A stretch of 64,000 nucleotides of DNA from Opitutus sp. GAS368 (lineage in GTDB: Bacteria > Verrucomicrobiota > Verrucomicrobiia > Opitutales > Opitutaceae): positions 2,140,291 to 2,204,290 of the forward strand of contig NZ_LT629735.1 in NCBI RefSeq assembly GCF_900104925.1, read 5' to 3'. The position numbers were made by a program, and so were the translations under genes. The stretch's first letter is position 1; every line of letters starts with the position of its first letter. The notes below the pieces were generated by a model. The model saw only the letters and a list, made by a program, of their open reading frames with translations, did no database searches and was not told the DNA's origin. Of this stretch, positions 1 through 64,000 are shown piece after piece.

Positions 1-881
1 CGGCGCGCAAGCAGCCCATCCCGCTGCTGCCGCGCGCCGTCGGCTTCATCACCTCACCGACCGGCGCCGCGGTGCAGGATTTCATCCGCATCCTCACCCG
101 GCGCGATTGGACGGGCCGGCTCGTCGTGCTGCCGGCCAGGGTGCAGGGCGAAGGCGCCGCGGCCGAGCTGGCCGCCATGTTGCGCACGGCCGAGGCGCTG
201 AAGATTTTTGACCTCCTCGTCATCGGCCGCGGCGGCGGCAGCATCGAGGACCTGTGGGCCTTCAACGAGGAACCGCTCGTGCGCGCCGTCGCCGATTGTG
301 GCGTGCCGATCATCTCGGCGGTCGGCCACGAGATCGACACGACGTTGTGCGACTACGCGGCCGATGTGCGGGCGGAGACACCCAGCGGCGCGGCCGAGCT
401 GATCTCGAGCAACTATGTCGCCGCCACCGAGCGCCTGCAGCAGGCGACCGCCGGACTCGTGGATTCACTGGCCGGAGCGGTGGCGCAGGCGGCGGAGAAA
501 CTCGACCACGCGCGCAGCCGGCTGCGGCTGCTCGCGCCCACCGCGGTCATCGAGCACAATCACCTGCGGCTCGACGATCTCGGCAACCGGCTCGGTTCGG
601 CGCTGCGGGCCTCCGTCCAGTTGCGGCGCGAGGCGCTCGGCACCGCGCGAGCACGGCTCGCGACGGCCTCGCCGGAAAAACGCGTGCAGCTCGAGTCGCA
701 CCGGCTGCTGGGGTTGTGGAAGCGTCTGGAGTCGGCCAGCCCGGCGTCGGTGCTCAAACGTGGCTACGCCATCGTGCGCGACGAGGCGGGAAAACCGGTG
801 GCGCGCGCCAAGGGTCTCAAGCCCGGCCAGGCGCTGGTGAACGAGTTCCATGACGGCAAGTTGCGCGTGCGGGTGGAATAA
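1..881 (+). CDS. xseA: Exodeoxyribonuclease VII large subunit, 3' part
   Basis: Only the C-terminal ~292 residues are present; the frame is open from base 3 at the window edge. XseA is the large subunit of the ssDNA exonuclease that works with XseB in DNA repair. Visible family motifs are GFITSPTGAAVQDFI near the cut edge, GRGGGSIEDLWAFNEE, and SAVGHEIDTTL followed by RAETPSGAAEL, all from the nuclease domain. A long Ala/Leu/Arg-rich coiled-coil region follows, ending in the typical ASVLKRGYAIV segment. No xseB-like small ORF follows; msrB starts 105 bases later. Confidence 0.95.
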   Translation, partial: ARKQPIPLLPRAVGFITSPTGAAVQDFIRILTRRDWTGRLVVLPARVQGEGAAAELAAMLRTAEALKIFDLLVIGRGGGSIEDLWAFNEEPLVRAVADCGVPIISAVGHEIDTTLCDYAADVRAETPSGAAELISSNYVAATERLQQATAGLVDSLAGAVAQAAEKLDHARSRLRLLAPTAVIEHNHLRLDDLGNRLGSALRASVQLRREALGTARARLATASPEKRVQLESHRLLGLWKRLESASPASVLKRGYAIVRDEAGKPVARAKGLKPGQALVNEFHDGKLRVRVE

Positions 882-986
882 AGGGGCGGGCGGCGGCTCT
901 CATCCCGACATCCCCGTCGGCTTGCCACGCCATAGCCTTGGCGCGGGCGGGTTGCGAAAACGTAATTTAACCGTATCCCTCCTCCC

Positions 987-1613
987 ATGAAGAAGTGGCC
1001 CCTCTTTCTCACCGCCTTGCTGGGCGCGGCCGTGCTGGTCGCCAGCGGGCTCCGCGCCGCCGATTCCAAAATGAAATCCACGAAACCCACCGCCCCCAAG
1101 GACGCCCTCGAGTGCCGACCCGGTGAAATCTCCGCGTGCGGCCTGCCGTCGAACGTCGTCATCGACATGAGCAAGGCCCGTGTGCAGCACACCGACGCCG
1201 AGTGGCAGAAGCTGCTCACGCCGCGCCAATACCAGGTCGCCCGGCAGCAGGGCACCGAGCCGCCCTTCGAGAACGAATTTTGGGACAACCACGCCGATGG
1301 CGTTTACTTTTCCGTGTGCAGCGAAACGCCGCTCTTCGACAGCCGCGACAAGTTCGATTCCGGCACGGGCTGGCCAAGCTTCACGAAGCCGATCGAGAAG
1401 GCGCTGGTCGGCGAGACGACCGATACCAGCTACGGCATGACGCGCGTCGAGGTGCATTCCAATGTGGACGGCGCGCATCTCGGGCACGTGTTCGACGATG
1501 GCCCGCGCCCGACCGGCCTGCGCTACTGCATCAATTCCGCCTCGCTCCGTTTCATGCCCCGCGCTGCCTACGACGCGTGGGTGGCGAAGAACAGCGCCGC
1601 CGCGAAGAAGTAA
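987..1613 (+). CDS. msrB: Exported peptide-methionine (R)-S-oxide reductase
   Basis: This 208-aa protein reduces methionine-R-sulfoxide in proteins. It begins with a Sec signal peptide (MKKWPLF, hydrophobic to about residue 22, GLRAAD cleavage region), so it should act in the periplasm. The MsrB fold shows in [30 protein letters not shown] and the catalytic-Cys motif [11 protein letters not shown]. The usual zinc-binding CxxC pairs are missing: the first pair position reads VCSETPLF, as in zinc-free MsrB forms. It stands alone between xseA and a convergent gene. Confidence 0.93.
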
Positions 1614-1655
1614 TGTTCAGGCCTCCGGTCCCGTTCCGGCCGGGCCAGTCCGGCT

Positions 1656-1734
1656 GATGTCAACTAATAGTATACTTAGGCCCGAGGACCTCTGCGCGAC
1701 ACGTCGCAGCCAAGGTATACTATTAGTTGACATC
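1656..1734. repeat. 20-bp perfect inverted repeat in a convergent gap
   Basis: GATGTCAACTAATAGTATAC (1656-1675) is repeated exactly in inverted orientation at 1715-1734, around a 39-bp spacer. The arms are AT-rich in a GC-rich region. Each arm is itself an imperfect palindrome (GTnnACTAnTAGTnnAC). The gap lies between converging genes, so it is no promoter for either. There is no T-tract, which argues against a standard terminator. Confidence 0.8.
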
Positions 1735-1787
1735 GGCACGTGCCAGCGAGCGGTGAGGCGGCGGCGAAGCGACCGGTGCCACGCGAC

Positions 1788-3467
1788 TCAACGGCCCGCG
1801 AGGTCCTTGCGTCGGTAAATCCGGGCCTGCGCGAATTCCTCGACGAGCACGTAGTCCGCGCTGACCGCGGCGGCCAGTGCCGGAAAATTCCGCTCGTGGG
1901 CATATTCCGGGGTCTTGAACTGGAAGGCGGCCGGGCAGGTGACATCGACAAACAGCTCCGGTTTGTTGCGCCGGAAGTCGGCGAGGTAATGCGCGCGCGC
2001 GTATTCCTGGAGCGGCCCGGCTTCAACCAGGCTGGTGATCTCGGAGTAGCGCGTGGCCTGCCGCAGCCCCGTCTCGACGTAGAGGTTGTCAGCGCGGCCC
2101 CACAGGACCATGGCCTCTCCCGGCCGGGCGCGGCCGGCCACGTGGTCGGCCAATTCCGTGCGGGGTGAACGCCCGAAGAAAGCGAGGTGGCCCACAAATG
2201 GATTCGGGTTCCGGGCGCGGTGCTGCAGCATGAGGCCGACGGCGGCCAGGGCGCCCAGCGCCACGAGCCATTGTTCGCGCCGCCGCCAGGGTGGCGGCGA
2301 GGTCGTCAGCAACCGGGCGATCATGGCGCCGAGGAAAAAGACGCTGGGCACCAGCAGTAGCTGCCAATAGTGCAGATAGGGACGCATGGGGGCGATGATG
2401 CTGCCGAACGCGATGAGACCGGCGGCGAAGGCGGCCCAGCCGAGGAGGCGGGTCGTCCGGGGCGGGACCCGGTGGAGCCGCAGCATGAGTGTCAGCCAAC
2501 CCAGCAGGCCCACGAGCCCGAGGAGCAGCAGGGGGTCCCACCAACGCGCCGCCCCCAGCATCACCAGCAGCGTGCGCCCGTAAGTAGCCTGACCGGCGGC
2601 CGCATAATGAAAGTTGAAGGACACGTAGGAGATGATGAAGCCCTGCCACTCACCGGCCACGGTGAGCTGACTGGCGAGCAAGGCGGCCGGGAACAAAGCC
2701 CCGGCGATCAGGCAGGCCCGATGCCGGGCGGTCGATTTCTCCCCGGCCCGCAACTCGGCCCATACCCAGCAAAGTCCCATCGCGGCCGCCAGGGGCACGC
2801 CTTGCAACTTGGCCAAGGGCACGGCGCCCAGCATCAGTCCGCCCAGTGCATTCCACCCCGGGCCGCCCCGGGTGGCCCAGCGCTGGACGGCGGCATAGGC
2901 GGCCACACTCAGCAACGTCAGGGGCACCAGCTCCGTGGAGTAGTGCAGAAAATCCATCGCGCAGGTCAGCGACTCCAGGGTGACTGCCACCAGGCCCGCC
3001 AGCCGCGCGATCGGGCGGCCCCAGACCAGGGCCATGCTCTGATGGGCGAGGATGAGGCTGGCGGCGAGCAGGGCCAGGGCCGTGAGCCGGGCGGTCAGAT
3101 AGGTGTCCCACCCACAAATCCAGCCGGCCGGCCAGAGGGCGAAGAAGTCGAGCGGGCCGGCCGTTCCGCCGATCACCGAGCGCCAGAAAACGGGATCGCG
3201 GGTCAAAGCGTGGGCTCCCGCCAGCAACTGGCTTTCGTCCACGCCGATTTCCCGGGAATAGAGCAGTGACGGCCAGCGGCCGGCGGCCAGAATGGCCAGG
3301 ATCAGCAGCCCCCACCACCAGTCATGGCCCGGGGTGTCATCATACCGGCCTTTCCAGAGCGGGCCGGTGGCGAGGATGAGGGCGAGCACGATCAGGCCGC
3401 TCACCAGCCAGAAATAACTGTCCGGATGGTGATCCACCCACTCCAGGAAGGAAAGGCCGCGGCTCAT
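1788..3467 (-). CDS. Polytopic membrane protein, GT-C glycosyltransferase-like
   Basis: A 559-aa protein starting at MSRGLSFLEW; the frame stays open further upstream but that part looks non-coding. It has about 10-12 predicted membrane segments over the first ~400 residues and a soluble C-terminal part of about 150 residues. A GVDES motif (Asp77-Glu78) lies in the first external loop, where GT-C transferases (ArnT/PMT type) carry catalytic acids. Function is inferred from this architecture: transfer of a sugar from a lipid-linked donor at the outer face of the inner membrane. The substrate cannot be told. An exporter or O-antigen-related membrane protein is possible. Confidence 0.7.
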   Translation of the reverse strand: MSRGLSFLEWVDHHPDSYFWLVSGLIVLALILATGPLWKGRYDDTPGHDWWWGLLILAILAAGRWPSLLYSREIGVDESQLLAGAHALTRDPVFWRSVIGGTAGPLDFFALWPAGWICGWDTYLTARLTALALLAASLILAHQSMALVWGRPIARLAGLVAVTLESLTCAMDFLHYSTELVPLTLLSVAAYAAVQRWATRGGPGWNALGGLMLGAVPLAKLQGVPLAAAMGLCWVWAELRAGEKSTARHRACLIAGALFPAALLASQLTVAGEWQGFIISYVSFNFHYAAAGQATYGRTLLVMLGAARWWDPLLLLGLVGLLGWLTLMLRLHRVPPRTTRLLGWAAFAAGLIAFGSIIAPMRPYLHYWQLLLVPSVFFLGAMIARLLTTSPPPWRRREQWLVALGALAAVGLMLQHRARNPNPFVGHLAFFGRSPRTELADHVAGRARPGEAMVLWGRADNLYVETGLRQATRYSEITSLVEAGPLQEYARAHYLADFRRNKPELFVDVTCPAAFQFKTPEYAHERNFPALAAAVSADYVLVEEFAQARIYRRKDLAGR

Positions 3468-3556
3468 GGCTGAGCGGATGAGGCAGCGGGTGCTTCCGGC
3501 GGAGGCGCGGGCGTCATGCCGGTTTAAAGCCCGCCCCGGCCCGCGGCGCAAACCGC

Positions 3557-4954
3557 TTATTTTTTCCCGGGCGCGGCGGCGGGAGCCGGATCGCCCCACG
3601 GGTAGAGCCAGAATTTCTTCGTCTGCTCCTGGTAGATCGCCGCGCGCTCGGCCCAGTTCTTCAGGAACAGCGGCACATCCACCTTCGATCCCTCGCGCTG
3701 CAGCGAGCTGAGCCACGCGGTTGAGCCGACGTGGATCCTGAAGCTGCGTTGCTCGTTCGTCGTGAGCGCGGCGAAGGGGTTGAGCCGCGACCATTTCGCG
3801 GCCTGCTTGTGCATGTAGAAGGAGAGCTCGGTGGGATGCCACGCGTCCCAGTCGGTGACCTCGACGTAGACGCCGGTGATCGGCTTGCCGTCGCGGTCCG
3901 TGCCCGGGCGCTTCACGAAGGCGAGGCCGGGGATCTTGTATGCGTCCATGGCCTTGATGATCTCATCGGGGGTCTTCTTGGGGTAACTGATGCCGCGGAA
4001 GTGATATTCCCGCCCGATGCCCCATTCCCACGGGCTGTGCTGCGTGCCGAGTCCGACCATGGCGTAGCCGACGGCCGCCTCGAAGCTGGGGATGTTCGGC
4101 GAGGTCGGCACCCATTTCAACTCGGTGTCGGGCCAGCGCATGTTGCGCGTCCAGCCGCGCATGGGGATGACGGTGAGCCGGCCCTTGGCGCGCACGGCGT
4201 CGGTCAGCTTCAGGCTGGAAATGGCGCCCGAACCGTTCTTGGTCATCAGCGCGATCTCGCCCATGGTCAGGCCGTGCACGTAGGGCATGCGGGGATAGGC
4301 GCCGACCCCGCTGATGTTCTCGGGGTCGAGCGGCGGGCCGTCGACTTTCAGGCCGCCCAGCGGATTGGGCCGGTCGAGCACGATCACCTCCACGCCGTTG
4401 GTGAAGCACGCCTCCATCGCGTGGCTCATGATGACGTTGAACGTGTAGGAGCGCGCGCCGATGTCCTGCAGGTCGATCACTAGAGCATCGAGGCCCTTGA
4501 CCATGGCCTTGGACTTCTCGAGGCCCTGGCCATAGAGCGCATACACGGGCAGGCCGGTGCGCTTGTCCACGGTGTTGGTGAAATTTTCCCCGGCCTTGAC
4601 CACGCCATCGAAGCCGTGCTCGGGCGCGAACAGCGAGACGAGCCGGACACCGGGCGCGCGGCGCAGGACGTCGACCGTGCTTTCGCCGCGGCGGTTCACG
4701 CCGGCGGGGTGGGTGAGCAGGCCGATTTTCTTGCCGGCGACCGCCTTGAAGCCCTCCGCCTCAAGCACGTCGATGCCCAGCATGACCCGCGGCAGTTTCT
4801 CCGGCGGCGGAAGGGGGGGCAGGACCACCGGTGGCGTGGCGGGCGCGGGCTTGTCCGCGGCCTTGGCCGGCTTGCTGGCGCAGCCCAGCGCGAGGGCCAG
4901 GGCCCCGAGGACCACGGCGCCGAGGGAAAGCTTCACGAGGGACCGGCGGGACAT
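3557..4954 (-). CDS. namZ: NamZ-type exo-beta-N-acetylmuramidase (DUF1343) lipoprotein
   Basis: This 465-aa protein belongs to the DUF1343/NamZ family, which removes N-acetylmuramic acid from the ends of peptidoglycan fragments during cell-wall recycling. The chosen start, MSRRSLVKLSLG, gives a lipoprotein-type signal ending ALALGCAS, with Cys as the probable lipidated residue, then a Pro/Ala linker. Family motifs are GIDVLEAEGF, LLTHPAGVNR, FAPEHGFDG, DLQDIGARSYTF, LDRPNPLGG and YVHGLTMGEIA. An upstream in-frame extension to 5191 was rejected because it removes the signal peptide. Its C-terminus is separated from the glycosyltransferase-like gene by about 90 bases. Confidence 0.9.
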   Translation of the reverse strand: MSRRSLVKLSLGAVVLGALALALGCASKPAKAADKPAPATPPVVLPPLPPPEKLPRVMLGIDVLEAEGFKAVAGKKIGLLTHPAGVNRRGESTVDVLRRAPGVRLVSLFAPEHGFDGVVKAGENFTNTVDKRTGLPVYALYGQGLEKSKAMVKGLDALVIDLQDIGARSYTFNVIMSHAMEACFTNGVEVIVLDRPNPLGGLKVDGPPLDPENISGVGAYPRMPYVHGLTMGEIALMTKNGSGAISSLKLTDAVRAKGRLTVIPMRGWTRNMRWPDTELKWVPTSPNIPSFEAAVGYAMVGLGTQHSPWEWGIGREYHFRGISYPKKTPDEIIKAMDAYKIPGLAFVKRPGTDRDGKPITGVYVEVTDWDAWHPTELSFYMHKQAAKWSRLNPFAALTTNEQRSFRIHVGSTAWLSSLQREGSKVDVPLFLKNWAERAAIYQEQTKKFWLYPWGDPAPAAAPGKK

Positions 4955-5015
4955 ATGCCGTGATTTCTGAAAATGCCGGGAGGCCTTGGCGAGGAGAATC
5001 GTTGCAGGGGAAAGG

Positions 5016-6134
5016 TCACAGGGTGTGGCCCACCGCCGCGGCCAGCAACTCCGCGGTGCGCGGCAGCGCGTCGGCCAGCGGCAGGCCCGGCGGCGTGATG
5101 GCGTGGTGCGCCCGGTCCGCCTCCACGCCGAGGCTGCCGGCGAAGACGTGGGCCACCTTGCCCACGCGCCGGGCCCGGGCGACGAGTGCACCGGGGCCCT
5201 TGCCGTCGAGTGAGGTGGCGTCGAACCGGCCTTCGCCGGTGATGATGATGTCGGCGGCGTTGATCCGGGTTGTCAGACCGAGCCAGTCGGACACCAGGTC
5301 GAAGCCCGGGATCAGTTTCGCCCCGCAAGCGACCATGAGGCCGAAGGAAATGCCGCCGGCCGCACCGGCGCCGGGTGCGGTCATGAAAGTGCGCGGCCGC
5401 TCACAATGGTCGCACAGCAGCTCGGCCATGCGCCGGGCGCGCGTCTCGAGCTCCAGCACGTCGGTGGGGGGCAGGCCCTTTTGCGGGCCGAAGGTCACGG
5501 TGGCGCCCTTCGGGCCGAGCAGGGGGTTGGTCACATCGCAGGCGATGAACACGGGCGGCAGGGCGACCCGGCCCTCGATCCGCACGATCTGGTGCCAGCG
5601 GGCGGGCACCGGCGGATCGACGACCTGTCCGAAGGCATCGATGAAGCGGAGACCCAAGGTCGCGAGCGCCCCGAAGCCAAGGTCGTTGGTCGCGCTGCCG
5701 CCGATGCCGAGGAGGATGGCCGCGGGCTTCCTGGCCGCTGCTGCGGCCAGCAACTGGCCGGTGCCGACAGACGTGGTGTGCCACGGATTGCGCTGTTCCG
5801 GCGCCAGCAGCGCCAAGCCGCTGGCCGCGGCCATGCCGACGACCGCGACGGTGCCGTTGACGCCGAGTCGCTCGCGTGCGGCCGCGGGCAGGACCTGACT
5901 CGACACGAAACCGACGGGGGCCGTCACGCTAATCCCGCGCGGGCCGGAGACGGCCAGAGGTTCGCCGGGCTGCTGCGTCAGGATCTCCACGAATCCCTCG
6001 CCGCCGTCGGTGAGCGGGCAGAGGTCGAGCTCCCAGTCGGGATGCTTCGCGCGCAACGCGCCGGCCGCGGCCGCGCAGGCCTGCGGTGCGGTCAGGGCGT
6101 CCTTGAATTTGTCGAAGGCGATGAGGACGCGCAT
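5016..6134 (-). CDS. glxK: Glycerate kinase (GlxK/GarK family)
   Basis: A 372-aa protein that phosphorylates D-glycerate with ATP (2-phosphoglycerate is the product in this family). It begins MRVLIAFDKFKDALTAPQA, the family N-terminal signature, followed by PLTDGGEGFVEIL. Further signatures are GIGGSATNDLGFGAL and a C-terminal DIIITGEGRFD with SLDGKGP, typical of the active site. Length matches the family. It is transcribed with namZ on the minus strand, 61 bases upstream of it. Confidence 0.93.
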   Translation of the reverse strand: MRVLIAFDKFKDALTAPQACAAAAGALRAKHPDWELDLCPLTDGGEGFVEILTQQPGEPLAVSGPRGISVTAPVGFVSSQVLPAAARERLGVNGTVAVVGMAAASGLALLAPEQRNPWHTTSVGTGQLLAAAAARKPAAILLGIGGSATNDLGFGALATLGLRFIDAFGQVVDPPVPARWHQIVRIEGRVALPPVFIACDVTNPLLGPKGATVTFGPQKGLPPTDVLELETRARRMAELLCDHCERPRTFMTAPGAGAAGGISFGLMVACGAKLIPGFDLVSDWLGLTTRINAADIIITGEGRFDATSLDGKGPGALVARARRVGKVAHVFAGSLGVEADRAHHAITPPGLPLADALPRTAELLAAAVGHTL

Positions 6135-6147
6135 GGGGAAGAAAGCC

Positions 6148-6233
6148 TCAAGTATCAGGTATCAAGTAACAGGAAGCATGGAGGTCCCGGGACTTGTCAC
6201 TTGTTACCTGGCTACCTGGCACTTGCTACTTTA
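6148..6233. repeat. Palindromic repeat of the AAGTA-CAGGTA-CAAGTAACAGG type
   Basis: The left part (caagtatcaggtatcaagta, then acagg) is matched by an imperfect reverse complement (acttgttacctggctacctg, then gcacttgctactt). Both arms are built of 7-8-nt near-repeats. The same family occurs at 59081-59165 upstream of queF. The right end touches the stop of the DAHP synthase gene. Confidence 0.65.
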
Positions 6234-7292
6234 CTTCGCGGTGCGGCGCGCCGCGACAGCTTGCGCCAGTTTTTCGAGCACCGGCACGGTCTCGTCGAAC
6301 GAGAGGCAGGCGTCGGTGATGCTCTGGCCGTAGACCGGCACTTTGCCCGGTTCGTATTTTTGGGCGCCGCCGATCAGGTTGCTCTCGAGCATGACGCCGA
6401 TGATGGCGCGCTCGCCGCCGGCCACCTGCGCGGCGAGATCGGCGGCGACCGCCGGTTGCTGGTCGTGCTGCTTGCCGCTGTTGCCATGGCTGCAGTCGAT
6501 CAAGACAACGGCCGACAGGCCGGCCTTGACGAGCAGGGCGCGGGCGCGGGCGACGTGCAGAGCATCGTAATTGGGGCCGCCGGCCCCGCCGCGGAGAACC
6601 AGATGGCATTCGGGGTTGCCGGTGGTGCCGAGCACGGCCGGGGCGCCCTCGCGGGTGAGGGATGGGAAGCAGTGCGGGTGCCGGGCCGAGACGATGGCGT
6701 CGACCGCCACCTGCAGGTCGCCGTCGGTGCGGTTCTTGAAGCCGACGGGCATCGAGAGGCCGGAGGCGAGCTCGCGGTGGATCTGGCTCTCGGTCGTGCG
6801 CGCACCGATCGCGGCCCACGAGACGAGGTCGGCGTAATATTGGCCGAGCGTGGTGTCGAGGAACTCGGTGCCGATGGGCAGGCCGGCGGCGTTGATGTCC
6901 AGCATCAGCTGGCGGGCAAGGCGCAGGCCGGTGTTGACCTGGAAGCTGCCGTCGAGGTGCGGGTCGTTGATCAGGCCCTTCCAGCCGATGGTCGTGCGGG
7001 GTTTTTCAAAATAGACGCGCATCACCACCAGCAGGTCGCGGGCGAGGCGGTCGGCCACGGGCTTCAGTTTTTTCGCGTAGTCGAGCGCCGCCGCCGGGTC
7101 GTGAATCGAGCACGGGCCGACAATGGCCAGCAACCGGTCGTCGCGGCCGGCCAGGATGTCGCCAACGACCCGGCGGGCCGCCTGCACCAGGGTGGCGCCG
7201 GCATCCGGCAGCGGCAGGTCCTCCTCGAGGATGGCCGGCGAGAGCAGCGGGCGGGCCGTGCTGATGCGGAGGTCGGAGGTGGGCTGGTGCAT
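6231..7292 (-). CDS. 3-deoxy-7-phosphoheptulonate synthase, class I-alpha (AroG/F/H type)
   Basis: This 353-aa enzyme condenses phosphoenolpyruvate and erythrose 4-phosphate, the first step of the shikimate pathway. It shows the AroG-type motifs AIVGPCSIHDP (metal Cys), FEKPRTTIGWKGLINDP, GTEFLDTTLGQYYADLVSWAAIGARTTESQ, GFKNRTDG and IDCSHGNSGK. The start MHQPTSDLRI was preferred over an upstream extension that lacks homology-like sequence. It is the first of two DAHP synthases in the window; the other is of the I-beta type at 13526-14560. Which pathway controls this one cannot be read from the sequence. Confidence 0.93.
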   Translation of the reverse strand: MHQPTSDLRISTARPLLSPAILEEDLPLPDAGATLVQAARRVVGDILAGRDDRLLAIVGPCSIHDPAAALDYAKKLKPVADRLARDLLVVMRVYFEKPRTTIGWKGLINDPHLDGSFQVNTGLRLARQLMLDINAAGLPIGTEFLDTTLGQYYADLVSWAAIGARTTESQIHRELASGLSMPVGFKNRTDGDLQVAVDAIVSARHPHCFPSLTREGAPAVLGTTGNPECHLVLRGGAGGPNYDALHVARARALLVKAGLSAVVLIDCSHGNSGKQHDQQPAVAADLAAQVAGGERAIIGVMLESNLIGGAQKYEPGKVPVYGQSITDACLSFDETVPVLEKLAQAVAARRTAK

Positions 7293-7380
7293 GGGCAGGT
7301 GGTCCAGTGAACGCACCCCCGTCCCAAATGCACGCGGATTTTCGCCTCGCGACGGCCCGGGGGAGGCCAAAGCTCCCGCG

Positions 7381-8433
7381 ATGCTCTCCCTTTGTCAGCA
7401 CGGTTACGAAGCCCTCCTCGAGCGCGAACTCACGGGGGCCGGCCTGGCCGTGACGGAGAAGGGCCCGGGCTGGGCGCTTTGTGCGGGTGGGGCGAATCCT
7501 CCGGATGAGCCGCAGGCCACGGGCGCCGGCTCGTCGGGACGACTCGCCCTACCTTCATTGGCGTTTCCCCATCTTACCCTCCTCGCGCCGCGCGAGTTCA
7601 AGGGCGAGTCGGTCAACGCGCTCGCGGCGCAGCTGGCGGACTTTTTCCTCGAGAGCCTGCGCGGCGAGCGCATCGAAGCGGCGTGGCCGTGCGTTTTTCA
7701 AACCGTGCCGGAAGTGGTCGGCCTGGGCCGGCGGGCGAGCGGCGTCGAGAAGGCCTTCGACGAGTTGTTGCGCAAGAAACTCGCGCGCATCGCCAAGCTC
7801 GCCGTGCCGGAACTGCCGCGCGGGGCAGGTGAGGCGCGCGGGCTGTTCGTTTTTTTCGCCGACTTCGGCCGGGTGTTTGCGGCGCGCGAGGCCTGGCTCG
7901 GCGGCCAGCGGCGCATGGCGGACGACGACGCGGCGCCGTCGCGCTCCTATTTGAAGGTCGAGGAGGCCTACATCGTCCTCGGCCGCGAGCCGGCGGCGGA
8001 TGAGACGGTCGTGGACCTGGGGGCGGCGCCCGGCGGCTGGAGCTACAGCGCGGCGAAGCGCGGCGCGCGCGTGATCGCCGTGGACAACGGCCCGCTCAAG
8101 GGCGGCGCGCTCAATCATCCGTTGATCGAGCACCGGCTGGAAGACGCCTTCAAGTTCGCGCCGCCGCCGGGTGTGACCTGCGACTGGCTGTTCTGCGACC
8201 TGGTCGAGGAACCGCACCACGTGATGCAGAACATCGCCGGGCCGTGGCTGGCCCACCGCTGGTGCCGGCGGTTCGTGATCAACCTGAAGTTCGGCCACGT
8301 GGATTCGCTGGCCCTGCTCCAGGAAATCGCGGCGCCGGAGTCGCCCTTTGCGAAGCACGCCGCCAATCTCCGCATCCGCCACTTGTATCACGACCGCGAG
8401 GAGTTCACCGTGGTCGGCGAGATCAACCCATGA
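7381..8433 (+). CDS. RlmM-like SAM-dependent rRNA 2'-O-methyltransferase
   Basis: A 350-aa protein starting at ATG 7381 (MLSLCQHGYEALLERELT). The C-terminal half is a Rossmann FtsJ-like methyltransferase with SAM motif VVDLGAAPGGWSYSAAKRGA, followed by VIAVDNGPL and the catalytic-type Asp/Lys positions WLFCDL and FVINLKFGH. The N-terminal half resembles the RNA-binding part of RlmM, which methylates C2498 of 23S rRNA in E. coli. The RlmM assignment is by overall layout, length (366 aa in E. coli) and motifs. It overlaps the next gene by 4 bases (ATGA), so the two are translationally coupled. Confidence 0.85.
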   Translation: MLSLCQHGYEALLERELTGAGLAVTEKGPGWALCAGGANPPDEPQATGAGSSGRLALPSLAFPHLTLLAPREFKGESVNALAAQLADFFLESLRGERIEAAWPCVFQTVPEVVGLGRRASGVEKAFDELLRKKLARIAKLAVPELPRGAGEARGLFVFFADFGRVFAAREAWLGGQRRMADDDAAPSRSYLKVEEAYIVLGREPAADETVVDLGAAPGGWSYSAAKRGARVIAVDNGPLKGGALNHPLIEHRLEDAFKFAPPPGVTCDWLFCDLVEEPHHVMQNIAGPWLAHRWCRRFVINLKFGHVDSLALLQEIAAPESPFAKHAANLRIRHLYHDREEFTVVGEINP

Positions 8434-9188
8434 AGCCTTCCCCCTCGTCCAAGGAAATGAATGTCTGCGGCTGGCAGGCGGTGTCGACGCTGTTCGCCCG
8501 CCATCCGGCCGAGGTGCGGCGGCTGTTCTTCGACGCGGCGACCGGCAAGCGGGCGGGGGAATTCTGCTCGCAGCTGGCCGCGCAGAAGAAGGTCTACCGG
8601 CAGGTGGACGCGGCCGAGCTCGACAAGATCGCCGGCAGCAAGCTGCACGGCGGCATCGTGGCGGTCATCGCCGAGCGGCCGCTGCGCAAGGTGACGCGCG
8701 AGGTGCTGGCGGAGTGGGCGCGGGCCAAGGCGCAGTTGCTGCTGCTCGACCGCGTGAGCAACGCCAACAACGTCGGCGCCATTGTGCGGACCGCGGCGTT
8801 CTTCGGCGTGCAGTCGATCATCGTGCCCGATCATCCCGGGCAGGCCGTGCCGGGCGAGGCGGCCTGGCGCGTGGCCGAGGGCGGGATGGAGTTTGTAGAT
8901 TTCTACCGCGTGCCGGCCCTGGCGCCTTTCTGCGCGGAGCTGAAGCGCAGCCATTACCTCGTCGGCACCAGCCTGCGCGGCAACCAACTCTCACCCAGCG
9001 TGGCCCGGGAACGCGGCCTGCCAAAACCGCCGGCGATCATCCTCGGCAACGAGGAACGCGGTATGGCGCCGGAGATCATGACGCAGTGCGACCGGTTGGT
9101 GAAGATCCCCGGCGCCGACACGGTCGAGTCGCTCAACGTCTCCGCGGCGGCCGCGGTCCTCTGCTGGGAATTTTTCGGACCGCACTGA
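8430..9188 (+). CDS. TrmH/SpoU-family RNA 2'-O-ribose methyltransferase
   Basis: This 252-aa protein has a knotted SPOUT methyltransferase fold. The three SpoU motifs are clear: LLLLDRVSNANNVGAIVRTA, IILGNEERGM, and IPGADTVESLNVSAAAAVLC. An N-terminal substrate-binding domain (about 90 residues, VCGWQAVSTLFARHPAEV) resembles that of RlmB-type enzymes. It is read from the ATGA overlap with the RlmM-like gene, so the pair forms a small RNA-modification operon. Whether the target is rRNA or tRNA is not visible. Confidence 0.9.
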   Translation: MKPSPSSKEMNVCGWQAVSTLFARHPAEVRRLFFDAATGKRAGEFCSQLAAQKKVYRQVDAAELDKIAGSKLHGGIVAVIAERPLRKVTREVLAEWARAKAQLLLLDRVSNANNVGAIVRTAAFFGVQSIIVPDHPGQAVPGEAAWRVAEGGMEFVDFYRVPALAPFCAELKRSHYLVGTSLRGNQLSPSVARERGLPKPPAIILGNEERGMAPEIMTQCDRLVKIPGADTVESLNVSAAAAVLCWEFFGPH

Positions 9189-9205
9189 GGCCGCCGCGGA
9201 TCCGG

Positions 9206-10042
9206 TCAGCGCCCGAACAGCTTGCGCAACAAACCGGGGGTTCCTGCGGCCGCGGGCGCCACGGCCGCGTTCATCTCGGGCACACCGAGCAGCGGTTCGT
9301 AGTGGCCGGATTTCTTGTAGAGAATGACCACGTCCTGCGTGCCCCACGCCTCCTCCAAGTAGGCGCGCACGATGATATCGGGGTAGCGCTGCAGGGTGCG
9401 CATGACCCACTCGGGCGAGCTGAGCGCCAGGCCGTAATCCTCCTCGGCGTTGCTGCTGGCGTAGCGCTGGTAGGCGAAACCGGTACGGGCGTATTCCTCG
9501 AGCAGCGCGGGCTTGTCAATGTCCTCGGCCACATGGCGACGGCCGCGCACGAGCAAACTGGAGACATTGCGGCCCTGCGTCGTGAAGACAATGACGCCGA
9601 ATTCGCGCGTCCACTTGACGAGGCAATCGAGCGTGGCCAGCCAGCGATCACGTCGTAGGTGCGTGACGAGGGAGCCGACCCAGATGAGATCGAATTGGGA
9701 TTGGAATGAAAGCTGGCTCAGGTCGGGCTTGGAGTAGATCGGTTTGGTGCCGAACTGGGCGGCGCAGAAATCAACCCCGCCACGGTCAAGATCGCAGGCG
9801 GTGATGTTAGCGTAGCCATAGTGGGCGCGGAGCCAGCGCAGCACGCGGCCGTGACCACAGGGCAGGTCGAGAATGTCAGGGTAGTGCGGTTTGTCGCACA
9901 GCTCTGCGGAGAAGTGAATCAACTCCAGTGCTCGCCGCCCAAGTTCGAAGTATTGCTCGGGGTTTTCCGGTGACACCATGCCGTCGCCGGGTGCAAGGGT
10001 GCGATCAACCGGCAACTGGCTGAAATCGTAAAGAGGAGGCAT
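9206..10042 (-). CDS. Class I SAM-dependent methyltransferase
   Basis: A 278-aa protein with the SAM-binding motif ILDLPCGHGRVLRWLRAHYG and the acidic motif ITACDLDRGGVDFCAAQF. FDLIWVGSLVTHL marks motif II. The last ~50 residues are a variable tail rich in Ala and Pro. Proteins of this layout often sit in polysaccharide or glycan gene clusters, but nothing here identifies the substrate. It converges with the TrmH-family gene and lies 37 bases downstream of kynB on the same strand. Confidence 0.8.
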   Translation of the reverse strand: MPPLYDFSQLPVDRTLAPGDGMVSPENPEQYFELGRRALELIHFSAELCDKPHYPDILDLPCGHGRVLRWLRAHYGYANITACDLDRGGVDFCAAQFGTKPIYSKPDLSQLSFQSQFDLIWVGSLVTHLRRDRWLATLDCLVKWTREFGVIVFTTQGRNVSSLLVRGRRHVAEDIDKPALLEEYARTGFAYQRYASSNAEEDYGLALSSPEWVMRTLQRYPDIIVRAYLEEAWGTQDVVILYKKSGHYEPLLGVPEMNAAVAPAAAGTPGLLRKLFGR

Positions 10043-10079
10043 GGACAGAGCCGGTGTTTAGGTGTCTGACAGATGTGCG

Positions 10080-10703
10080 TCAATCGTGGCCGCGCAGCAC
10101 GGCGCGGAGCGGCGAGCCGTCGCCGCCCTTGATGCGGAGCGGCAGGGCGATCAGTTCGTAGACCCCCGGGGCCACGGCGCGCAGGTCGAGGTTTTCCACG
10201 ATGACCAGCCCGGCGGCATCGCAGGCGTGGTGGATCGGCAGGTCCTTGCTGGTGATCTCGTCCACGGAGGGCACGTCGAAACCGATGAGTGCGACGCTGC
10301 GGGCGGCGAGCCACGCCGGCGTGTCGGCGGACAGCAGCGGCCAGGTGGTGGGGAAGACGGTGGGGTCGGTCCACGAATCGCTCTTGAACAGCACGCGCGG
10401 GGTTGCGGCGAAGTCGTGGGCGGCGAGCAAGGCGGGGGTGATCAGCGTCTGGCCGCGGATGTCCACAACCCGGGCCGGGCCCACGTAGGTGTCGACGGGC
10501 ACCTCGTCGATCTTCCGGCCGGCGTCGTTGTAGTGATACGGCGCGTCGGCGTGGGTGCCGGCGTGCAGGCTGAGGCGCAGCCGGCCGACATTGGCCGCGT
10601 AGCCGGCGGCCTTGGTGTGGGCGAAGGCGAACTCGGCGGGCGTGTCGCCGGGCCAGACGGGCATGTTGGTATAAATCGGGCGGCTGATGTCGTGGAGCTT
10701 CAT
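10080..10703 (-). CDS. kynB: Kynurenine formamidase (cyclase family)
   Basis: This 207-aa cyclase-family hydrolase converts N-formyl-L-kynurenine to L-kynurenine. The metal-binding signature is LSLHAGTHADAPYHY, matching the HxGTHxDxPxH pattern. DISRPIYTNMPVWPGDTP at the N-terminus and LIGFDVPSVD and IHHACDAAGLVIVENLDL further on are typical of KynB. It starts inside the stop codon of kynU (ATGA, 10700-10703), so the two kynurenine-pathway genes are coupled. No tryptophan dioxygenase gene is in the window. Confidence 0.93.
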   Translation of the reverse strand: MKLHDISRPIYTNMPVWPGDTPAEFAFAHTKAAGYAANVGRLRLSLHAGTHADAPYHYNDAGRKIDEVPVDTYVGPARVVDIRGQTLITPALLAAHDFAATPRVLFKSDSWTDPTVFPTTWPLLSADTPAWLAARSVALIGFDVPSVDEITSKDLPIHHACDAAGLVIVENLDLRAVAPGVYELIALPLRIKGGDGSPLRAVLRGHD

Positions 10704-11962
10704 GTGACGAGGGCGCGTTGTGTTGAAAATTTCTCGTGGGCAGCCGTGCGGACAATGGCCTGCAGCTGCGCGATGGCCCCCGCGCAGTCGGCAAAGGTGT
10801 TGTAGAGCGGCGCGGGAGCGAGCCGGATGATGTCGGGCCGGCGGAAGTCCGGCACAACCCCCGCGGCCTTCAGCGCCTGGCAGATCCGCCAGGCCTCGGG
10901 GTGGGCCAGCGCCACGTGGCCGCCGCGTTCGGCCTCGGCCCGCGGGTTGGCGACGGTGAAACCCAGCCCGGCCAGCTCGCGGTCCGCCCGTTCCATCAGG
11001 AAGGAGGTCAGCGCGAGCGACTTGGCGCGCAGGGCGGACACGCCGCCGGCCTCGGCGATGAGCTCGAGCGAACCGAGCAGCGGTGCGACGCTGAGCAGGT
11101 GCGGTGTGCCGATATGCAGGGCCGAGGCATCCGGCGCCGGTTCGTGCTGCGCGACGAGCGCGAAACGCCGGTCGGGACGCACGCCCCACCAGCCGGCGAG
11201 CCCGGGGGCGCGCCCGAGGTGGCGGCGGTTGAAATACAATCCACCGACCGCGCCGGGGCCGGCGTTGAGGTATTTGTAGTGGCACCAGAAGGCGAAGTCC
11301 GCCCCGTCGCGGTCGAGCGTGTGCGGCACGGCGCCGATCGAGTGCGAGCAATCCCAACCGATCAGCACGCCGCGGTCGTGCGCGGCCTTGGTCAGCGCCG
11401 CGAGATCGAGCAATTGCCCGCTGACGAACTGCACGGCCGGCAGCACGGCCAGCTGCACGTCGGGGGTGAACGCCGCGCTGATGTCCTCGGGACGCAGCGT
11501 GCGGCCGTCACGGCTTTTGATGAGCCGCAGGTGCCGGGTCGGGTCGAGCCCGCGCTGGCGCAGATGGCTGTGCAGGGCATGCAGGTCGGAGGAAAAGTTC
11601 AGTTCGTCCGCCAGGATGACCTTTCGCGGTGCGGCGGGGTCGAACAGCGTGGCGAGGAGCTGGTGCAGGTTGGTCGTGGTCGAGCCGGTGACGGCCACCT
11701 CGTCCGGCGCGGCGCCGACAAGCGGGGCGACCGACGCGGCCACGGTCTCGCTGAGGGTGATCCAAGGCGGCGCGGCGTCGGTCCAGCCGCTGATGCCGAG
11801 CGCGCGCCACTCGTCGAGGACACGCTGCACGTGGGCCTCGGCGCGCCGGGACAGCGGCCCGAGCGAATTGCCGTCGAGGTAGATCCGGCCGGGGGGCAGG
11901 AAAAATTCCGCGCGAAACCGGGCGAGGGGGTCGGCTTGGTCCAGGGCGGCGGGGGAACGCAC
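10700..11962 (-). CDS. kynU: Kynureninase
   Basis: A 420-aa PLP-dependent hydrolase that cleaves L-kynurenine to anthranilate and alanine. Recognisable parts are YLDGNSLGPLSRRA, the PLP-phosphate region GSTTTNLHQLL, the WDCSHSIGAVPH aspartate, and the PLP-lysine motif FWCHYKYLNAGPGAVGGLYF. Length matches the family. It is the first gene of a two-gene operon with kynB and is divergent from a FAD oxidoreductase gene 86 bases away, so a shared regulatory region is likely. Confidence 0.95.
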   Translation of the reverse strand: MRSPAALDQADPLARFRAEFFLPPGRIYLDGNSLGPLSRRAEAHVQRVLDEWRALGISGWTDAAPPWITLSETVAASVAPLVGAAPDEVAVTGSTTTNLHQLLATLFDPAAPRKVILADELNFSSDLHALHSHLRQRGLDPTRHLRLIKSRDGRTLRPEDISAAFTPDVQLAVLPAVQFVSGQLLDLAALTKAAHDRGVLIGWDCSHSIGAVPHTLDRDGADFAFWCHYKYLNAGPGAVGGLYFNRRHLGRAPGLAGWWGVRPDRRFALVAQHEPAPDASALHIGTPHLLSVAPLLGSLELIAEAGGVSALRAKSLALTSFLMERADRELAGLGFTVANPRAEAERGGHVALAHPEAWRICQALKAAGVVPDFRRPDIIRLAPAPLYNTFADCAGAIAQLQAIVRTAAHEKFSTQRALVT

Positions 11963-12048
11963 CGCGGGAGGTTCGCAGGAAAGCGTGACGGCGCAAACGC
12001 GAAAGCAAATTGGCTGGCGGGGACCGCCCGGTCCCGCACAATCACGGT

Positions 12049-13185
12049 GTGAACCTCCCCATCTGGGAAGACCGCGACTGGCGGCCGTTGCCGAGGCTGG
12101 AAGGCCCGGTGCGGGCCGACGTGTGCGTCATCGGGCTGGGCGGCTCGGGCTTGGCGGCGCTGGAGGAACTCGGCGCGCTGGGCGTCAGCGCCGTGGGCGT
12201 GGAGGCGGGCGAGGTCGGCGCCGGCGCGGCGGGCCGCAATGGCGGCTTCGTGCTCGCGGGGCTCGCCCGGTTTTTCAACGAGGCCGTCGCCTCGTTCGGC
12301 GAGACGACGGCCCGCGCGCTTTACCGGTCGACCGCCCGGGAGATCCAGCGCCAGACGGAGGAGATGCCGGAGATTGTCCGTCTCACGGGTTCGCTGCGGC
12401 TGGCGGCGGATGCCGCCGAGCGCGCGGAGTGCCAGAAGCACCTCGCGGCGTTGCGCTACTGCGGCTTCGCCGCCGAGCCTTACGCCGGCCCGGAAGGTGA
12501 GGGCATCCTGCTGCCGACGGACGGGGTCATGCAGCCGCTGCGCCGGGTGCGGGCCATCGCGCGGAAACTGCGGCAGCGCGACGCGTTGCTTTACGAGGGC
12601 TCTCCCGTGCGGAAGATCGTCCCCGGCTCGGTCGTGACCGACAAGGGCACGATCTTTTGCGAGACGGTGATCGTGGCCATCGACGGCCGGCTCGAAGGAT
12701 TCTTCCCCGAGCTCAGCCCGCGGGTCCGCACCGCCCGGCTGCAGATGCTGGCGACGGGCCCGGCGCCCGAGGTGAGTTTCACGCGTCCAATCTACTGGCG
12801 GCACGGTTTTGAATACTGGCAGCAGCTGCCCGACCAGGGCATCGCACTCGGCGGATTCCGCGACCGAGGCGGCGAAGGCGAGTGGACGCACTCCACCGAG
12901 CCGACGGAATTGATCCAGGGGTTGCTCGATGACTTCCTGCGCGAACACCTCAAGGTGCGCGCACCGGTCACGCACCGCTGGGCGGCATCGGTGGCCTATA
13001 CGACGGACGGCCTGCCGGTGCTGGAACAGGTGCGCGACCGGGTCTGGGCCGTGGGCGGTTACTGTGGCACGGGCAACATCGTCGGTGCCTTGAGTGCTCG
13101 CGCCGCCGCCCGGCTGGCGTGCGGTCAAACGGCGGAATGGGCCGACTTGCTCGCGGCCGCGCGCACCGCGGCGGCCAAGTCATAA
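12049..13185 (+). CDS. FAD-dependent amine/amino-acid oxidoreductase (DAO family)
   Basis: A protein of about 378 aa from the GTG at 12049 (reads MNLPIWEDRDW); a TTG at 12010 is an alternative. The dinucleotide-binding motif DVCVIGLGGSGLAALEELG is followed by the DAO signature GAGAAGRNGGFVLAGLARF. The C-terminal half carries THRWAASVAYTTDGLPVL and WAVGGYCGTGNIVGA, typical of D-amino-acid dehydrogenase or glycine oxidase relatives. It is divergent from kynUB, so it may take part in amino-acid catabolism, but its substrate is unknown. Confidence 0.82.
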   Translation: MNLPIWEDRDWRPLPRLEGPVRADVCVIGLGGSGLAALEELGALGVSAVGVEAGEVGAGAAGRNGGFVLAGLARFFNEAVASFGETTARALYRSTAREIQRQTEEMPEIVRLTGSLRLAADAAERAECQKHLAALRYCGFAAEPYAGPEGEGILLPTDGVMQPLRRVRAIARKLRQRDALLYEGSPVRKIVPGSVVTDKGTIFCETVIVAIDGRLEGFFPELSPRVRTARLQMLATGPAPEVSFTRPIYWRHGFEYWQQLPDQGIALGGFRDRGGEGEWTHSTEPTELIQGLLDDFLREHLKVRAPVTHRWAASVAYTTDGLPVLEQVRDRVWAVGGYCGTGNIVGALSARAAARLACGQTAEWADLLAAARTAAAKS

Positions 13186-13225
13186 GCGGCTGCGGGATTG
13201 ACACCCGGACGCGGCCTGGGCACCA

Positions 13226-13324
13226 ATGGCGCCCGTGAATCGTTTTGCCGCCACCTTCAGCTTTACCTTTGCGGGCTACTTTAGCCCGCAGACCGCCGGC
13301 GGCTTGTCCATTCGCAAACCCTGA
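13226..13324 (+). CDS. Phe/Tyr-rich leader peptide of the aroF-pheA attenuator
   Basis: A 32-codon ORF that starts ATG GCG CCC and ends TGA. Codons 7-19 read FAATFSFTFAGYF: five Phe and one Tyr in 13 codons. It is followed by an intrinsic terminator 27 bases past the stop and then by a DAHP synthase gene and pheA, both aromatic amino-acid biosynthesis genes. This is the layout of E. coli pheL. A GTG four codons into the ORF is an alternative start. The peptide itself is expected to have no function; ribosome stalling at Phe/Tyr codons is the signal. Confidence 0.8.
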   Translation: MAPVNRFAATFSFTFAGYFSPQTAGGLSIRKP

Positions 13325-13379
13325 TTCACCCCCAGAACCAATTTGCAAAGGAGCCGCCCCACCGGGCGGCTTTTTTGTT
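13247..13379 (+). promoter_or_regulatory. Transcription attenuator (Phe-type) upstream of aroF-pheA
   Basis: Four segments fit a classical attenuator. Segment 1, GCCGCC (13247-13252, codons Ala8-Ala9), pairs with segment 2, GGCGGC (13298-13303). Segment 2 (GGCGGCT, to 13304) can instead pair with segment 3, AGCCGCC (13352-13358), which is also the 5' arm of the terminator. A tight 8-bp hairpin (GCGGGCTA/TAGCCCGC, 13271-13289) lies between 1 and 2. A ribosome stalled on the Phe codons would mask segment 1, allow 2:3 pairing and prevent termination. The pairing is seen; the mechanism is inferred. Confidence 0.75.
13352..13379 (+). terminator. Intrinsic terminator of the attenuator
   Basis: An 8-bp perfect stem AGCCGCCC/GGGCGGCT (13352-13359, 13364-13371) with loop CACC, followed by TTTTTTGTTTT. 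Located between the leader peptide and aroF. Confidence 0.9.
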
Positions 13380-13397
13380 TTAAAACCAAGACATTTT

Positions 13398-13488
13398 TCC
13401 CGCGAATTACGCGGATGAATACGGATAAAAACCAGCAACCTTGATATCACTCTTTCTTCATCCACGAGCATCCGCGCCATCCGCGGAG
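13398..13488. repeat. Ccgcgga-type palindromic intergenic repeat
   Basis: The left arm cccgcgaattacgcggatga is mirrored by right-arm sequence atccgcgccatccgcgga with short near-repeats of CGCGGAT inside. Related copies lie at 20388, 22137, 39364 and 43731. It sits between the attenuator terminator and aroF, so it is part of that transcript. Confidence 0.65.
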
Positions 13489-13525
13489 AATTGATCGAAT
13501 CACCCAATTCCCAAACACCACCACC

Positions 13526-14560
13526 ATGATCCTGCCAAAAAACAACCGTCTTTCCACGGAGGAAGTCGCCCAGCTGACCGCCATCGTCGGCGAGTTCGGC
13601 TGCCGCATCCAACCGATCGTCGGCGATGTCCGCACGATTTACGCCATCGTGGGCGACGAGCGCCATGAGCTCATGATCAGCCGGCTCGAGGGCCTGCCGT
13701 TCGTCGACCGCGTCGACACCATCCAGTCGCCGCACAAGCTGATGGATATCAAGTCCGAGCTCGCCCGCCACCGCGTGAAGGTCGGCGGCGTGACCCTCGG
13801 CGACGAACTGCTGATCATGGCCGGGCATTGCACCATCGACCCGAAGAATCCGAACCTCTTCTACGAGACGGCGCAGGCGGTGAAGGAGGCCGGCGCCCAC
13901 GCCCTGCGCGGCGGCGTCTGGAAACCGCGCACCAATCCCTACGCTTTCCAGGGCGACAACAAGTCGCTCGACATCCTGATGGAGGGTTCGCGCCGCACCG
14001 GCCTGCCCGTGGACACCGAGGTGATGGACGAGGAGCAGCTGAAGCTCGCCCTCGCCGCCGGCGTGCAGGTGCTGCAGATCGGTGCGCGCAATGCCCTCAA
14101 TTACTCGCTGCTGCGCCAGGTCGGCGCGGCCATCGCGGGCCGGCCCACCGCCGTCCTGCTCAAGCGCGGCATGCACACCGGCACGCTCAACGAGTTCATC
14201 TCCGCCGCCGAATACATCGTGAATTTCGGCAACCCCAACGTCATCCTCTGCCCGCGCGGCACCCAGCCCGGCCTCGACGGCTACCGCAACCACCCCGACG
14301 AATCCATCACGCCGCTGCTCAAGGAGCGCACCTGGGCCCCGGTCGTCATCGACCCGTCGCACTCGGTCGGCAAGGCGGCCTACGTGCCGGCCTGCGCGCT
14401 GGCCGCGGTCGCCTACGGGGCCGACGGCCTGTGCATCGAGGCGCATGTCAGTCCGAACCACGGGCTGGGCGACGACCCGAAGCAGGCGATCACCCCCGCG
14501 GTGCTTGCGGGGTTGATTACCCGGGCCAAGGCCCTCCATGCTCTCCGCCGCTCCGCCTGA
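13526..14560 (+). CDS. aroF: 3-deoxy-7-phosphoheptulonate synthase, class I-beta with ferredoxin-like domain
   Basis: A 344-aa DAHP synthase. Residues 1-90 form the N-terminal ferredoxin-like regulatory domain seen in Thermotoga-type enzymes; the barrel follows. Motifs are ALRGGVWKPRTNPYAFQG, LPVDTEVMDEEQL, LQIGARNALNYSLL, AVLLKRGMHTGTLNEF, ILCPRGTQ and VIDPSHSVGKAAYVP. The metal-Cys loop reads MAGHCTID where AGPCSVE is usual, a Pro-to-His change next to the Cys. It lies behind a Phe-type attenuator and upstream of pheA, so feedback and attenuation by phenylalanine or tyrosine is a sound inference. Confidence 0.92.
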   Translation: MILPKNNRLSTEEVAQLTAIVGEFGCRIQPIVGDVRTIYAIVGDERHELMISRLEGLPFVDRVDTIQSPHKLMDIKSELARHRVKVGGVTLGDELLIMAGHCTIDPKNPNLFYETAQAVKEAGAHALRGGVWKPRTNPYAFQGDNKSLDILMEGSRRTGLPVDTEVMDEEQLKLALAAGVQVLQIGARNALNYSLLRQVGAAIAGRPTAVLLKRGMHTGTLNEFISAAEYIVNFGNPNVILCPRGTQPGLDGYRNHPDESITPLLKERTWAPVVIDPSHSVGKAAYVPACALAAVAYGADGLCIEAHVSPNHGLGDDPKQAITPAVLAGLITRAKALHALRRSA

Positions 14561-14566
14561 TGCCCT

Positions 14567-14643
14567 TGTAGGAGCCTGCTTGCAGGCGATTTAAACCCAC
14601 GATTGCCCCGCACATCCTGATCGCTTGTAAACAAGCTCCTACA
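14567..14643. repeat. Palindromic repeat TGTAGGAGCCTGCTTGCAGGC, copy 1
   Basis: TGTAGGAGCCTGCTTGCAGG with a following CGAT is mirrored by ATCGCTTGTAAACAAGCTCC with TACA at the far end. It lies between aroF and pheA. Other copies are at 24071-24126 and 37067-37144. Confidence 0.8.
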
Positions 14644-14663
14644 AAACCGACCGCCGCCGTGTC

Positions 14664-15740
14664 ATGAAAAAGCAACTCGCCAAAATCCGCGCCGAGATCG
14701 ACGCCCTCGACCAGAAGGTCGTCAAGATCCTCAACACCCGCCTGAAGTGCGCCCGGAAGATCGGCGAGCTGAAGCGCGGCGCGAAGACGCGCATCTACGT
14801 GGCGGAGCGCGAGGCCGACGTGCTGCGCCGCGTGGCGGCGGCGAACAAGGGCCCGCTCAAGCCGGCCGCCCTCCAGGCCATCTACCGCGAGATCATGTCG
14901 GCGGCGCTCGCGCTCGAGAAGCCGCTGTGCATCGCCTACCTCGGGCCCGAGGCCACCAACACCCACGCCGCCGCGCTGCGCAAGTTCGGCTCAAGCGTGG
15001 ACTACCGCCCGATGGCGACCATCGCCGACATCTTCACCGCCGTGGAGAAGGGCGAGGCCGACTACGGCGTCGTGCCGGTCGAGAACTCCACCGAGGGCTC
15101 CGTGCGCGATTCGCTCGACCTGTTCGTCGAGACGCCGCTGAAGATCGTCGCCGAGCTGCACCAGGAGATCGAGCACACGCTGCTGTCGCGCGAGCCGCTG
15201 GCGAAGATAAAAAAAATCTACTCGAAGGACCAGGCACTGGCCCAGTGCCGCCGCTGGTTGCAGCGCAACCTGCCACACGCCCAGCTGGTGGATGTCGACA
15301 GCACCGCGCTCGGCGTGCAGATCGCCGCCAAGGAGAAGGGCGCCGCCGCCATCGCCCCGCGCATCGCCGGCGAGCGCTATGGCGTGCCCGTGGCCGCGAC
15401 GCACATCCAGGACCTCAAGAACAACACCTCGCGCTTTGTTTTCCTCGGCCGCGAGGCCTCGGGCTCGGCCGGCAGCGGCCACGACAAGACGAGTCTGCTC
15501 GTCTCGCTGCACCACGAGCCCGGCGCGCTCCTGCATGCGTTGCAGCCCTTCAACCGCCGCAAGCTCAACCTCACGCGCATCGAGTCGCGCCCCAGCCGGC
15601 TGCGGCCGTGGGACTACATCTTCTTCCTCGACGTCACGGGGCACTACGAGGACCCGGCGATGCAGGCCGCGCTCAAGGAGCTGAGCAAGAAGTGCCCGCT
15701 CGTGAAGTGGCTCGGCAGCTATCCAGTGGCGAGGAAGTAG
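14664..15740 (+). CDS. pheA: Chorismate mutase / prephenate dehydratase (P-protein)
   Basis: A 358-aa bifunctional enzyme that turns chorismate into phenylpyruvate. Residues 1-~90 are an AroQ chorismate mutase domain (IRAEIDALDQKVVKILNTRLKCARKIGELK). Prephenate dehydratase spans about 94-275, with YLGPEATNTHAAALRKFG, VVPVENSTEGSV and NNTSRFVFLG (the TRF-type motif). A C-terminal ACT domain follows, with LLHALQPFNRRKLNLTRIESRPSR carrying the ESRP phenylalanine-binding motif. It lies 103 bases after aroF and is likely transcribed with it under the Phe attenuator. Confidence 0.96.
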   Translation: MKKQLAKIRAEIDALDQKVVKILNTRLKCARKIGELKRGAKTRIYVAEREADVLRRVAAANKGPLKPAALQAIYREIMSAALALEKPLCIAYLGPEATNTHAAALRKFGSSVDYRPMATIADIFTAVEKGEADYGVVPVENSTEGSVRDSLDLFVETPLKIVAELHQEIEHTLLSREPLAKIKKIYSKDQALAQCRRWLQRNLPHAQLVDVDSTALGVQIAAKEKGAAAIAPRIAGERYGVPVAATHIQDLKNNTSRFVFLGREASGSAGSGHDKTSLLVSLHHEPGALLHALQPFNRRKLNLTRIESRPSRLRPWDYIFFLDVTGHYEDPAMQAALKELSKKCPLVKWLGSYPVARK

Positions 15741-15751
15741 GGCTGCGGCAT

Positions 15752-15813
15752 TGGAGCCACGGCGACCCCGCCGTGGTTGGTTGGAAGACCGCAGCGAGGT
15801 CGCTGCGGCTCCA
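15752..15813. repeat. Palindromic repeat TGGAGCCRCRGCGACC
   Basis: TGGAGCCACGGCGACC and its imperfect inverse GGTCGCTGCGGCTCCA lie at the two ends, with two smaller hairpins inside. It sits between the convergent pheA and SDR genes. No second copy of this family was noticed in the window. Confidence 0.6.
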
Positions 15814-15815
15814 GC

Positions 15816-16667
15816 TCAAGATTTCGGCGGCGCGTCCGTGGCGAGGCCGATGGCCTCCCACGCGGCGAGCTCCTGGCGGGCGGCCTCGAGCTTCGCGCGG
15901 AAAGCGCCGATCGCGAGGGCGCCGAGCACGAGCCGCAGCGGCGGGTTGGGGGAGTCGACGGCCTTGATCATCGCCCCGGCCGCAAGGTCGGGATCGCCGG
16001 GCTGCGAACCGGTGGCGCCGTAACCCGTGATCCGCGCGATGGTGGCGCCGGCGGGGGTCGCGGCATAGTCCGGAATGACCGCCGCGGCGCGCTTGAGGGA
16101 TTCCCCCGCCCACTTGGTGCGGAACGGGCCGGGTTCGACGAGGGTGACGCGGATGCCCAGCGGGGCGGTCTCCTTGGCGATCGCCTCGCTGAAACCCTCA
16201 AGGGCGAACTTGCTCGCATTGTAGATGCCGGCCCCGGGCGTGCCGTTGAAACCACCGATGGAGGAGATTTGGAGAATGTGGCCGGATTTTTGCCGGCGCA
16301 GGTGCGGCAGCACGGCCCGCGTCACGGCGAGGGCGCCGAAGACATTCGTCTCCAGCTGGGCGCGGGCCTCGGCGTCGCTGACCTCCTCGACGGCCCCGAG
16401 GAGACCGTAGCCGGCGTTGTTCACGAGCACGTCGATCCGGCCGAATTGCTTGATGACCTGCGACACGACCGCGTTGACCTGGGCGTGGTCGTTGACGTCG
16501 AGCTTGACGCCGACGGTGCGACCGGGGGCGAGGGCGCTGTAGACGGCGAGCTGGGCGTCCTGCCGCAGCGTGCCGACGGCGATGTCACCCCGGGCGGCGA
16601 CGGCTTCGGCGAGCGAGCGGCCCAGGCCGCTCGACACGCCCGTGATGAACCAGATGCGTTGTGCCAT
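15816..16667 (-). CDS. SDR-family oxidoreductase (classical short-chain dehydrogenase)
   Basis: A 283-aa protein starting MAQRIWFITGVSSGLGRSLAEA. It shows the SDR cofactor motif TGVSSGLG, DVLVNNAGYG (NNAG), the catalytic ISSIGG Ser and YNASKFALEG (YxxxK), and PGPFRTKWAG. The absence of an acidic residue after strand 2 (GTLRQ) suggests NADP preference. It is one of many SDRs of unknown substrate and is divergent from glgA with about 100 bases between starts. Confidence 0.9.
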   Translation of the reverse strand: MAQRIWFITGVSSGLGRSLAEAVAARGDIAVGTLRQDAQLAVYSALAPGRTVGVKLDVNDHAQVNAVVSQVIKQFGRIDVLVNNAGYGLLGAVEEVSDAEARAQLETNVFGALAVTRAVLPHLRRQKSGHILQISSIGGFNGTPGAGIYNASKFALEGFSEAIAKETAPLGIRVTLVEPGPFRTKWAGESLKRAAAVIPDYAATPAGATIARITGYGATGSQPGDPDLAAGAMIKAVDSPNPPLRLVLGALAIGAFRAKLEAARQELAAWEAIGLATDAPPKS

Positions 16668-16767
16668 GCGCGGAGTTTCCCCACTTAGGGGAGTTTCGCA
16701 AATGCGAAGGCGGGGCGGGGCGCAATTTGGGCTCGGCAGTCCCGCGCGGTTCGGGTTTCGTGCTCCT

Positions 16768-18249
16768 GTGCGAGCGCTGAAAATTCTCTTCGTGAGCCCC
16801 GAGGTGGAGCCGTTCGTGAAGGTCGGCGGACTGGCGGACATGGTGGGGGCGCTGCCCAAGGAGCTGGCCAAGCTCGGCCACGACGTGCGGATCGTCTGCC
16901 CGGCTTACGGCTCGATCAAGCGCACCGGTGAGTGGCGCGCGCTCGACCAGCCGCTCGGCGTCGACGTCGGCCCGGCGACGCAGTGGGCGCGCACCTGGCA
17001 GACGGTGCTGCCGGGCACGACGGTGCCGGTGTATTTCCTGGAGAACCACGACTACTTTGCGCGGCCCGAGGTCTACACGGGGCCGTGGGGCGCGCACGAG
17101 GACAACGACCTGCGCTTCGCCTTCCTCTGCCGCGGCGCGCTGGCGCTGTGCCAGCAGCTGGACTGGATCCCCGACGTCGTGCACGGCCATGACTGGACCA
17201 CGGGCCTGCTGCCGGTGATGCTCAACACCACGCTGCGCGCCACGCCGCTCGGCCGCACAGCGACCGTCTACACCATCCACAACCTCGAGCACCAGGGTTA
17301 CTCGCCGGTGCGCGTGGTGGATTTTGCGCGGTTGCCCCTGGGTGAGTTCCAGCGCGACGGGATCGAGTCGGGCGGCATGGTCAACCTGATGAAGGCGGGC
17401 CTCTATCACTCGACAAAGCTCACGACGGTGAGCCCGACCTACGCGAAGGAGATTGTCACGCCCGACGGTGGCTTCGGGCTCGATGCGGCGCTGCGTTTCC
17501 GGGCGGGCGACCTCGTGGGCATCGTCAACGGCATCGATGACGAATCCTGGGACCCGGCGCATGACCGGGCCCTGCCGGCGCCTTATTCGGCGGCCGATCT
17601 CCACGGCAAGGCGCTCTGCAAGGCGGCGCTGCAGCGGCATTTTCACCTGGACGTGAACCCGGTCGTGCCGCTCTTCGGCGTGGTCTCGCGGCTGGCGGCG
17701 CAGAAGGGGCTCGACCTGCTGGCCGAGGCCCTGCCGGCCATCATGGAGAAGATGGAAATCCAGCTCGTGCTGCTCGGCAACGGCGACGGGCGGATGGAAA
17801 ACACCTTCCAATGGGCGGCGCAGGCCTACCGCGGGCGCTGCGGGGCCCAGATCGGTTTCGATGGCAAGCTGGCGCGGCTGATCCAGGGTGGCAGCGACTG
17901 CTTCGTCATGCCCAGCCGGTCGGAACCGTGCGGGCTGACGCAGATGTATGCGATGCGCTACGGCACGCTGCCGATCGTCCGCGCGACCGGGGGGCTGGTG
18001 GACACGGTCCAGAATTTCGAGGAAGGCCAGGCGCGGGGCACGGGCTTTGTCTTCCACGCGGCCACGGCCGGGGCGCTGGCCGACACGCTCGGCTGGGCGT
18101 GCGCCACCTACTACGACCGGCCGCAGGAATTCGCCGGGCTGCAGCAGCGGGCGATGGCGCAGGATTTTTCGTGGCGGCAGAGCGCCGCGCAATACGTCGA
18201 GCTCTACCGCTGGGCGGTCGAGCACCGCACGGGCACTTACCCGGCATAG
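16768..18249 (+). CDS. glgA: Glycogen synthase (ADP-glucose, GT5)
   Basis: A 493-aa GT5 glycosyltransferase that extends alpha-1,4-glucan from ADP-glucose. It begins at GTG 16768 (reads MRALKILFVSPEVEPFVKVGGLADMVGALP); the KVGGL loop binds ADP-glucose. DVVHGHDWTTGLLP, YTIHNLEHQGY, GIVNGIDDESWDP and the C-terminal PSRSEPCGLTQMYAMRYGTLPIVRATGGLVDTV are family signatures. The length is typical. Other glg genes are not in the window. Confidence 0.95.
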   Translation: MRALKILFVSPEVEPFVKVGGLADMVGALPKELAKLGHDVRIVCPAYGSIKRTGEWRALDQPLGVDVGPATQWARTWQTVLPGTTVPVYFLENHDYFARPEVYTGPWGAHEDNDLRFAFLCRGALALCQQLDWIPDVVHGHDWTTGLLPVMLNTTLRATPLGRTATVYTIHNLEHQGYSPVRVVDFARLPLGEFQRDGIESGGMVNLMKAGLYHSTKLTTVSPTYAKEIVTPDGGFGLDAALRFRAGDLVGIVNGIDDESWDPAHDRALPAPYSAADLHGKALCKAALQRHFHLDVNPVVPLFGVVSRLAAQKGLDLLAEALPAIMEKMEIQLVLLGNGDGRMENTFQWAAQAYRGRCGAQIGFDGKLARLIQGGSDCFVMPSRSEPCGLTQMYAMRYGTLPIVRATGGLVDTVQNFEEGQARGTGFVFHAATAGALADTLGWACATYYDRPQEFAGLQQRAMAQDFSWRQSAAQYVELYRWAVEHRTGTYPA

Positions 18250-18262
18250 AGGCTGAAAGCTT

Positions 18263-18343
18263 TGGAGGGCCCAGCTCCAGCTGGGCCGCAGCCCCAGGGG
18301 CCCTGAGCTTGTCGGAACGGCCCAGCTGGAGCTGAGCCCTCCA
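18263..18343. repeat. Palindromic repeat TGGAGGGCCCAGCTCCAGCTGGGC
   Basis: The left arm starts TGGAGGGCCCAGCTCCAGCT and the right arm ends AGCTGGAGCTGAGCCCTCCA, complementary over about 25 bases with one mismatch. A loop of roughly 30 bases contains a further short hairpin. It lies downstream of glgA in a convergent gap and could serve as a terminator substitute, but no T-tract is present. Confidence 0.7.
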
Positions 18344-18371
18344 CGGCGGGACAACGATCCCGTTCTACAGA

Positions 18372-18656
18372 TTATCCCGCGTGAACCGCCACCGCCTTGG
18401 GCGTGTGGAAGAAGCGGTTGTTCGCCACGTCGTCCACCGCGATGGCCTCGTCGAGCGACTCCCACTGGATGGTCCGGCCGGCGTTGACCAGCTGGATTTT
18501 CTCGAGCTCGGACTGCGAGGCGTTGGCCAGCGCGTTGTATTTGCTGGCGGGAAAGCTGACCGAGCGGCGGGCGTTGATCTCAAGATAAATGCGCCGGCCC
18601 TGGACCCAGCAGCGCAGGGCGGTGAGGGCGGGAATGACGGTTTGGGCGGTGTCCAT
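18372..18656 (-). CDS. DUF2442 family protein
   Basis: A 94-aa protein with the DUF2442 pattern: an N-terminal strand segment (ALRCWVQGRRIYLEINARRSVSFPASKYNAL), a Ser/Glu helix (SQSELEKIQLV) and IQWESLDEAIAVDDV, the conserved W-x-x-LDE-x-I motif. The family is often found in or near toxin-antitoxin-like pairs, but no partner is evident here. Function is unknown. Confidence 0.7.
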   Translation of the reverse strand: MDTAQTVIPALTALRCWVQGRRIYLEINARRSVSFPASKYNALANASQSELEKIQLVNAGRTIQWESLDEAIAVDDVANNRFFHTPKAVAVHAG

Positions 18657-18760
18657 CCTCCGACGTTACCCAGCCCCGCGGGAATAGCAATGTATCCCGC
18701 TGCGCAGCCTATCCGCCTTCGCCGGACGCTTCGGCGCGATTTCGCCGGCCGGCGGCCGGC

Positions 18761-19195
18761 TCAATACCGGTCCATCACCTGCCACATGATCCAGGTGATG
18801 GTGACGCCAATCATGATCATGCCGGCCAGCCCCGAAACGAAAACGACCGGATTGCCCCGGCCAAGCACGGTAATCGTGCCAAGCAGGATCTCGCTGGGGA
18901 GCAGGATTAGCAGGTAATCGCGCCAGCGGCGGGACTTGATCTTGCGGATCTCGATCTCATCGCCGGTGAGCTTTTTCTCCACCGCCCGGTTCTGCTGGAG
19001 CGTTGCATAGACATCGTTCGGATCGCCCGCCTTGGGACCGGTCGCGCCCTTGGGCGAAGCGGTCACCGGTCCGGCCATGACGGCCAGCTCCTTGGCCGTG
19101 GGCAGCGGCGCCGCGCCGGGCATCCGCACGTTGTCGCGTGTGAACTCGCGCTCCTTGAAACCGTAAACCTTGGGCGGCGGGTCGTCGGATTCCAT
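18761..19195 (-). CDS. Small membrane protein of unknown function
   Basis: A 144-aa protein, not recognised. The first ~90 residues are soluble and Pro/Lys rich. Then come two membrane helices, YLLILLPSEILLGTITVL and VVFVSGLAGMIMIGVTITWIMW, and a short C-terminus (QVMDRY). It is the gene just downstream of bshA on the same strand (36 bases between), so it may be transcribed with the bacillithiol genes. Confidence 0.65.
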   Translation of the reverse strand: MESDDPPPKVYGFKEREFTRDNVRMPGAAPLPTAKELAVMAGPVTASPKGATGPKAGDPNDVYATLQQNRAVEKKLTGDEIEIRKIKSRRWRDYLLILLPSEILLGTITVLGRGNPVVFVSGLAGMIMIGVTITWIMWQVMDRY

Positions 19196-19231
19196 GCGGC
19201 GAAGGATGGCGGGCGGGCGTTGCCGGCTCGA

Positions 19232-20365
19232 CTAAATTCCGCAGACCCGCCGGTAAAGCGCTTCATAGCGCGGGACGATGGCGGCGGCGGAAAAGTGCTC
19301 CCGGGCGCGCTGCTGCGCGGCGCGACCGAGCGCGGCGCGGCGGGCGGGATCGGCGATGAGCGTGCCCACGGCCTGCGCCAGCGCGGCGGTGTCGCCCAGC
19401 GGCACCAGCAGCCCGGTTTCGCCGGAGCGCGTGACCTCCGGGATCCCGCCGACGGCAAACGCGGCGCTGGGACAGCCGAAGCTCATCAGCTCCAGGATGC
19501 TGAGGCAGAAACTTTCCATCTCCGAGGTGAACAGGCCGGCGTCGGCCGTCTGCAGGTAGTCCTCCACGTCGCTCACGCGCTCGCGCACGACGAGACGGCC
19601 GGCCAGACCGAGCCGGGTGGCTTCCGCCCGGAGCGGCGCCGGGTCGCCCCCCGCCAGCACGACGAGCTTGAAGGCGGTGGCCGCGGGAAGTTTCGCGACG
19701 GTCTCCAGCAGCAGGTCGAGGCGCTTGAGCGGGCGCAGGTTCGAGATGTGCAGGAGCAGGGCCTCGCCGTCGGTCACGCCGAGTTCGCGCCGCACCTCGG
19801 CGCGGGAGCGGCGCGGGGCGTGCGGGGCGAAGAAATTGTGGATGACCTCGACCGGGCGCTGCACGCCGAGCAGGCGCACGGTTTCACCGCGCATGAACTC
19901 GGAAACAGTCGTGATGGCGTCGGAGTGCTCGAGGGCGTGCCGGATGGCCGGGCCGTAGCCGGGGTCGCGGCCGAGCAGCGTGGTGTCGGTGCCGTGCAGC
20001 GTCGTGATGATGCGCAGGCGGTGCTCCGCGTGCAGCATGGCGCGGGCGAGGATGGCGGCGGTGGCGTGCGGCACGGCGTAGTGGACGTGCAGGACATCGA
20101 GCCGGTGCACCCGGCTGACCTCGGCCATCTTCACCGAGAGCGGCAGGGTGTAGTCGGGATACTTGAACAGGTCGTAGCTGCTGACCTGCACCGGGTGGAA
20201 AAACACGTTCGGACCGGCCGGCATGCGGAACGGCGGCTCATAGCTGATGAAATGGATCGCATGGCCCCGCTGGGCCAGTTCCTCGCCCAGCTCCGACGCG
20301 AGGATGCCGCTGCCACCCACCGACGGGTAGCAGGTGATGCCGATCTTGAGGGGACGGTCAGACAT
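19232..20365 (-). CDS. bshA: N-acetyl-alpha-D-glucosaminyl L-malate synthase
   Basis: A 377-aa GT4 glycosyltransferase that joins UDP-GlcNAc and L-malate, the first step of bacillithiol synthesis. The N-terminus KIGITCYPSVGGSGILASELGEELAQRGH and the segments HVHYAVPHATAAILA and TTLHGTDTTLLGRDP are specific to BshA rather than GT4 in general. The GT4 E-x7-E region reads FTSEMESFCLSILELMSFGCP. It lies downstream of bshB1, which supports the assignment. Confidence 0.93.
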   Translation of the reverse strand: MSDRPLKIGITCYPSVGGSGILASELGEELAQRGHAIHFISYEPPFRMPAGPNVFFHPVQVSSYDLFKYPDYTLPLSVKMAEVSRVHRLDVLHVHYAVPHATAAILARAMLHAEHRLRIITTLHGTDTTLLGRDPGYGPAIRHALEHSDAITTVSEFMRGETVRLLGVQRPVEVIHNFFAPHAPRRSRAEVRRELGVTDGEALLLHISNLRPLKRLDLLLETVAKLPAATAFKLVVLAGGDPAPLRAEATRLGLAGRLVVRERVSDVEDYLQTADAGLFTSEMESFCLSILELMSFGCPSAAFAVGGIPEVTRSGETGLLVPLGDTAALAQAVGTLIADPARRAALGRAAQQRAREHFSAAAIVPRYEALYRRVCGI

Positions 20366-20387
20366 GACGATTCATCAAGGCAGTTGA

Positions 20388-20476
20388 ACCACGAATGGAC
20401 ACGAAGGGACACAAATCTTCGGGAGACGGGGATGCGTCGCATTCAATTCGTGTGAATTTGGGTCCATTCGTGGTTT
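20388..20476. repeat. Palindromic intergenic repeat, aaccacgaatggacacgaag type
   Basis: aaccacgaatggacacgaag is inversely matched by gggtccattcgtggttt at the other end; both arms contain near-repeats of ACGAATGG. It lies between bshB1 and bshA in their presumed common transcript. Confidence 0.65.
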
Positions 20477-20481
20477 CTTGC

Positions 20482-21210
20482 TCAGAAGCGGCGGGCGCCG
20501 CGGGACAAGGGGGCGAGTGAGTCGAACACCAGCGGGTCGTTCGGGTAAAGGGCCTGCGCGTGGTCCACACCGGCATCCAGCCCGAGCACGCGGGCCCGGG
20601 CCAGCTGCAGCTCGACGTAGTTGCGCGTCTTCATTTGCGAAGCGTGCGCTGCCATCGCCCTGGTCCACGTGGCGACGATCCCGGGGGCGGAAATGTCGAT
20701 GACGACGGACAGATGGCCCGCCGGCACGCTGCCGGGGCTGAGCGCGTAGAAAAACAGCTGGCCGATGGCGTGCGCCGGCCGGGCCTTGAGTTCGGCCACG
20801 CCGGCGTAGCGGGCGAGCCGGGTGGCGTCGCGGACGAGCTGGCCGAGCCGCCAGTGGTCGGGGTGCTGGTTGGGTTCGGTGGTGGGCGCGAGCACGATGC
20901 CCGGCTGCACCCGGCGGATGATGTCGGCGAGCGCGAGGGCGTGGACCGCCTTCAGTTCGAGCCGGGCGTCGCCGTCGAGCGCGAGGAACTCGATCGTCGC
21001 GCCAAGGATCTTCGCGGCCTGCCGGGCTTCGCGCGCGCGGACCGCCGGCGTGCCGTTGGTGCCCGCCTCGCCTTGCGAACAGACGACAAAGTGCGCCCGC
21101 CGGCCGCCGCGGGTTTCTCGGGCGATGATGCCGCCGGCGCCGAACTCGATGTCGTCGGGGTGCGCGCCGAAGGCCAGCAATGGTGGCAGGGGTGTGGCAG
21201 GTGATTTCAC
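20482..21210 (-). CDS. bshB1: Bacillithiol biosynthesis deacetylase BshB1
   Basis: A 242-aa LmbE/PIG-L family zinc deacetylase that removes acetyl from GlcNAc-malate. The zinc motif AFGAHPDDIEFGAGGII is at the N-terminus, with the second part of the site at PTTEPNQHPDHWRLGQLV. CSQGEAGTNGTPAVRAREARQAAKILGA matches the BshB1 subgroup (the GExGT-R-xEA pattern). Its partners are bshA downstream and a BshC-like protein upstream, making a complete candidate pathway. Confidence 0.92.
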   Translation of the reverse strand: MKSPATPLPPLLAFGAHPDDIEFGAGGIIARETRGGRRAHFVVCSQGEAGTNGTPAVRAREARQAAKILGATIEFLALDGDARLELKAVHALALADIIRRVQPGIVLAPTTEPNQHPDHWRLGQLVRDATRLARYAGVAELKARPAHAIGQLFFYALSPGSVPAGHLSVVIDISAPGIVATWTRAMAAHASQMKTRNYVELQLARARVLGLDAGVDHAQALYPNDPLVFDSLAPLSRGARRF

Positions 21211-21268
21211 GAGCGAAGCGACTGAGATGTGGGTAGTTTAAAAGACTACTAAAGTGACGGGACAGAAT

Positions 21269-21289
21269 TTGTAACCTAATAGGTTACAA
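21269..21289. promoter_or_regulatory. Perfect 21-bp palindrome, operator-like
   Basis: TTGTAACCTA (21269-21278) and TAGGTTACAA (21280-21289) flank a single central A. It lies about 60 bases upstream of the bshB1 start, between bshB1 and the BshC-like gene. The spacing GTnnnCTAnTAGnnnAC recurs in each arm of the inverted repeat at 1656-1734. A dimeric helix-turn-helix repressor site is the simplest reading; the regulator is unknown. Confidence 0.6.
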
Positions 21290-21350
21290 GGGCCCTTGGT
21301 TGCCGGAGCTCGACACGCGTCCGGAGCTCGCGCTCCTGCTCAAGGCCGGG

Positions 21351-22124
21351 CTAAGAGGGAAGATCGGTGTAGGCTTCATCGGAGCGGTCAATGGTGTCGC
21401 GGGGAACGAAGGTGATTTCGGGGGCGTCGGCGGGGTTGAGATACGCCTGCTCGCCGGCGCCGCAGATGTAGTGCGTGCAGTGAATCACGGATTGCATCCA
21501 GCGCAACCGGCTATCGCGCGTCGGGCTGACCTGCTCCTTGGCGAAATCGATCCTGAGCAGGTCGATGTAGCTGGCGCCACCCTCGTGGAGCTTGAGGGCG
21601 CCGTCAATAAGCCGGGCGCGGACGACCTCGCCCTCGTGCGGCACGTCTACGAAGCAGTCGGGGATATCACAGGCCGCGCGTCGGACGGCCGGGTCGCCGG
21701 AGCGGACCACGCGGATGCCGTCGAGCAGCTCCATGCGGCGATACATCTCGAGGCAGAAGTCGGCCACGTTGGTCGCGCTGACCTGCTTGAAGGCGTCGAC
21801 CCAGCGGGTAGCGACGAAGTTCGGCAACTGGCGCGCGGTGCTGGCCGGCCAGTCCGCCGGGATGCGCTTGAGGAAGAGCGGGGAGAATTTCCGTTGGAGC
21901 TTGTTGGCAAAGGTGAAGTTGAAGGTCTGGGGCTGGTCGGTCTTCAGGTGGCGCAGCGTGGTCTGCGTCTCGCGGCAGTCATGGTCGCTGTCGTGGAGAA
22001 AGAACACGATCTCGCCGCCGATCTCCGCCTGGAGGCGGCGGGCCGTCACGAACTTGGCCTGGAGGAAGCGCCGCGGGAAAAATCCGCAGGGCTGCTGGCC
22101 GAAACAGATGACGGGGGGAGACAT
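21351..22124 (-). CDS. Short BshC-like protein (candidate bacillithiol synthase)
   Basis: A 257-aa protein. Segments align in order with BshC, the cysteine-adding enzyme of bacillithiol synthesis: CFGQQPCGFFPRRFLQAK with GGQQAGLLTGPLYTIHK, FFLHDSDHDCRET with FWVAGEDHDLDEI, LLDGIRVVRSGDPAVRR with EGLVLLNSGDPGIKK, and YICGAGEQAYL with FIAGPGEINYW. These comparisons are from memory of the B. subtilis protein. It has about half the usual ~540-aa length and lacks the C-terminal coiled-coil part. It lies upstream of bshB1-bshA on the same strand, which supports the role. Confidence 0.6.
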   Translation of the reverse strand: MSPPVICFGQQPCGFFPRRFLQAKFVTARRLQAEIGGEIVFFLHDSDHDCRETQTTLRHLKTDQPQTFNFTFANKLQRKFSPLFLKRIPADWPASTARQLPNFVATRWVDAFKQVSATNVADFCLEMYRRMELLDGIRVVRSGDPAVRRAACDIPDCFVDVPHEGEVVRARLIDGALKLHEGGASYIDLLRIDFAKEQVSPTRDSRLRWMQSVIHCTHYICGAGEQAYLNPADAPEITFVPRDTIDRSDEAYTDLPS

Positions 22125-22136
22125 CAGAGAGAGAAA

Positions 22137-22252
22137 TTCTCCGCGGATAACGCGGATGAACGCGGATGTCGGAGCAAAGGCATCGGATTAGAGGGTGCGG
22201 TCGACATCAAGTGGTTTGTCCATCCGCGTCGATCTGCGTAATCCGCGGGAGA
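22137..22252. repeat. Ccgcgga-type palindromic repeat overlapping the symporter 3' end
   Basis: The left arm ttctccgcggataacgcgga, with near-repeats of CGCGGATGAA, is mirrored by atctgcgtaatccgcgggag with catccgcgtcg before it. The right part (22207-22252) encodes the last residues of the symporter on the minus strand (PRITQIDADGQTT). Confidence 0.65.
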
Positions 22253-23937
22253 AAGGCCTGGATGATCACGCTGAACAGCATGCACGCCGCGCAGCCGATG
22301 ACGTTGTCCCAAAGGTAGGAGAAAGGAAAATCCGGCCGCGTGCCGCGGGCAAAGAAGATCGCCACCGTCACCCCCTGGGCCGCGACGGCGCCCCAGAACA
22401 CGGCGGTGCCGCCGGCCTTCCGGAGGAAGAACGCGACGAAGAACAGGCCGAGCAACACGGGGTAGAAGATCGACGCGATGATGTTGGCGAACTGGATGAG
22501 ATTCTCCGCGAGCGTGATGCTCAGGGCGAACCCGATGGCGGCGAGCCCCCAGAGGGCGGTGAACCAGCGGGAGGCGGCGACGCACCGGGCGTCATCGGCC
22601 GCCGGGTTGATGAGATGGCGGTAAAGATCCACGGTCGTGGCCGAGGCGAGGGCGTTGAGCTCGGCGGCCTTGGAGTTCAGGGTGGCCGCGAAAAACACCG
22701 TGATGAGCAGTCCGATGAGCCCGTGCGGGAGGTGCGAGATGATGAAGTTGATGAAAACGTAATCCGTGTCGGTGGTCGGGGCACGCGGATCGGCCTCGCG
22801 CAAAGCGGTCTTCGCCCGGGCCCGGATGGCCTCGGCGCGCGCCTGGCTGTCCCGGGCGGCGGTTCGGGCCGCGGCACTCGCGACGGAGTCGCCGGCATGC
22901 TGGGCGGCGAGCCAGCGCGTGATTTCCTGCTGCTTTTCGTCTTGGGCCGCGGCGTAGTCCGACTCGATCGCCGAGAATTTCCCCGGGGCGGTCAGGGCGG
23001 CGGCGTGCCACGCCGTCTGGTTGAAGAAAACGGGCGGGCGCTCGAATTGATAGAAGACGAAGATCAGGGCGCCCAGCAGCAGGATGAAAAGCTGCATGGG
23101 GATCTTGAAGACCGCGTTGAACATCAGCCCCAGCCGGCTCTCACGGAGCGACGCCCCGCCCAGGTAGCGCTGCACCTGGGACTGGTCGGCGCCGAAATAC
23201 GACAGCGCCAGGAACAGGCCGCCGATGAGGCCCGACCACAGGGTGTAGCGCGGGGCCAGGCTGGGGGTGGTGTCGACCGCCTTGAGCTTGTCAAAACCGC
23301 CCGCCACCGTGAAGGCGTCGCCGAGCGTGAGGCCCGGGGGCAGTTTGGTCACGAGCACGATGAAGGCGGCGATCATGCCGGCGATGATCACGGCAAACTG
23401 GTATTTCTGGGTGAGAGCCACGGCTTCGCTGCCCCCGGCCGACGTGTAGAGGAGCACCAGCAGGCCGCTGGCGATGATCGTGAGTTGCAGGGGCCAGCCC
23501 ATCGCCGTGGACAGCACGATGGCCGGCGCGTAGATGGTGATGCCCGCGGCGATGCCGCGCTGCAGGAGAAAAAGCCCGGCCCCGAGCAGGCGCGTCTTCC
23601 GGTCGAATCGCTGGCCGAGGTATTCGTAGGCGGTGTAAACATTGAGCCGGCGGAAGATCGGCAGGAAGACGGCGGCGATGATGATCATCGCGAGGGGCGC
23701 GCCGAAATAATTCTGGATGAAGCCGATTCCGTCCTGATAGCCCTGACCGGGCGTGGACAGGAAGGTGGTGGCGCTCGCCTGCGTCGCCATCACCGCCACG
23801 CCGATGGTGAACCAGTTGGTGTCCCGCGCGCCCCGCAGGTAGGTGTCGAGGCTGCGGCGGCTGCGCGTGCGCCACATCCCGTAGCCCGCGATGGCGAGAA
23901 TGGTGACGAGCAGGACGGCGTAATCGAGGGCGTTCAC
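22207..23937 (-). CDS. Sodium:solute symporter (SSS family)
   Basis: A 576-aa transporter with about 13 membrane helices, starting at GTG 23937 (reads MNALDYAVLLVTILAIAGYGMW). The SSS core shows in RGARDTNWFTIGVAVMATQASATTFLSTPGQGY, FRRLNVYTAYEYLGQRF, YTSAGGSEAVALTQ and LSYFGADQSQVQRYLGG. A ~100-residue Ala/Glu-rich soluble insertion sits near residues 325-420. It is translationally coupled to a 44-aa membrane peptide: GTGA contains that gene's stop and this start. The solute is not evident; sialic-acid/sugar-type SSS proteins are similar. The C-terminal tail comes from a palindromic repeat. Confidence 0.9.
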   Translation of the reverse strand: MNALDYAVLLVTILAIAGYGMWRTRSRRSLDTYLRGARDTNWFTIGVAVMATQASATTFLSTPGQGYQDGIGFIQNYFGAPLAMIIIAAVFLPIFRRLNVYTAYEYLGQRFDRKTRLLGAGLFLLQRGIAAGITIYAPAIVLSTAMGWPLQLTIIASGLLVLLYTSAGGSEAVALTQKYQFAVIIAGMIAAFIVLVTKLPPGLTLGDAFTVAGGFDKLKAVDTTPSLAPRYTLWSGLIGGLFLALSYFGADQSQVQRYLGGASLRESRLGLMFNAVFKIPMQLFILLLGALIFVFYQFERPPVFFNQTAWHAAALTAPGKFSAIESDYAAAQDEKQQEITRWLAAQHAGDSVASAAARTAARDSQARAEAIRARAKTALREADPRAPTTDTDYVFINFIISHLPHGLIGLLITVFFAATLNSKAAELNALASATTVDLYRHLINPAADDARCVAASRWFTALWGLAAIGFALSITLAENLIQFANIIASIFYPVLLGLFFVAFFLRKAGGTAVFWGAVAAQGVTVAIFFARGTRPDFPFSYLWDNVIGCAACMLFSVIIQAFLPRITQIDADGQTT

Positions 23938-24068
23938 GAATACACCTCCGTCAGCGCGGCGAGCAGCCCGACCCAGAGGACGAAGACGCCCAGCACGAAA
24001 ACATAGACCGCCGGCCACGAACGGAGACCGGGCAGGCCGGTGGACTCGTCGTCAGGTTCAGGAGTCAT
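23934..24068 (-). CDS. 44-aa single-helix membrane peptide coupled to the symporter
   Basis: It reads MTPEPDDESTGLPGLRSW, then one hydrophobic helix (PAVYVFVLGVFVLWVGLLAAL) and TEVYS. Its TGA overlaps the GTG start of the symporter by GTGA, strong evidence that it is translated. A small accessory subunit of the transporter is the likely role. It was not recognised as a known family. Confidence 0.7.
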   Translation of the reverse strand: MTPEPDDESTGLPGLRSWPAVYVFVLGVFVLWVGLLAALTEVYS

Positions 24069-24070
24069 GG

Positions 24071-24126
24071 GTAGGAGCCTGCTTGCAGGCGAGGGTTGGG
24101 GGCATCGCCTGCAAGCAGGCTCCGAC
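24071..24126. repeat. Palindromic repeat GTAGGAGCCTGCTTGCAGGC, copy 2
   Basis: GTAGGAGCCTGCTTGCAGGC and its inverse GCCTGCAAGCAGGCTCC around a short G-rich loop. It lies between the PIG-L gene and the symporter operon. Confidence 0.8.
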
Positions 24127-24138
24127 AAAAAGGCGGAT

Positions 24139-26658
24139 TCATTTCCCGAGCGAAAGCAGGTTGGCGAACAGGCGGTAGGCGCCCGGCACCCCGGCGGGCA
24201 GCTGGCGGAAGAACCCGATGCCGGTGTAGACGTAGTGGCCCGAACCGTATTTTGCGACGAGGATGCTGCTCTTGAGCTGGGCCTCGCCCGGGTCGCTCAT
24301 GCCGAGCAGGGCGACGTAGTGCTCCTCGTCCCACTTGCTCGGGAAATAGGCGCCGCGTTCCTGCACCCAGCCGTCGAAGTCCGCCGGGTTGATCTTGTTC
24401 GGGGTGTTGACGGCCGCGTGGTCGGGCGCCAGCAGCGTCACGGGCGCGGTTTCATCGGTGACGCGCAGGGCCGGCGCCGGTCCCTCGATCGAGAGCGGAT
24501 AAGGCCCGAGCTGCTCGGCCTTCAGGCCGTTGGGCCGGTTGTATTGCGCGATGACGGTGCCGCCGGCCTCGACCCAGGCGAGCAGGCCGGGGAAGGCGTC
24601 CTTCAGGTCGGTGCGTTCGTTGAAGGCGCGCACGCCGATGACGACGGCGTCGAACCCGTGGAGTTTTTCCGGCGTCAGGTCGGCGCCGGTGAGGCGGTGG
24701 ACGACATAGCCCATCTGCTCGAGGCACTCCGCCACGTAGTCGCCAGCGCCGGGCAGGTAGCCGATGGTCAGGCCGCGGGTGGCCAGGTCGAAACTGGCCA
24801 GGCGCGCGCGGGCCGGCGGTTGCAGCAGCTGCACCGGGATGTGGTCGTAGCGGACTTCGTAGCGCTGGTTGGAAAAATCGTGACCGTCGACCTTCGCGAC
24901 GGCCGTGAGCCGGCCGGCACTGCCGGCCGAGGGAGAAGTGACAGTGAAAGTGAAGGAGGCCTTGTCGCCGACGTTGGGCAGGCGGAAATCCTGCGGGCCG
25001 GGCGCAGCCGACCAGCCGGCGGGCAGTTCGAGCCGGAGGGTGCCGCGACTGTTGGCGCGCGCGGCCGTGACCTCGACGGTCACGGGCTTGGTGGTGCCGG
25101 GCGGCACGAGAAAAATCTCGGAGTTCAGCGCGAGCGAGACGGGCGGGATGACCTTGACGCTCAGCCGGGACTGCGCGCCGGTCGGGGCCTGGACCGGCTG
25201 GACCGGCTCATCGGCGATGACCAGGGTCTGGTCGCCCACCGTGAAGACGTGCTCCAACGGAATGGCGGGCGGATTCTCCGGCCGGCCGATGAGGGAGGGA
25301 TCGTCTACCCGGGAAATGCCGGCGGCGCCGTCGGCGCGCAGCCAGTAGGGCTGGGTGAGCGGAGTCGTCAGCGGCAGGACACCGGTCAGTTCGCCGCCCG
25401 GGCCGGCGGCCAGCTTCAGTGCGGGGTTGCGTGTTTCCACGTAGCGCACATCCGCGGTCCTGGCCGCCATGCTGAACGCGAGCGTCAGCTTGAGCGGCTC
25501 GCCCGGCACGACCTCGGCGTTGGCCAGCGTGGTTTCGACCTTCAAGCCGAGGCACGCTTGCAGGATCCGGTCGAGCTGCGCGCGCTTGTCGATGGTGAGC
25601 GGATCGGTGGGCAGTGTCGCGAGCTTGGTCCGGAGCGCCAGCAGGGCTGGCACCGAGGCGGCGGGATCGTCGGCCTTGAACTGGGCGAGCGCAGCCGCGG
25701 CGAGTGCGCCGATCTCGGCGCCGCCGGGATAGCGGGCCCAGGTGGTGTCCACGCCGTCCATGAGGTCCGGGCCACCGTTGCTGGCTGCGGCCAGCCCGGT
25801 GTTGGTCCGGGCCGGATCGCCCGGCCAAGGCTCGCCGGCCAGGAGCATGAAATTCTGCATGTTGGGGCCGGTGGCGGCGCGGCCGGAGAAACCGCCGAGG
25901 CCCTGCGTCTTGTGCATGCCGCGGCTTTCGTTGGCGATGGTGCCGAAGGTCTCGCCACTCACCGGGTCGGTGCCGGCGATGTCCATTTTCACGGTGGGGC
26001 CGTTGAGCCCGTTGGGGCCGGCGCCGCCGAACGAAAACGAATTCCAGACGACGCGCTTGGGCTGCCAGACGGTCAGGCCCTGCGCGAGCTGCTCGGGATA
26101 GGCCTTCGGGTCGCCGGCGAGCTTGAAGGCCTCGACGGCGAGGATGGCCGAGGCGGTATGATGGCCGTGGCCGCCGCTGCCCGGCGGAATGGGGAAGCGG
26201 GTGACGATGACATCGGGGCGGTATTGCCGGATGATGCGCACGACGTCTCCGAGCACGGCGTCACGGTCCCAGAAGCGCAGGGTTTCCTCCGGCGTCTTGG
26301 AAAAACCAAAATCGATGGCGCGGGTGAAAAACTGGCGGCCGTGGTCGAAGCGGCGGGCGGCGAGCAGTTCCTGGGTGCGGGCGACGCCAAGTTTCTCGTC
26401 GAAGTCGCGGCCGAGTTCGTTCTGGCCGCCATCGCCGCGCGTGAGCGACAGGTAGGCGACGCGATAGCCCCGGCCCAGCGACAGGTAGGTGATCAGCTGC
26501 GTGTTTTCATCATCGGGATGCGCGCCGATGTGCAGGACGGTGCCGGTGGTGCCGAAGCTGCGGAGGTCCTGTTCAATCGCGTTGCCCGCCTGCAGGGAGG
26601 CGACGGAGAAAAGGGCGCCGAGCAAAAGCAGCGCGCGGCGCCAGGAACGGAAAGCCAT
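24139..26658 (-). CDS. Exported PIG-L family deacetylase with large C-terminal extension
   Basis: An 839-aa protein from MAFRSWRRALLLLGALF, a Sec signal peptide cleaved near SLQAG. Residues ~35-300 are a PIG-L/LmbE zinc deacetylase domain: LHIGAHPDDENTQLITYL, LTRGDGGQNELG, and GSGGHGHHTASAILAVEAF. The rest is beta-rich, with segments typical of NEW3-like domains, and ends in a Rossmann-like ThuA/GATase-type module (FDAVVIGVRAFNERTDL, GGTVIAQYNR). It is probably periplasmic, acting on an acetylated sugar or glycan; the substrate is unknown. It lies 14 bases downstream of a DUF2911 gene. Confidence 0.85.
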   Translation of the reverse strand: MAFRSWRRALLLLGALFSVASLQAGNAIEQDLRSFGTTGTVLHIGAHPDDENTQLITYLSLGRGYRVAYLSLTRGDGGQNELGRDFDEKLGVARTQELLAARRFDHGRQFFTRAIDFGFSKTPEETLRFWDRDAVLGDVVRIIRQYRPDVIVTRFPIPPGSGGHGHHTASAILAVEAFKLAGDPKAYPEQLAQGLTVWQPKRVVWNSFSFGGAGPNGLNGPTVKMDIAGTDPVSGETFGTIANESRGMHKTQGLGGFSGRAATGPNMQNFMLLAGEPWPGDPARTNTGLAAASNGGPDLMDGVDTTWARYPGGAEIGALAAAALAQFKADDPAASVPALLALRTKLATLPTDPLTIDKRAQLDRILQACLGLKVETTLANAEVVPGEPLKLTLAFSMAARTADVRYVETRNPALKLAAGPGGELTGVLPLTTPLTQPYWLRADGAAGISRVDDPSLIGRPENPPAIPLEHVFTVGDQTLVIADEPVQPVQAPTGAQSRLSVKVIPPVSLALNSEIFLVPPGTTKPVTVEVTAARANSRGTLRLELPAGWSAAPGPQDFRLPNVGDKASFTFTVTSPSAGSAGRLTAVAKVDGHDFSNQRYEVRYDHIPVQLLQPPARARLASFDLATRGLTIGYLPGAGDYVAECLEQMGYVVHRLTGADLTPEKLHGFDAVVIGVRAFNERTDLKDAFPGLLAWVEAGGTVIAQYNRPNGLKAEQLGPYPLSIEGPAPALRVTDETAPVTLLAPDHAAVNTPNKINPADFDGWVQERGAYFPSKWDEEHYVALLGMSDPGEAQLKSSILVAKYGSGHYVYTGIGFFRQLPAGVPGAYRLFANLLSLGK

Positions 26659-26672
26659 GACTGGGTGGGCGG

Positions 26673-27272
26673 TTACTTTTTGACCGTGAAAGGCACGGAG
26701 AACTGCGTGGTTTCCCAGGCCATCTTCAGGATGCCGCCGCCGCCGGGATTTTTCTCGAGCGCCATGACGAACTGGTCGAGCGGCGTGCTGAGCGTGTCCT
26801 TCTTCAGGTCGACGCGGGCGAGTTCGTTCGCCTCGTGGTAGGGATCGACGCCCCACTGGCCGGTTTCCCGGTTGATGACCAGCCTGGCGGTGCCATCCGC
26901 CAGCGGGACAGTGAAGAGGGTGTAGGTGCCGGCGGGCACGGTGGTGCCGCCGAGATCGATCGCCTGCTGGGTAATGAGCGTGGTGGCCTCGTCCGAGCCG
27001 GTGCGCCAGACCTTGCCGTAGGGCACGAGCTCGCCCCAGATCTTGCGGATGGCGCCGGTCTTCGGGTCCTTGGAGTAGGGGCGGCCGTAGATGACGGTCA
27101 CACGGTTGCCGTCGACCTTGAGGCTGATGACTTCATGCGGGCTGACACGGGTGCGCGGCGGGGCCGGCGGGGCAACGGTCGTGGCGGCGGGGGCGGGTGC
27201 CGCCGGGGTTTGCGCAAAAAGCGCGGAGGAGGCGGACGCAACGAGGAGAACGAGAGCGAGGCGGAGTTTCAT
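26673..27272 (-). CDS. Exported DUF2911 protein
   Basis: A 199-aa protein with a signal peptide (MKLRLALVLLVASASSALFAQ). The DUF2911 body shows the characteristic VSPHEVISLKVDGNRVTVIYGRPYSKDP, VPYGKVWRTGSDEATTL, VPAGTYTLFTVP and INRETGQWG. DUF2911 proteins are secreted beta-rich proteins of unknown function common in Bacteroidetes and Verrucomicrobia. It is a paralogue of the next gene upstream and adjacent to the PIG-L protein. Confidence 0.88.
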   Translation of the reverse strand: MKLRLALVLLVASASSALFAQTPAAPAPAATTVAPPAPPRTRVSPHEVISLKVDGNRVTVIYGRPYSKDPKTGAIRKIWGELVPYGKVWRTGSDEATTLITQQAIDLGGTTVPAGTYTLFTVPLADGTARLVINRETGQWGVDPYHEANELARVDLKKDTLSTPLDQFVMALEKNPGGGGILKMAWETTQFSVPFTVKK

Positions 27273-27374
27273 GGGATTCCGGGGTTGAGGTGGAACGCGA
27301 GGCGCCGGCAGGTTAGATGCCGCCGGCGCAGGGAGGGTTGCGAAAGCGGACCAGACGGCCCGCGCGGATGGTGC

Positions 27375-28253
27375 TTACTTCAGGCGAGCGATGAGGGCCT
27401 CGTTCAGCCGGGTGTATTCCGTGCCGACGAGCCCGGGCGCTTTCCTGGACATCTCGAGTGATTTCTGGGCGGCGGCGAGCGCGCCGGTCTTGTCGCCGGC
27501 CTTCTCGAGGATGAGGCCCTTGCGGTAGATCATGTAGAACGCGTCGGGCTGCTCGGCGATGGCGGCGTCCATCCAGGCTGCGGCCTTCTTCAGGTCGAGG
27601 CCGTTCTCGTAATAGAACATGGCGGAGGCGAAGTAGGGCTTCTTGCCCTCGGTGGCGGCCATCGCGGCCTCGATCTGCGGGACGAGGGTGCTGGCGACGT
27701 CGACCTCGATCGCGACCGGAACCCGGACGTTTTCCCAGTAGAGCATGAGGGCGGCGGCGGATTCCTTGGAAAGATCGCTGAAGCTGATGGTGAAGGTCTC
27801 CACCGGCACCGGCAGCCGCTGCGGCACGGCCTTGACGCGGACGAGGTCGTTCTTGGCGTCGTAGGAATACGCGCCCCACGGCCACTTGTCGGGGACCTTG
27901 TTCAGGATGACGGTCCACTCGGTTTCGCCGGGAATGCTGAAGAGGGCGTAGGAACCGGCGGGTACGTCGACCCCGCCGAACTTTACCGCGGTGCTGAAGG
28001 TGATCTTCGTCGCGTTGTTGGCGCCGGTGCGCCAGATCTCGCCGTAGGGCAGGAGGCCGCCGAAGATTTTCCGGCCGCGCATGCTCGGGCGGGAATAGTT
28101 GACCTCGATGTCGGTGACGCCGACGCGTTGCTTGACCGTGGCGGCCGGGCTGGCCGCGGGGAACTCTATCTTGGGGGCTTGGGCAAACAGGCCGGTCGCG
28201 AGGACCGACCCGGCAAGGAACGACAGGGTGACGCGTAGCATGCGGGGAATCAT
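27375..28253 (-). CDS. Exported DUF2911 protein with TPR-like C-terminus
   Basis: A 292-aa protein starting MIPRMLRVTLSFLAGSVLA (signal peptide to about GLFAQ). Residues ~30-180 are a DUF2911 domain (VGVTDIEVNYSRPSMRGRKIF, LLPYGEIWRTGANNATKITF, VPAGSYALFSIPG, VILNKVPDKWPWGAY). The C-terminal ~90 residues are helical and TPR-like (YFASAMFYYENGLDLKKAAAWMDAAI, and KGLILEKAGDKTGALAAAQKSLEM). It forms an exported-protein pair with the neighbouring DUF2911 gene. The biochemical role is unknown. Confidence 0.88.
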   Translation of the reverse strand: MIPRMLRVTLSFLAGSVLATGLFAQAPKIEFPAASPAATVKQRVGVTDIEVNYSRPSMRGRKIFGGLLPYGEIWRTGANNATKITFSTAVKFGGVDVPAGSYALFSIPGETEWTVILNKVPDKWPWGAYSYDAKNDLVRVKAVPQRLPVPVETFTISFSDLSKESAAALMLYWENVRVPVAIEVDVASTLVPQIEAAMAATEGKKPYFASAMFYYENGLDLKKAAAWMDAAIAEQPDAFYMIYRKGLILEKAGDKTGALAAAQKSLEMSRKAPGLVGTEYTRLNEALIARLK

Positions 28254-28404
28254 GGTGAATCTAAGAGAAGTCAGACGGCGCCGAGATTCCACCTATTTTC
28301 GACCAAAGGCTTTTAAATCCATGTGACAGCCAAGCTCTTGGCGGTGAATCAGGGCCGGGCGGAAATGGAGAAACCGGTTTTTTTGCAGAAATCTGAGAAA
28401 AATC

Positions 28405-28433
28405 GTTGACTAGACCAAACAGTCAACTATTCA
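28405..28433 (+). promoter_or_regulatory. TetR operator overlapping a promoter
   Basis: GTTGACT (28405-28411) and AGTCAAC (28421-28427) form an inverted repeat. TTGACT (28406) and TATTCA (28428), 16 bases apart, fit a -35/-10 pair. The start codon is 8 bases past the -10, so the tetR transcript may be leaderless. A related CTAGA...AGTCAACTAT site lies at 29121-29140. Confidence 0.65.
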
Positions 28434-28441
28434 TTTTGGCC

Positions 28442-29074
28442 ATGGGAAGAACTTCAGACGCCAACGAACGCTTGATGGACGCCGCCCTCGACCTGATCTG
28501 GGAAGAGAGCTACGGCGCCATCACGATCGATGACATCTGCAAGCGGGCCGGCGTGGCCAAGGGCAGTTTCTACTATTTCTTCAGCTCCAAGTCGGAACTC
28601 GCCGTGGCCGCGCTCGAGCGGATGTGGCAGGAAGTGAGCAAGCCGAAGATGGACGGGATCTTTTCCCCGTCGGTCGAGCCGCTGACCCGCATCCGGAACT
28701 ATCTGGCGAGCATGTATGACTTCCAGGCCGAAATTAAGCAGAAGCACGGCAAGGTGCTGGGTTGCCCCGTGATGTCCGTCGGCTCTGAAACGTGCACCTG
28801 CGACGAGGAAGCCGCCGTGGGCAACAAGATCCGCGAGCTTTTCGCGCGCAAGCGCCGCTATTACGAATCCGCGATTCGCGATGCGCTGGCCGAGGGTTCG
28901 ATCGAGCCCGGTGATCCCAGTGAGAAGGCCACGGCGGTTGCCGGCCTGATCGAGGGCATCCTTACCCAGGCCCGGATCCTCAACAATCCTGAGGTTCTCC
29001 GCGCTTTGCCGGATCTGGCGATGCGCATCCTCGGCGCCAAGACCGCAGTCCAACCGGCCACGATCAAAGTCTGA
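28442..29074 (+). CDS. TetR/AcrR-family repressor of the efflux cluster
   Basis: A 210-aa regulator. The N-terminal helix-turn-helix is GAITIDDICKRAGVAKGSFYYFFSSKSEL (residues ~28-56), the TetR signature. The ligand-binding domain carries the PVMSVGSETCTCDEEAA Cys-rich stretch, which suggests thiol or metal sensing. Start ATG 28442 follows the operator directly. It lies upstream of the thioredoxin-RND-MFS-OMF cluster, and the same operator core appears in front of that cluster, so it most likely represses itself and the pump. Confidence 0.9.
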   Translation: MGRTSDANERLMDAALDLIWEESYGAITIDDICKRAGVAKGSFYYFFSSKSELAVAALERMWQEVSKPKMDGIFSPSVEPLTRIRNYLASMYDFQAEIKQKHGKVLGCPVMSVGSETCTCDEEAAVGNKIRELFARKRRYYESAIRDALAEGSIEPGDPSEKATAVAGLIEGILTQARILNNPEVLRALPDLAMRILGAKTAVQPATIKV

Positions 29075-29120
29075 TCACTCGCAGCGCACGTTCTCCGCGT
29101 GCGCGATTTTTTCGCCTCAA

Positions 29121-29143
29121 AACTAGATAACCAGTCAACTATA
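29121..29143 (+). promoter_or_regulatory. Second TetR operator-like site, efflux operon promoter
   Basis: CTAGATAACCAGTCAACTAT shares CTAGA and AGTCAACTAT with the site in front of tetR (gap differs by one base). TATACC at 29138 could be the -10. It is 18 bases upstream of the first small ORF of the efflux cluster. Confidence 0.6.
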
Positions 29144-29157
29144 CCAGCTTTAAAGCC

Positions 29158-29355
29158 ATGAAAAACAAGACGCACCGTTCCTCTTCATCCGCCTCCAGCA
29201 ATGCCATGCGCTCCAGCTTCGCTTCGCGGTTCGTGCAGCGGTTCACCAACGCCGCCGCCACGCGCGCCCGCTTTCCCGTGCCGCCGCTCGGCAGCCTGTG
29301 GGATCCCTATCTGCTCGACCGCCTGCATGCGCCGCTCACACGCCATCGCGAATAA
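29158..29355 (+). CDS. 65-aa basic, Ser-rich protein of unknown function
   Basis: It reads [15 protein letters not shown]... and ends [20 protein letters not shown]. It starts 18 bases after the operator/-10 of the efflux operon and precedes trxA by 37 bases. There is no membrane segment or known motif. The position as first gene of the operon supports it, but it could be a non-functional leader. Confidence 0.45.
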
Positions 29356-29392
29356 GTCGCCCCGTTTTCCGTCACCACCAACCGCCATCAAA

Positions 29393-29752
29393 ATGAACAC
29401 CACTTTTCCTTATCCTGTTTCCGTTTCCAACAACTCCTTCGCGGCCGATGTCCTCGATGCCTCGTCGCACCAGCCGGTGCTCGTCGACTTCTGGGCGTCG
29501 TGGTGCGGCCCCTGCAAGGCCATCGCCCCGGCGCTCAATGAAATCGCCGCCGAGCGCGCCGGCCAGGCCGTCATCGCCAAGGTCGACGTCGACGCCCACC
29601 CGGAACTCGCCGCCCGCTATGGCGTCCGTTCGATCCCCTCGCTGCTCATCTTCCGCGACCGCGCGGTCGTCGACACCATGGTCGGCGTCCATCCGAAGTC
29701 CGAGATCCTCCGCCGGCTCGATGCCGCCAGCGCGGCGGCCACGGCCGCGTAA
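29393..29752 (+). CDS. trxA: Thioredoxin
   Basis: A 119-aa thioredoxin with the redox motif [16 protein letters not shown] (WCGPC, residues ~34-38), [25 protein letters not shown] with the cis-Pro loop, and a typical C-terminal helix. There is no signal peptide, so it is cytoplasmic. The start ATG 29393 was chosen over an upstream in-frame ATG at 29201 because it gives the family length. It is located in the TetR-controlled efflux cluster, which fits a thiol-stress or electrophile-resistance function. Confidence 0.92.
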
Positions 29753-29786
29753 ACCTGCTTCGTCCACCATTCAACCACCGCCCACC

Positions 29787-29870
29787 ATGATCACCGCCAC
29801 CCTCATCCTCGGAGCCCTGACGCTCCTCGTCTTCGTTGACGACGCCAACGGGACCACCACTTCCGTCTGA
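29787..29870 (+). CDS. 27-aa hydrophobic peptide, copy 1
   Basis: It reads MITATLILGALTLLVFVDDA, then NGTTTSV: one membrane-length hydrophobic stretch followed by the acidic VDD. It is nearly identical to the peptide at 38036-38110 (M-x-x-ATLILGA-x-T-x-LVFVDD), and the DNA also matches closely over about 50 bases. It lies between trxA and the RND adaptor. The conservation of two copies suggests a translated micro-protein; the role is unknown. Confidence 0.55.
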   Translation: MITATLILGALTLLVFVDDANGTTTSV

Positions 29871-29901
29871 CCCTTCTTCCAACCTGATTCCGCCTCCGTC
29901 C

Positions 29902-31098
29902 ATGACCACCACATCCAACTCTCCTTTCAACCGCCTCCGGCCGCGCTTCCTGTTCGCCGCCGCGGGCGTTCTCGCCGTCGGCGCCGGCCTTTACCTGGCC
30001 GCACCCGTCCATCTCCGCGCCGCCCCGGCCGCCGCCCCCGTCGCGCCACCCGCCCCCCGGGTGACCGTCGCGCCGGTCGAGCAGCAGCTTGTCACCGAAT
30101 ACGAGGAGCTCACCGGCCACGTCGACGCCATGGAGACCGTCGAGCTCCGCGCCCGCGTCTCGGGTCACCTCGACGCCGTCCACTTCCAGTCCGGCCAGCT
30201 GGTGCAGAAGGGCGACGTGCTCTTCACCATCGATCCGCGCTGGTATAAGGCGCAGTTCGACCTCGCCAGCGCCCGGGCCGAGGTCGCCGCCCGCGAGGCG
30301 GCCCGCGCCGAGAAGCTCCTCGCCGCTTCCGCCATCTCCAGCGAAGAGGCCGAGTCCCGCCGTGCGTCCGCCGCCGAGGCCCGCGCCGCGCTCGAGACCG
30401 CCCGGCTCGACCTCGAGCACACGGAAGTTCGCGCGCCGATCGCCGGCCGCATCAGCCGCGCGTTCGTCACCCCCGGCAACTTGGTCGCCGGCTCCCCCGG
30501 CAACGCCACGCTGCTGACGACCATCGTCACGGTCGGCGACGCTTACGTCTACGCCGATCTCGATGAGGCCACGTTGCTCAAGTTCAACCGCCTCGCCCGC
30601 GAGGGTCTCATCCTCACGCGCAACGGCCGCATTCCCGTCGACCTCCAGCTCGCCGACGAGAACGATTATCCGCGCCACGGCTACATCGAGTCGACCGACA
30701 ACCGCGTGAATCCCGCCACCGGTTCGCTCGCCGTGCGCCTGGTGTTCCCGAACGAGGACAACGCCCTGATCCCGGGCCTCTTCGCCCGCGTCCGCATCCC
30801 GGTCAGCGCGCCCCAAAGCGCGCTGCTCGTCAGCGAGCGCGCGATCGGCACCGACCAGAGCCAGAAGTTCGTCTTCGCCGTCGGCCATGACAACACCGTC
30901 ACCTACCGCACGGTGAAACTCGGCTCCGTCATCGACGGCAAGCGCGTCGTCCGCGAGGGCTTGCAGCCCGGCGAGACGATCATCGTCAACGGCCTCCAGC
31001 GCGTGCGTCCCGGCATGACCGTCGCGCCCGAGCTGCAGGCCGTCGCCACCACTCCGGCCGCGGCTCCCGCCGTGGATAAAATCGCCGCCCTCCGCTAA
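29902..31098 (+). CDS. RND efflux periplasmic adaptor subunit
   Basis: A 398-aa membrane-fusion protein. It has an N-terminal anchor helix (RFLFAAAGVLAVGAGLYLAAP), then the biotinyl/lipoyl half-motifs (ELRARVSGHLDAVHFQSGQLVQKGDVLFTIDPRWYKAQ) and an Ala/Glu-rich coiled-coil hairpin (residues ~105-160). The barrel domain follows (HTEVRAPIAGRISRAFVTPGNLV). The RND permease is next downstream. With TolC-like protein 35630-37039 it would form a tripartite pump. Confidence 0.93.
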   Translation: MTTTSNSPFNRLRPRFLFAAAGVLAVGAGLYLAAPVHLRAAPAAAPVAPPAPRVTVAPVEQQLVTEYEELTGHVDAMETVELRARVSGHLDAVHFQSGQLVQKGDVLFTIDPRWYKAQFDLASARAEVAAREAARAEKLLAASAISSEEAESRRASAAEARAALETARLDLEHTEVRAPIAGRISRAFVTPGNLVAGSPGNATLLTTIVTVGDAYVYADLDEATLLKFNRLAREGLILTRNGRIPVDLQLADENDYPRHGYIESTDNRVNPATGSLAVRLVFPNEDNALIPGLFARVRIPVSAPQSALLVSERAIGTDQSQKFVFAVGHDNTVTYRTVKLGSVIDGKRVVREGLQPGETIIVNGLQRVRPGMTVAPELQAVATTPAAAPAVDKIAALR

Positions 31099-31192
31099 CC
31101 GCCGGAAAACCCGCCGTCGACCGCGTCTCCGCCCCAACGGGCCGCCATTTCGCGGCCTCCCTGGCCACCGCCTTGCCCAAAATATCCCTCCC

Positions 31193-34100
31193 ATGAACTT
31201 CTCCGACTACTTCATCAAGCGCCCGATCCTCGCCGGCGTGTTGTCGACCATCATCTTCCTCGTCGGCCTCATCGCGATGTGGCGCCTGCCCATCAGCGAG
31301 TATCCCGAGGTCGTCCCGCCGACCGTCATCGTCCGCGCCACCTATGCGGGCGCGAACCCCAAGACCATTTCGGAGACCGTCGCCGCGCCGCTCGAGCAGG
31401 CCATCAACGGCGTCGAACACTCGCTCTACATGTTCTCGCAGGCCACCAGCGACGGCGTGATGACGCTCACCATCACCTTCGCCATCGGCACCGACCTGGA
31501 CAACGCCCAGGTGCAGGTGCAGAACCGCGTCGCCCAGGTCCTGCCCAAGCTGCCCGAGGAGGTCCGCCGCGTCGGCGTCGTCACGCAGAAGGCCTCGCCC
31601 GACCTGCTCATGGTCGTGCACCTCTTCTCACCGGACAACCGCTATGACGACATCTACGTCCGCAACTATGCCACGCTGCAGGTTCGCGACGTGCTCGCGC
31701 GTCTCACCGGCGTCGGCGACGTCCGCGTCTTCGGCTCGGGCGACTACGCGATGCGGGTCTGGCTCGACCCCAACAAGGTCGCCGCCAAGGGCCTGACCGC
31801 CTCCGACGTCGTCGCCGCCATCCGCGAGCAGAACGTCCAGGTCGCCGCCGGCGCCGTCGGGCAGCAGCCTAGCTCGCGCCCTGTTGACACCGAACTGCTG
31901 ATCAACACCCAGGGCCGCCTCGCCACCGAGGAGGAGTTCGGCGCCATCATCGTCAAGTCCGGCCCGGCCGGCGAACGCGTGCAGCTCCGCGACGTCGCCC
32001 GCATCGAGCTCGGCGCCTCCACCTACGCCCTGCGCTCGCTGCTCAACAACAAGCCGGCCGTCGCCTTGCCCATCGCGCAGCTGCCCGGCTCGAACGCCAT
32101 CGCGACCTCCGACGCCGTGCGCGCCGCGATGAAGGACATGGCGAAGAGTTTCCCTGATGGCCTGAAATACGACATCGTCTATGACCCGACGATCTTCGTC
32201 CGCAGCTCCATCGAGGCCGTCGTGCACACGCTGCTCGAGGCCATCCTGCTCGTCGTGCTTGTCGTCATCCTGTTCCTGCAGACCTGGCGCGCCTCGATCA
32301 TCCCGCTGGCCGCCGTGCCGGTGTCGCTCGTCGGCACCTTCGCGGTGATGCATGCCCTCGGCTTCTCCATCAACGCCCTGTCGCTCTTCGGCCTCGTGCT
32401 GGCCATCGGCATCGTGGTGGACGACGCGATCGTCGTCGTCGAGAACGTCGAGCGCAACATCGGCCTCGGCAAGTCGCCCTACGAGGCCACGCGCCAGGCC
32501 ATGCGCGAGGTCACCGGCCCGATCATCGCCACCGCACTCGTGCTCTCGGCCGTGTTCATCCCGACGGCCTTCATCAGCGGCCTGACCGGCCAGTTCTACA
32601 AGCAGTTCGCGATGACCATCGCCATCTCGACCGTCATCTCGGCCTTCAACTCCCTCACGCTCTCGCCAGCGCTCAGCGCGCTGCTCCTCAAGGCCCACCA
32701 CGCGCCCAAGGACCGGCTCACGCGCGCCATGGACTTCGCCTTCGGCTGGATCTTCCGCCCGTTCAACCGCTTTTTCGAGTGGGCCTCGCAGAAGTATTCC
32801 AACGGTGTCACCCGCCTCCTGCGGGTGTCCGTCGTCGCGCTGCTCGTCTACGCCGGCCTGCTCGGCACCACGGCGCTGCTCTTCAAGCACACGCCGATGG
32901 GCTTCGTGCCGACGCAGGACAAGCAATACCTCGTCGCCTTCGCCCAGCTGCCCGCCGCCGCCTCGCTCGAGCGCACCGACGCCGTCATCCGCCGCATGGG
33001 CGAGATCGCCCTCAAACACCCGGGCGTGGCCAACAGCATTGCCTTCCCGGGCCTCTCGATCAACGGCTTCACCAACTCGCCCAACAGCGGCATCGTCTTC
33101 GTGGCGCTCAAGCCCTTCGAGGACCGCCGCACGGCCGAGCTCACTGGCCAGGCCATCGCGCGGCAGCTCCAGCAGGAGTTCGGGTCGATCGAGGACGCCT
33201 ACATCGCCATCTTCCCGCCGCCGCCTGTGCAGGGCCTCGGCACCATCGGCGGCTTCAAGCTCTACGTCGAGGATCGCGGCGACAACGGCCTCGACGCCCT
33301 CTACGGCGCCACGCAGGGCCTGATCGGCAAGGCCTACCAGACCCCCGGCCTCACCGGCCTGTTCTCCAGTTACACGATCAACACGCCGCAAATCCAGGCC
33401 GACGTCGATCGCGCCAAGGCCAAGGCCCAGGGCGTGCCGCTCGGAAACGTCTTCGAGACGATGCAGATCAACCTCGGTTCACTCTACGTGAACGACTTCA
33501 ACCGCTTCGGCCGCACCTACCAGGTCGTGGCCCAGGCCGACGCACAATTCCGCAACCGGCCCGATGACATCCTCCGCCTCAAGACCCGCAACGCTGCCGG
33601 CGAGCTCGTGTCGCTCGGCTCGCTCGTCAAGGTCCGCGAGACCTATGGCCCCGACCGGGTCATGCGCTACAACGGCTACCCGGCCGCCGAGATCAACGGC
33701 GCGCCCGCCCCGGGCTACAGCTCGGGCCAGGCCGAGGCGATCATCGAGAAGCTCGCCGCCGAGAACCTGCCGAAGGGCATGGTCCTCGACTGGACCGAGC
33801 TGACCTTCCAGAAGATCATCGCGGGCAACACCGGCATCTACATCTTCCCGCTGAGCATCTTCCTGGTGTTCCTCGTGCTGGCCGCCCAATACGAGAGCTT
33901 CCGCCTCCCGTTCGCGGTCATCCTGATCGTCCCGATGGCGCTGTTCTCCGCGCTGGTCGGCCTCTGGCTGACGCGGGGCGAGAACAACGTCTTCACGCAG
34001 ATCGGCCTCATCGTGCTCATCGGCCTCGCCGCCAAGAACGCGATCCTGATCGTCGAGTTCGCCGTGAAGCTCCGCGAGGGGGGGAAGGGGATCCTCGAGG

Positions 34101-34363
34101 CCGCCATCGAGGCCTCGCGCCTCCGCCTGCGGCCGATCCTCATGACCTCGATCGCGTTCATCGCCGGCGTCTTCCCGCTCGTGGTCAGCCACGGCGCCGG
34201 CGCCGAGATGCGCCGCGCCATGGGTGTCGCCGTGTTCGCCGGCATGATCGGCGTCACCTTCTTCGGCCTCTTCCTGACCCCGGTGTTCTACACCGTGCTC
34301 GAGAAGCTCGGCGTCCGGCAGCCCGCGCCCGTCGCGCCGGCCGCGCTCCCCGAACACGCCTGA
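31193..34363 (+). CDS. RND multidrug efflux permease (HAE-1 family)
   Basis: A 1056-aa proton-driven inner-membrane pump, AcrB/MexB-like. The N-terminus MNFSDYFIKRPILAGVLSTIIF is canonical, and the length is as expected for 12 helices and two large periplasmic loops. The proton-relay aspartates are in IGIVVDDAIVVVENVERNI (TM4). Hydrophobic repeats at FPLSIFLVFLVLAAQYESFRLP and FTQIGLIVLIGLAAKNAILIVEFA form the second half. It lies 94 bases after the adaptor gene and is followed by an MFS exporter. Confidence 0.96.
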   Translation: MNFSDYFIKRPILAGVLSTIIFLVGLIAMWRLPISEYPEVVPPTVIVRATYAGANPKTISETVAAPLEQAINGVEHSLYMFSQATSDGVMTLTITFAIGTDLDNAQVQVQNRVAQVLPKLPEEVRRVGVVTQKASPDLLMVVHLFSPDNRYDDIYVRNYATLQVRDVLARLTGVGDVRVFGSGDYAMRVWLDPNKVAAKGLTASDVVAAIREQNVQVAAGAVGQQPSSRPVDTELLINTQGRLATEEEFGAIIVKSGPAGERVQLRDVARIELGASTYALRSLLNNKPAVALPIAQLPGSNAIATSDAVRAAMKDMAKSFPDGLKYDIVYDPTIFVRSSIEAVVHTLLEAILLVVLVVILFLQTWRASIIPLAAVPVSLVGTFAVMHALGFSINALSLFGLVLAIGIVVDDAIVVVENVERNIGLGKSPYEATRQAMREVTGPIIATALVLSAVFIPTAFISGLTGQFYKQFAMTIAISTVISAFNSLTLSPALSALLLKAHHAPKDRLTRAMDFAFGWIFRPFNRFFEWASQKYSNGVTRLLRVSVVALLVYAGLLGTTALLFKHTPMGFVPTQDKQYLVAFAQLPAAASLERTDAVIRRMGEIALKHPGVANSIAFPGLSINGFTNSPNSGIVFVALKPFEDRRTAELTGQAIARQLQQEFGSIEDAYIAIFPPPPVQGLGTIGGFKLYVEDRGDNGLDALYGATQGLIGKAYQTPGLTGLFSSYTINTPQIQADVDRAKAKAQGVPLGNVFETMQINLGSLYVNDFNRFGRTYQVVAQADAQFRNRPDDILRLKTRNAAGELVSLGSLVKVRETYGPDRVMRYNGYPAAEINGAPAPGYSSGQAEAIIEKLAAENLPKGMVLDWTELTFQKIIAGNTGIYIFPLSIFLVFLVLAAQYESFRLPFAVILIVPMALFSALVGLWLTRGENNVFTQIGLIVLIGLAAKNAILIVEFAVKLREGGKGILEAAIEASRLRLRPILMTSIAFIAGVFPLVVSHGAGAEMRRAMGVAVFAGMIGVTFFGLFLTPVFYTVLEKLGVRQPAPVAPAALPEHA

Positions 34364-34389
34364 GCCGCGTCCTCCCGCCCACCTGATCC

Positions 34390-35604
34390 ATGAATTCCAC
34401 CACCAAGTTGATCTGCCTGGCGCTCGGCGCCTTCGCCATCGGCACCGAGAGCTACGTGGTCGCGGGCGTGCTGCCCACGATCGCTTCCGACCTCGGGGTC
34501 ACGGTGCCGCTCGCGGGGCAGCTGATCACCGCTTTTGCGCTCACCTATGCGTTCGGCTCGCCGTTGATTGCCGTCGCGACGGGCGGCGTGGAGCGCCGCC
34601 GGCTCCTGCTCGTGTCGATTGCGATGTTCGGCCTCCTCAATCTCTTCGCCGCGTTCTCGCACACCTATGCGCAGCTGTTCGCCGTCCGCATTGGACTCGG
34701 GCTGGCAGCGGGCACCTTCATGCCGGCGGCGAGCGCCTACGCCGTGGCCGCCACTCCGGCGGAGCATCGCGGCCGCGCGCTTTCCATCATCTTCGGCGGG
34801 CTCACCGTCGCGATGGTGATCGGTGCGCCCATCGGCGTGCTGCTCGGCGGACACTTCGGGTGGCGCGTCATTTTCCTCGTCGTCGCTGCGCTGGCGTTCG
34901 TGGCCCTGGCCGGTCTGGCGTTCACGCTCAAGCGGATCCAGGCGGATGCCGCGGTGGGTCTCGCCGAACGCCTCGCGATCGCCCGCCGGCCCGACGTGCT
35001 GGGCACGCTGGCCGTCACCGTGATCACGATCACCGGCGTCTACACGATCTATTCGTATCTGGCGTCGTTCCTGCAGCAGACCGCGCATATCGCGGGTGAT
35101 ACGCTGGCGTTGGTGCTGTTCCTGTTCGGCCTTGGCAGCACCGCGGGCAACATCCTCGCGGGCGGCGCCACCGACCGGATTGGACCGCAGCGGGTCATCA
35201 CCCGGGTGCTGCTGGGACTGGTCGGGCTGTTCGCCCTGCTCTCGCTCACGGGGCTCCTGTTCCCGCCGGACGCCGCCCGCTGGATCATCGTGCCGCTGAT
35301 CGCGCTGTGGGGCTTCGTGGGGTTTTCTTTCCCGTCCGCGCAACAGGCCCACATGGTCACGCTGGCGCCGAAACTCGCGCCGATCACGCTTTCACTCAAT
35401 GCCTCGGCCATCTACTTCGGGGCGTCACTGGGCGCGCTGCTTGGCTCGTTCGTCGTCGCCCACGGGTCGGTGGGTGCGCTGGGGTGGATGGGGGCGCTGT
35501 GTGAAGTGAACGCGTTTCTCCTGCTGAAATTCATCCGCCGCCGTCGCCCGGCGGCGGAGCCCCGGCCCGGGTCCGTCGCCGAACCGCTGGCCGAAGCCGC
35601 CTGA
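34390..35604 (+). CDS. MFS transporter, DHA1-type
   Basis: A 404-aa exporter with 12 predicted helices. GTESYVVAGVLPTIASDLGVTVPLAGQLITAFALTYAFGSPL is the DHA1 TM1-2 signature (AraJ/SotB/YdhP group). RIGLGLAAGTFMPAASAYAVA and GGLTVAMVIGAPIGVLLG follow. The finding of a single-component exporter inserted between RND pump genes and their outer-membrane channel gene is unusual; it may hand substrate to the tripartite pump. The substrate is unknown. Confidence 0.92.
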   Translation: MNSTTKLICLALGAFAIGTESYVVAGVLPTIASDLGVTVPLAGQLITAFALTYAFGSPLIAVATGGVERRRLLLVSIAMFGLLNLFAAFSHTYAQLFAVRIGLGLAAGTFMPAASAYAVAATPAEHRGRALSIIFGGLTVAMVIGAPIGVLLGGHFGWRVIFLVVAALAFVALAGLAFTLKRIQADAAVGLAERLAIARRPDVLGTLAVTVITITGVYTIYSYLASFLQQTAHIAGDTLALVLFLFGLGSTAGNILAGGATDRIGPQRVITRVLLGLVGLFALLSLTGLLFPPDAARWIIVPLIALWGFVGFSFPSAQQAHMVTLAPKLAPITLSLNASAIYFGASLGALLGSFVVAHGSVGALGWMGALCEVNAFLLLKFIRRRRPAAEPRPGSVAEPLAEAA

Positions 35605-35629
35605 ACCCAACCGCCATCCTCTCCCTGCC

Positions 35630-37039
35630 ATGAAACCAACCTTGTTTCTTCTCGCCCTGACCTCGCCCGTTTTCGCCGCGCTTCCGAGCGTCGGCCCGGA
35701 TTATCAGCGTCCCGTCGTCGAATCGCCCGTCGCCTGGAAACAGGCCGCCGCCGCGACAGCCCTGCCGCGCGGCGAGTGGTGGAAAACCTTCAACGATGCG
35801 ACGCTCGACGACCTCGAGACGCGCGCGCTGAACGCCAACCAGGATCTCCACGCCGCCGCCGCGCGCGTCGAGCAGGCCCGCGCCGCCGCCGGGATCGCCC
35901 GCAGCAACTATCTGCCGTCGGTCGGGCTGAATCCCTCGGTCGGCCGCGCCCGCACCTCGGAGACGACCGACAACAGGTTCCCCGTCGCCGAGAGCACCAC
36001 CTACCGGGCGTCACTCGACGCCTCATGGGAGCTCGACCTCTTCGGTCGCGTCCGCCGCCTGAGCGAGGGCGCCCGCGCCGAGGCCACGGCCAGCGCCGAC
36101 GACTTCGAGAACGTCCGGCTCGCCCTCACGGCCGAGGTCGCCTCCAGCTACTTTTCGCTGCGGGCGCTCGACCGCGAGACCGCGCTCGTGAACGACGGGG
36201 TCGGCCTGCGCCGCAAGACGCTCGAGCTGATCAACTCGCGCCGCACCAACGGCGCGGCCACCGACTTCGACGTCGCCCGTGCCGAAACCGAGCTGGCCTC
36301 GACCGAGGCGGACGCCGCCGCGCTGGCCAACCGCCGCGCGGCGCTGCAAAACGCGCTCGCCGTGTTGCTGGGGGAAGCGGCGCCAAGCTATGAGCTGTCA
36401 GCGATCAGCGGTCAGCTCTCAGCTCCGCCGCCCGTGCCGGTGGGCCTTCCAAGCGAACTGCTGGAGCGCCGCCCGGATATCGCCGCGGCGGAATCAGCGC
36501 TGGCCGCGGCCAACGCCCGCATCGGCGTGGCCAAGGCCGCGTTCTTCCCGGCCATTTCGCTGACCGGTTCCTTCGGCTACGCGAGCAGCGACATCAGCCG
36601 GCTGGCCAATTCCGATTCCAAGCTCTGGTCCATCGGGCCGAGCCTCTACCTGCCGATCTTCCAGGGCGGCCGCAACCGCGCCAACCTCGCGCGCAGCCGC
36701 GCGGCCTACGAGGAGAGCGTTGCGCTCTTCCGCCAGCGCGTGCTGGTCGCCTTCCGCGAGGTGCAGGACGCGCTGACCGCCACGCAGCTGCTGGCCGACC
36801 AGGCGGCCGCGCAGGCCCGCGCCGTCGCCGCCGCCCGCCGCGCGGGTGAACTGGCCCAGACGCGCTACGACGCCGGCTACGTGAACTACTTCGAAGTCAT
36901 CGACGCCCAGCGCACGTTGCTCACCGCCGAGCGGGCGGCGACGCAGCTCGGCGCCCAGCAGCTCGTGAACAGCGTCGGTCTCATCAAGGCCCTCGGCGGC
37001 GGCTGGTCGCACGGCCCGTCCGTCGTCGCCGCCAACTGA
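35630..37039 (+). CDS. Outer-membrane efflux channel (OprM/NodT family)
   Basis: A 469-aa TolC-like outer-membrane factor. GPDYQRPVVESPVAWK, WWKTFNDATLDDLETRAL, SWELDLFGRVRRLSEGARA, and LPSELLERRPDIAAAESALAAANARIGVAKAAFFPAISLTGSFG are NodT-family signatures. The signal MKPTLFLLALTSPVFAALPSVGPDYQ lacks the lipobox Cys usual in this family. Residues ~252-266 (YELSAISGQLSAPPPV) are encoded by a palindromic repeat at 36386-36425 that resembles intergenic repeats elsewhere. It is the channel partner of the RND pump. Confidence 0.92.
   Translation: MKPTLFLLALTSPVFAALPSVGPDYQRPVVESPVAWKQAAAATALPRGEWWKTFNDATLDDLETRALNANQDLHAAAARVEQARAAAGIARSNYLPSVGLNPSVGRARTSETTDNRFPVAESTTYRASLDASWELDLFGRVRRLSEGARAEATASADDFENVRLALTAEVASSYFSLRALDRETALVNDGVGLRRKTLELINSRRTNGAATDFDVARAETELASTEADAAALANRRAALQNALAVLLGEAAPSYELSAISGQLSAPPPVPVGLPSELLERRPDIAAAESALAAANARIGVAKAAFFPAISLTGSFGYASSDISRLANSDSKLWSIGPSLYLPIFQGGRNRANLARSRAAYEESVALFRQRVLVAFREVQDALTATQLLADQAAAQARAVAAARRAGELAQTRYDAGYVNYFEVIDAQRTLLTAERAATQLGAQQLVNSVGLIKALGGGWSHGPSVVAAN
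36386..36425. repeat. Palindromic repeat inside the channel gene
   Basis: agctatgagctgtcagcgat with cagcggtcagctctcagctc following; near-repeats of GCTnTCAGC and AGCGATCAGC form a partial inverted repeat. It encodes an AISGQLSAPPP linker in a region that is short in related proteins. Confidence 0.55.
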
Positions 37040-37066
37040 ACCCAACTAAGCAATGAATTTTTGAAA

Positions 37067-37144
37067 TGTAGGAGCTTGCTTGCAAGCGATCAGACATGTT
37101 CGCCGACGGTCGGCGCGCGAATCGCCTGCAAGCAGGCTCCTACA
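37067..37144. repeat. Palindromic repeat TGTAGGAGCTTGCTTGCAAGC, copy 3
   Basis: TGTAGGAGCTTGCTTGCAAG... and ...GCCTGCAAGCAGGCTCCTAC, with an inner short palindrome (CGCCGACGGTCGGCG). It lies between the channel gene and the SDR gene. Confidence 0.8.
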
Positions 37145-37171
37145 ACAAGCATCCAAACATCTCCTCTCACC

Positions 37172-37936
37172 ATGAAATCCAACATCCAGCCTAAGCTCAC
37201 GGGCAAGATCGCCCTCGTCACCGGTGCCTCCAAGGGCGTCGGCGCCTCCATCGCCAAGCACCTCGCCGCCGCGGGTGCGTCCGTCGTCGTCAACTATGCA
37301 TCCAGCAAGGCCGGCGCCGACCAGGTTGTCGCCGAGATCACCGCCGCCGGCGGCCGCGCCGTCGCCATCCAGGGCGATGTCGCCAAGCCGGCCGACATCA
37401 CGCGCCTGCTGGCCGAGACGAAGAAGACCTTCGGCCACCTCGACATCCTCGTGAACAACGCGGGAGTCTACGAATTCCAGCCGCTCGAGGCCATCACGGT
37501 GGAACACTACCACCGCATCTTCAACATCAACGTGCTCGGCCTGCTCCTGACCACGCAGGAAGCGGTGAAGCACTTCCCGGCCACGGGTGGCAGCATCATC
37601 AACGTCGGTTCCGTCGTCACCGATCTCACGCCGCCCGCCAGCGCGGTCTACACCGGCACCAAGGGCGCGGTCGACGCCATCACCGGCGTGCTCGCGAAGG
37701 AGCTCGGCCCGAAGAAAATTCGCGTCAACGCGCTCAACCCCGGCCTGACCATCACCGAGGGCACGCACACCGCCGGCATCGCGGGCTCGGATTTCGAGAG
37801 AGACGCCGTCAGCAAGACGCCGCTCGGCCGCGCGGGCCAGCCGCAAGACATTGCCAAGGCGGCGGTCTTCCTCGCCTCCGACGACTCCGGCTGGATCACC
37901 GGCGAGCAACTCCGCGTCGGCGGCGGCATCTACTGA
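37172..37936 (+). CDS. SDR-family oxidoreductase in the efflux cluster
   Basis: A 254-aa classical SDR starting MKSNIQPKLTGKIALVTG. Motifs are TGASKGVGASIAKHL, DVAKPADI, DILVNNAGVYEF, the Ser of INVGSVVTDL, YTGTKGAVDAITG (YxxxK) and NPGLTITEGTH, ending GWITGEQLRVGGGIY. It is typical of 3-oxoacyl-ACP-reductase-like enzymes of broad substrate range, possibly a carbonyl or quinone reductase in this detoxification cluster. A palindromic repeat separates it from the channel gene. Confidence 0.92.
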   Translation: MKSNIQPKLTGKIALVTGASKGVGASIAKHLAAAGASVVVNYASSKAGADQVVAEITAAGGRAVAIQGDVAKPADITRLLAETKKTFGHLDILVNNAGVYEFQPLEAITVEHYHRIFNINVLGLLLTTQEAVKHFPATGGSIINVGSVVTDLTPPASAVYTGTKGAVDAITGVLAKELGPKKIRVNALNPGLTITEGTHTAGIAGSDFERDAVSKTPLGRAGQPQDIAKAAVFLASDDSGWITGEQLRVGGGIY

Positions 37937-37961
37937 CCGCCACCATTCGCTCCGTCCACCC

Positions 37962-38026
37962 AGGTGGAGCGAGTTGACCGCAACGCGCTGGCTCGGAAAA
38001 CGCGCTGAGGTCAGCGCGTTCCACCT
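37962..38026. repeat. Palindromic repeat AGGTGGARCG...CGYTCCACCT
   Basis: AGGTGGAGCGAGTTGACC at the left is mirrored by GGTCAGCGCGTTCCACCT at the right with mismatches. It lies between the SDR gene and the 24-aa peptide gene. Confidence 0.6.
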
Positions 38027-38035
38027 CTTTTCACC

Positions 38036-38110
38036 ATGCTTGTCGCCACCCTCATCCTCGGAGCCATGACGTTCCTCGTCTTTGTCGACGACGGTCCGTC
38101 GCGGGAGTAA
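38036..38110 (+). CDS. 24-aa hydrophobic peptide, copy 2
   Basis: It reads MLVATLILGAMTFLVFVDDG, then PSRE. It has the same ATLILGA-x-T-x-LVFVDD core as the peptide at 29787-29870. The two copies bracket the pump, channel and SDR genes. Most DNA differences are at third codon positions or conservative, in keeping with translation. Confidence 0.5.
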   Translation: MLVATLILGAMTFLVFVDDGPSRE

Positions 38111-38141
38111 ACCACCGATCCGGCCAACGGCCCGGCGGCGC

Positions 38142-38169
38142 AAAAAAGCGCCGGCGGTGAAGCCGGCGC
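38142..38169 (-). terminator. Intrinsic terminator of the glycine-zipper lipoprotein gene
   Basis: On the minus strand, stem GCGCCGGC/GCCGGCGC with a 6-base loop is followed by TTTTTT (bases 38147-38142). Confidence 0.85.
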
Positions 38170-38194
38170 GGGTGACCAAAAAACCGAACGGGGC

Positions 38195-38737
38195 TTACTG
38201 CCAGTAACCGCGGACGAACACGTTGGTGTTCGCGCGGACTTCCCAGTGGGACGCCACGTAGCTGCGGCTGTTGGGCGGCGGGATTTCCCAGTGACCGGCC
38301 GTCCAGGCATAGGCGTCGCCATTGAAATCCCAGTAGCCGGGGATCCAGACCGCCTCGGGAGACGGGGACGGGGTGATCCTTTCGGCCACCTCGGGCGGGG
38401 CCGGCTGGGCGGGCGGTGGCGGAGGGACTTCCTCGATCCGGGTGTAGCTGCGCCGCGCGCGTTGGTGGTAGGGCGGGCTCTCCTCGTAAACGGTGCCATC
38501 CTCGTGGTCGTTGGCATTGCCGATGGTGCCGCCCGCCAGGGCGCCCGCGACGGCGCCGATGGCGGCACCCGAGGCGCCGTTACCATGGCCGGAATTGTTG
38601 CCGATGATGGCGCCGGCGATCGCGCCGAGCGCCCCGCCGGCCACCGCGCCGCGTTGCGTGTTGGGGCCGGTGCCGACACAGCCGCCCAGCAGGACCGCCA
38701 GCGTCAGGACGGGAAGGATCAGTTTGGGAGAGTTCAT
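38195..38737 (-). CDS. Glycine-zipper outer-membrane lipoprotein with YXWGXW-like repeats
   Basis: A 180-aa lipoprotein: MNSPKLILPVLTLAVLLGGC with lipobox LLGGC. Residues ~25-75 are a glycine zipper (AVAGGALGAIAGAIIGNNSG, then AAIGAVAGALAGGTIGNA), as in SlyB/YMGG proteins. A Pro-rich linker precedes a C-terminal block of aromatic repeats (VWIPGYWDFNGDAYAWTAGHWE, ASHWEVRANTNVFVRGYWQ). It probably stabilises or spans the envelope. It is followed by its own terminator. Confidence 0.85.
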   Translation of the reverse strand: MNSPKLILPVLTLAVLLGGCVGTGPNTQRGAVAGGALGAIAGAIIGNNSGHGNGASGAAIGAVAGALAGGTIGNANDHEDGTVYEESPPYHQRARRSYTRIEEVPPPPPAQPAPPEVAERITPSPSPEAVWIPGYWDFNGDAYAWTAGHWEIPPPNSRSYVASHWEVRANTNVFVRGYWQ

Positions 38738-38752
38738 GGATCGGTGAAAAAC

Positions 38753-39262
38753 TCAGCGGCGGTGCCAGCCGTAATGACTGTGCCCGTAGTAACCGCCATG
38801 GAAGGTCCAGCCCAGGCCGATGCCCAGCCCGAGCGGCGGCCAGTAATCCCAGGCGGGATCATAGGAGTAGTAGCGGTAACGCGGCACATAGACCACCTCG
38901 GGGTCGTCGTCCTGGACCACCACCACGTTGGTCACGCTCGCGCGGGGCGCCGCGGACACGCGGGCGGGGGCGTTGCCGGCGGTGGAAAGCAGCTGGTAGA
39001 GCACGGTGGTCGTCCGGCCATCAGCGGTCTTGGTCGTGACAGTGACCTGCGAGGCCGTCTGCTCGATGCGCTCGATGCTCTGGCCTTGGGCGGCGGCGAT
39101 GTCGGTCAGCTCGGCCGGGGAGGGCAGGCGCGGGGCAAAGATGGTGCGGTCGGGGGCCGGCGCGGGAGCGGCGGGCGAGGCGGCGGTCTCAGACTCGGCC
39201 GCGAGGGCGGTCCCGAGGAGCCCGGCCGCGAAAATCAGGACAGGGATCAATTTGTTTTTCAT
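38753..39262 (-). CDS. Exported Ala/Pro-rich protein with Tyr/His-rich C-terminus
   Basis: A 169-aa protein, not recognised. It has a signal peptide (MKNKLIPVLIFAAGLLGTALAAES), an Ala/Pro region, a middle segment (LPSPAELTDIAAAQGQSIERIEQTASQVTVTTKTADGRTT) and a C-terminus rich in Tyr, Gly and His (YRYYSYDPAWDYWPPLGLGIG, then WTFHGGYYGHSHYGWHRR). It is upstream of the glycine-zipper gene (15 bases) and probably co-transcribed; both seem to be envelope proteins. Confidence 0.7.
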   Translation of the reverse strand: MKNKLIPVLIFAAGLLGTALAAESETAASPAAPAPAPDRTIFAPRLPSPAELTDIAAAQGQSIERIEQTASQVTVTTKTADGRTTTVLYQLLSTAGNAPARVSAAPRASVTNVVVVQDDDPEVVYVPRYRYYSYDPAWDYWPPLGLGIGLGWTFHGGYYGHSHYGWHRR

Positions 39263-39363
39263 GGGTGAAAAGGGTCGGGGGCGTTGGACTACATAATGTA
39301 GCCAATGTTTCCTAAATTGCATGCGGGAGTTTATTCCGGCCAAATGGGTTAGGATCAGGAAGA

Positions 39364-39436
39364 TTTTGACCACGGATGGAGTTCTAGAATCACTGTGGTC
39401 TAATCCGTGCCAATCCGTGTGATCCGCGGTAAAAAA
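39364..39436. repeat. Palindromic repeat, ccacggatt type
   Basis: ttttgaccacggatgga near the left is mirrored by caatccgtgtgatccgcggt followed by aaaaaa. Near-repeats of AATCCGTG are inside. Confidence 0.65.
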
Positions 39437-39502
39437 GATTGGTGGTGAGGAATCCTTGTTGCCCGGTCCCTTTGCATCCGAAGTCCAGTCCCGCCGGCCG
39501 CC

Positions 39503-40990
39503 TCAGTGCAGCAAATCCGCGGCCGAGATCTCGAACCGGATCACTTTCGAAGGCCAGCGCGGTTCCTCCACCGCGGTGAGGAGCCCGTAGAGCGAGAGCG
39601 TCCGCGTCGCGCCCTTGGCCAGCGGCGCCACCAGCGCCGGGTCCTTGCGGGCCTCGGGCGTGAGGACCGCCGTCACGCGATACTTGGAGAAGGCATTCTC
39701 TTGCTCGACAAACTCGAGTTTGCCACTGGCGGCATCATAGGCCTTCACGACGGCGGAAAAGTGATAGCGCTTGTTCAGCCAGCTCTGGTGGAGTCGTTTC
39801 CGGTTCAGGTTTTTCACGATGCCGTTCTGCGACTGATAAGGCCCCGTGGTGTCATCAGGCGGGGCGATTCGGTTCGGGTCATCTGGCACCCAGATCCCGC
39901 GGAAGAGCGCCTCGGGATCCAGCGCCGGGAAATAGGCGCCCAACTGCAGGCTGAGCTTCGCCTCGCCGCGGTCTTCTACGACGGCCTTCACGTCCAGCGC
40001 AGGGTAGTCCGCCGCCTGCACCTTGATCTTCTTCTCGCCCGCCGGAACGTTTTCCAAGGTCAGGGGCGTCTTGCCGACGTTTTTTCCGCCGACCAGGACC
40101 GTCGCGCCCGCCGGGAAGGTTTCCACCGTCAGCGAGCCGTGGGGCAGGCGCACGGTCTCGGCGGACTCGACATTCTCCGTGACGGCGACCTTGAGGGAGA
40201 CGGCCGGCCAGGACGGATATTCGAAGGAGAGCGCGCACGGGCCCGGGGGCAGGCGGGGGATCACCAGCGGGGTCTTGCCGAGGACGGCGTTGCCCAGCTT
40301 GACCGTGGCGCCGGTGGGATCGGAATCCAGGCGGAGCGACCCGCTCTTGAAATTGATCGTGACCTCGGTCTGCTGCCCGGCCGGCACGTCCACCTCGCTG
40401 TGCGCATCCGGCCAGCCGTCGGCATGGAGGGTCACGGCATATTTCCCCGGCGCCAAGCGGGGCAGGGGCTGCCCGAGGACGCCCTTGACGCTCTCGGGCG
40501 CCGGATGGTCGGTGGTGGCAGAGGGCGTAGCTTCGACGGTCGCCTCGGGCCAGTTGGATTTCACAACCAGCACGCCGGTGGACTGGATCCGCTTCTCTTC
40601 CGCGCGGACCTGGGTGGCGGCGGAGATTTTTTCGCCCACGGACGACACCGCGCACTTGGCGAGGAGCAGGACAATGATCACCACCGCGATCACAATGAAC
40701 GGACCGGACTTGCGCTGGGGAGAATCCACCGGGAACACCCGGTCGTAGAAGGCCTTCACCTTGGCCATCGCATCGGGAGCGGCCTCGGGCTTGGCCGTTG
40801 CCGGGCCCTTGGCGGGCTGAGCCGCGGGAGCTGCAGGCCTCGCGGCTGGAGCCGTGGCCTGGGTTGGCGCCGGCGCGGCGGGAGCCGGCTTGAATGTCGC
40901 CGGCGGGGCCGGCTTGGCCGTCGGGACCGGCGCGGTCGCCGGATTCAGGGCGGGCTTGTTGCGGCTCGGGGGTGAATCTTTGTTTTCCAT
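39503..40990 (-). CDS. PEGA-domain membrane protein
   Basis: A 495-aa protein. Residues 1-~75 are low-complexity Pro/Ala (PAPPATFKPAPAAPAPTQAT). One membrane helix (FIVIAVVIIVLLLAKCAVSSV, about 95-115) follows. The periplasmic part has PEGA repeats: KYAVTLHADGWPDAHSEVDVPAG, SLRLDSDPTGATVKLGNAVLGKTPLVI and SLTVETFPAGATVLVGGKNVGKTPLTL. The last ~150 residues are a unique domain. PEGA proteins are surface-associated; the role is unknown. The start is at MENKDSPPSRNK; the upstream in-frame extension was left out. Confidence 0.85.
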   Translation of the reverse strand: MENKDSPPSRNKPALNPATAPVPTAKPAPPATFKPAPAAPAPTQATAPAARPAAPAAQPAKGPATAKPEAAPDAMAKVKAFYDRVFPVDSPQRKSGPFIVIAVVIIVLLLAKCAVSSVGEKISAATQVRAEEKRIQSTGVLVVKSNWPEATVEATPSATTDHPAPESVKGVLGQPLPRLAPGKYAVTLHADGWPDAHSEVDVPAGQQTEVTINFKSGSLRLDSDPTGATVKLGNAVLGKTPLVIPRLPPGPCALSFEYPSWPAVSLKVAVTENVESAETVRLPHGSLTVETFPAGATVLVGGKNVGKTPLTLENVPAGEKKIKVQAADYPALDVKAVVEDRGEAKLSLQLGAYFPALDPEALFRGIWVPDDPNRIAPPDDTTGPYQSQNGIVKNLNRKRLHQSWLNKRYHFSAVVKAYDAASGKLEFVEQENAFSKYRVTAVLTPEARKDPALVAPLAKGATRTLSLYGLLTAVEEPRWPSKVIRFEISAADLLH

Positions 40991-41145
40991 GGGGTGACGG
41001 CCCGTCCCCACTTGTCTACTTTCAGCCCGTGGCCGGGGCAACGGGTTTTTTAGCGAAATACAGGTGAATTACCCGGGCCTCACGCGAAGGCGCGAAGGTC
41101 GCGAATGGCACGGATCGTTGGCCACAAAAAGCGCAAAAAAATGAA

Positions 41146-41248
41146 AGTAGGGCCGGCGCTTCAGCCTTCGCCAGGCCTATGGCTGACAAGTGTCGCCGGA
41201 CCGCGGTTCGCACGGGCAATGGTCCGCCGGCGAGCGGCGACCCTGCAT
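41146..41248. repeat. Palindromic repeat TAGGG...GTCGCCGGACC / GGTCCGCCGGCGAGCGGCGACCCT, copy 1
   Basis: The right arm GGTCCGCCGGCGAGCGGCGA with CCCTGCAT is complementary to the left parts AGTAGGGCCGGCGCT and TGTCGCCGGACC. These are split by a small inner palindrome (TTCAGCC...GGCTGA). It is preceded by ggccacaaaaagcgcaaaaa, like copy 2. Confidence 0.65.
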
Positions 41249-41304
41249 CACGAAAAATCCCCCACTTCGCGTTCTTCACGTGAGCCTCTTCAGGTCTCAG
41301 GTTT

Positions 41305-41766
41305 CTAGATTCCGTCCCACGCTTTCGTGGCGACGGGATCTCTGCCCTCGTCGTATTCGATGTGGTCGATGATGGTCTCGATGGGCTTGCCGGTCAGGCC
41401 GCTGTCGATGATGCGCTGGGGAAGGACACCGGAGCGTTCATCGCGCCAGCCGAGTTTCACGATGAACCGGTTCCAGATGTGGCATTCCTCGTCCGTGCGC
41501 GGCGTGCCGTGCGTGTGCGCCCACGCGAGCACCTCCTCGTCGATGCCGCCGGCCAGAACGCGCTCGCGCAAGTCGGCGTAGCGGACGCCGAGGAAGCGGC
41601 AGCAGCGGCCGTCGAGGACAAGGGTCTGGGCGTCACCGAGGTTCTTTTGATATTCGGCGGGCAGTTGGCCCGCCGCGTGGAGGCGGATCTTGTCGAGCAT
41701 GCGGCCGAAGTAGACGAGCCGCCCGACCTTGGTATAACAGCTGCGCAGACCGGGAACGTGGGGCAT
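41305..41766 (-). CDS. DUF5069 family protein
   Basis: A 153-aa protein beginning MPHVPGLRSCYTKVGRLVYFGRMLDKIRLHAAGQLPAEYQ, the family signature common in Verrucomicrobia and Planctomycetes. It continues GRCCRFLGVRYADLRERVLAGGIDEEVLAWAHTHGTPR and WNRFIVKLGWRDE. No catalytic motif is known to me. It is a soluble, single gene between repeat-rich gaps. Confidence 0.88.
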   Translation of the reverse strand: MPHVPGLRSCYTKVGRLVYFGRMLDKIRLHAAGQLPAEYQKNLGDAQTLVLDGRCCRFLGVRYADLRERVLAGGIDEEVLAWAHTHGTPRTDEECHIWNRFIVKLGWRDERSGVLPQRIIDSGLTGKPIETIIDHIEYDEGRDPVATKAWDGI

Positions 41767-41996
41767 GGGAATAAAATTTACCGTTCATACGACAGCGCCA
41801 GATGAAAACAGGTGTGTTGTGCGATGTCGTGGGGAGCTGAATAGTTTAACGCAAAGGCGCAAGGTCGCCAATTTGTCTGCCTAAACAATCGATCCGTTGC
41901 ACAGGAGATAACAGAGCCAAGGCAGGAGGGGTTCTCAGTTTCCTTCGGTGAAAGACGGTCGTTTCCTCTGCGACTCTGCGTCTGGGCGTTAATCCT

Positions 41997-42578
41997 TCAG
42001 CTTTCTTGCCGTGCCGTGATGTTCCACTGTACAATCCGCGCGCGGTGGTCACGGCCGGGGTCGCGGTCGAGAAGGCCGCAGGACGCGGTGTTGATCGCGA
42101 AGTGTTTCGCCATGCCCAGGGGCAGGCCGATCCAGCGGACGGCCAGCACGCGGCCGAAGTGACCGTGGGAGAAAGCCGCCACGCGACCGGTGAGAGATGA
42201 CCAGCGGGCGATCAGGCGATCGGCGCGTGCGGTGATCTGCTCCGGTGACTCACCTCCGGGGCAACCGTCGGTGTAGATGTCCCACGCCGGACGCGTTGCG
42301 CGGATCTCGGTCATCGTTTTGCCGTCGTAGTCGCCGTAATCCCACTCCGCGAGATCGGCCTCGACGGTGGCGGCGGCGTGCCCCGTCAGCTCGGCCGTGC
42401 GCCGCGCCCGTTGGCGCGGGCTGGTGAACACATGGTCAAAGGACACACCACGCAGCAGCGCGCCGAGGGCCCGGGCCTCCGCCTCGCCGTGGGCAGTCAG
42501 CGGCAGGTCGGTTTTCCCCGTGTGCTGTCCGGTCAGCGACCAGGCCGTCTCGCCATGTCGCATGAAGTAAAGTTCCAT
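41997..42578 (-). CDS. Histidine phosphatase family protein
   Basis: A 193-aa phosphoglycerate-mutase-like phosphatase. The catalytic motif MRHGETAWSLTGQHTGKTDLPL is at the N-terminus (RHGE), the second Arg and Glu are in FTSPRQRARRTAEL and AEWDYGDYDGKT, and the second catalytic His lies in VAAFSHGHFGRVLAVRW. Small phosphatases of this form act on sugar phosphates or nucleotides; the substrate is not defined. It is located between repeats. Confidence 0.9.
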   Translation of the reverse strand: MELYFMRHGETAWSLTGQHTGKTDLPLTAHGEAEARALGALLRGVSFDHVFTSPRQRARRTAELTGHAAATVEADLAEWDYGDYDGKTMTEIRATRPAWDIYTDGCPGGESPEQITARADRLIARWSSLTGRVAAFSHGHFGRVLAVRWIGLPLGMAKHFAINTASCGLLDRDPGRDHRARIVQWNITARQES

Positions 42579-42636
42579 GCCGTAGTGAATCGATCAGGAT
42601 TGGCCACAAAAAGCACAAAAAGCACAAAAACTGAAT

Positions 42637-42708
42637 GTAGGGTCAGCGCTTGTCGCCGGACCTTCTTCGCATGGGACGTGGTCCGCCGGCGAGCGGCGAC
42701 CCTACATT
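42637..42708. repeat. Palindromic repeat TGTAGGG...GTCGCCGGACC, copy 2
   Basis: Left TGTAGGGTCAGCGCTTGTCG with CCGGACC and right GGTCCGCCGGCGAGCGGCGA with CCCTACA are complementary. The loop is about 20 bases. The preceding bases ggccacaaaaagcacaaaaa also occur before copy 1 and at 43695. Confidence 0.75.
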
Positions 42709-42795
42709 GTGGACGGATCGCTGAAATCCTCAGGTTTCAGGTTTCGGCTTTTACCCGCGCTGGACTTTTTCCCACAGAGGGTTCCCTTCCAACGG

Positions 42796-43683
42796 ATGAC
42801 CCGATGGCGCATGATCCGGCAGATGCTCTTCGACGGCCGCGGCAAGCCCCTGCCGCCGGCGCACCGGCCCGTGCCCGCGTCGTGGCGCGATGACGCCATC
42901 ACCGGCAGTGTGCTCGGGCACTCGACGGTTTTCCTGAACTTCCTGGGCGTGCAGGTGCTCACCGACCCGGTCTTCTCGCGGCGGGTCGGACTCGGCGTGC
43001 CGCCGTTCGTGCTCGGGCCGAAACGCTACCATGCCCCGGCGCTGGGGCCGCGTGAGTTGCCGAAGCCCGACGTGATCGTGCTCAGTCACGCGCATTTCGA
43101 CCACTTCGACGTGTGGAGCCTGCGGAAGTTCGACCGGCGCACGCCGGTGGTCACGGCCCGGGCCACGGCCGACCTGTTGCGCTGTCACGGGTTTCACCAG
43201 ATCCACGAACTCGACTGGGGCCAGACCGCGACGATCGCGACCCGCCACGGCCCGCTCACGATCACGGCCTTCGAAGTTGCGCATTGGGGCGCGCGCATGA
43301 TGCGCGACGACCATCGCGGCTATAATGGCTATCTTCTGACGCGGGGCAACCACACCGTCGCTTTTGCAGGCGACACGGCCTACACGCCGGCCTTTGCACG
43401 GCTCAAGGATCCCACGCGGCCGATCGATCTCATGCTGATGCCCATCGGGGCCTACGATCCGTGGATCCGCGCCCACTGCAATCCCGAGCAGGCGGCGGAC
43501 ATGGCCCGCCAGGCCGGCGCGCGCACTTTCGTGCCGATCCACCACGAGACCTTCAAGCTGAGCGCCGAGGCGATGGATGAACCGGCAGCCCGCGTTCGCG
43601 CGGCCTTCGCGAAAGAGCCCCACCGCCTGCTGGCGGTGAGTGTCGGGGAGACTTTTCGCGTCCCGCTGCGGCCGGCGGCCTGA
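42796..43683 (+). CDS. MBL-fold metallohydrolase, NAPE-PLD/UlaG-like
   Basis: A protein of about 295 aa from ATG 42796 (MTRWRMIRQMLFDGRGKP); an ATG at 42709 would add 29 residues but runs into the preceding repeat. The metal-binding HxHxDH motif is in VIVLSHAHFDHFDVWS. Further ligands are in VAHWGARM and FAGDTAYTPAF, and VPIHHETF lies at the end. TDPVFSRR and GHSTVFLNFLG at the N-terminus are typical of the N-acylphosphatidylethanolamine phospholipase D-like branch. It is probably a phospholipase-type or lactonase enzyme. Confidence 0.87.
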   Translation: MTRWRMIRQMLFDGRGKPLPPAHRPVPASWRDDAITGSVLGHSTVFLNFLGVQVLTDPVFSRRVGLGVPPFVLGPKRYHAPALGPRELPKPDVIVLSHAHFDHFDVWSLRKFDRRTPVVTARATADLLRCHGFHQIHELDWGQTATIATRHGPLTITAFEVAHWGARMMRDDHRGYNGYLLTRGNHTVAFAGDTAYTPAFARLKDPTRPIDLMLMPIGAYDPWIRAHCNPEQAADMARQAGARTFVPIHHETFKLSAEAMDEPAARVRAAFAKEPHRLLAVSVGETFRVPLRPAA

Positions 43684-43730
43684 ACGTCCCGGTTTGGCCA
43701 CAAAAAGGCGCAAAAAAAAACCGGACAGTT

Positions 43731-43820
43731 TTTTGACCACGGATTGTACCGATTATGACGGATTGGGGAATCGTTTCAGAACCACATCCGTGTCAATTCG
43801 TGTAATCCGCGGTTAAAAAG
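43731..43820. repeat. Palindromic repeat, gaccacggattg type
   Basis: ttttgaccacggattgtacc at the left is mirrored by attcgtgtaatccgcggtta near the right end, with near-repeats of ACGGATT inside. It follows a copy of ttggccacaaaaaggcgcaa (43694). Confidence 0.65.
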
Positions 43821-43874
43821 GTTTTTGGATTATCCTTCGCGCCCTTCGCGCCTTCGCGTGAAACACGGTTTGGC

Positions 43875-44780
43875 TTAAACGGCGGCGAGCATCAGCAGCT
43901 GGCGCAGGCGCTGCGGGTCGATAGCCGAGGTTTTCGCGACGAAGCCGCGCTGGTGGGCGAAGTGGACGTCCGATTCCGCCTTGATGCGGGTGAAGTCGAG
44001 GCGCGGGTGATCGCGATGCTTGGACAGTCCATAGCCGCCGCTGCGGCGATCGGGTGCGATGACGGCGACGACGCGGTCATCCAAGCCTTGCTCCTGCACA
44101 TAGCGGTCGAGTCCGGCCGAGGGATCCTCCGGCAGGGGATCCGTGCGCGGCAGAAAGACGACGAGGGGGCCCGGGGCGGAAACCTGAGAGGTGACGGCTG
44201 AGAATTGAACGTCGCCCGGCGCATCCAGCGACCAGATCTGGGCGTGCTGACCGATAAAGGTGAGCCGCGCGCGAAGGTTGCGCAGGTAGTCGAATAGGTC
44301 AGTCCCCACCAGGCGCATGATTTCCCAGAGCGGTTCGCCGGGCGAAAGTTGCTTCGCGGCGGCGAAACGGCGCAGCAACGCACCATCGATGGGCGAGTTC
44401 AACTGGTCAATGACCTTGCGTTCGACGCCGAGCCAGCGAGCGGTGACGTTGGGGCCACGGCAGTCGAACCACTCGGCGAATTCAAGCCAGTCGCAGAACG
44501 CCCGGGCATCCGCGTAGAGCCCGAGGTGCTGGAGCACGAGGGAGAGGGCGCAGGTCGGCGCCGCGTCGTCCGGGAGTTGGTGATGGTCGAAATTATTCAG
44601 CGCCGGCTCGTGGCGATGGCCCACGTCGACCACCGCGATGGCGGGGTCGGCCAGGTCGGCCTCGGTCGGCTCGCGCCGTAGGATGGGACCGGTGGTGGTG
44701 GCCAGCAGCACGCAGCAGGCGAGGAACTCGTCTTTGTGGGCGCTGCCCGGATGCGTCAGGATCGTGGTGAAAGGCGTCAT
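43875..44780 (-). CDS. MYG1 family protein (DHH-like predicted nuclease)
   Basis: A 301-aa protein of the MYG1/UPF0160 family, related to DHH phosphoesterases. MTPFTTILTHPGSAHKDEFLAC and VVDVGHRHEPALNNFDHHQ carry the DHH-like metal ligands (HPGSAHKDE, D, DHH). The human relative is a 3'-5' RNA exonuclease. The bacterial function is not well defined. It has normal length and is a single gene. Confidence 0.85.
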   Translation of the reverse strand: MTPFTTILTHPGSAHKDEFLACCVLLATTTGPILRREPTEADLADPAIAVVDVGHRHEPALNNFDHHQLPDDAAPTCALSLVLQHLGLYADARAFCDWLEFAEWFDCRGPNVTARWLGVERKVIDQLNSPIDGALLRRFAAAKQLSPGEPLWEIMRLVGTDLFDYLRNLRARLTFIGQHAQIWSLDAPGDVQFSAVTSQVSAPGPLVVFLPRTDPLPEDPSAGLDRYVQEQGLDDRVVAVIAPDRRSGGYGLSKHRDHPRLDFTRIKAESDVHFAHQRGFVAKTSAIDPQRLRQLLMLAAV

Positions 44781-44976
44781 TCGATCCCACCCCAGCACAC
44801 CCGCCCGTCAAAAGCCATGCGGCAGATTGAAAGCGAGGAGCTTGGAGCCGGGGGCAGGGAGACCCAACGCAAGGGCGCGAAGGCGCGAAGAAAGAAGTTG
44901 GCGGGAACGGCGGATTGAGGTTGGTTGGCTGTGGGCCGACGTGCGCTGCCGTTTGCAGCGCGAAAACGATCCGCCC

Positions 44977-45541
44977 ATGAGTTCGCCCCAGTCCGATCCC
45001 CTGTCCGGCCGCATCCTCACGATCCGCGGTCAGCGTGTCATCATCGATGCCGACTTGGCGCGGCTGTATGGCACAACGACCAAGCGCTTCAACGAGGCGT
45101 TCAAGCGCAACATCGCGCGCTTTCCGAAGGATTTCTATTTTCAGCTAACGCTTGAGGAGTTCGTGGCTTTGAAATCACAAATTGTGATATCAAAGCCGGG
45201 AGTCGTTGGAGGTAAGGCCAAAGCCGATATGTGGTCGCAAATTGCGACCACATCCAAGCCGCAACGCCGCCGCCTGAGCAACCGTCCCTGGGTATTCACC
45301 GAGCATGGCGCAGTGATGGCGCAAATATTCTGCACAGCCCGAAGGCCGTGGCGATGAGCGTATACGTTGTCCGTGCCTTTGTGCAGATGAGGGAGGAGTT
45401 GATGACCGGCGCGGTGATCATGAGACGGTTGGCGGAGATCGATAAGAAGCTGGTCACGCACGACGTGATTCTGCGGGACATCTTCGAGAAGCTAGAGGCG
45501 GCGATTGGGCGAGCCGCTAAGCTCTATATTGTTCGTCACTG
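44977..45541 (+). pseudogene. ORF6N-domain DNA-binding protein, frameshifted
   Basis: The N-terminal ORF6N/KilA-N-like domain is intact: MSSPQSDPLSGRILTIRGQR, then VIIDADLARLYGTTTKRFNEAFKRNIARFPKDFYFQLT and WVFTEHGAVMA. Near 45320 the reading shifts: frame 1 continues QIFCTARRPWR and stops at 45357, while frame 3 continues NILHSPKAVAMSVYVVRAFVQMREELM...KLVTHDVILRDIF, the expected C-terminal part. One missing base after ATGGCG would explain it. ORF6N proteins are common near mobile DNA. A sequencing error cannot be excluded. Confidence 0.75.
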
Positions 45542-45912
45542 ACTTTCTCCAGCCAGTCGACGGCTTTGCCGTCGAGGGATTCTTGGATGGCGATGTGGGT
45601 CATGGCGGTGGTGGGGGCGGCGCCGTGCCAGTGTTTTTCGCCGGGGGCGAAGCAGACGACGTCGCCGGGGCAGATTTCCTCGATGGGGCCGCCTTCGCGC
45701 TGGGCGCGGCCGCAGCCGGCGGTGACGATCAGGGTCTGGCCAAGCGGATGCGTGTGCCAGGCGGTGCGCGCGCCGGGCTCAAAGGTGACGGCGTTGCCGG
45801 CCGTCCGGGCCGGAGGCGTGACTTGGAACAACGGGTCTAGGCGGACCGTGCCGGTGAACCAGTCGGCCGGGCCTGGGGTGGAGGGTTGGGAACCGGCGCG
45901 TTTGATTTGCAT
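45517..45912 (-). CDS. Cupin-domain protein
   Basis: A 131-aa small cupin of the carboxymuconolactone-decarboxylase-associated type. The metal-binding motifs are [23 protein letters not shown] (GxxxxWHxHxxGQ) and [18 protein letters not shown]. Relatives include manganese (R)-mandelonitrile lyases and other small enzymes. Its 3' end overlaps the tail of the ORF6N pseudogene by about 25 bases on the opposite strand. Confidence 0.9.
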
Positions 45913-45955
45913 GGAAGAAGCTGAGAGCTGGGAGACTAATTACCCAAACAGTTTT

Positions 45956-46020
45956 ACAGGAGGGAACAGAGATAACTGAGGTTGAATTGTTCTAACTCAA
46001 TTTCCTCCGTTACCTCCTGT
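45956..46020. repeat. Palindromic repeat ACAGGAGG...CCTCCTGT
   Basis: ACAGGAGGGAACAGAG and its imperfect inverse CTCCGTTACCTCCTGT flank a TTGAATTG-type inner palindrome. It lies between cupin and aldo/keto reductase genes. Confidence 0.65.
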
Positions 46021-46038
46021 TCAAAATTGGTCCGTGGT

Positions 46039-47340
<1,302 letters not shown>

Positions 47341-47358
47341 TTATCGCTTACAGCCAGG

Positions 47359-47368
47359 GAGTATCGCT
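47359..47368. other. Left half of the split target palindrome and 5-bp duplication
   Basis: GAGTATCGCT at the outer left edge of the element. TCGCT (47364-47368) recurs at 54061-54065. Joining the flanks restores arms GGAGTATCGCT and AGCGATACTCC around one C. Confidence 0.75.
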
Positions 47369-47473
47369 TGCCAGCTGACAATAATGTCGGGTCGTTCACA
47401 TGCGCGTAAGTGATTGATGAGTCGTGATACCTCCCATTGAAGTCGAGTTGTTCCCCTGCCATTAAAGTTGAGC
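47369..47473. repeat. Left terminal repeat region of the element
   Basis: TGCCAGCTGACAATAATGTC, then degenerate copies TGATTGATGAGTCGTG, CCCATTGAAGTCGAG and GCCATTAAAGTTGAG. Read inversely, this matches the order and spacing at the right end. Bases 47474-47669 hold nothing else I can recognise except the presumed gajA promoter. Confidence 0.7.
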
Positions 47474-47669
47474 CACTAGAAACACAGAGTTCTCAAAAGC
47501 AGGGTGTGGGAGTGCCTGCACGGACCATTCGGGCTTTGCCTCGTGGCTGCGGCCGTCTACAGTCGCTCTTCGGGCCAAAATAGTTTGAATCGTAATTCGA
47601 CTACCTCTCAGAGACCCCTGCTGCCCGACCTGACGGAAGGGACGCCAGTTGTTCCTGCGCTCCTTCCGC

Positions 47670-49577
47670 ATGCACCTGCTACAGATCTCCGTTAAAAACT
47701 TTCGCTGCCTAAAAGAAGTTACAATTACGCTCTCTAGCGGGTTGAACGTCCTCGTTGGCGAGAACAACATCGGCAAAACGGCGATTCTCGACGCGATCCG
47801 CGCCGCACTCGGTCCGGCGGCTAGCACCGGCGAGCCGCTGAAAATCGGGCCCGATGACCGTCACCGCCAGTCCGACGGCGCCTATCTCAACGAGGCGATC
47901 CAGATTTCGCTCGTGTTCGCGAACCTGTCGGCGGACGAGCAGGCGCAGTTCATCGACATCTTGAATTACAATGCAGCGGAACCGGCCAAATCCACGGCGC
48001 AACTGAATTTCCGCTGGCACTGGAACGAGAAGACCAAGCACTACTCGATCAACCGCTGGGGCGGAACGGCGGCATTCTCCGAAAACGCCATTCCCGAGGA
48101 CGTGCTGCAAATGTTGCCAGTCACGTTGCTCGGGGCACTGCGGGATGCGACCGCGGCGCTGCAACCCGGCCGCAACAGTCGGTTAGCGCACTTGCTTGAA
48201 GCGAGAGCGAACGACGTGGACAAGGCGGCCATTGTTGAGTTCGGCAAGACGACAAACGAGGCGTTGGAAAAAAATGATCTGGTCAGCAAGACTCAGGAGC
48301 ACATCACGAAGACCCTCGGCCAGGTGACGGGAAAGGTCTTCGCGCAAAAGACCGCTATCAAGACTTCGCCGCCCGAGTTCGAGAAGATCATCCAGGGCTT
48401 GCGCCTTGTCGTATCCCGCCTGCTGCCGGGAAACGTCGAGATCACTGACGAACTCCGCGCAAACGGGCTCGGTTTCAATAATCTCTTTTATATCGCAACC
48501 GTCATCCTTGAACTGAATGCGCAGACCAACGCGTTGCTGCCGCTGCTGCTGGTCGAGGAACCTGAGGCGCATTTGCATCCTCAGCTGCAGACGCTGCTGG
48601 CGGATTTTCTCGCTGACCCCAAGGAGTTGCACCCTGTGAAGGTGCAGTCCCTCATCACCTCCCATTCCCCGACAATCGCCGCGCATGTGCCGCCGGAACG
48701 GCTGCGGGTGCTGCATATGACGAAAGACCGCAAGTTGCATTGCGCGTCATTCGATGCGTGTGGCTTGACCGTGCCACAATTGGCGCAGGTTCGCCGGATG
48801 CTGGATGTGACACGTGCATCGCTGCTCTTCTCTCGCGGGGTGATTCTGGTAGAAGGAATCACTGAGGCTCTCTTGCTTCCTGTGCTCGCCCGTCGCGCCG
48901 GCACGAATTTAGAGGAGAACGGCATCTCCGTCGTGCCGGTTTGCGGCGTGGATTTCGGAACCATCGCCGCACTTTTCGACGGGAAAGGTCTCCAGATCCC
49001 GCTCGCCCTCGTAACCGACGGCGATCCGGGCACCGAAGACGACACCGAGCAGGCAGAACCGGTTGGCGAAGCTGCGGCCGCCGCCGCGCTGGGGGAGCCC
49101 GCAGAAGTGCCGTGGCACCAGCGGGAACCCCGGCGTGATCCCGCGGGCGTTTTGATCGTATGTGCCCGAGTCGTGAAGCTGAAGGAGACTTACGCAGGCA
49201 AGCCGCTCGTTGGCGTGTTTCATTCTGACGTTACTTTGGAATACAGTCTGGCCAAGGCCGACACCCATAATCCCCAAGTCATCTGCGACACCTGGACTTC
49301 ACTCTTTGCCGGCCAGCCGCGAACGTTTAACCAGGCGAAACTGGATGCGTGCGGCGGGAACCACGACCTTCAGGCCTTGGCGATATGGCGCGGTATTTGC
49401 CAAGCCAAGACCACCCGCACGAAGGCGGAATTCGCGCAGGCCCTGGCGACCAGGCTCGACCAGAAGCACCCTGACGGCACCTACGTTGTCGCACCTGACG
49501 CCTTCGTCATTCCGCCCTACCTAACCGCAGCCTTCACCCATGTCCTCACCGCCCCAGCCGCCGAAGGAGCCCACTGA
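47670..49577 (+). CDS. gajA: Gabija defence nuclease GajA (OLD-family ATPase-TOPRIM)
   Basis: A 635-aa protein starting MHLLQISVKNFRCLKEVTI (ATG 47670; TTG 47649 is an alternative). The ABC-type ATPase part has Walker A VGENNIGKTAILDAI near residue 30. Signature/Walker B parts are LLLVEEPEAHLHPQLQTLL and SLITSHSPTIAAHVP. The C-terminal TOPRIM nuclease shows ILVEGITEALLLPVLARR (Glu ~395) and ALVTDGDPG (Asp ~449-451). OLD nuclease next to a UvrD-like helicase is the Gabija anti-phage pair; GajA nicks DNA when nucleotides are depleted. The protein is somewhat longer than the ~580-aa reference. Its end overlaps gajB by 38 bases. Confidence 0.87.
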   Translation: MHLLQISVKNFRCLKEVTITLSSGLNVLVGENNIGKTAILDAIRAALGPAASTGEPLKIGPDDRHRQSDGAYLNEAIQISLVFANLSADEQAQFIDILNYNAAEPAKSTAQLNFRWHWNEKTKHYSINRWGGTAAFSENAIPEDVLQMLPVTLLGALRDATAALQPGRNSRLAHLLEARANDVDKAAIVEFGKTTNEALEKNDLVSKTQEHITKTLGQVTGKVFAQKTAIKTSPPEFEKIIQGLRLVVSRLLPGNVEITDELRANGLGFNNLFYIATVILELNAQTNALLPLLLVEEPEAHLHPQLQTLLADFLADPKELHPVKVQSLITSHSPTIAAHVPPERLRVLHMTKDRKLHCASFDACGLTVPQLAQVRRMLDVTRASLLFSRGVILVEGITEALLLPVLARRAGTNLEENGISVVPVCGVDFGTIAALFDGKGLQIPLALVTDGDPGTEDDTEQAEPVGEAAAAAALGEPAEVPWHQREPRRDPAGVLIVCARVVKLKETYAGKPLVGVFHSDVTLEYSLAKADTHNPQVICDTWTSLFAGQPRTFNQAKLDACGGNHDLQALAIWRGICQAKTTRTKAEFAQALATRLDQKHPDGTYVVAPDAFVIPPYLTAAFTHVLTAPAAEGAH

Positions 49578-51321
49578 GGAACAGAACGCGGTGCTGATCT
49601 CACCCGCACGCGTTCGCGTGGTCCGCGCCTGTCCCGGCGCGGGCAAGACGGAGATGTTCGTCGAAGCGATTCGGCGGGAGCTGAAGTCGTGGAACAAGCC
49701 GGCCGGAGGCGTCGCGGCGCTTTCTTTTACAAATGTCGCCCGCCAGACGATTGAGGCCCGGGTCGGCGGCGTCGTGGGCGCCCCGCATTTCATCGGGACG
49801 CTCGATGGGTTCGCGTTTCGTTTTGTGGTGAAGCCTTTTGGCCATCTCGTGGGGTTACCGGCCGGAGGCGTGCGCCTGTTTCCCGCGGCCATGTGCGCCC
49901 AGTTCACGCAGCCGACCGTGCAGGTCGGAGGCCAGCCCAAGGAGCGAGCCACGCTGTTCCAGGTTCATTTTTCCGGCGTCGAGAAGAAGCTTCCGGTCCT
50001 CCGGGCCGAGGCCGCGTATCGTCAAATCACCGTTCCCGCGGAGAGGGTCCAGGAAATATTTGACGCGAAGAAGAACTACTGGGCCAAGACCGGAATCGTG
50101 ACCCATTCCGACTGTCATTTTCTCGCCGCGGCGATTCTCAAAAAAGGTGGCGCGGCGGTCCGAGGGCTAATTGCCCGGCGATTTCCCGTCATCTTCATCG
50201 ACGAACTTCAGGACACCGGATTCTTCCTCGCCCGAACCTTCGTCAGGCTATGTGAGGATCCCGGAATCAAAGCACTGGTTGTTGGTGATCCTAACCAGGC
50301 TATCTATGGATTCGGCGGCGCGAGCCCCACGATTTTTGACGATTTCCAAGCACTGGAGGGGGCGACGCCATTTGCGCTCACGCTGTCGCAGCGGTGCCCC
50401 AAGAAGGTTTCTCAGGTTGTGTCCGCTCTGAGTTATTCTAAGGCCCCGGTTAACGCCCGGCCCGATGCGGCCGACGGCGAACTGGCGCTGGTGGTGCACT
50501 CGCTCGCGATACCGAAACTGCTGCCGCCACAGGCGGCATTCTTGCGCGGCTTGGGTGTCGGAACTAGTCTGGCGATCATTAGCCGGCGGACAACGACCGC
50601 CAATTCGCTTCGTGGCGCCATCATTCGCGACGAGTTCTGTGGCCGTTCCGGCGTGGCGCGAAAGATCAACCTCGCGGCGGAATACCTGGCCAATGGCGAC
50701 CCGGCTACTGCGGTCACCATCATCGACCGGGAGTTGTGTCGGGTCGTGTTCGACGATCCCCAGGCGGGGCTCGAAGAACGAAAGGGGAAGGGTATCACTC
50801 CGGCGCAATGGCGGGCCGCCATCTTCGGGATTCTGACTGCGGCCCTCGCGAAGGTGGAGGGTGAGACGTGGAACGCCTGGGTTCAGCGCATCAAGGCTGC
50901 GGTCCAAGCGGCATGTGTATCGCTGGGCTGGCAGCTCAACGAGACCAGTGGCCTGAAAGCCTACATGATTTGCAACGAAACTGGCAACGCTCCGCGAAAC
51001 CAGCTGATCGAGATCCCCGTCGCCCCATTGTGGCCGGTAGGCGATACCGTCAGCACCATCCATAAGGTCAAAGGGGCGGAGTTCGAGACCGTCATCGTTT
51101 TCGCGCCGAAGCCCTCTAAGGGGCATCCGTGTCCCGCCAAGGAATGGTGGTCGGACGAAGCGCAGGGTGAGGAGCGGCGGGTGGGGTTTGTCGGTGTTTC
51201 CCGGGCCAAACAAAAGCTCATCTTGTGCGTGCACGTCTCAACGCTGAAGGAATTGCAGGCGAAGCAACCTGAATTTGTCGCCCTGTTCGGCGAGCCCATC
51301 CCCATGCCGGCGGGCGCGTAA
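49540..51321 (+). CDS. gajB: Gabija defence helicase GajB (UvrD/REP-like)
   Basis: A 593-aa superfamily-1 helicase. Motif I is VVRACPGAGKTEMFVEAI, motif Ia ALSFTNVARQTIEARV, motif II VIFIDELQDTG, motif III VVGDPNQAIYGFGGA, motif IV LSQRCPKKVSQVV, and motif V-like VSTIHKVKGAEFETVIVFAP. The C-terminus has VGVSRAKQKLILCVH (motif VI). It starts within gajA (38-base overlap), so the two are translationally coupled. In Gabija, GajB activates or assists GajA. It is longer than the ~494-aa reference. Confidence 0.87.
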   Translation: MSSPPQPPKEPTEEQNAVLISPARVRVVRACPGAGKTEMFVEAIRRELKSWNKPAGGVAALSFTNVARQTIEARVGGVVGAPHFIGTLDGFAFRFVVKPFGHLVGLPAGGVRLFPAAMCAQFTQPTVQVGGQPKERATLFQVHFSGVEKKLPVLRAEAAYRQITVPAERVQEIFDAKKNYWAKTGIVTHSDCHFLAAAILKKGGAAVRGLIARRFPVIFIDELQDTGFFLARTFVRLCEDPGIKALVVGDPNQAIYGFGGASPTIFDDFQALEGATPFALTLSQRCPKKVSQVVSALSYSKAPVNARPDAADGELALVVHSLAIPKLLPPQAAFLRGLGVGTSLAIISRRTTTANSLRGAIIRDEFCGRSGVARKINLAAEYLANGDPATAVTIIDRELCRVVFDDPQAGLEERKGKGITPAQWRAAIFGILTAALAKVEGETWNAWVQRIKAAVQAACVSLGWQLNETSGLKAYMICNETGNAPRNQLIEIPVAPLWPVGDTVSTIHKVKGAEFETVIVFAPKPSKGHPCPAKEWWSDEAQGEERRVGFVGVSRAKQKLILCVHVSTLKELQAKQPEFVALFGEPIPMPAGA

Positions 51322-51330
51322 CCCTTTGCC

Positions 51331-52200
51331 ATGAATTTCGGGACCAATCCTCCGCTTTCTCACGGCTCGTTCGAAACGTCGGCCCTCATCATGCCTGCGG
51401 ATATTGGGACGATCAAGCCGCTGCACCAATTCGGTCCGTCGACCGTCTACGTGCACGGCGCCGTCATGTCGTTTGTCGGCTATCGGGGCATTCAGGTCTC
51501 TCGCGTTTCACTGAAGGAAATGTGTCATGCCCAGTATGACTGCGCCATTCTTGTAACATATGTTCCCCGCAGGAAACGAAAGGAAAGTTCTTACATCGAG
51601 ACCAGCCACGCTTCGACTGTCATTGTCGAGGGCTGGATCGACGAGCCGCTGCCCGCTCCCCACGATGCCACGGGTGCGGCGCGTCACATGGGTTTCGACA
51701 AAGAGTGGGACCGCGAGTTTGGATTGTGGCTCGATACGATGTGCCGGCGGTCGGAGTGTAAGATCTTGTCCGACCTGCGGGGGCACGATGCCCGGGCTCG
51801 CAAGCCAGGTCCACCCGCACCGTCTCAGCCACCTGGACAACCGCCACCGGCTGGGCCGGCAGCACTGGCGAAACCCGTCCTGCGCTTCGTCGAGGGAGCG
51901 GCGACCGAAATTGTGCAGACGCGCTACGAGCGTGACCCGGCAGCCCGGGCCTCGTGTCTCGCGCATTATGGGTTCGTTTGCCAGGTGTGTGGCTTTGATT
52001 TCGAGCGACGCTTCGGGGAGTTGGGCGCCGGTTTCATCCATGTGCATCACCTCGAGCAACTCGCCGTCACGGCCCAGGAACATACGGTCGATCCGATCAG
52101 GGACCTGAGGCCCGTCTGTCCGAATTGTCACGCGATGCTGCACCGCCGCAATCCGCCCCTGACGCCAGACGAATTGCGCGCGTTGATGCGCCTGAATTGA
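51331..52200 (+). CDS. HNH endonuclease-domain protein, third gene of the defence operon
   Basis: A 289-aa protein starting 9 bases after gajB. The C-terminal ~100 residues are a zinc-stabilised HNH domain: YGFVCQVCGFDFERRFGELGAGFIHVHHLEQLA, then DPIRDLRPVCPNCHAMLHRRNPP, with two CxxC pairs and the H-H-N/H catalytic residues. The N-terminal ~150 residues (FGPSTVYVHGAVMSFVGYRGIQVSRV) form an unrecognised, probably sensory or DNA-binding, domain, followed by a Pro-rich linker. Tight spacing with gajAB suggests a functional extension of Gabija. Confidence 0.82.
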   Translation: MNFGTNPPLSHGSFETSALIMPADIGTIKPLHQFGPSTVYVHGAVMSFVGYRGIQVSRVSLKEMCHAQYDCAILVTYVPRRKRKESSYIETSHASTVIVEGWIDEPLPAPHDATGAARHMGFDKEWDREFGLWLDTMCRRSECKILSDLRGHDARARKPGPPAPSQPPGQPPPAGPAALAKPVLRFVEGAATEIVQTRYERDPAARASCLAHYGFVCQVCGFDFERRFGELGAGFIHVHHLEQLAVTAQEHTVDPIRDLRPVCPNCHAMLHRRNPPLTPDELRALMRLN

Positions 52201-52487
52201 TCCTCAAATCGCTCGGAAAAATTCCACCGGGATGGCAGGCGTTCTCCGTTCAAGGGCGTGGGAGCTGGCGGGACAAGCGAAACAGCTGCCGAGGTCACCT
52301 GCGCACCGGATCGTGTCTTACCCGTAGTGCACTAACCGGGATCCCGGATCCTGCTCTAGGTGAAGGTCAGGTATTGTGCGCAGTTTCGTGAGCCGCAATA
52401 CGGCGACCTCATTTCACCCTCCGTGTAGGTCGAGCATAACCAGTCTTGGTTTCGAAACCACCGGACCCCTGTTCTGGCCCGTCGGCG

Positions 52488-53252
52488 CTAAAGTTCGACG
52501 ACAAGGTCAGGGCGGAAACCGGCGCACTCGGGGCCTGCCGAAGCGAGGTAGCCAAACGCGTTGTTCAGCACCCTAGTTTTTCCGATGATGTAATCGCGGC
52601 ATTCGTGAATATGCCCATGAACCCACAACGCCGGGCCTCGCTCGCAAATGAGTTCATCCATGTTCGAGACATACGCTGCGCTGATGGGGTCCAATTCCTT
52701 TCCGGTCTGGGCGGACTTGGGCGAAGGAGCGTGGTGAGTGATGACCACAGAGTGCGCGGGATCCCCTGCTGTTAGGAATTGATTGAGGGCCAGACGTGTG
52801 TCGGCATGGAGAAGCGCGGTGTGCTTGGGCTGCAGTCGGCTGGTGTCTTGACGGCGAATTTTCCGGTAGTCATTCATGCCAGTTCCTTTTGAGCCGGCCA
52901 TAAGCATGGCGGTTGGTCGGTCGCCCAAAAGGTCGAAGTCGGTCCACAGAGTGGCGCCGAAAAAGCGGTAACCCTTCAACTCGTAGGTTTCGTTTTCGAG
53001 GATGATGACGTTCGAACCCGTTGCGGCTTCTCGTAGCTTTTCGTGCAGTCGACCAATACGCTCATCGTAGTGCTCATGATTACCCGCGATGTAGAGAATG
53101 GGGTTATCGGGAAATCTTTGCCTTGCCCAAGCGACGCCCTTCACGCCGCGATCGATGTCGCCAGCGAGGACCACGACGTCCGCGGCGGCGTCCGGTAGAT
53201 CAACGGATCCGAATTCCCGATGGAGATCGCTGAGGACACGAATTCTCATCAA
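52488..53252 (-). CDS. Calcineurin-like metallophosphoesterase
   Basis: A 254-aa phosphoesterase, starting MMRIRVLSDLHREFG. The five metal motifs are visible: SDLHREF, VVLAGDIDRG, IAGNHEHYD, VVITHHAPSPK and ALWVHGHIHECRDY. Such proteins act on nucleotides, cyclic nucleotides or DNA. It converges with the HNH gene inside the element; the 287-base gap between them holds nothing I recognise. It may be a further defence or regulatory component. Confidence 0.85.
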   Translation of the reverse strand: MMRIRVLSDLHREFGSVDLPDAAADVVVLAGDIDRGVKGVAWARQRFPDNPILYIAGNHEHYDERIGRLHEKLREAATGSNVIILENETYELKGYRFFGATLWTDFDLLGDRPTAMLMAGSKGTGMNDYRKIRRQDTSRLQPKHTALLHADTRLALNQFLTAGDPAHSVVITHHAPSPKSAQTGKELDPISAAYVSNMDELICERGPALWVHGHIHECRDYIIGKTRVLNNAFGYLASAGPECAGFRPDLVVEL

Positions 53253-53302
53253 TGAGCAAACCCTGCAGGTCTAGCCGACCTAATCAAGAAATCCGTCGCC
53301 CT

Positions 53303-53557
53303 TTAGATGTGGCGGAAGCACTCAAAGTTGGCAGGCGCTGAGTTAGCCAGCCGGACCATTTGGTCATTTTTTTCCATAGGAAATCCCAGACCACCCGCAG
53401 CGGTGAGCACTTCTTGGATTCGAACCGCTCGCGCTTTCGGCGCGGTGGCGGCCAACAAGCGCGTCAAGTAGCTGGCACCTTTGAGTTGCTTGCGCTCCAC
53501 GGTCAGAAAGTGGAGGGCGGCGAAACCATTGCCAACGATGTCGATCACCTTGATCAC
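53303..53557 (-). CDS. Small hypothetical protein, 84 aa
   Basis: It reads MIKVIDIVGNGFAALHFLTVERKQL, SYLTRLLAATAPKARAVRIQEVLTAAGG and FPMEKNDQMVRLANSAPANFECFRHI. It was not recognised. It lies upstream of the metallophosphoesterase on the same strand, with 50 bases between, and could be an antitoxin-like partner or a fragment. Confidence 0.4.
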   Translation of the reverse strand: MIKVIDIVGNGFAALHFLTVERKQLKGASYLTRLLAATAPKARAVRIQEVLTAAGGLGFPMEKNDQMVRLANSAPANFECFRHI

Positions 53558-53742
53558 CCAGGGAGCGACGGCAGCCCCTTCAAACTGGAAAACGGGGAAC
53601 AGGTACGAGAGCCTTGGGCACGCGTCGGGCTGCCGGAACTATGCCCTTACGCTCAAATGTGGAGAACTTGGGGACTGGAGGGTCGAACGCCTCGGCGGCT
53701 GAGCGGAGACAATCATTCGATCGGGTAGGCTATCTACAAAAA

Positions 53743-53769
53743 GAAGGCCGCAGGGTTGCTGCGGCCTTC
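53743..53769. terminator. Hairpin GAAGGCCGCAG/CTGCGGCCTTC
   Basis: An 11-bp perfect stem with a 5-base loop in the right part of the element. It shares the GGCCGCAG stem core with the hairpin at 53915-53944. The left side follows AAAAA, so it could terminate a minus-strand transcript. Between 53558 and 53742 no convincing gene was found. Confidence 0.55.
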
Positions 53770-53914
53770 GCTCGACGATTAAACAGGATTAAAAGGCGGG
53801 GAAACGGGATTAAAGGCGGCAAACACCACTAAAGGCTTCGACCACAAGCAACCGGACAAGGAAGCTACCTCGCAAGATAACACGCAAATAACGAACGTTT
53901 TGTTGGGTAAAAGA

Positions 53915-53944
53915 TTGGCCGCAGGAACAAAATCCTGCGGCCAA
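53915..53944. other. Hairpin TTGGCCGCAGGA/TCCTGCGGCCAA
   Basis: A 12-bp perfect stem with loop ACAAAA, just inside the right-end repeat array of the element. Confidence 0.65.
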
Positions 53945-53946
53945 AT

Positions 53947-54060
53947 GGCGACCCGACTTTAATGTTCAGGCGACCCGACTTTAATGTTCAGGCGACTCGA
54001 CTTTAATGGGAGCTAACCACGACATTAATGTCTGCGTCCCGACATTAATGTCAGCTGGCA
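53947..54060. repeat. Right terminal repeat array of the element
   Basis: Two exact 22-bp direct repeats start at 53947 and 53969 (GGCGACCCGACTTTAATGTT, then CA), followed by a third (GGCGACTCGACTTTAATGGG). Then come CCACGACATTAATGTC and CCCGACATTAATGTCAGCTG, the latter forming the terminus. The spacing of about 22 bases suits transposase binding. Before this array, 53775-53880 has AT-richer spaced copies of GGATTAAAGGCGG. Confidence 0.8.
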
Positions 54061-54064
54061 TCGC

Positions 54065-55810
54065 TCAGCGATACTCCTCGTTCGTGTTCGCGTTGATGAT
54101 TTTGAAGTTTTCGACGTGATAATTCGGATCAGCCCTAAAGGCCAGTTTGATGCCGAAGGTCTTCTCGATGCGGACGAGCAGCTCGGAGTCCTCGACGCGG
54201 AGGCGTTCGAGGATCGAGGGGTGCACGTGGACGCGGAGCGAGTATTCCTTGCCGTCCTTCCGGGCCTGCAGGCGGCGGGCGACCGAGGACAGCTTGCGCT
54301 GCAACTCGACCGACATTGTCGTGGCCGATTTCACCACCGCGCGGCCGCGGCAGTAGGGGCAGCTGGTGTAGAGGTTGGCCGAGAGCGACTCCTGCTGGCG
54401 CTGGCGGGTCATCTGCATGATGCCGAGCGACGAGATGGGCAGGATGTGCGTCTTGGCCTTGTCCTCCGACATGAGCTCGACCATGCGGTCGTAGACGGCG
54501 TTGCGGTGGCGCCGCTCCTTCATGTCGATGAAGTCCATGATCACGAGGCCGCCGATGTTGCGCAGCCGGATCTGGCGCGAGATCTCCGTGGCCGCCTCCA
54601 TGTTGACCTGGAAGATGGTGTTCTTCTCGTCGCCGGAGCGGCTCTTGTGGGAGCCGGTGTTGACGTCGATGGAGATGAGGGCCTCGGTCTCGTCGATCAC
54701 GATCTCGCCGCCGGAAGGCAGGGGCACGCGGCGCTGGAAGGTCTGCTCGATCTGGCGCTCGATGTTGTAACGCTCGAAGACCGGGATGGAGTCCTTGTAG
54801 TAGACGATCTTGCCCTTGGAGCGGCTGGAGATCTGGCCGACGTATTCCTGGGTGCGCTTGAAGTCGTCCTCGTTGTCCACGAGCACGCGGTCGATGTCCT
54901 CGGTGAGGAAGTCGCGGACGGTGCGCTCGACGATGTCGGGCTCCTGGTAGAGGCAGGCGGGGGCGCGGTCGGTCTCCATCTTGCGCTGGATCTCCGTCCA
55001 CTTGGTGAGGAGGAGGTGCAGGTCGCGGACGAAGTAACGCGGCTTCTTGCCCTCGCCGGCGGTGCGGACGATGACGCCCATGCCCTCGGGGATGGTGAGC
55101 TCGTTGATGAGGGTCTTGAGGCGCTTGCGCTCGAGGGGATCCTCGATTTTGCGGGAGATGCCGCAGCCGTCGGAGAACGGCGTGAGGATGAGGTAGCGGC
55201 CGGGGAGGGACAGATTCGTCGTGGTGCGCGGGCCCTTGGTGCCGATCGGGCCCTTGGTCACCTGGATGACGATGTCGGTGCCCGGCGGGTAGAGGCCGGG
55301 GATGTCCTTGACGGTCGGCTCGGCCTTGCGCGGGCCGGCGTCCTTCTTCTTGTTGACGCGGACGACCTCGACGGAGGAGTCGGCGGCGGCGGGGAGCATG
55401 TCCCAGTAATGGAGGAAGGCGTTCTTGTTGTAGCCGATGTCGACGAAGGCGGCCTTGAGGCCGGGGTCGAGGTTCTTGATGCGGCCCTTGTAGATGCCGC
55501 CGACCATGCGGTTGTCGGAATCGCGCTCGATCTCGAAGCGGTCGAGGGTGCCGTCCACGAGCAGCGCGACGCGCTTCTCGAGGGGCTCGGAGTTGATGAC
55601 GAGTTCGCGGAAGGTGCCCTTTTCCTTCCGGAAAATGCTCAGGATTTTCTGGAGGATGGGCCGGTCGGCGGCGCGTTCCTTGGATTGCTGCCGGAGTTGG
55701 TCGGCAGTGAGAGGCTCGCTGTGCTTCTGCGGCGGGGGTTGGGCGAGTTCCTCTTCATGGTGTGAGGCGGCGTCCGAAGGGGCGCCGGAGTTGGTGGGCT
55801 GGTCGTTCAT
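54065..55810 (-). CDS. rng: Ribonuclease E/G
   Basis: A 581-aa endoribonuclease of RNA processing and decay, start [13 protein letters not shown]. Residues ~1-75 are low-complexity. The S1 domain is [35 protein letters not shown]. The catalytic Asp region shows in [10 protein letters not shown] and [15 protein letters not shown], and the Zn-link CPYCRGRAV is present (CPxCxG). The RNase-H-like and small domains finish the protein. It has no long C-terminal degradosome scaffold. The gene ends at the transposon border, which follows the stop codon directly. Confidence 0.94.
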
Positions 55811-55914
55811 GGTGGGGTTGATCCCGGGTGGTTGTAACGGGGCGCCCGTGTCCAGCAGGCTGTGCGCAGGAGATTCCGGCAGAGCGGTCAATATGGCGTG
55901 GCAGGTGACTCATG

Positions 55915-57147
55915 TTAAAAGTCCCTCCGAAACCGATAGACGCTTTGGACCAGTCCTTGCAGCAAGCAGCAGCTGAGCACGAAAGTGCCGCCGTAGCTAA
56001 TGAAGGGAAGCGGTATGCCTTTAACCGGCACCAGGCCGATGGTCATGGCGATGTTGACGAACACATGCACGGTGAAGAGCACCGTGACACCCAGCGCCAG
56101 TAACGCGCCGAAGCGGTCGCGGGCGAGCCCGGCGATCCGCAGTCCGTTCCACAACACCACGCCAAACAACCCGATGACGGTGATGCTTCCCAAAAATCCC
56201 TTCTCCTCCGCGATGACGGAGAAAATAAAGTCGTTGTGTGCCACGGCGGGCGGCAGGTAGCCGAGCTTGGCCTGGGTGCCCTCGGTCCAGCCCTTGCCGG
56301 TCAGGCCGCCGGAGCCGACCGAGATGAGCGATTGCCGGCTGTTCCAGCCGATGCCCATGGGGTCGATCTTGTCCGGCATGGCGAACGCCAGCACGCGGTT
56401 GCGCTGGTAATCCTTCAGTGGCAGCCAGGACTGCTTTTCATAGGCGCCCCGATCCTTGGTATAATTCAGGTGGTTCTCGTCCATGAAGTTACCGTAGCGC
56501 CAGACATCGAGGGCGACCACGCCGACGAGCAGGGCGAACACGCCCAGCGCCCCGGCAAAGAAGCGCATCGAAAGGTTGGAAACAAACAGCATGGCGAAGA
56601 CCACCGGAGCAATCACGAGGGCGCTGCCGAGGTCGGGTTCGGCGATTATCAACAGCATGGGTATGCCCACCGCAAGGGCCAATTTTACGAGCACTTGGAG
56701 CGAGTCCTTGACCGTGCCGAGGCGGGAGCCGGTGAGGATGGACGCCACGGCGAACATGACGGCGATCTTGGCGAACTCCGAGGGCTGGAACGCGCTCAGG
56801 CCGGGCAGGCCCAGCCAGCGCCGGGCGCCCATGCCATGGGTGGTGCCGATGCCCGGGATGAGCACGAGCAGCAGGAACGCCAAGGCGGCGAGGTAGACGA
56901 AGTGCGCGTATTTCAGCCACAGGCGGTAATCCAGCAGCGAGGTCGTCACGTAGACCACCAGGCCCAGGCCCAGCCACACGAGCTGCTTGATCCAGTCGGC
57001 CTCGTCCCGCGCGAGCTGCGCGCTGTAGATGAAGAAGACCCCGAACAGGCTCAGGCACAGCACGCACACCGGCGTGATCCAGTCGAACCGCTCGCGCGTG
57101 GTAAGCTTGAAGAAACTGCCAAGATCGAGGCGGCGGAGAAAATTCAC
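55915..57147 (-). CDS. rodA: Rod-shape-determining SEDS glycosyltransferase RodA
   Basis: A 410-aa polytopic protein of the SEDS family (about 10 helices). It polymerises peptidoglycan glycan strands from lipid II together with PBP2 during elongation. Signatures are LGLPGLSAFQPSEFAKIAVM, IIAEPDLGSALVIAPV, NDFIFSVIAEEKGFLGS, and the C-terminal IGLVPVKGIPLPFISYGGTFVLS. The RodA call rather than FtsW rests on this pattern. It is on the same strand upstream of rng with about 100 bases between, so co-transcription is likely. Confidence 0.93.
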   Translation of the reverse strand: MNFLRRLDLGSFFKLTTRERFDWITPVCVLCLSLFGVFFIYSAQLARDEADWIKQLVWLGLGLVVYVTTSLLDYRLWLKYAHFVYLAALAFLLLVLIPGIGTTHGMGARRWLGLPGLSAFQPSEFAKIAVMFAVASILTGSRLGTVKDSLQVLVKLALAVGIPMLLIIAEPDLGSALVIAPVVFAMLFVSNLSMRFFAGALGVFALLVGVVALDVWRYGNFMDENHLNYTKDRGAYEKQSWLPLKDYQRNRVLAFAMPDKIDPMGIGWNSRQSLISVGSGGLTGKGWTEGTQAKLGYLPPAVAHNDFIFSVIAEEKGFLGSITVIGLFGVVLWNGLRIAGLARDRFGALLALGVTVLFTVHVFVNIAMTIGLVPVKGIPLPFISYGGTFVLSCCLLQGLVQSVYRFRRDF

Positions 57148-57234
57148 AGGAGAGAACCGCCACTAAACACCCGCGACTGCCGCTGGCAACGGCGCAGTGT
57201 GGTGGCGGGTGGAGCGGCCTGACCCCAGGACGCT

Positions 57235-57294
57235 GGTAGGGGCCGTTGCCCTCAACGGCCCGGCGAAGGGCGCTTGAGGGCAAGCGCCCCTACC
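57235..57294. repeat. Three-way-junction repeat GGTAGGGGCCGTTGCCCTCAACGG, copy 1
   Basis: Outer arms GGTAGGGGC/GCCCCTACC enclose two hairpins, CCGTTG-CCCT-CAACGG and CGCTTG-AGGG-CAAGCG. Inverted and shortened copies lie at 60306-60365 and 62486-62539. Confidence 0.85.
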
Positions 57295-57329
57295 AAATTC
57301 GAGCAGCGCGCTTGGATCAGCCTGGTTTT

Positions 57330-57402
57330 CTGTAGCGGCGGTCTATGACCGCCGGCGAACATCCCGGCACCCACGATCGGCGGTCATAGACCGCCGCTAC
57401 AG
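57330..57402. repeat. 25-bp perfect inverted repeat CTGTAGCGGCGGTCTATGACC
   Basis: Arms 57330-57354 and 57378-57402 are exact reverse complements; each contains a smaller palindrome GGCGGTC-TAT-GACCGCC. It lies between rodA and rny, which are divergent, and so it is in their regulatory region. Confidence 0.9.
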
Positions 57403-57478
57403 GAAGGCTGCAGTTGTAAAACCATGCCTTTGTATGGTTGCCAAGCCCCCGGGCCCGCGTAGGTTCGCCACCCCTGAG

Positions 57479-59065
57479 ATGCTGACCATCATCGCAGCCA
57501 TCACCAAGCCAGCCCTTACGTCCAGTGCGGCCGAGCCGTATTTGTGGGCCTTGCTGGCGGCTGGGCTGGTCGGCGTGATGGGCGGTTTCTTCGGCGTCTG
57601 GTTCATCATGCGCCAGAGCCGCCGCCTCGCCGAGCAGAGCGCCGCCTCGCACCTCGAGCTGGCCAGGCGCGAGGCCGCCGTCACGGCGCAGGAAATGATC
57701 GGCAAGGCCGAGGAGGACATCCGCGCCCGCGAGGCGGAGATGAACCGCGACTTTGACCGCCGCAAGATCGAGATCGAGCTGATGCTGCGCGAAATCCGCT
57801 CGCACGAGGAGTCCCTCGCGCTGCTCGACTACCAGCTGGAGCAGCGGCAGGAACGACTCGCCCGCGAGGCCAGCGCCATCAAGCAGGCGCGCGACGCCAT
57901 GCGCGACCTGTCGAAGAGCCTGCGCAAGCGCCTCGAGGGCGTCGCCTCGCTCGACGGCGAGGAAGTCCGCAAGCAATTGCGCGAGGAGGTCGTGTTCGAG
58001 TGCCAGGAGGAATTGCGCGCGCTGCGCAAGGAGCTGCTGGAGCGTTCCGAGCAGGAGGTGGTGCAGGAGAGCAAACGCATCCTCGTCGCCACGATGCAGC
58101 GCCTGGCCAGCAAGCCGAACAACGACATCACGGCCACCATCGTCCAGTTGCCGAGCGAGGAGATGAAGGGCCGCATCATCGGCCGCGAGGGCCGCAACAT
58201 CAAATCCTTCGAGGCCGCCACCGCCACCACGCTGCTGATCGACGAGTCGCCGCAGATGGTGCTGATCTCCTCCTTCGATCCCGTGCGCCGCGAGATCGCC
58301 AAGCTCGCGCTCGAGAGCTTGGTCAAGGACGGCCGCATCCACCCGGCCAGCATCGAGGAATTCGTCAACCGCGCCCGGCAGGACATGGACCTGCATGTCG
58401 CCCAGATCGGCGAGGAGGCCGTGGATCGCCTGAAGATTTCCGGCCTGCATCCCGAGATCATCAAGCTGCTCGGCCGGCTGCGCTTCCGGTTTTCCTACAC
58501 GCAGAACGTCCTCGACCACTCCATCGAGGTCGCGCAGCTCTGCTCCATGCTCGCCTCGGAGCTCGGCCTCGAGCCCAACGTCGCCAAGCGCGCCGGCCTG
58601 CTGCACGACATCGGCAAGTCGATCGAGGGTGAATACGAGGGCAGCCACGCGCTCATCGGCGCGGACTTCATCCGCCGCTACGGCGAGACCACCATCGTCG
58701 TCAACGCGGTCGCCGCCCACCACGCCGAGGTGAAGCCCGAGACGATCTACGCCGGGCTGGTGATCCTGGCCGACGCCATTTCCGCCTCGCGCCCCGGCGC
58801 CCGCGCCGAGTCCATGACCTCCTACATCGAGCGGCTCGGCCGGCTCGAGAAGCTGGCGATGACGATGCCCGGCGTGCAGCAGGCCTTCGCCATCCAGGCC
58901 GGCCGCGAGGTGCGCGTCGTCGTGCAGCCGAGCGTGGTGACCGACGAGCAGGCGCACCTGCTGGCCAAGAACCTCCGCAAGAAGATCGAGGAAGAGCTCG
59001 ACTACCCAAGCACGATCAAGGTCACCGTCATCCGCGAGCAGCGGTATACCGAAACGGCGACGTGA
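57479..59065 (+). CDS. rny: Ribonuclease Y
   Basis: A protein of about 528 aa from ATG 57479 ([13 protein letters not shown]); ATG 57434 is an alternative. There is an N-terminal membrane helix ([23 protein letters not shown]). A charged coiled coil covers residues ~35-190. The KH domain is [26 protein letters not shown], and the HD domain contains [10 protein letters not shown] and [25 protein letters not shown]. It is the membrane-anchored endoribonuclease that initiates mRNA decay. Its coexistence with RNase E/G 1.7 kb away is notable. Confidence 0.95.
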
Positions 59066-59080
59066 CCGTCGCCGCTTCGG

Positions 59081-59165
59081 AAGTAGCCAGTAACAAGGAT
59101 CAAGTGCCAAGAGAAGGTTGCTGCCATCCGGGTCTTGTTACTTGATGCCTGTCACTTGATACTTT
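59081..59165. repeat. Palindromic repeat AAGTAGCCAGTAACAAG type, copy 2
   Basis: aagtagccagtaacaaggat at the left and ttgttacttgatgcctgtca followed by cttgatactt at the right; similar to 6148-6233. It sits directly upstream of queF, ending near its start. Confidence 0.65.
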
Positions 59166-59172
59166 CCTCACC

Positions 59173-59526
59173 ATGGCTGATAAAAAGATCCTCGAAACCT
59201 TCCCCAACCCCGCGCCGCAGCGCGACTACGTGATCGAGCACACGCACCACGAGTTCACCTCGGTGTGCCCGATGACGGGCCACCCCGACTTCGCCGACAT
59301 CACCGTCCGCTACGTGGCGGACAAGAAGTGCGTCGAGCTGAAGTCGCTGAAGCTCTATTTCCACGCCTACCGCAACGAGGGCATCTTCTTTGAGGCGGTG
59401 ACGAACAAGATCTGCGACGATCTCGGCACGGTGCTCAAGCCCCGCAGCCTGACCATTATTTCCAAATGGAAGGCCCGCGGCGGTTTCTCGTCGGTCGTCA
59501 CGGCCGAGTGGAAGAGGAAACGGTAG
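59173..59526 (+). CDS. queF: NADPH-dependent 7-cyano-7-deazaguanine reductase (QueF, short type)
   Basis: A 117-aa T-fold enzyme that reduces preQ0 to preQ1 in queuosine synthesis. The catalytic Cys is in HHEFTSVCPMTGHPDFADI, and the substrate-binding Glu in CVELKSLKLYFHAYRNEGIFFEAV. This is the single-domain YkvM-like form. Other que genes are not in the window. Its leader contains a palindromic repeat instead of a classical riboswitch. Confidence 0.95.
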   Translation: MADKKILETFPNPAPQRDYVIEHTHHEFTSVCPMTGHPDFADITVRYVADKKCVELKSLKLYFHAYRNEGIFFEAVTNKICDDLGTVLKPRSLTIISKWKARGGFSSVVTAEWKRKR

Positions 59527-59527
59527 G

Positions 59528-59605
59528 CACCACTAATCCACACTAATAGGACACTAATGAAATCAGTGGTTCTGATTAGTGAATGATTGGTGGAGATTGG
59601 TGGTG
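59528..59605. repeat. Palindromic repeat, caccactaatccacactaat type
   Basis: CACCACTAATCCACACTAAT at the left and ATTGGTGGAGATTGGTGGTG at the right are imperfect inverses, each with near-repeats of CACTAAT. It lies between queF and the exonuclease gene; it ends next to the exonuclease start. Confidence 0.7.
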
Positions 59606-59609
59606 ACCC

Positions 59610-60275
59610 ATGCCTTGGACTGAAACGCCGATCCATTTCATCGACTTCGAGGGCAATGCCGCCAGCGGCATCATCGAGTTTGGCGTGGTGACATTGCGCG
59701 GCGGAGCCATCGCCGAAACCCGCACGCGGCTCTGCCGGACGCTGGGCCGCGTGGCGCCGGAGGACACGGCGGTGCACGGACTGACGGAGGCGGCGCTGCG
59801 GCCGTTCGCGCCGTTCAAGGACGAGTGGGAGTATTTTGCGGGGTTGCGCGAGAGCGGTCCGCTGGCGGCACACTTCGCCCACGCGGAAAATTTCCTGCTG
59901 AAGGGCGCGTGGGCCTACCCGCGCAGCGCGCCGGATTTTGCCCGGCCGGGAAAGACCACGGCCGAGTGGGGCCCGTGGATCGACACCGGCCGGCTCTATC
60001 CGCAGTTCTTCCCGCAGCTCGGCGACGGCCAGCTGGAGCAGCTGGTCGCGGCGTGCGGCCTGCAGGCCGAGCTCGACGCGCTGGCGGCGCAGCATTGCCC
60101 GGCGGGCCGGCGGCAATACCACGCCGCGCTCTACGATGCGTTCGGCGGCGCGCTGCTGCTGCAGGCCCTGCTCAAGCGGCCCGAGTTCGTCGCGTCGACC
60201 ATCCCCTGGCTCCTGCAGATGAGCACGCTCGACGCGGGCAAGCGCGGCGCGCTGCAGCAGGGGGATTTGTTCTGA
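59610..60275 (+). CDS. DnaQ-like (DEDDh) 3'-5' exonuclease
   Basis: A 221-aa protein, start MPWTETPIHFIDFEGNAASG. The first acidic pair is DFE (DEDD motif I), motif II is around the TAVHGLTEAALRPF and AHFAHAENFLL segments, and HAALYDAFGGALLL carries His and Asp of motif III. The family includes DNA polymerase proofreading subunits and oligoribonucleases; this form stands alone. Function is inferred from the fold motifs. Confidence 0.85.
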   Translation: MPWTETPIHFIDFEGNAASGIIEFGVVTLRGGAIAETRTRLCRTLGRVAPEDTAVHGLTEAALRPFAPFKDEWEYFAGLRESGPLAAHFAHAENFLLKGAWAYPRSAPDFARPGKTTAEWGPWIDTGRLYPQFFPQLGDGQLEQLVAACGLQAELDALAAQHCPAGRRQYHAALYDAFGGALLLQALLKRPEFVASTIPWLLQMSTLDAGKRGALQQGDLF

Positions 60276-60278
60276 GGC

Positions 60279-60400
60279 TGTAGGGCCGGTGCTTGTCGCC
60301 GGGCCGGTAGGGGCGCTTGCCCTCAAGCGTCCTTCGAAGGGCCGTTGAGGGCAACGGCCCCTACCGAGGATAGGTCCGCCGACTAGCGGCGACCCTACAT
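60279..60400. repeat. Composite: TGTAGGG-GTCGCCGG repeat with another repeat inserted in its loop
   Basis: The outer arms (TGTAGGGCCGGTGCTTGTCG and TAGCGGCGACCCTACA) match the repeat at 42637-42708. Their loop contains a full, inverted copy of the GGTAGGGGC repeat (60306-60365). Confidence 0.8.
60306..60365. repeat. Three-way-junction repeat GGTAGGGGCGCTTGCCCTCA, copy 2, inverted
   Basis: The sequence is the reverse complement of the copy at 57235-57294 with three or four changes. It sits inside the loop of the repeat at 60279-60400. Confidence 0.88.
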
Positions 60401-60414
60401 TTTCGAACCGGGGC

Positions 60415-61791
60415 TCACAGCCCGTATTGGTCGACCAGGTAAATCAGCGACGCCATCGCGGCGGCGCCGAGCTCGAGCTCGCGCGGGTTTACCTTGTCGA
60501 TGCTGTCCTCGGTCGTGTGATGGATGTCGAAGTAGCGCTGGGAGTCGGGCGTCAGGCCGGCGACGGTGGTGCCCTGGGCGAGGAGCGGGTGCACGTCCGT
60601 GCCGCCGACGCCGTCCGAGAAGCTGTAGATGCCGTAGGGTTCGAACAGGCCGCGCCAGCGGGCGGCGCGCCGAGCGGCGTTGCCGGCGGGGTTGCCGAGG
60701 TTGAAGCCGCGGGGCTGGAAGCCGCCGTTGTCGGTCTCCAGGGCGAAGAGGTGCTGCTCCTTCTTCTCCTGCACGGCGGTGGAGTAGGCGGTGGCGCCGC
60801 GGGTGCCGTTCTCCTCGTTGGTGAAGAGCACGACGCGGAGGGTGTGGCGCGGCTGGTAGCCGGCGGCCTTCAGCAGGCGCATGACCTCGATGGACTGAAC
60901 GACGCCCGAGCCGTCGTCGTGCGCGCCCGGCGCGATGTCCCACGCGTCGAGATGGCCGCCGACGACGATGATCTGTTCGGGGTGCTCCGAGCCGCGGAGC
61001 TCGCCGATGACATTGTGCGAGGGTGCATCCTCGAACCAGCGGGAGTTGATGGTCATTTCGACCGTGAGGGAGGAGTCGAGCTTGAGCGCGGCGCTGAGAT
61101 TGTCCGCGGCGATGGTGCTGAGGGCGGCCGCGGGGATTTTCGGGCCGTCAGGCGGGTAGGTGGTGGCGCCGGTGTGGGGCACGTCGTCATGCGCGTGGGT
61201 GAGCGAGCGCACGAGCGCGCCGACGGCGCCGTATTTCGCCGCCTCGCCGGGGCCTTGGTTGCGTTGGTCGCCGGCGTCGCGGTAGGAGAGGCCGGGGTTG
61301 ATGTATTCGGGGTTCATCGGCCGGTTGAAAAACACGATCTTGCCCTTCACGTCCGTGGTCTTGAGGGCCGCCAGCGATTGCACCTCGACGACCGGGGCGC
61401 GCAGGCCGCCGGCCGGCGTGGGCACGGAGCCGCCGAGGGCGACTGCGGTAAGTTTCACCCCGCCGACGATGGCGATGCTCTCTTTCGCGCCGCGTTCCCA
61501 ATGCGGCACCATCGCAGGCTGGAGTTCGGTGCGGTCGGCGCCGGTGGCCTTGAGGAGGGCCTCGCCCCACTGCACGGCGCCCTCGAGGTTTTTCGAACCG
61601 GCGAGGCGGCCGGGATATTTCGTGGTCAGCTCGCGCAGGTGCTCATAGGCCGGGCCGTTGGTGAGCGCGGCGGTGTAGATCGCGCGCAGCATTTTCTCAT
61701 CGGCCGCGGTACCCTCGGCGGCACGCACAGGGTTGAACAAAGTGGCAGCGCAGAGCGCGGCGACAGAGGCAAGAGGAGTCGGAAAGCGCAT
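60415..61791 (-). CDS. Exported M28-family metallopeptidase with PA domain
   Basis: A 458-aa aminopeptidase-like protein with signal peptide MRFPTPLASVAALCAATLFNPVRA. A PA domain occupies roughly residues 115-230. Zinc ligands are in VVGGHLDAWDIAPGAHDDGSGV (His, Asp), LFTNEENGTRG (Glu-Glu), ALETDNGGF (Asp) and DIHHTTEDSIDKV (His). Residues match M28B/Q-type carboxypeptidase-like enzymes. It is probably periplasmic, degrading peptides. Confidence 0.92.
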   Translation of the reverse strand: MRFPTPLASVAALCAATLFNPVRAAEGTAADEKMLRAIYTAALTNGPAYEHLRELTTKYPGRLAGSKNLEGAVQWGEALLKATGADRTELQPAMVPHWERGAKESIAIVGGVKLTAVALGGSVPTPAGGLRAPVVEVQSLAALKTTDVKGKIVFFNRPMNPEYINPGLSYRDAGDQRNQGPGEAAKYGAVGALVRSLTHAHDDVPHTGATTYPPDGPKIPAAALSTIAADNLSAALKLDSSLTVEMTINSRWFEDAPSHNVIGELRGSEHPEQIIVVGGHLDAWDIAPGAHDDGSGVVQSIEVMRLLKAAGYQPRHTLRVVLFTNEENGTRGATAYSTAVQEKKEQHLFALETDNGGFQPRGFNLGNPAGNAARRAARWRGLFEPYGIYSFSDGVGGTDVHPLLAQGTTVAGLTPDSQRYFDIHHTTEDSIDKVNPRELELGAAAMASLIYLVDQYGL

Positions 61792-61860
61792 CCGCCCAAG
61801 ATTGCCGGGACGGACTTTCTGGCAAGCGGGGAGTTGGGCCGGGCGGGCGCGCCCACAAGC

Positions 61861-62340
61861 CTATTTGGCCGGACCGAGCACCTTGTCCTCGAGTTCCTTC
61901 ACCGTGGCGATGAAGGCCTCGGGCGTCTTGGCCGTGAAGAGCGCCTCACGCTGCGGGGCCTCCTTGATCAGGCGGCAGAGCGAGCCGACGAGCATCAGGT
62001 AGTCGCCGGGATTCGACTTGGGCGTGCCGAGCACGAACATCAGGCGGACGTTCTGGTTGCTGTTCTCAAAGTGGACGCCGGTGTCGCTGCGGCCGACGGC
62101 GATGACGATCTTCTTCACGTGCTCCGTGCGCGCATGGGGCAGGGCGATCTCGTTGCCGAGGCAGGTGGTGTCGAGCTGTTCACGGGCCAGCAACTCGTTG
62201 TAAAACCCCGGGAAATTGCCGACGTTCGGGTCGCTTTCCAAGAGCTTGGCGACCTCGTTGATCGCGGCGGTGCGCCTGGTGCTGGCGACCGAAAGATTGA
62301 TGCTTTGCGGCGTGAGGAGACTGGAGAGACGGGCGGCCAT
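61861..62340 (-). CDS. PTS EIIA-type (fructose/mannitol) phosphocarrier domain protein
   Basis: A 159-aa stand-alone PTS_EIIA_2 domain starting MAARLSSLLTPQSINL. The active-site His is in LGNEIALPHARTEHVKKIVIAVGR. No EIIB or EIIC is near, so it is more likely a regulatory PTS protein (PtsN-like) than a sugar transporter part. It is followed downstream on the same strand by the M28 peptidase gene and preceded by gyrA. Confidence 0.88.
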   Translation of the reverse strand: MAARLSSLLTPQSINLSVASTRRTAAINEVAKLLESDPNVGNFPGFYNELLAREQLDTTCLGNEIALPHARTEHVKKIVIAVGRSDTGVHFENSNQNVRLMFVLGTPKSNPGDYLMLVGSLCRLIKEAPQREALFTAKTPEAFIATVKELEDKVLGPAK

Positions 62341-62450
62341 GCAGGTGACGTATGATAGTAGGAGAATCACGCCCCGGGTGGTTGCAAGGCAGGAGTAGGC
62401 GCGGCCGTCCGCCGCCGCCAATGCTGTGGCGAGACAAGCCGGGCAAAACA

Positions 62451-62476
62451 AAGGCGCGCCGATTGGGGCGCGCCTT
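62451..62476 (-). terminator. Intrinsic terminator downstream of gyrA
   Basis: A 10-bp perfect stem AAGGCGCGCC/GGCGCGCCTT; on the minus strand it continues TTTGTTTTG. It lies 66 bases past the gyrA stop. Confidence 0.85.
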
Positions 62477-62485
62477 GGAGCTGGT

Positions 62486-62539
62486 GGTAGGGGCCGTTGC
62501 CCTCAACGGCCCGGGCGCTTGAGGGCAAGCGCCCCTACC
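62486..62539. repeat. Three-way-junction repeat GGTAGGGGCCGTTGCCCTCA, copy 3, shortened
   Basis: Same arms and two hairpins as at 57235-57294 with the central spacer shortened by 6 bases. It lies between the gyrA stop and its terminator, so it is transcribed in the gyrA 3' UTR. Confidence 0.85.
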
Positions 62540-62541
62540 GA

Positions 62542-64000
<1,459 letters not shown>

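Follow-up and report, generated by a model that had tools for sequence, protein, structure and literature searches.

The window, as we call the whole 64,000-nucleotide stretch of DNA analysed here, most probably contains a non-autonomous (tns-less) Tn7-like element that carries a Gabija defence system and is inserted behind rng; we put the probability of this reading at about 0.88. Tn7-type ends, a 5-bp target-site duplication (TSD), the lack of tnsA, tnsB, tnsC and tniQ, the Gabija cargo and an insertion nucleotide common to other elements were all observed. Two of these same-nucleotide elements, in genomes G312 and G291, carry a TnsABC-TniQ-TnsD operon. The window element itself is known as a single copy. 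The features of the locus are as follows.

47358 to 47368, no strand: left palindrome arm GGAGTATCGCT (other arm 54067-54077, centre 54066)
47364 to 47368, no strand: left TSD copy, TCGCT, from the sequence
47369 to 54060, no strand: whole transposase-less Tn7-like element, G+C 59% vs 67% elsewhere in the window
47369 to 47480, no strand: left end, terminal TGCCAGCTGACAATAATGTC plus three spaced putative TnsB-type sites
47670 to 49577, plus strand: gajA (ATG at 47670), OLD-family ATPase with TOPRIM nuclease, 635 aa; PADLOC GajA, E=3.2e-149
49540 to 51321, plus strand: gajB, UvrD-like helicase, 593 aa; PADLOC GajB, E=5.7e-61; Pfam UvrD-helicase
51331 to 52200, plus strand: HNH endonuclease-domain protein, 289 aa; Pfam HNH, 2.9e-6; PADLOC mREase_IV, 1.6e-5
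52488 to 53252, minus strand: calcineurin-like metallophosphoesterase, 254 aa; Pfam Metallophos, 5.4e-12; PADLOC PDC-S10, 2.8e-14
53303 to 53557, minus strand: 84-aa open reading frame, doubtful gene with zero family matches
53915 to 53944, no strand: hairpin TTGGCCGCAGGA-N6-TCCTGCGGCCAA, just internal to the right-end array, read from the sequence
53954 to 54060, no strand: right end, five tandem putative TnsB-type sites, terminus TGTCAGCTGGCA
54061 to 54065, no strand: right TSD copy, TCGCT; 54065 is the final base of the rng stop codon
54065 to 55891, minus strand: rng, RNase G/E family, intact target gene; Pfam RNase_E_G, 4.9e-101

The element is 6,692 bp long and bounded by inverted TG...CA ends. 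The original prediction had placed it at 47359-54067, an interval that contains the element together with flanking sequence, the two TSD copies and the stop codon of rng; its claim of readable borders with inverted TG...CA ends and the TCGCT duplication was confirmed on the sequence. The terminal inverted repeat is 33 nt long with 85% complementarity, its outer 23 nt pair at 22 of 23 positions, and no longer inverted pair was detected in the region. The subterminal repeat arrays claimed for both ends were also recovered. By scanning for 13-nt sites with at least 10 positions matching the end consensus, three putative TnsB-type sites were found at the left end (starting at 47377, 47433 and 47458, all on the plus strand and facing inward) and five at the right end (first bases at 54052, 54032, 54010, 53988 and 53966, minus strand, facing inward, spacing 20-22 bp), with only two more elsewhere in the element. 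The matches totalled 15 when both-strand sites were counted, against a mean of 1.5 and a maximum of 5 in 50 shuffled sequences.

The layout of the element ends, TG-N6-GACAttAAtG, fits the Tn7 end TGTGGGCGGACAATAAAG; the 61-nt left end of Tn7 was verified on 62 plasmids at an identity of at least 99%. A tandem-array pattern run on GTDB contigs gave 16 loci, among which several Burkholderiales arrays adjoin a sequence that we take to be the glmS 3' end, the others being unrelated. It was these Burkholderiales arrays that first suggested Tn7. TG...CA ends with arrays of sites at about 20-22 bp on both sides, the 5-bp TSD and a fixed, oriented insertion together identify the element as Tn7-like.

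Within these ends lies a complete, adjacent gajA-gajB pair, as had been predicted for the Gabija cargo. GajA contains the Pfam domains AAA_15 and OLD-like_TOPRIM, matches GajA chains in the PDB, and retains the Walker A motif GENNIGKT and the TOPRIM motifs VEGITE and DGD; in GajB, the DELQ and GDPNQAIY motifs are intact. The HNH gene follows immediately 3' of gajB, and two stretches of the element (52201-52487 and 53558-53950) are non-coding. GajA is about 32% identical to plasmid relatives, and among 373 genomes of the order no long-stretch relative exceeded 33% identity, with which a horizontal arrival is consistent. Gabija has already been recorded as cargo of Tn7-like elements, in 338 cases (PMC8649781).

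The insertion is located at the stop codon of rng (54065-54067), the terminal TG of the element lying 7 nt past the final rng codon (Arg). As the last base of the TSD supplies the last base of the stop codon, rng is intact. When the flanks are joined without the element, GGAGTATCGCT-C-AGCGATACTCC is obtained, the perfect 23-bp palindrome that had been expected on removal of the element, and it is predicted to fold as a hairpin (z=-5.5). The proposed search of relatives for an empty site was also successful: in the sister species G224, the uninterrupted palindrome GAGTATCGCTGAGCGATACTC is present at the rng stop.

The same nucleotide is occupied by elements in other genomes. Six arrays (window, G312, G308, G268, G291 and G538) each begin exactly 7 nt past the last rng codon, all in the same orientation and with the array end facing rng. 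A search of 252 genomes of the family for the rng end followed by 4 nt and TG-N6-GACATTAA, with up to 3 mismatches allowed, gave three perfect matches (window, G312 and G308); the reversed control gave none. In G312, which belongs to the same genus, a related array starts at the identical nucleotide. Behind it come defence cargo and, at a distance of about 16 kb, tnsA-tnsB-tnsC-tniQ-tnsD; the contig ends before the distal end of the element is reached. In G291, of another genus, an array behind rng is accompanied by a tns operon, its distal end not being found within 20 kb. The profile built from the G312 and G291 TnsB proteins matched the Tn7 TnsB structure 7PIK (E=3e-65). The TnsD proteins of these two rng-site elements align across residues 38-624 of 674, whereas the alignment of TniQ proteins of non-rng elements to G312 TnsD is confined to the vicinity of the N-terminal TniQ region. 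G268 carries a second transposase-less element at rng, whose inverted repeat is perfect over 26 bp and whose 5-bp duplication is GTTTA. The six arrays, the two tns operons and the tns-less G268 element together show the rng 3' end to be a Tn7-type attachment site in Opitutaceae.

Several further observations were made at this site. The defence systems found there are Gabija, Hma and an R-M/HKD-SNF2 set, and most of the Tn7-type elements at this nucleotide in related bacteria carry other defence genes. A similar-looking end behind rng in G164 (offset 5, TG-N6-GACATTAA) was left out of the six-array count; a search over 20 kb turned up neither machinery nor a distal end. Behind rng in G188, G288 and G305 there are repeats TTAATTCYGTTT, perhaps scars left by older elements, and downstream copies of rng 3'-end fragments occur in G080 and G277.

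The original prediction that the element holds no transposase was borne out by both profile and domain searches. Six-frame profile HMM search detected no remnant of tnsA, tnsB, tnsC or tniQ in the element (best E 0.08, at noise level; positive control E<1e-100), and Pfam found no transposase domain among its open reading frames and no tyrosine or serine recombinase family among its proteins. As the TnsA/TnsB/TnsC/TniQ-TnsD set is lacking, the element is filed as non-autonomous Tn7-like only. The complete 4.15-Mb genome of the host held no other match to the element ends at up to 3 mismatches; the exact ends were absent from 84,980 GTDB genomes and from IMG/VR, and the right end gave zero matches to plasmids. 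No autonomous element sharing the terminal 20 nt was found in the host genome, the GTDB genomes or IMG/VR. The host genome also gave no TniQ (all 16 candidates scored), no homologue of G312 TnsD and no homologue of G291 TnsB among the two candidates that were scored out of a larger number, the TniQ test being the stronger; PF09299 (Mu-transpos_C) had no match there, but neither did it in control genomes.

The element may have arrived without tns genes or lost them later. In the second case it would be an immobilised remnant, not a mobile non-autonomous unit: a complete rng-directed Tn7-like element that lost tnsABC-tniQ by internal deletion in situ and kept its ends and the Gabija cargo, to which we give nearly an even chance; this is a sub-version of the main reading, and the two estimates are not mutually exclusive. 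Autonomous relatives do occupy the same site (G312 and G291), the two non-coding stretches are possible places of gene loss, and there is no second copy to show movement without tns. Against this, no tns or tniQ remnant was detected, and the G268 element, with a perfect TSD and inverted repeat at the same nucleotide, is what would be expected if tns-less units transpose, although two independent deletions are possible. The palindrome rather than rng might have been the target, in the way that Tn5053-type elements target inverted-repeat res sites. The 23-bp palindrome restored here, intact in G224 and folding well, agrees with this, as do TCGCTGAGCGA at the G538 insertion and ATCGTTAACGAT in G312. 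We consider it improbable, since the same offset is occupied without any such palindrome in G308 (TATCGGTAATCAT), G268 (TATCGTTAGTTTA) and G291 (CTGCGCGGGTAAG). The feature common to the insertion sites is the rng 3' end, and the palindrome does not hold as a general target.

The original prediction had assigned the element to a non-autonomous IS21-like family. IS21 ends likewise start with TG and have several subterminal repeats and short duplications. Yet every same-site relative with machinery encodes TnsABC and TniQ/TnsD and not IstA/IstB, and to insert repeatedly behind a single gene, always at the same nucleotide, is Tn7-type behaviour. The host genome has three identical matches to the IS21 model, which are weak (39.7 bits vs a 160-bit cut-off), and the expected pairing of the ends with an autonomous IS21-like transposase was not found there: no TGCCAGCTGACATTAATGTC ends lie beside any istAB or IS21-like match, and an IS21 origin was rejected as very unlikely. 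Least probable of all is that a tyrosine or serine recombinase placed a genomic island at the 3' end of rng. Integrases often use the 3' ends of genes as targets, and the duplicated rng fragments in G080 and G277 would fit; this reading is contradicted by a TSD of only 5 bp, with no longer att core, together with inverted ends and TnsB-type arrays, and by the lack of any recombinase family in the element.

For the tns-less Tn7-like element, Tn7-like machinery would have been supplied in trans or by its own autonomous ancestor. A TnsD-type TniQ protein may have recognised the rng 3' coding end, and TnsC would then have recruited TnsA plus TnsB sitting on the 3+5 end sites. Cut-and-paste transposition would place the dense right end beside rng, producing the 5-bp duplication and keeping rng intact. 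The searches yielded no autonomous partner whose ends are identical, and mobility from elsewhere, as the original prediction had it, stays an inference. With the machinery now absent, the Gabija cargo would be held stably at a safe site, barring the entry of a compatible rng-directed Tn7-like element into the cell. The G312 machinery may not recognise the ends of the window element, because its site core diverges in the second half (GACATTAATGCAGAGTCGCA vs GACATTAATGTCGGGACGCA).

More tentatively, and with somewhat less than even odds, the rng 3' end may be a dedicated Tn7-type attachment site that a TnsD lineage of its own recognises and that is shared by a class of small tns-less defence satellites, moved only in trans by the TnsABC-TnsD of an rng-directed Tn7-like element. 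This class would take in the window element (Gabija), G268 (genes of no assigned function) and perhaps G308. If so, Tn7-like transposons have defence satellites that are invisible to tnsB-anchored surveys. The largest survey of Tn7-like cargo consulted was made by scanning around tnsB (PMC8649781), which the window and G268 elements would escape. Array scans of attachment sites do detect tns-less elements. Known Tn7-type sites listed in a review are glmS, tRNA, parE, guaC, yciA, ffs, rsmJ, yhiN and comM, and our search of the literature brought up no account of rng in this role. The rng site predicts a TnsD specific for the 3' coding end of rng, for which G312 and G291 provide two candidates, and offers a nucleotide-exact hotspot for finding defence systems, in line with the storage of defence and other cargo by Tn7-like elements at safe sites.

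Compared with known Gabija systems, the gajA-gajB pair is complete, with ATPase, TOPRIM and helicase motifs intact; the HNH protein and metallophosphoesterase downstream are a difference here, their association being putative. The G312 element shares the insertion nucleotide, a related array (GACATTAATG core) and defence-type cargo, and a hairpin similar to that of the window element lies in the corresponding internal position. It differs in encoding tnsA-tnsB-tnsC-tniQ-tnsD, in the second half of its end sites and in its cargo, which in place of Gabija comprises a type IIG R-M protein, an HKD/SNF2 helicase and further genes. With IS21 the element has in common TG...CA ends, subterminal repeats and a short TSD; it differs in the lack of istAB with these ends, in the Tn7-type machinery of its same-site relatives and in its single fixed target. 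Tn7 inserts about 25 bp downstream of glmS, in contrast to the stop codon of rng here, and the window element lacks tns genes. The TG-N6-GACAwwAA layout, three TnsB-type sites on the left and several in tandem on the right (3 + 5, vs 3 + 4 in Tn7; PMC8649781), the 5-bp TSD, the fixed offset at which a conserved gene is followed by the insertion, the dense end on the gene side and the defence cargo are all shared with Tn7 and Tn7-like transposons.

The element carrying the Gabija genes was delimited at both ends behind rng, a gene of the RNase G/E family, and its exact site and orientation were observed directly. It starts with TG and finishes with CA, and its inverted termini are complementary at 85% over 33 nt, with 22 of the 23 outer nt identical. 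Since the target-site duplication (TSD) includes the final base of the rng stop codon, rng is left intact. The original prediction was correct in all essentials as to the borders, the TSD, the lack of a transposase gene, the Gabija genes and the palindrome.

Features of the element and its surroundings in the window
47358-47368 with 54066-54077, palindrome arms
47364-47368 and 54061-54065, TSD TCGCT (5 bp), on both sides of the element
47369-54060, element, 6,692 bp
47377, 47433, 47458 (inward), three spaced left-end sites, predicted TnsB-type
47670, ATG of gajA (PADLOC Gabija model, 3e-149)
gajB (PADLOC Gabija model, 6e-61)
behind gajA/gajB, HNH protein
behind gajA/gajB, opposite strand, metallophosphoesterase
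54052, 54032, 54010, 53988, 53966 (inward), five right-end sites, predicted TnsB-type, 20-22-bp spacing
54065-55891, minus strand, rng (RNase_E_G, E=4.9e-101)

Both termini show the inward layout TG-N6-GACAttAAtGTCG. A scan for the site gave 15 matches, only two of them outside the end arrays, and 50 shuffles gave a mean of 1.5 and a maximum of 5. Relationship to Tn7 was first suggested by tandem CGACTTTAATG arrays of Burkholderiales, directly adjoining an apparent glmS 3' end in six sequence stretches (L010, L012, L014, L015, L018 and L019). The 3' end of glmS is the Tn7 attachment site, and we take the adjoining sequence to be this end and the arrays to be Tn7-like right ends at attTn7. The left end of Tn7, TGTGGGCGGACAATAAAG, verified against plasmid records, follows the same TG-N6-GACA scheme, and Tn7 carries 3 left and 4 right sites (PMC8649781). 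Assignment to an IS21-like family was not upheld, because the TG-N6 ends, the 3+5 sites and same-site relatives with tns operons indicate, at the sequence level, that the element is Tn7-like, without tns genes.

Excision of the element plus one TCGCT joins the flanks into GGAGTATCGCT-C-AGCGATACTCC, a perfect palindrome that folds as a hairpin (z=-5.5) and is followed 3' by a terminator-like hairpin of rng. The empty site proposed as a check was found in the sister species G224, of which the rng stop has the palindrome (21 bp) unbroken. As judged from these sequences, the palindrome is common to both and predates the insertion. Perfect palindromes of 21-23 bp, differing between related species, were observed at the rng stop of G172 (L077, a different one of 23 bp), G224 (L090) and the window. 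Because insertions in G308, G268 and G291 occupy the same offset with no such palindrome, it probably belongs to the local make-up of the rng 3' end and does not act as the general target signal.

The region 3' of rng was then read across the genus and family. In G312 (same genus), the junction TAACGAT/TGGATGATGACATTAATGCAGAGTCGCAGACATTAATG is followed by a hairpin resembling that of the window element, and the cargo (a type IIG R-M protein, an HKD/SNF2 helicase, DUF5131 and others) is followed by tnsA-tnsB-tnsC-tniQ-tnsD, reaching the contig end. G291, of another genus, has an array 3' of rng together with TnsA, TnsB, TnsC and two TniQ/TnsD genes; a profile built from the G312 and G291 TnsBs matches the Tn7 TnsB structure 7PIK at 3e-65. 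Arrays were also detected behind rng in G308 and G538, with distal ends truncated or not recovered, and in G538 (L133, G538:C38) a complete HmaA-HmaB-HmaC set lies directly behind the array. The terminal TG is located exactly 7 nt past the last rng Arg codon at all six loci (window, G312, G308, G268, G291 and G538). Across 252 family genomes, the pattern rng end + 4 nt + TG-N6-GACATTAA was matched perfectly three times (window, G312 and G308), and the reversed control had no match. In G080 (L061, reverse-complement ~219, 507 and 2362) and G277 (G277:C22:78680-78787), pieces of the rng 3' end recur 3' of rng, and some of these have an rng-like downstream sequence of their own. They carry no TnsB-type arrays and look like the product of some other type of insertion or recombination at rng. 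Between the rng stop and terminator lie repeats of TTAATTCYGTTT(T/C) in L055 (G188), L057 (G288), L081 (G305) and the distal flank of L113 (G268); G188 and G288 have two or three of them, about 20 bp apart. These repeats are possibly scars of older Tn7-like ends.

Insertion would have been by cut-and-paste directed by TnsD, with TnsABC supplied in trans or from an operon deleted since. The element contains no tns remnant, and its own genome has no TniQ (16/16 candidates scored) and no homologue of G312 TnsD or G291 TnsB, indicating that it cannot move unaided. No element with identical ends was detected in its own genome (<=3 mismatches) or, by exact match, in 84,980 GTDB genomes and IMG/VR. 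Loss of tns after insertion and arrival as a tns-less satellite are about equally likely. The balance is tipped slightly toward satellite arrival by a second transposase-less element, in G268 (same genus; approximately L113 8511-12623), of 4,113 bp, with TSD GTTTA and a perfect 26-bp inverted repeat, TGTGAGCGGGTAGAAATCATGAGGAG; no TniQ was found in that genome. The main products of the G268 element, two proteins of 381 and 479 aa, match no Pfam or PADLOC family and are candidates for an undescribed defence system.

GajA and GajB of the window element retain ATPase, TOPRIM and helicase motifs, and antiphage function is predicted. The closest GajA relatives are 32-33% identical among 373 genomes of the order and ~32% on plasmids, and the G+C content of the element is 59% versus 67% for the rest of the window; such distance and composition fit horizontal arrival. 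Outside the element, a 7-bp tandem repeat, GACCTGA (47056-47153), reads into an N-terminal extension of the adjoining aldo/keto reductase ORF, whose true start probably lies further downstream.

Between G312 and G291, TnsD is homologous over almost the full length (26% identity, residues 38-624 of 674), whereas TniQ proteins from Tn7-like elements that do not adjoin rng in other genomes of the bacterial family (G300, G224, G339 and G382) align to G312 TnsD only near the N-terminal TniQ region. In G224 such a non-rng operon lies ~0.66 Mb off, while the rng site is empty. No paper linking Tn7 to rng or RNase G turned up in a literature search, and the Tn7-like att sites in a review are glmS, tRNA genes, parE, guaC, yciA, ffs, rsmJ, yhiN and comM (PMC11406308). 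The simplest reading of these comparisons is that a TnsD lineage reads the 3' coding end of rng, as Tn7 TnsD does at glmS.

What the first reader, a model, noticed from the sequence alone, without database searches (positions are those of the whole stretch)
47670..52200. Gabija pair with a tightly linked third gene encoding an HNH protein
gajA and gajB overlap by 38 bases and the HNH gene follows after 9 bases. The standard Gabija system has two genes. The HNH protein has an unrecognised ~150-aa N-terminal domain and could be an added effector or a restriction component. GajA and GajB are both longer than the reference proteins.
Basis: partly seen in the sequence, partly recalled or inferred. 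Interest (0 to 1): 0.66.

Follow-up and report, generated by a model that had tools for sequence, protein, structure and literature searches.

The report
Gabija cassette on transposase-less Tn7-like element
A known two-gene bacterial antivirus system (Gabija) sits next to a DNA-cutting gene with an unfamiliar front half, and both lie inside a small mobile element that lacks its own moving machinery, so the third gene is more likely a fellow passenger than a new part of Gabija.

Summary
In detail: gajA (47673-49577), gajB (49540-51321, 38-base overlap) and an HNH gene (51331-52200, 9 bases later) are intact and co-directional. "Gabija with a third component" is only partly supported. The HNH domain is a widespread module behind many different N-terminal domains; 0 of 44 loci bearing it carry gajA or gajB, and 0 of 24 other gajA loci carry it next to gajB. 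Residues 1-165 have no convincing relative anywhere searched. GajA and GajB lengths are ordinary. Another genus-mate has a related end there, with TniQ/TnsD-, TniB- and TnsA-like genes and other defence cargo; the window's genome has no TniQ or TnsB-type match. Best reading: a tns-less Tn7-like element carrying Gabija and an independent sensor-HNH nuclease, probably co-transcribed. Gabija as Tn7-like cargo is already in print; the orphan domain, the missing tns genes and the rne site are less familiar.

The parts
47364..47368 (.). 5-bp target-site duplication, left copy (TCGCT)
   Evidence: the empty site in G271 has one copy
47369..54060 (.). tns-less element with Tn7-like ends, 6,692 bp
   Evidence: TIR + TSD + subterminal repeats + empty site
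47369..47401 (.). left terminal inverted repeat (outer 12 nt perfect: TGCCAGCTGACA)
   Evidence: I1
47434..47470 (-). left-end subterminal repeats (two copies)
   Evidence: (I4, I5, I7)
47673..49577 (+). gajA (OLD-family ATPase-Toprim nuclease)
49540..51321 (+). gajB (UvrD-like), overlaps gajA by 38 bases
51331..52200 (+). HNH gene, 289 aa
51331..51825 (+). orphan N-terminal domain (residues 1-165, includes start of a Pro-rich linker)
   Evidence: no convincing relative
51883..52197 (+). promiscuous HNH module (about residues 185-289)
52488..53252 (-). metallophosphoesterase gene (PF00149; PADLOC candidate PDC-S10), convergent with the HNH gene
53947..54054 (+). right-end subterminal repeats (five CGACWTTAATGT-type copies, 20-22 nt apart)
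   Evidence: (D2)
54028..54060 (.). right terminal inverted repeat
   Evidence: I1
54061..54065 (.). target-site duplication, right copy; overlaps the last base of the rne/rng stop codon
54065..55891 (-). host ribonuclease E/G gene whose 3' end is the insertion site
   Evidence: sequence; family name recalled, no family search run on it; conserved in 18 of 21 genus genomes, own included

Best explanation
A 6.7-kb element with Tn7-like ends and no tns genes inserted at the stop codon of rne/rng. Its cargo is a standard Gabija pair, a separate single-gene nuclease and a metallophosphoesterase. GajA and GajB should form the usual nucleotide-sensing nicking complex (established for Gabija; inferred here from intact motifs). 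The HNH protein most likely works on its own as a sensor-nuclease of the McrA/EVE-HNH type: its unrecognised N-terminal ~150 residues recognise some feature of invading DNA (possibly a modified base), a Pro-rich linker follows, and the C-terminal HNH domain cuts. It probably shares the gajAB transcript because it lies 9 bases behind gajB, not because Gabija needs it. Shown: genes, motifs, element boundaries, target duplication, empty site, module promiscuity, absence of the pairing elsewhere in the sets examined. Inferred: co-transcription, sensing, independence, and past mobilisation by tns proteins of a related element.
For: HNH module: matches in 31 of 387 phylum genomes (own included); apart from self no match starts before query residue 150, and in 24 viral-contig loci none starts before residue 132. 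The N-terminal parts of 38 of these relatives were read (17, 21) and are of many kinds; none of 50 compared resembles residues 1-165. Closest named relatives by sequence are modification- or phosphorothioate-dependent restriction enzymes: EcoKMcrA-type 6ghc 5.7e-4, PADLOC mREase_IV 1.6e-5, NCBIfam PT-DNA_restrict 3.5e-4, far under its cut-off. No pairing: 0 of 44 HNH loci with gajA/B, 0 of 24 gajA loci with adjacent HNH. Tight linkage is not diagnostic: in Rhizobium sp. NXC24 a DUF4238 gene overlaps gajB by 14 bases, and it is absent behind the similarly arranged gajAB of A. fabrum C58. Element: 12-nt perfect TIRs flanked by a 5-nt direct repeat, found in 0 of 500 shuffles; empty site in G271; related right end at the same site in G400 (76% over 75 nt, 7e-6), whose contig carries two TniQ/TnsD, a TniB-like AAA and a TnsA-like gene and defence-type cargo. 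GC3 of the four cargo genes 0.64-0.74 against 0.93 for rne.
Against: A 9-base gap in a three-gene run is also what a functional operon would show, and the three genes lie in one element. The GajA relatives compared are only 24-35% identical (rows), so a recent lineage-specific third subunit would have been missed. OLD-family ATPase plus HNH is a real functional pairing in Septu/retron I-A (PtuA-PtuB; recalled). Modified-base recognition by the N-terminal domain is untested; its structure could not be predicted (blocks of pLDDT about 25-55). The TnsB candidate of G400 has no Pfam match and its TnsA match is under the curated cut-off, so these names rest partly on gene order.
Confidence: 0.64

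Rival explanations
1. The HNH protein is a genuine third subunit or added effector of this Gabija system: GajA (or the GajAB complex) controls an HNH nuclease, in the way the PtuA ATPase works with the HNH protein PtuB in Septu and retron I-A.
For: Tight gene order with a 9-base gap; the three genes lie in one mobile unit; GajA is distantly related to PtuA (8ee4 3.2e-9, 9n69 1e-8); the weak Foldseek list of the HNH model includes CBASS Cap5 effectors and the retron I-A HNH.
Against: 0 of 24 gajA loci with the HNH adjacent, 0 of 44 HNH-module loci with gajA/B; no PtuB family hit in PADLOC at E<=0.1; the module normally ends a self-contained sensor-nuclease; all Foldseek matches have E>0.01 and TM about 0.2 by query.
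Confidence: 0.2
2. Two separate systems kept together by selection because they complement each other: the HNH protein guards against phages that escape Gabija, for example with modified DNA (a stronger form of the best explanation).
For: Sensor-HNH architecture and McrA/PT-type best matches; the related element in G400 also stacks several defence-type genes.
Against: Only one locus has the pair, so selection for the pairing is not shown; no substrate known.
Confidence: 0.3
3. The boundary structure is an insertion-sequence (IS21-like) cassette, not Tn7-like.
For: My first guess from the look of the repeats (recalled, not tested).
Against: G400 has TniQ/TnsD, TniB-like and TnsA-like genes in the same contig and a related right end at the same gene; the 5-bp duplication and arrays of 20-22-nt subterminal repeats fit Tn7-like ends.
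Confidence: 0.06

Closest known systems
Gabija (GajA-GajB)
   Same: Near whole-length PADLOC GajA and GajB matches, intact motifs, gene order, lengths within the range of relatives
   Different: A tightly linked HNH gene follows; not seen next to gajB in 24 other gajA loci
Sensor-HNH modification-dependent restriction enzymes (EcoKMcrA, ScoMcrA, VcaM4I, TagI)
   Same: N-terminal domain + linker + C-terminal HNH; EcoKMcrA-type 6ghc is the only PDB sequence match, mostly at the HNH domain; VcaM4I has N-domain 1-147, linker 148-178, HNH 179-309 (PMC7897488, passages)
   Different: N-terminal domain matches no SRA, EVE, PUA or NEco model; modification dependence untested
Tn7-like transposons with defence cargo (PMC8649781, passages)
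   Same: TIRs, subterminal repeat arrays, 5-bp duplication, insertion just past a conserved gene, defence cargo; Gabija is listed there as Tn7-like cargo (338 OLD nucleases)
   Different: No tns genes in the element, no TniQ or TnsB-type match in the genome; insertion at rne/rng
Septu / retron I-A (PtuA ATPase + PtuB HNH)
   Same: OLD-like ATPase gene near an HNH gene
   Different: GajA is a full OLD-type protein with Toprim and has GajB; no PtuB profile match

Membership tests
Gabija | GajA: ABC-type ATPase plus Toprim (OLD family) | tested here: met
   PDLC00071 2.5e-148, PF13175, PF20469; motifs at 29, 391, 446
Gabija | GajB: UvrD-like protein encoded directly after gajA | tested here: met
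   PDLC00129 5.7e-61; PDB GajB 9.8e-18
Gabija | GajA-GajB complex, nucleotide-regulated DNA nicking, phage protection | not testable with these tools
   reported for the studied Gabija proteins (PMC8136825 seen in a listing; PMC10681800 abstract)
Gabija | two-gene system without HNH partner | tested here: inconclusive
   this locus has a linked HNH gene; 24 other loci have none next to gajB
Sensor-HNH (type IV-like) restriction enzyme | C-terminal HNH with zinc Cys and catalytic His/Asn intact | tested here: met
   C217 C220 H239 H240 C263 N265 C266 H267 H271 conserved in 96-98% of 52 rows; HNH part of the model mostly above pLDDT 90
Sensor-HNH (type IV-like) restriction enzyme | N-terminal modified-base reader (SRA/EVE/NEco) | tested here: inconclusive
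   no profile match, no confident model
Sensor-HNH (type IV-like) restriction enzyme | cleavage only of modified DNA | not testable with these tools
   needs an assay
Septu PtuAB | HNH partner of the PtuB family | tested here: not met
   no PtuB hit at E<=0.1 in PADLOC
Tn7-like transposon | TIRs with arrays of ~20-22-nt subterminal repeats | tested here: met
Tn7-like transposon | 5-bp target-site duplication at a fixed site | tested here: met
   TCGCT/TCGCT and a single copy in G271; ends of other elements at the same gene in G400, G390 and G357
Tn7-like transposon | tnsABC and tniQ/tnsD genes | tested here: not met
   none in the window, no TniQ or TnsB-type match in the genome; so it is filed as a tns-less element with Tn7-like ends, not as an autonomous Tn7-like transposon

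The most novel reading that the evidence does not exclude
A three-gene Gabija variant: the orphan N-terminal domain docks the HNH nuclease onto the GajAB complex (or senses its product, such as nicked phage DNA), turning a nicking system into one that makes double-strand breaks, and the whole unit spreads as a tns-less Tn7-like element that borrows tns proteins and targets rne/rng.
Probability: 0.14. Interest if true: 0.75.

Novelty: new variant of a known kind. Interest (0 to 1): 0.42.

Why it matters
If the HNH protein is independent, the locus adds an unrecognised putative sensor domain to the sensor-HNH nucleases and shows how close spacing can mislead operon-based discovery of defence subunits. 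The element shows that defence cassettes can sit in tns-less elements of under 7 kb with Tn7-like ends at the rne/rng 3' end, a site where three other species of the genus also show such ends, so searches that start from transposase genes would miss them. If it is a real third subunit, it would link Gabija to the ATPase-plus-HNH logic of Septu.

Tried and rejected
IS21-like ends: considered from the look of the repeats, dropped after the tns-type genes in G400.

Homologues of the N-terminal domain: plasmids at E<=1 gave only short matches in a phosphate transporter (5 records); viral contigs and genome-contig scans none (these pattern scans find close relatives only); 384 class genomes gave, besides self, 13 genomes with partial matches at E 0.005-0.09, several across stops, taken as chance; PHROG 24737 at 0.05 taken as chance; PDB none at E<=10. 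The phage collection was searched with the whole protein only.

The genome-contig scan with GajA found nothing, so no close named relative of this GajA is known to me. Structure of the HNH protein: single sequence pLDDT 36; with 17 relatives only the HNH part is confident, mean 57; Foldseek gave no match at E<=0.001.

Other copies of the ends or an autonomous partner in the own genome: none. G400-type TnsD in 315 class genomes (G400 not among those listed): 1 match, in G271, 25% identical and far from rne. G400's left end lies beyond its contig, so its boundaries and duplication are not shown; no left end was found for G390 either.

Literature: no paper on a Gabija-HNH pair was recognised in the listings (20 of 26 rows shown; 15 rows shown); the term 'GajC' gave only unrelated papers in the 8 rows shown; 'rnase' in PMC8649781 occurs only for the transposase fold and 'ribonuclease' only for toxins, and neither occurs in PMC10293859 (main texts); searches gave no match recognised for this arrangement. 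Supplements were not readable. I make no claim that the rne site or such tns-less elements are unpublished beyond these searches.

Full report
Observation. The three genes are as described. gajA runs from ATG 47673 (a TTG at 47649 is possible) to 49577, gajB 49540-51321, and the HNH gene 51331-52200; the overlap is 38 bases and the gap 9 bases. PADLOC, Pfam and PDB sequence searches identify GajA and GajB, and the ATPase, Toprim and helicase motifs are intact. The remark about length is true against the solved proteins (578 and 494 aa chains), but 18 annotated plasmid pairs have GajA of 577-730 and GajB of 571-639 aa (from coordinates), so 634 and 593 aa are ordinary.

The HNH protein. Pfam sees only HNH at 217-273. 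Of 387 genomes of the phylum, 31 (own included) have a match, and no match other than self starts before residue 150. 201 plasmid records, 7 phage records and 24 viral-contig loci match, in the rows shown only over the C-terminal part (40 of 201 plasmid rows were shown). The N-terminal parts of 38 relatives were read (17, 21): the shared part begins around residue 185 with an EGA..V.VN.YER.P.AR motif and the proteins differ in front of it. The zinc and catalytic residues C217, C220, H239, H240, C263, N265, C266, H267 and H271 are conserved in 96-98% of 52 rows. The nearest named families are restriction enzymes that read modified DNA: EcoKMcrA-type, PADLOC mREase_IV, NCBIfam PT-DNA_restrict (under its cut-off). 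This matches the architecture of known sensor-HNH enzymes; VcaM4I has an N-domain, a linker and an HNH domain of similar sizes (PMC7897488, passages).

The N-terminal domain is an orphan. Residues 1-165 gave nothing convincing in plasmids, viral contigs, genome contigs, 384 class genomes, Pfam, PADLOC, NCBIfam, PHROGs or the PDB, nor against the N-terminal parts of 50 other HNH proteins. The codon-position GC pattern in this part (0.56, 0.46, 0.70) resembles that of the neighbouring genes, so it looks coding. Its fold could not be predicted.

Is it part of Gabija? I looked from both sides. Of 24 other gajA loci (18 on plasmid records, 6 in genomes of the phylum), gajB was found in 23 (the contig of L055 ends inside gajA; L058 and L059 end about 0.25 and 0.6 kb after gajB). 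An HNH-module relative is within the fetched flank in 1 of 24 (Granulicella, L051, about 1 kb after gajB and behind a recombinase gene), never directly after gajB; the N-terminal domain is in 0 of 24. Two further plasmid loci have an annotated HNH gene upstream of gajA (L172, L174) that the module profile did not match. Of 44 loci fetched for the HNH module (24 viral, 20 genomic; 3.2-14.5 kb each), 0 have gajA or gajB. The 20 genomic ones are the top 20 of the 36 non-self places listed. A tight third gene is also not diagnostic: in Rhizobium sp. NXC24 a DUF4238 gene overlaps gajB by 14 bases and is absent behind gajB of A. fabrum C58. Against this, all relatives are distant and a recent addition would be missed.

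The element. The repeat search showed an inverted pair at 47369-47401 and 54028-54060 that brackets the three genes and a convergent metallophosphoesterase gene. The outer 12 nt are perfect and are flanked by TCGCT on both sides; in 500 shuffles of the two intergenic stretches 14 had a 12-nt inverted pair and 0 had one with a flanking 5-nt direct repeat. The right end has five CGACWTTAATGT-type repeats 20-22 nt apart, the left end fewer. The same-genus genome G271 has the uninterrupted site with one TCGCT. The site is the stop codon of the RNase E/G gene; the left flank carries a terminator-like hairpin (47293-47316, minus strand), and in G271 a similar hairpin sits next to rne (read by eye), so the element seems to have separated the gene from its terminator without touching the frame. 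The element is 6,692 bp; its four genes have GC3 of 0.64-0.74 against 0.93 for rne.

Why Tn7-like. In the same-genus genome G400 the rne site carries a related right end (76% over 75 nt, E 7e-6), and the same contig holds two TniQ/TnsD proteins, a TniB-like AAA protein, a 769-aa protein in the TnsB position without a Pfam match and a protein with a sub-cut-off TnsA match, followed by defence-type cargo (PLD-SNF2 helicase, type IIG-like protein, SMC-like ATPase, DUF5131). G390 has four ATTAATGTC repeats at the same place. G357 has a 4,113-bp element with 26-nt perfect TIRs, a TAAAC duplication, four 23-nt subterminal repeats, and two unassigned genes (no Pfam or PADLOC match), with no TniQ or G400-TnsB match in its genome. 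So of 11 other genus sites with readable flank (L079-L088 and L090; L078 begins at the site and L097 did not match the motif), 3 have such repeat arrays. In the window and in its genome no tns gene was found: no tblastn similarity in the window to the G400 proteins, no TnsB-type match in the genome (4 of 21 genus genomes have one) and no TniQ (4 of 21 have one). The element is therefore non-autonomous in this genome, as far as these searches reach.

Reading. Gabija is already known as Tn7-like cargo (PMC8649781, passages). The simplest account is that gajAB, the HNH gene and the phosphoesterase gene are separate defence passengers; the HNH gene lies 9 bases behind gajB and is likely co-expressed. 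The alternative, an HNH subunit that works with GajA as PtuB does with PtuA, is possible (p about 0.2) and easy to test by deleting the HNH gene in a laboratory host.

Noticed in passing
L094 (G357) 8511-12623: A second tns-less element with Tn7-like ends at the rne 3' end: 26-nt perfect TIRs, TAAAC duplication, four 23-nt subterminal repeats, two ORFs (9737-11284, 11220-12365) with no Pfam or PADLOC match; candidate unknown defence cargo.
   Followed up: partly
L098 (G392) 2836-2876 and 4973-5013; L091 (G075) 10225-10705: Direct repeats of about 26-41 nt copying the rne 3' end upstream of rne, as integrases can leave; the rne 3' end may be a hotspot for more than one kind of element.
   Followed up: no
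L089/L111 (G400 contig C63): Tn7-like contig with PLD-SNF2 helicase, 1,371-aa type IIG-like protein, SMC-like ATPase, an unassigned 663-aa protein and DUF5131 / PDC-M41A-like genes as cargo.
   Followed up: partly
window 52488-53252 (-): Metallophosphoesterase in the same element, matching PADLOC candidate defence family PDC-S10 (2.8e-14); could be another defence gene.
   Followed up: partly
window 44638-45542 (+): An ORF6N-like protein (name recalled, no search run) appears split over two frames (44638-45357 and 45231-45542), perhaps a frameshifted gene.
   Followed up: no
window 47044-47154: Run of 7-nt CCTGAGA units inside the start of the 385-aa aldo/keto reductase frame; the true start is probably downstream of it.
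   Followed up: no
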